A DNA stretch of 12,499 nt from Acanthamoeba lenticulata (lineage: Eukaryota; Discosea; Longamoebia; Acanthamoebidae), in the NCBI GenBank assembly GCA_002179805.1, contig NAVB01003486.1, positions 1 through 12,499 of the forward strand, given 5' to 3'. Below, piece after piece: positions 1 through 12,499 of the stretch (positions are counted from its first letter, which is position 1; every line of letters starts with the position of its first letter). Both the position numbers and the translations under genes were made by a program. The notes beneath the pieces were generated by a model, which was not told where the DNA came from, did no database searches, and saw only the letters and a list, made by a program, of their open reading frames with translations.

Positions 1-3000
1 GATTCAATAAAATAAAATGGAGAAATCAAAGTTGTTGAATGGGACGCACGGGTGAGCTGCTCGTCGAGGTGGCCGCGCGAGAGGACGCTCACGCCGCGCG
101 CGAATTGGCCAAAGTCGATGAAGCCGCCACCGCGGCCATCGGCATCGAACGCGCGACAGAGGGCCTGCGCGACGAACGGGTCGATAAACACGGCTGGCTG
201 AAGCGCCCGCGCAAAGTCCTCCCACTGCAGCTGTCCATCAACGTTCTCGTCCCACTGGTGGCGGATCATCAGCACAAGATCAGCTTGTCGACACATCGAC
301 ACAGCAGCGCATCGTGAGACTTACCTCGGCAAAGAGGCCGAACAGCGCGTCCATCTCGTCCGAGGTGACTGTAGCAGCGCCAGATCAGTGCTAACAAGGC
401 AAGGCCTTGCTCATGCAAAAGCGGGAGCAGGAGCAGGAGAGTGGGCGTACAGGAGAGGAGGGAGCCCTCGGCAAAGGCGTCCCGGTGGTCCTGCAAGAAC
501 TGGTCGAGCACGAGCGGCGCCTGGCGCAGGACGGCGGCCAGCTGAAGCTCGGTGCCAGCCAGCTGCGGCTCGTCGCCTAGTTCGATGCCGTCCTCGCGCG
601 CTCGGGCATAGCTCTCGGTCAGCGCTCGCACCACCCACGCGCTGCGGCTGCCGTGCTGTGTCGACACGCCGACGCACACGCGCGCATGCTTGTCATTCCA
701 CAATATGCACGAGACAAACATGACAGACGAGGAGACGCACCAGCCTCGGGTTGACATCGGCTGAGGAATCGACAAAGGACACGGTCTTGCCAAGCCGCTG
801 GGTCATGGCCTCAGCGATCTGGATACACGTTAGGACTTGCCCGTTGTGCAGCCCTAGCGTTCGGTTGTGAAAGGCCGTTCCAGTGTCGCACACGACCTCG
901 ACCGCCGCTGCCGCCGCATCACGCGCGTCGATCATCGTCGTCTTGGCATTCCCTGCTCCATTTTAATACGAAACAAAAGAATGAAAAACGAAACAAACCC
1001 AAAGAACGAAATGAAAAAAGAAACAAACAAATAATTCCGAAAAAAATAGGCGCGAACCGAGAGGGACGAGGAGCTTGGCTGAGGCGGGATCGTAAAGATG
1101 GAAGAGGGTCTGTAGGAAAGGGCTGCACCGCAGGAACGTGTGCGCGAGGCCGCTGTCGCGGACCACCTGCTCGGCCTCGCGGTGCATCTGGAACACGAGC
1201 GCCGTCGTCTCCGAGCGCTTGCCAGGAGGCAGCGGCCCGAAGCGGACGAGATGCGTCACGCTCTTGGCGGCCAGCGCCGCGGCCACGATGTTGGCCGTCT
1301 GCTGCTTCATGTGCTCCACCAGCGGCGGGAAAAAGACCACCTTGTCCACGCCCTCCATCGCCTGTGTGTGTGTGTGTGGACCACGGACTTGCGATCAGTT
1401 TTCCGGCCAAACGATGATGGACGTGTTGAGGCACCTGGCGGAGGGACTCGGGCTGATCGTAGTCGAGCAGCACGACCTCGCTGCCGAGCGAGACCAGCTC
1501 CTTCTTGACGCGCTCGTGCCGCACCCCGGCCCGGACGTTGACATTCCTGGCATTCCCCATGTGAGTCCTTTCCACTTCTCGGGCTTGTCAAGCGGTCAAA
1601 CGTGGAGGCGCACCGCTGGACGAGCAGCTTGGTGAGGTGCTTGCCCGCAGCCGTGGAGGCGCCGCAGACGAGGACCCGGAGGCCGCTCTGTCGGGCCTTG
1701 GCCCGCCGCCACAGCGTGGTCAGCACGCTGAGGGTCCTGTCGCGGCTCATGAAGCCCTGGAAGCACAGCTGTTGGCCCGACACGGCCGCCGCCCAGAGCC
1801 GCGTGAGCCCTCGAGAAAAGTAGCAGCGGTGGCGACAAGAGGGCGGGGACGAGGATGAGGACCTGTCGCGGGCCGGCCGGGTCGGCCGGGTTGTGGACGA
1901 CGAGCTCGATCGCGTCGGGGATGAGGAATGCGGAGCAGTCTCTCGCGATGGACTCAACGTGCTCGAAAGGGACGACCACCTTGGTCGGGCGCAGTTGGAG
2001 GATGAGGGTCGACACGAAGCAGATGTAATTCTGCGAGATGTACATCCGGCCCTGTGTGTGCATAGTTCAGATGTTTCAGATGCCTGCGTGCGCGCGGAAG
2101 GATGGCGCGCACCCGCGTGGGAATGCTCACGAGGCCCTCCTTGTAGCTGCACACGTACTCTGTTGTGTGGCCACACAAGCGCGTCAGACGTTTGCCGCGA
2201 TTGATGGTCGCCAGACGGGTAAGGTGTGCGTACGCTCGACGAGGACTTCGGTGTCGGCCAGCTGGAAGAGCTGGTGGAGCTCGCGGCTCTCCTTGGGGTA
2301 CTTGATCATGCCCAGCATGCGGGCCAGCGGTTGGCCAGACACGATGATTGGCTCCTGCATCATAAGAAATGAGTTGGCAAACATCACCCAATCACGTTTG
2401 CACAAAGGCGTTCGATCGAACCGTTTCGTGTCGCCGGTTCCAGAGAAACTCGAGGATGGACAGGCACTCGTCGCGCCGCAGGAAGCCGACAAAGATGTGC
2501 TTTTGCTTGGCCGTGCGGACGAGGATGGCGTTGGGAAAGACGAGGTGGCCCAGCGTCTTCTTGACGACGACCACCTCCTTGAACGGCAGCACCAACTGCA
2601 CCACGCCACCATAGGTCGGGCGCGATGTGAGAACGCCGCTGCCGCTCGAGGGCTGCGTTGAGTTGAGTAGCGACGTACGCTGTTCCAGCCAAAGAAGGCG
2701 CAGGGCACGTAGGGCCGGAAGCACACAAAATGCTGCCACACGTAGAGCTTGCCCCGGATGTGCGTTTGCAACGGGCCCTCCATCCCGCACAGATAGTCTG
2801 GTACAATAATAACAACACGTTCAGTTGTCCCAAAGTGCTGCTTTTCGTCGCGCGAGTGTGCGTACGCTCGATAAAGGGCTCGCCGGCGGGCAGCCCGAAC
2901 GCGTCGCGCTGGAGCTGGATCTCGCTGGCGTCTGTCCATCGAGAGATCAGAGACCAGAGATCAAATTTTGGTCAGCACTCGGATCACGGGAGAGACGAGC

Positions 3001-3540
3001 GCTTCTCACGCACCGAGTTCCAAGCTCTCGACCTCGTCCGACGGCGCAGCTGCGTCGGGGCCGGGAGCTCGACGCGGCGGCGCGGCCTGGAGGGCCAGCT
3101 CGGGCACGTCGCCGGCGTCATCCTCGTCGTCGTCTTCGACGTCTTCCTCGTCTTCTTCGCCACCGTCGTCCTGCCTGACGCTGCTGCGCGCCGACGAAGT
3201 GCCGTCATCGCCGCTGCTGGTGACCTCGTCCTGGGCCGTCGCGCTCAACGAACGCTGTCGCTCGACGCCGCTGACGCGCTTCTGCTGATGCTGTGGCATC
3301 TGCTGGAGCCCGCGCCAGAGCGACGTGATGGCCTGGTCCAGCAGCGAGCCAGCGGCGCTTTCGGTCGTGTCGGTCGCCGCGGCGGCCAGTTCGGTCAACA
3401 AGTCGGGCAGTCGGGCGAGGACCAGCTCCCAGTCGGCGTCGAGCTGCTCGCGTGTCGCGGCGACAGCGACGACGACCACGCCATGGAGTCCGTCGTTAGG
3501 CTCCGGGCCTGAAGTGCGCGCGGTGATCCGGAAGGATGGT
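1..3540 (-). CDS. GRAM-GRAM-NmrA-EF-hand protein, TBC1D8/9-like scaffold lacking the TBC domain (both ends incomplete)
   Basis: Exons on the minus strand: 3540-3014 (start uncertain), 2931-2866, 2797-2679, 2595-2422, 2354-2234, 2159-2113, 2051-1863, 1768-1614, 1546-1435, 1361-1058, 952-741, 655-451, 368-325, 254-50. The last intron runs off the window. Every junction keeps frame, giving about 826 residues numbered from 3539. Order: N-terminal segment with a TBC1D9-like stretch (about 1-80), an acidic linker (about 122-145), GRAM 1 (about 185-295), GRAM 2 (about 325-440), an NmrA-like Rossmann domain (about 444-742), and an EF-hand region (743 on). GRAM domains bind membrane lipids and EF-hands bind calcium. 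TBC1D8/9 proteins use this frame to carry a Rab-GAP domain, which is absent here. By inference it is a membrane-associated, possibly calcium- and NADP(H)-responsive protein, not a GAP. It lies downstream of the giant gene on the same strand. Confidence 0.85.
50..368 (-). other. EF-hand region at the visible C-terminal end of the GRAM-NmrA protein
   Basis: Exons 368-325 and 254-50. The segment starts with SFTSDEMDALFGLFAE, close to the segment before the EF-hands in TBC1D9 as I recall it. The first loop, DENVDGQLQWED, is a canonical 12-residue EF-hand loop with ligands at positions 1, 3, 5 and 12. The second, DADGRGGGFIDFGQ, has two extra residues and lacks the acidic position-5 ligand, so it probably does not bind calcium normally. 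The text after it (ARGVSVLSRGHLDEQL) also matches that family. The exon ends at a GTGCGT donor at 49-44, so the protein continues outside the window. Confidence 0.8.
451..1681 (-). other. NmrA-like NAD(P)-binding Rossmann domain inside the GRAM protein
   Basis: The domain covers the second half of exon 1768-1614 and exons 1546-1435, 1361-1058, 952-741 and 655-451, about 300 residues and so near full family length. It opens with LRVLVCGASTAAGKHL, a beta-strand and glycine-rich loop. A second strand follows with SLGSEVVLLDYDQPESLRQ, then AMEGVDKVVFFPPL, and the late motifs PLGNAKTTMIDARDAAAAA and FLQDHRDAF, all typical of NmrA/quinone-oxidoreductase-2-like atypical short-chain dehydrogenases. 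The loop reads GASTAAG, so the middle glycine of the usual GxxGxxG is threonine. Binding of NADP(H) is therefore likely but not certain. Such proteins act as redox sensors or reductases, and the substrate cannot be read from sequence. Confidence 0.85.
1363..1378. repeat. (TG)8 microsatellite forming a 3' splice site
   Basis: A TG repeat (CA on the minus strand) directly precedes the acceptor AG at 1363-1362, where the exon encoding AMEGVDKVV begins. It takes the place of a normal pyrimidine tract. A shorter CACACA run precedes the acceptor at 2053-2052 in the same gene. Confidence 0.85.
1769..2931 (-). other. Tandem GRAM domains of the GRAM-NmrA gene
   Basis: GRAM 1 begins in exon 2931-2866 and spans exons 2797-2679 and 2595-2422. 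Its entry motif FGLPAGEPFIEHYLCGMEG is followed by GKLYVWQHFVCF and LVLPFKEVVVVKK, the usual GRAM beta-strand order. GRAM 2 starts in exon 2354-2234 (LHQLFQLADTEVLVE), passes through the tiny exon 2159-2113, and continues in exon 2051-1863 (GRMYISQNYICFVSTL, then VVVPFEHVESI). Its last helix, FMSRDRTLSVLTTLWRR, lies in the next exon (1768-1614), just left of this range. Both copies fit the paired GRAM domains of TBC1D8/9, including the conserved Y/F-x-C-F core. Lipid binding is family knowledge and not proven here. Confidence 0.85.
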
Positions 3541-4009
3541 CTGCTCAAGACGTGCCGAGTTAGGTACCAGCTTGAGCCAACAAATGCCAACAACAAAGAG
3601 GAAAGCAGTAACTGTTGATGCGAAGCTGAATCTTGCTGCTGTGCGAATTCGTTCTGGTGCTCGAGCTCCTGCCATTGAAGAAGGAAACAGCCGACGAGTT
3701 CCTCCTGCACGAAGCAAGAGGCCTCGTGTTGGAGGGGGCAAGGTGCACCTACAGGTGGCTAAACAGGTGGCGCACCTTTCGAGACACAAAGGAAACGGCT
3801 TGTTCGAGCACCGGAACCAGTGGCGGCTGGCAGAGCGGCATTGCCCAGCAAAGAAGATCTTGCTGGTACAACAACGAAGCGAAACTCTGTTCCTCTTCGC
3901 TCTTTCGGGCGGACTCTTTCTTTTTCATTTTCAACCAAGAAAAGGAAAATAGGATAAGAAAAAGGCCGTCCCCACCGATACATGTTTGTGGTCTTAGCTC
4001 ATAAAAACA

Positions 4010-4015
4010 AATAAA
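4010..4015 (+). promoter_or_regulatory. AATAAA hexamer on the plus strand
   Basis: A perfect AATAAA lies 58 nt past the end of the plus-strand ORF at 3536-3952. It could be a polyadenylation signal for an antisense transcript, or a chance match in AT-rich sequence. I see no U/GU-rich element that clearly supports it beyond TTGTGTTG just downstream. Confidence 0.2.
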
Positions 4016-4148
4016 GTTGTGTTGAGTAGGATGATGAACACGTTATGCACACTTGTAACCATGGCAGATGCAACCATCGGTGGAGAAAGCCGCGTTTACC
4101 TGGGTGTTGGTTGTCGTCCATCATCACCAAGCTCGAGTGGCGACGTAC

Positions 4149-4207
4149 GTTCGGGAAAAGAGGTGACCTTCCCGCACCAGAGTAAGAGCAGATCCAACGG
4201 TTGACAT
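4149..4207 (-). CDS. Candidate first coding exon of the GRAM-NmrA gene
   Basis: The core gene has no in-frame ATG at its visible 5' end, so at least one upstream exon is needed. This candidate starts with ATG at 4207-4205, encodes MSTVGSALTLVREGHLFSR, and ends at a strong GTACGT donor in phase 2. That matches the phase of an acceptor (GAGCAG) just before 3540. The short peptide loosely resembles the N-terminal ALWxxER..PYF stretch of TBC1D9 proteins as I remember it. An intron-like acceptor sits 12 nt upstream of the ATG. The implied intron of 608 nt is far longer than all others here. The rival model starts at ATG 3934, with exon 3934-3776, a 71-nt intron and continuation at 3704, and is also phase-consistent. 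I slightly favour this one. Confidence 0.35.
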
Positions 4208-4219
4208 CCTGCGCAGCAG

Positions 4220-4311
4220 CTGTAGGAGACAGGTTAGCAAGGCCTTTTGACTCGGCGGATGGCGTTTAAAGAACCCACCAGATAGTTCCTTGATGACAAC
4301 AAAACGTTTAC
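4220..4311 (-). other. Intron-like element in untranslated sequence
   Basis: Read on the minus strand, this starts with GTAAACG at 4311 and ends with a classic 3' end: a CTAAC branch-site-like motif (4237-4233), a pyrimidine run and TACAG ending at 4220. The 92-nt length matches neighbouring introns. It would lie either in the 5' UTR of the GRAM-NmrA gene, 12 nt before ATG 4207, or in the 3' UTR of the giant gene. The donor is the weaker end, and an alternative is GTGGGT at 4278. Confidence 0.4.
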
Positions 4312-4366
4312 TTTTCGGGGGTTGAGGTTTGGACAAGTGTGGAGAAAGAAGAGAGAAGGGAGATCA

Positions 4367-7275
4367 TCATTTGCCGCCAGCAGCAGACGCAAGACCTCCG
4401 CGCGGCGAGAGAGGACCGGCGGGCGGGCCGCCAGCCCCCGAGGGCGAGGGCGGCGGGTTGACGATGGCGATGGGCAAGAGGTGCTCCTCGTGGAAGCCCG
4501 AGATGGCCGCCAGCAGGAGGTAGGGCAGCGAGGGCGGCACGGCGCCCGAGGTCGCCGACGCGCCCGACCGCAGACGCGAGGCCCGCAGGGCGTCGGCCAG
4601 CTTGGCCAGCCGCTCGGCCACCTCCTTGACGTGCGACGGCGGCACAAAGAGCAGCGTGCAGCCGGCTCGTCGCGCCAGCTCGGCGACGAGCGGGTGGCTG
4701 TCGACCAGCTCGCCAAAGGTGAGTAGGCACACGGACCACTCGCCCGAGGCGCTCGGGCCGCCGCTGCTGCTGTTGCCGCTGGCGCCGCCGGCACCGGGCT
4801 CGCCGCCGGCGATGATGGCGTCGGCCAGCGGGCCGGGCGCCGCGAGGCCCGCCGAGGCCACGACGGGCCCGAGGTCGACAAAGGCCAGCGCACGTAGCTT
4901 CTTGCGGTACTTGGAGACGAGCTTGGGCGTGGCCGTGAGCGCGCACGCGTGCGGCCAGGCCAGGCCGGCCTCGGCGCCGTAGACCGGGCCCTCGGGCCAG
5001 GCGCGCAGGCCGTGGAGCGCGCTGCCCACGACCCACTCGATCTGCCGCGCCTCGGCCTCCTCGTCACTCACCACCGGCCCGGCGCCGATGGCCACCGCCG
5101 CACCGCCACCGGCGCCGCCCGCGCTGCCGCCGCCGCGGTCCTTGCTTCCGCGGGCGGTCATGGGCGGCGCGGCGGCCGACTGGCCGAGCGGCAGTGCGCC
5201 GGGTCCGCCGGCCGTCAGCGCGGCCGGCGAGGGCACAGCCGATGGCGACAAGTGCGAGAAAGGCAGCACGAAGCGCGGCACCTGGATCTGGTGGCCGGCC
5301 AGCGTCGCCGCCGACAGCGACGCCACGACCGACGCCGGTCCATCGCCGCGCAGCATCTTCCGTGGTTTCTGTGGGTTGGACATGAGTTTAAACTCAGGCT
5401 AGCGGGCGGAGGGGCAGGGCACACGCACCAGGGCGGGCGAGTGGAGGAGGCCGTGCAGCGAGAACGAACGGACGACGGCGTCGTGCAGAAGAAGCTCCCA
5501 CGGTACGATCTGCAGCGGCCCGTTGCAGACCAGGAGCTATGTGTTTTGGGTGGAAAAGTTAGAATTCGTGGTATGCAGGGCCTCTGAGCGGGCGGCGGCC
5601 GTACGACAGGCGGGGTGGCCGAGATGGCGCGCGTGGAGGCCGGAAGGCCGTGCGATGACGACGATGAGGACGATGAAGACGTGAAGCGGCGGAAGCGGGC
5701 CGAGAAGAAGCCGCCGCCGCTCGAGGACTTGGCCACGGGCAGGTCCACCGGCACGATGCCCGCCGCAGGTCCGGTCTGGCCCGAGGCCGGCATGATCTCA
5801 ACCACCGACGAGAAGACGCTGGTGAGCTCGGCCAGGGCCGAGTGGGCGAGCTCGGGCAGGGGCGCGAGGGCGTCGTCGCGCTTGGGCTTGATCTTGCGGA
5901 GGAGTGGCGGCGGCGGCGGGTGGGCGACGAGCGAGGCCAGGTAGGCCAGGGTGAGCTCCGAGAAGCAGATCTTGCGCGAGGCCGCCGGCGCGCCGGCCGA
6001 GGGCGCAGTGAGGTGGGACAGCGCCGGGCCGGCCGAGTCGGCAAAGTAGAGGTAGAGCCGCAGCGGACAGGCCGGCGTGGCCGACGCGATCTCGGCAGGC
6101 GAGAAGCAGTCGGCCAGTGGCGACTTCATCAGCTCCGACAGCGGCACGAACCCGCCGGCGTTGCCCTCGGCTCCGCCCTCGGCCGACGCGTAGACCCGCT
6201 TGGCCAGGAACACGCACGGCGGCACCGCCCCGGCGGCCGGGTGATAGTGGTGGACGTCGCCAGCGCTGGCGCTGCCGCCACCGGCGGACGCCATCAGCGA
6301 CGGGCTGGTAAAGGTCGACGATTTGCTTCGCCGGTGGCCTGCCCGCTTGCCGATCTTCTCCATGGGCGTGCGCTCCCGCTCGGTCCGCTCGCCGCTCGAA
6401 CCCGGCAATGGGTGATGCACCATCTCCTGAAACATTTCGCAAAACATTTCAAAATAAGAATAATACGTAAATAAAATGAAGAAAAAAAAGGTCTTATACC
6501 TTTTGCCCGAAGAATTCGAGCCATTGCTGGAAGAGGGGATAGAAGGCGGGCGTGGCCTGCTGGAAGTGGATTCGGGGCTGCAGCTGCAGCGCCTTGGACA
6601 CGGTGCCAAACTTGTTCGCGGCCCCGCCGCCGTGCTTGCTGCCCGACGACGTCCGTTCCCGCTTCGTGTTCCTGCATGAACACGACGATGATGACATCAG
6701 CCATGACCATGACGACAATCATGATGACGATGGTGATGATGATGAAGGAGCGTACGGCGCAAACTCAGAGGGCGGGGACGAGGACAGGAGGGTGGGCGAG
6801 ACGCCGCCCTCGGACGAGGAGGAGGCGCCGCTGCCGTCGCCCGGCGCGCGGGTGTGCCAGTCGCGTTGGGTGTAGAGCTGGCGCAGGAGCGAGTCGAGCG
6901 TGGCGCCCGGACTGACGGCGAAGCTGACCGACTCGGCGTCGTCGGCCATGAGGTGGACGGACACGGCCAGCTCGCCCTTCTCCTCGCTCGACAGCGTCCC
7001 GCCCGAGGCCTCAACGCGGCCGGCCAGCTGCTGGATGCGCTTCTTGCCCGAGGCCGGCACGTAGGCTACGAGCGCGTTGTCGAGGACGAACATGTAGACC
7101 AGCTGCGACAGGGCGGGCCGCTGGGCGACGAGCTCGTTGAAGGCGTAGGCCGTCGAGCGCTTCTCCTGCAGGAGCCGCATGAACGTTCCCCGACCGCGGA
7201 TGCTCGTGCCCTTGCCCAGCTTCTTGCCAAACGCCACCTGCTGGGCCAGCAAGCTGGCTGCTGCGGCTCCGGCGC
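4367..7275 (-). other. CHAT-like (caspase-fold) C-terminal region with low-complexity insertions
   Basis: The start resembles the opening strands of CHAT domains (LVYMFVLDNALVAYVP, exon 7275-6756). A helix (LAELTSVFSSVVEIM) comes before a very CHAT-like strand-turn LLVCNGPLQIVPWELLLHD and VRSFSLHGLL (exon 5536-5429). The last exon has strands ALAFVDLGPVV, WSVCLLTFGELV and AGCTLLFVPPSHVKEVAERL, matching the order of the catalytic-His, catalytic-Cys and final strands of the fold. No HG dyad or Cys follows the expected strands. Serine, alanine and glycine tracts interrupt the domain at about 5640-5700, 6240-6420 and 4740-5230. The assignment is from remembered family patterns. Confidence 0.45.
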
Positions 7276-10200
7276 CTATCCACAACCACAAATACGGCGC
7301 TGACGTCAGCATGCACGTTGATGACGTCAGCACGAGAGAACCGGAGAGCCGTACCGCCAGAGGGCGAGGGCGGGAGGCGGCCGTTGGCCGCCTGGCGGCG
7401 GAAGAGGCGGGCCTGGTGCTGTTCGCGGGCCAGGGCGCGGAGCGTGGCCCGGTTGGTGGCCAGCATCTCCTCCTGCGACATGCGGCCGTTGACATACTTG
7501 TTTATACAGTTCTTGATCCACCGCAGCTTGCCCCAGGCCCCGCCGCCCTCGGCCCCGGCCGCCGCGGCGCCTGGCGTTGCGGCCAATGGGCCGCCCGGCG
7601 AGACGCCTGCTGACGCCATCGCACCTGGCGGCAACACCATTGGGCCCGACGACGAAGAGGACGACGAGGTAGAGGGCGCGGCGGCCGAGGAAGGCCCATC
7701 GGCGCCGGCCGCGGCCGTCAACACGGTGATGATCGGGTTCTTGTCGTCGTCCTGCGTGTGATCGGCCGCAGCGGCGCTGTCAAAGGCGAGGACGTTGACG
7801 CCATCGCGCGACGGCGCAAACGAAGGATATCGCTTCCGCTTGGCGCCCGCGAGAAAGTCCCGGCGAGGCGGGTGGCAGATCAGGCGCGTGATCTGGGCCA
7901 TGAGGCCGTTGACCGTGTCGGCCTCGGACGGGAGCCGCAGGCTGTACGATCGCTTGCGCGCGTGCTCGAGCTCGCGCTCCAGCAGCAAATAGGCGTCGAT
8001 CAGCATCAGGTTCTGTATGGATGTCGACAAAAATGAACACGTAAGCTACTCGGCCTCAACAAGAAGAACAGAAGAGATAGAGAGACCTTGTTGATGAGCT
8101 CGACGTCGAAGCAAAGCATGAAGCGGAGGAGGCGCTTGACAAGGTGCAGCGCGCGGCCGAGTAGCGTCGGCGGGGCGTTCTCGGCCATGAAGCGCGACCC
8201 GTCCATAAATAGTAGCAAAAACTGGTCTTTACATTCGCGCCAGAAGGCCAGGCTGTCCCCGATCGAGTCCTGGAGGTATCGCAGCTCGGCCATGTTCATG
8301 TAGCTGCATGAGAAAAGAATGCAAAAAGGCGGCGTCAGAAAACAGGCCAAGAATGCAAAGAATACAGAACGAAAAAAAAAGAGCCAAAAAAAACGAACCC
8401 AGTGAGCATGAGCATGACGTTGCAAGTCTCTGCGCAGATGTCGAGGCAGGTCTCGGCAGGACCCTCGATGGTGTCAAAGGAGATGAAGACGTCCTTGCCC
8501 TCTTCCTCCTCGTCCTCCTCGACAGTGCCCGGTTTGCGCGCCATGTCCGAGAGGGAGAAGGACGTCAAGCGAGCGCGCTCTTCGTAGGGCACGCGGAGCA
8601 GCGCCACGTGCACGAAGAGGTGGTCCAAGTAGACCTCGGCGATCCGCGACAGCGTCTTTGACAACTGCAGATCGTCGCCCACTGCTAGGAAGTAGTCGTA
8701 GGCCCGGTCGAGCGACGACACGGCCTCCTGCAGTACGTCGCCTGCGCCCAAAAAAAATACAAAATATTAGAAATGAAAATATTAATTAGAAAAAAGATCA
8801 ATAATTTGTTAAAACGTAATTCATAAATGTAATAATAATAATAACAATAACACGATACCGGGGCAGGTGTAGAGGGTGGGCTCCACGGTGGGCCGGCCCT
8901 TCTCGCCCAGGTAGAGAATGTAGCGGACAGTGTCATCGTCCAGGTTAGGCGCGGGGAGCGTCGTCGGCATCTGTGGCGGATTTCGAATGATTTCCTGGAT
9001 TTGAAACATTAAATAATCAGTAAATACATATATCGCATCATGGACACGAGTGTGGGGGTCGAACCTGTAGGATCTTGCCGCGGAGGTAGTAGCAGCGGCC
9101 GAGGAGGCCTAGGGACTGCTTGGAGCACGCCCGGATGGCCAGGTCGACGCAGGCCAAAGCCTCGCCGTGCAGCGAGCCCTGCAGGTAATTGGAGGCTCGC
9201 AGGTGCCAATACTTGGAGCTCTCCCTGATCATGACAAAAACCAAAAAATTTTAAAAAAATGTTATTTTTGTTTTTTGTGTTTTTTTTGATTGAAATAATG
9301 AAACGTGAAAATTTGGGGAATGTACCGCATGCCGGGATCGAACGAGGCGTCGCCGGAGCTGGAGGGGCGGAATGGGTGGAGAGGCTCCTTGGCCAGGCGG
9401 TCGAGCACGCACTGGGCCTCGGCGAACCACCGCTTCTTGACGTAGGCCTCGGCCAGGAGCATGAGAGCTCCGCGGTACTTCTCGCGGCCGAGCTCCTGCA
9501 CGTGAAGCTGGTGCAGGAGGATCAGGTGAGCCAGCAGCTCGATGCCCCGGTTGAGCTGGCCGGACTCGAGGTAGAGCGTCGCCGCGTCGAGCACCACGCG
9601 CAGCTTGCGCGCGTCGGCTCCGCCACCCTGCGCCTCCAGCAGCTCAAAGGCCATCTGCGTTCATGTGATGGTCAGCCCGCGTGCATACCACAAATTCTAC
9701 GCCACAACAGGTACCTGGATGTGGGCCTCGGCGTGGGCGTAGAGGCCGACCTCGGAGTACTGCTTGCTCAGCATGTCCGAGACGTACAGGATCTGTGTTT
9801 GGGACGGACGCGACACGTTAGCACCAATCACCTTCATTGGCAAGCGGGCGCGCAAGGAGAAGGACGAGGACCTCGTTGATCTTATGCTCCTCGGTGTACT
9901 TTTGGAGCATCTGGTGGAGGTAGTCGAGGGAGCGCGGATGGTCGTTGTGGGCGCGCGAGACCTCGGCCAGCTGGTGCAGCAGCGAGTAGTACGCTTCGCG
10001 TCGGTTGCGCAGGTGCAGGCTGACCAACGCCGAGTTGTAGGCCCTGTGCGTGTATGCGTGTGGCCAAAGCCAGCCCATGGTAAGCTTGCGCTTGCTGCTG
10101 ACACTGGTGGAGAAGATGAGGTGGCCGTACCGGATGGCGTAAATGTATTTGTAGTTGCGCATGAGGACGGCGGCATAGGCCAGGAGCGCGTTGGTGCCCA

Positions 10201-12499
10201 GCTCGGAGACGACCGCGGCGCAGCCGGCGCTGACCGGCGGACACTGGTCGAGAATGTAGACGGCCTCGAACAGGAGGCGCTCACCCAGCGCCGTCTCCTC
10301 GGCAGAGCCGGCGGCCGACTCGGCCGAGCCCACGTAGAACGTGCCCAGCGCATAGGCCGCCTTGGCCTTGTACCAGCCGACGGGCAGCTTGGGGTAGAGG
10401 TCCTGCAGGGCCTTGGCCCGCACGTCCACGTCAAACACGTCGACCATCTCCGCCTGCTCGCTCTCGTCGCCGCTTCCGCCTCCAGCCTGCTGCAATCGCG
10501 CAAGTTGTGAGCAAAAAATGAATAAAATAAGAACAAAAAGAAATTAAGAAAGAGGAAAACGCACCCCGCGAGGCGTGCCGCTGTCTTCGCCCCACCAGTC
10601 GTCGTCGTTGGCCCCGTCGCCCATGCGCTGGTCGTCCAGCTCGTCGTCCACCTCCTCCCCTTCGGACTGGTAATCGTTCACGGTGCACGTTTGTTCGTGA
10701 TACTCCGTGGCCTCCTCGCTGCGCCAGCCAATCGTCAATTATCAGATTTTACGAAATAAAAAAATTTATCAGATTTTACGAAATAAATAATGAATCGAAA
10801 AGAAAACCTTTGGAGCTTGAGAGTCGTGAGAGGCGAGATGTAGTGCAGGTGAAGGTGGAGGTCGGTGAGTGCCATGGCTTGGAGGTGGACGTTCTCGACC
10901 GCGCCGCCAAAGAAGCGCGACGGCAGCGCGGGCGCCGCGGGTCCGCCGCCGGCCGTGGCCGTGGCGCTGGTGCGCTGATAGATATCCAGGAATCGCGCCA
11001 CGACCCCGTACTTGTCTCCGCCGCCGTGATGGCTGTGCGCCTCCGTCTGAACAAGAGCTGACGTCAGCATGTCGACATTAACTGCAACGCACGGAGAAAG
11101 CGTACGTGGATGAGGGCGAGGAGGGTGGCGGCCTGCGGGAGGAACTTGCGGATGGTCTTGAGGAAGCCCGCAAACTCCTTTTCCTTGTCGTCGGTCCACA
11201 TCTTGGCAGCGAGGTGGACCAGCGACAGCACGGCGTCGACCTCCTGGCCGAGCGGCAAGGCGGACGAGGGCACCACGTACTTGCGCTCGTCGTAAGCCTC
11301 GAAGAAGTGGTGCAGCGTCGCCCAGCATTCACCCCGCCGGTTCTGGCCGTAGGTCGTGTAGGAGTAGTCGACATAGGCCCACATCCAGTCGTCCGAGAAC
11401 TGCGCGCCGCCGAGCAGGTGTCAGGCTTCTGGCTTCGAGCACGCGGCCATTACGAAAGGGAAAGACTCACCTTCTCGTATCCGGCGGCCGAGGCGCAGAA
11501 TTCAGCTGAGGTAATGGGCATGGCCGGGTCCGTGTGGACCAGCGGCCGTTTTGTGACAATCGTCTCGAGCCAAGCCACCTGCGCTCAGCATCACCAAGTT
11601 AGTCGTCACAAAAAAGAACGAAAGCGAATGAAAGAGCGAAAGCGAAGCGGTTCCGTACCAGCTCGCGCTCGTGAAGGTAACTGCCGCCATCCTTGGTGCG
11701 CAGCGAGTAGAGGAAGGTGGGCTTGGGGTACTTCTGGATCTCGACGTGCTGGTCATCGTCCGTGTTGAGCTTGTAGCGCGGCGGCAGCGTGCCCCGCACG
11801 CTCTCCTCGGTGGGCTTCGGCGCGCGGGTCATCTCGCCATCGACGTCCATCCCGTCCAGGTCCAGCCCCAGCCGTCGGCCCTGCTTAGTAAAAAATCAAA
11901 AATAAGTTCCAAAATTCAAAAACATTATGCAAAAGGAAATGAAATACGTACGGAGGGGGCCTCGCTGTCCGAGAGGTTGAGTTCGGCCTCCCAATCGGAC
12001 TCAGACTCGTTGTCGGCCTCTTCCTTGTCCTCGGCGTCTCCCGAGTCCGACTCGGCATTGCTGCGGCGCGGCGCGTGGGGCAGGCTTCGGAGGGTCGCGA
12101 GGGCCTCCTCCTTGATGGCCTTCTGCTTGATCCACAGGCACAAGACGCATACACACATGTCAGGCCATAACGCGCCCACCAGTACATTGTTCAAGCTGGG
12201 AGCGTACGAGGAGCGCGTAGCCGGCCGACCGGTCCAGGAACTTGCGCGCCAGCTCTGCAGCCCACCCGAGTGGGGGGCGGTGAGCGACAGGGCAGGGAGA
12301 AGGGCGAGGGCGGGAATCGAACCGGTGTGGCCAGAGGTCTTGAGGATTTTGCCGATCTCGAGGCAGCCCCGAGCGAGGCCGTCCCATTCCTGGGTCGGGA
12401 TGAGCGACTTCAGCTGGCCGGAGAAGAACACCACCGCCCGGAGCGGCCGGTGGGAGGCCACGGACGACACGCCCAGCTGATACTGTACACGGCCGACCA
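4367..12499 (-). CDS. Giant TPR-repeat protein with C-terminal CHAT-like domain (5' end outside window)
   Basis: I join 22 exons: 12499-12323, 12254-12208, 12122-11952, 11880-11659, 11578-11471, 11399-11106, 11046-10808, 10718-10565, 10489-10131, 10043-9872, 9792-9715, 9654-9326, 9224-9065, 8994-8859, 8741-8399, 8303-8087, 8012-7355, 7275-6756, 6671-6500, 6426-5605, 5536-5429, 5368-4367 (TGA). Frame is kept throughout, giving about 2,160 residues. The first 420 are alpha-helical and unrecognised. An acidic linker (about 420-471) precedes TPR-like repeats (about 475-1070). Low-complexity Ser/Ala/Gly-rich stretches follow, then a CHAT-like C-terminal third (about 1300-2161). No signal peptide or membrane segment is visible. 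The function is unknown. TPRs suggest protein-protein interaction and the C-terminus suggests an inactive caspase-like fold. No internal gene break is seen: exons remain in phase across the whole span. CFAP46-like proteins share the TPR plus CHAT-like plan, but I cannot establish orthology. Confidence 0.82.
6672..6755. repeat. ATG/ATC-rich simple repeat making up a whole intron
   Basis: Nearly the entire 84-nt intron between exons 7275-6756 and 6671-6500 is an imperfect trinucleotide repeat: GAT/ATG on the plus strand, TCA/ATC on the minus. It creates spurious Met- and Asp-rich plus-strand ORFs, which I ignore. The donor is GTACGC and the acceptor ATGCAG. Confidence 0.75.
7299..7331. repeat. 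Paired TGACGTCA palindromes inside an intron
   Basis: Two copies of the 8-bp palindrome TGACGTCA lie at 7301-7308 and 7322-7329, 21 bp apart, within intron 7354-7276. The first belongs to a 12-bp palindrome, GCTGACGTCAGC. It matches the CRE core recognised by bZIP factors in other eukaryotes. Function inside an intron is unproven. Confidence 0.6.
8087..10489 (-). other. TPR-like helical repeat region of the giant protein
   Basis: Exons from 10489 down to 8087 encode successive pairs of amphipathic helices with TPR-style alanine, tyrosine and leucine spacing. Examples are GWYKAKAAYALGTFYVGSA, VVLDAATLYLESGQLNRGIE, GALMLLAEAYVKKRWFAEAQ, WHLRASNYLQGSLHGEALAC and LSKTLSRIAEVYLDHLFVHV. At least six helix pairs are discernible by eye. 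The repeat units do not coincide with exon borders. Repeats of this type form protein-binding superhelices. The final part (exons 8741-8399 and 8303-8087) is helical but less clearly TPR. Confidence 0.65.
10739..10787. repeat. Two-copy direct repeat in an intron of the giant gene
   Basis: A 22-bp sequence starting TTATCAGATTTTACG occurs at 10739-10760 and again, identical, at 10766-10787 (period 27 nt). It lies inside the AT-rich intron 10807-10719. It looks like a recent tandem duplication and makes up over half of the intron. Confidence 0.9.
11057..11071. repeat. Third TGACGTCA palindrome, same 15-mer as in intron at 7299
   Basis: GCTGACGTCAGCATG at 11057-11071, inside intron 11105-11047, is identical over 15 bp to 7299-7313. 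Both sites are in introns of the same gene and share flanks beyond the palindrome core. Confidence 0.6.

Follow-up and report, generated by a model that had tools for sequence, protein, structure and literature searches.

On balance, we favour reading the analysed stretch of Acanthamoeba lenticulata DNA (the window, 12,499 nucleotides, which is one whole contig) as the 5' half of a single gene for a phosphatidylinositol phosphate kinase (PIPK) with a composite sensory half. The domain order on which this reading builds, predicted as GRAM-GRAM-NmrA-EF in two alleles and continuing to a PIPK domain in one of them, is very probably correct. In our splice model the gene occupies 16 exons on the minus strand, from 3841 to 50, and is truncated by the window's edge at position 1. 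A 96% identical allele with the same GRAM-GRAM-NmrA-EF order is found on another contig of the same genome, C228. There the gene continues for 11 exons beyond the part seen in the window, adding a third EF-hand and, at the C-terminus, a PIP5K domain, and the complete allele has 27 exons without an internal stop and encodes 1652 aa. The continuation in C228 thus points to a full-length protein in which GRAM-GRAM-NmrA-EF forms the regulatory half of a phosphatidylinositol phosphate kinase.

The gene model was made by hand from genomic DNA alone, with exon ends chosen as GT-AG and the start codon set at 3841. A sequence-only reading of the same DNA had placed the gene at 50..3540. A minus-strand gene does lie there, but it starts further upstream, probably at the ATG at 3841, and its 3' part runs past the contig end. 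The N-terminal region (3014..3841, minus strand; exons 3841-3776, 3704-3613, and 3540-3014; residues 1–228) matches no Pfam family at cut-off and has an acidic low-complexity stretch near its end. The intron at 3612-3541 was inferred from a length difference between the alleles (72 vs 67 nt), and 3704-3014 as a single exon was rejected since the alleles differ there by 5 bases. At the other end, positions 1..49 (minus strand) hold only the start of the next intron, with the donor GTGCGT, and are 98% identical to this intron's counterpart in C228. Exons have a GC3 of 0.84 compared to an intron GC of 0.55. The Pfam search of the window used a first model of 903 aa, while the corrected window model has 879 aa.

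The GRAM family of Pfam matched two stretches of the first window model (3.8e-32; 110.9 bits, with the cut-off at 23.6), and the complete allele likewise has two. GRAM domain 1 spans 2422..2931 on the minus strand (exons 2931-2866, 2797-2679, and 2595-2422), at about residues 229–348 with inferred boundaries. GRAM domain 2 spans 1697..2354, also on the minus strand (exons 2354-2234, 2159-2113, 2051-1863, and the first part of 1768-1614), and holds the best Pfam stretch, at residues 375–491 in the complete allele and 399–515 in the first window model. The exon at 1614..1768 (minus strand) contains both the end of this domain (TTLWRRAKARQSG) and the start of the NmrA domain (LRVLVCGASTAAG) in one open frame, so that the final helix of GRAM2 and the opening strand of the Rossmann fold are encoded together, and 154 of its 155 bases are identical in the C228 allele. 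In the numbering of the first window model, GRAM2 is matched up to residue 515 and NmrA from residue 522, with a 6-residue linker between them.

It is highly improbable that the architecture is an artefact, with two or three adjacent genes merged by the splice model or an assembly chimera, despite the model being hand-made from DNA alone, the window contig ending inside the gene and the kinase being seen in one allele only. For the GRAM-NmrA part the artefact is contradicted, and two genes spliced together at this point were rejected, by the exon common to both domains. The alleles, which were assembled separately, also agree. Positions 1-3948 of the window contig (C1612) are 95.5% identical to C228 10383-6409, the flank at 4275-9276 is 96.2% identical, and the C228 sequence contains no N. 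Length differences between the alleles affect 7 of the 15 introns (6 of them by a non-multiple of 3), while 15 of 16 exons have the same length and the remaining one differs by 9 bases. The overall dN/dS is 0.15, and the GRAM domains have 0 nonsynonymous vs 8 synonymous changes. As C228 has the same order, a chimera is very unlikely for the GRAM-NmrA-EF part and was rejected. Two GRAM domains, NmrA and EF in this order in one frame, as claimed from the sequence alone, are thus borne out by the Pfam matches, the shared exon and the second allele.

The junction further downstream is where a two-gene reading has some room. Around L021:5531-5549 in C228, retention of the intron would bring in a stop, with an in-frame ATG two bases on, so that a division into two genes there is compatible with the reading frame. 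The 3' half of the window's own copy was sought elsewhere in the assembly and not found, and C228 is the one allele that shows the kinase half. Against a division speak the uninterrupted run of 1652 codons, spread across 27 exons, and the Pfam EF-hand match at residues 885–906 of the C228 allele, which crosses the exon junction at residue 902. Only 62 bases of intron follow the third EF exon in C228, which would leave no room for a gene boundary before the next exon. Across the EF-PIPK join, the C228 model has exons at L021:5430-5487, 5550-6528 and 7154-7219.

The NmrA-like NAD(P)-binding domain spans 473..1681 on the minus strand (residues 497–789; exons 1768-1614 in part, 1546-1435, 1361-1058, 952-741, and 655-451 in part) and is interrupted by four introns. 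Pfam NmrA (PF05368) matched the first window model at 1.6e-22 (80.9 bits against a cut-off of 27) and the complete C228 protein at 4e-21. With tblastn, residues 3–293 of the 293-residue query match prokaryotic SDR/NmrA proteins, with E-values down to 2e-16. Homology to the prokaryotic proteins stops at F789 and the EF segment starts from F797, leaving 7 residues between them. The proposal that an NmrA Rossmann domain fills the space between GRAM2 and the EF segment, flanked on either side by a linker of some six residues, is therefore upheld by these counts and by a full-length match over cut-off. Pattern scans for close relatives gave 85 matches but no relatives among genome contigs for the NmrA domain, and 4 matches but no relatives among viral contigs for the GRAM2 end plus NmrA.

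The dinucleotide-binding loop reads GASTAAG in both alleles (1643..1663, minus strand). It keeps the first and last Gly of the family pattern GxxGxxG, but the middle Gly, present in all four aligned relatives (three bacterial, one archaeal), is replaced by Thr. Since fungal NmrA itself also departs from this pattern, the missing Gly bears on binding more than on family membership. Between the alleles the domain has 13 nonsynonymous vs 17 synonymous changes, a dN/dS of 0.26, which is the highest of the four parts compared. Because the middle Gly is missing and there is more amino acid change than in the GRAM domains, cofactor binding may be weakened or lost. Both observations would fit an NmrA domain that is a dead Rossmann fold, serving as a dimerisation or docking platform and sensing nothing beside a real kinase. 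We regard this as unlikely, though it deserves attention, since not only the outer two Gly but also both arginines of VRAxVR (R28 and R32, kept in 5/5 aligned proteins) are retained, the alignment with prokaryotic relatives covers the full domain, and a dN/dS of 0.26 is still purifying. That the domain is instead a working reductase, supplying or consuming a metabolite beside the kinase, is very unlikely. Its nearest solved relatives do include reductases (the ketoreductase SimC7, 9.4e-11, triphenylmethane reductases and the oxidoreductase ytfG), but similarity to characterised enzymes is low, no substrate site was recognised, all nine NCBIfam matches listed are far under their cut-offs (the best at 33 vs 367.65 bits), and the loop lacks its middle Gly.

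The EF-hand segment lies at 50..451 on the minus strand (exons 368-325 and 254-50, plus the last base of exon 655-451) and comprises residues 797–879 in the window. A profile search had been expected to return GRAM, GRAM, NmrA and EF; both GRAM domains and NmrA were recovered in the window, but EF-hand_7 stayed under its threshold in the first window model (16.5 vs 30 bits). The complete C228 protein, where a third EF-hand follows past the window's end, has both EF-hand_7 (30.6 vs 30 bits) and EF-hand_6 (28.7 vs 25) over cut-off, with EF-hand_8, EF-hand_1 and EF-hand_5 under theirs. Read by eye, EF2 departs from the regular pattern, and position 12 is Asp in both EF1 and EF3. The segment matches calcineurin B and NCS-1; the stretch of it that had been called specific to TBC1D8/9 matches calcineurin B.

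TBC1D8 has two GRAM domains at the front and an EF-hand behind its central domain. TBC1D9 is described in the same way (PMC7005872). Both have TBC in the middle, in contrast to the NmrA in the middle and the kinase at the end found here. As suspected from the letters alone, there is no trace of TBC between GRAM2 and the EF segment: up to an E-value of 1, Pfam gave no TBC family for either the complete allele or the first model of the window. The proposed TBC1D8/9 scaffold held in part: the tandem GRAM domains stand at the front and the EF-hands behind, but the GRAM domains resemble those of genes without TBC in this genome as well as those of its TBC genes, and the N-terminal resemblance to TBC1D8/9 is not significant. 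A TBC1D8/9 protein with NmrA in place of TBC, which would lack a kinase and sense redox state and calcium while tethered to a membrane, is a rather improbable description of the gene. Three contigs of the genome were tried for a comparison with TBC1D8/9, without result: C116, of no use as a reference, with the best TBC match of the genome but with ankyrin-like repeats after it (by eye); C98, with GRAM and TBC and no EF tail evident by eye; and C1633, with GRAM domains and the start of a TBC (by eye) at which the contig ends, and no TBC match listed. A pre-TBC fragment of C1633 gave no match (Z -0.1).

The kinase domain is separated from the EF-hands by a long linker in the C228 protein. Pfam PIP5K (PF01504) matched residues 1380–1649 at 7.3e-78 (262.2 bits against 27), covering 5–287 of the 288 profile positions. 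The domain aligned to a solved chain of PIP5K type I alpha, which we take to be that of zebrafish, at 6.9e-38. The ATP-site lysine, DLKGST, DYSLLVGI, the IID aspartate and, in the activation loop, KK-x-EH, all motifs with assigned roles in PIP kinases, are in register with this chain. We expect with good confidence that the kinase is active. Other PIPK genes also occur in this genome. KK-x-EH matches type I; type II PIP kinases have Ala at the Glu position after KK-x. As the type I and type II E-values are close (6.9e-38 vs 2e-35), the kinase product is not certain.

Phagocytosis, on which amoebae depend for their living, is steered by phosphoinositide kinases, as are endocytosis and actin. 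In the mechanism that we propose, the GRAM pair would hold the protein on membranes with phosphoinositides or other anionic lipids, the NmrA domain would act as a sensor, not an enzyme, by binding a dinucleotide (most probably NADP(H)), and the EF-hands would bind Ca2+. The NmrA and EF inputs would alter how active the kinase is or where it sits, and its most likely reaction would be the conversion of PI4P to PI(4,5)P2. Whether NADP(H) and Ca2+ really regulate the kinase is something we put forward tentatively, at somewhat less than even chance. About as tentative is the full proposal that one protein may integrate membrane lipid (tandem GRAM), NADP(H) (a captured bacterial-type NmrA) and Ca2+ (EF-hands) into PI(4,5)P2 synthesis. 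If true, it would tie redox state and calcium directly, and in a way that is easy to test, to PI(4,5)P2, and would add a sensor type to the protist fusions of sensory modules to PIP kinases; such a redox-to-phosphoinositide link in one protein would have no described counterpart in the literature searched. Literature text searches gave no paper with the order GRAM-GRAM-NmrA-EF-PIPK, which may nevertheless have an existing database annotation.

Parts of the arrangement are known from other systems. The apicomplexan type I PI4P 5-kinases PfPI4P5K (of Plasmodium) and TgPI4P5KA have EF-hands of the NCS type N-terminal to the kinase, as the protein studied here has EF-hands ahead of its PIPK domain; the account of them mentions neither GRAM nor NmrA where their domains are described (PMC10543664). 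Sensory N-termini fused to a C-terminal PIPK are reported from amoebozoans and oomycetes among others, as in the GPCR-PIPK proteins RpkA of Dictyostelium and the oomycete GKs, but their sensor, as described, is a seven-helix receptor instead of GRAM-GRAM-NmrA-EF (PMC3206951, PMC5784254, PMC12716839). NMRAL1/HSCARG is described as an NADPH sensor (PMC3602244). Its NmrA-like Rossmann domain, compared by description only, and those of SimC7 and triphenylmethane reductase have a full-length equivalent here. Unlike NMRAL1/HSCARG and the prokaryotic NmrA/SDR reductases, this equivalent is located within a 1652-aa protein and has a GASTAAG loop without the middle Gly. The arrangement suggests that an NmrA domain of bacterial kind, interrupted here by four introns, is now built into a eukaryotic signalling protein.

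The gene lies on the minus strand and runs off the contig at position 1. Sixteen exons were assembled by hand (3841-3776, 3704-3613, 3540-3014, 2931-2866, 2797-2679, 2595-2422, 2354-2234, 2159-2113, 2051-1863, 1768-1614, 1546-1435, 1361-1058, 952-741, 655-451, 368-325, and 254-50). Together they encode 879 residues without a stop, and a donor site (GTGCGT) follows directly at position 49. Exon ends were picked by the GT-AG criterion, and agreement with GT-AG is therefore not independent evidence. On the minus strand of window positions 4275-12499, upstream of the gene, nine long open frames gave no Pfam match at E 0.01 other than a single sub-threshold TPR_19.

An independent test of the exon model is provided by a second copy of the gene in the same genome assembly (48.48 Mb, 1825 contigs), found on contig C228 with the same exon order when the genome was searched with the window protein. 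We take the two copies as alleles based on DNA identities of 95.5% across the gene (window 1-3948) and 96.2% across the flank (4275-9276). Upstream of the gene, C228 has ∼1.4 kb (5012-6408) where the window has ∼0.3 kb (3949-4274), with ∼96% identical DNA on both sides. The C228 sequence is free of N. Exon lengths are equal in 15 of 16 cases, the remaining exon differing by 9 bases. Seven of the 15 introns are unequal in length (window/C228: 72/67, 82/71, 61/83, 94/96, 105/116, 82/88, and 70/72), and in six of them the difference is not a multiple of three. The intron at 3612-3541 was itself revealed by this comparison, as reading through it breaks the frame in C228. The 879 aligned codons differ by 39 synonymous and 19 nonsynonymous substitutions (dN/dS 0.15), distributed as 9 and 4 in the N-terminal region, 8 and 0 in the GRAM domains, 17 and 13 in the NmrA domain (dN/dS 0.26), and 5 and 2 in the EF part.

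Pfam analysis of the window protein was done with a 903-aa model, in which the intron at 3612-3541 is read through (24 additional residues). GRAM was found in two stretches (3.8e-32), followed by NmrA (1.6e-22; NAD_binding_10, 4.9e-17) and EF-hand_7 (0.011, under its cut-off), and no TBC family matched up to E 1. The second GRAM match ends at residue 515 and the NmrA match starts at residue 522. The last GRAM2 helix and the first Rossmann strand are both held by a single open exon (1768-1614), identical in C228 at 154 of 155 bases. This common exon answers, for the GRAM2-NmrA join alone, the objection that the two domains might belong to separate transcripts.

In C228 the frame continues through 11 further exons (L021:5430-8505, the coordinates used for C228 exons) to a stop, giving a complete gene of 27 exons and 1652 residues without an internal stop. 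What it encodes beyond the part seen in the window is one more EF-hand (the third), then a long linker rich in Ala and Glu, and finally a phosphatidylinositol phosphate kinase (PIPK) domain. In the complete protein Pfam identified GRAM in two stretches (1.9e-31), NmrA (4e-21), EF-hand_7 and EF-hand_6 (both exceeding their cut-offs) and PIP5K (7.3e-78, residues 1380-1649), again with no TBC match. The HMM searches of both proteins bear out the domain order and the lack of TBC in the sequence-only reading; its TBC1D8/9-like frame is only partly supported. Two separate genes meeting at the EF-PIPK join would presuppose retention of an intron that contains a stop (L021:5531-5533), as well as an ATG two bases later in the same frame. 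There is, however, no space here to accommodate a gene boundary, and the exon junction at residue 902 falls within the EF-hand match (885-906). Judged from sequence, this arrangement is much less likely than a single GRAM-GRAM-NmrA-EF-PIPK gene.

The kinase domain aligns with a solved zebrafish PIP5K type I alpha (6.9e-38), with the ATP-site lysine (FLVKT), DLKGST, DYSLLVGI, the IID aspartate and KK-x-EH all in register. Two of the solved chains listed have N or A at the DLKGST aspartate and are read as engineered catalytic mutants. The kinase is likely of type I, although type II kinases score nearly equally (2e-35). A search of the assembly did not recover the 3' half of the window allele; only the last 49 bases of the gene in the window match the corresponding C228 intron, and for this allele the kinase is therefore inferred.

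A tblastn search of 72,556 plasmid records with the NmrA domain gave 67 records with a match, every one below 60% identity. Among the 15 matches listed, 14 span residues 3-293 of the 293-residue query and the remaining one spans 3-239, indicating a complete domain; the lowest E-value belongs to a Roseibium SDR family oxidoreductase (28.6% identity, 2e-16). The 12 solved relatives listed include the SimC7 ketoreductase (9.4e-11), triphenylmethane reductases and ytfG. If the domain is bacterial in origin, its four introns and its GC3 of 0.85, inside the range of the gene's six parts (0.77-0.91), would argue for an old transfer. We aligned the domain with four of the 15 listed relatives, picked for diversity (three bacterial, one archaeal), and the invariant columns include G7, G13, R28, R32, and H120. 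The middle glycine of the dinucleotide-binding loop (GxxGxxG) is Thr in our protein (GASTAAG), whereas all four relatives have Gly. This loss, together with the higher dN/dS of the domain, leaves room for a dead fold serving as a platform.

Sensing of NADP(H) is the role we consider most likely for the NmrA domain. The GRAM domains would most likely put the kinase on a membrane and the EF-hands most likely sense Ca2+, and all three inputs would most likely govern the formation of the kinase product, most likely PI(4,5)P2. NMRAL1/HSCARG is reported to shift in shape and location with NADPH/NADP+ (PMC3602244). GPCR-PIPKs, described as fusions of sensory domains with PIP kinases, act in phagocytosis in Dictyostelium (PMC3206951, PMC5784254, PMC12716839).

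Among the open-licence papers listed, judged by their listings or by passages from them, we found no report of GRAM, NmrA and PIPK in one protein. Combinations of NmrA with GRAM domain, Acanthamoeba or PIP5K returned only papers that were unrelated by title and start of abstract, and for PIPK with GRAM domain and EF-hand the passages of the one review listed show no such fusion. It is quite possible that a public database already holds an unremarked annotation of this protein.

Family searches of the genome gave at least 13 GRAM, 23 NmrA and 30 PIPK matches; the NmrA search missed the domain of C228, although the protein search and Pfam show it. Among the matches listed, GRAM and NmrA share only the window contig, GRAM and PIPK share only C228, and NmrA and PIPK occur together on contigs C554, C1629, and C286, with the two matches on opposite strands at a distance of ∼8 to 9 kb. 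The NmrA-like frame of each of these three is open and stop-free within the match. The contig start cuts the PIPK gene on C554 and C1629, and the last 53 residues of the C554 gene are 51% identical to the C228 kinase. Apart from the two alleles, the only genome matches listed for the window protein at E 0.001 are an NmrA stretch on C554 and another on C1629 (25% identity). In a further contig of this genome GRAM matches twice on the plus strand (G000:C384 8836-10981), with no TBC among the matches listed there, and this contig possibly encodes another GRAM-GRAM protein without TBC.
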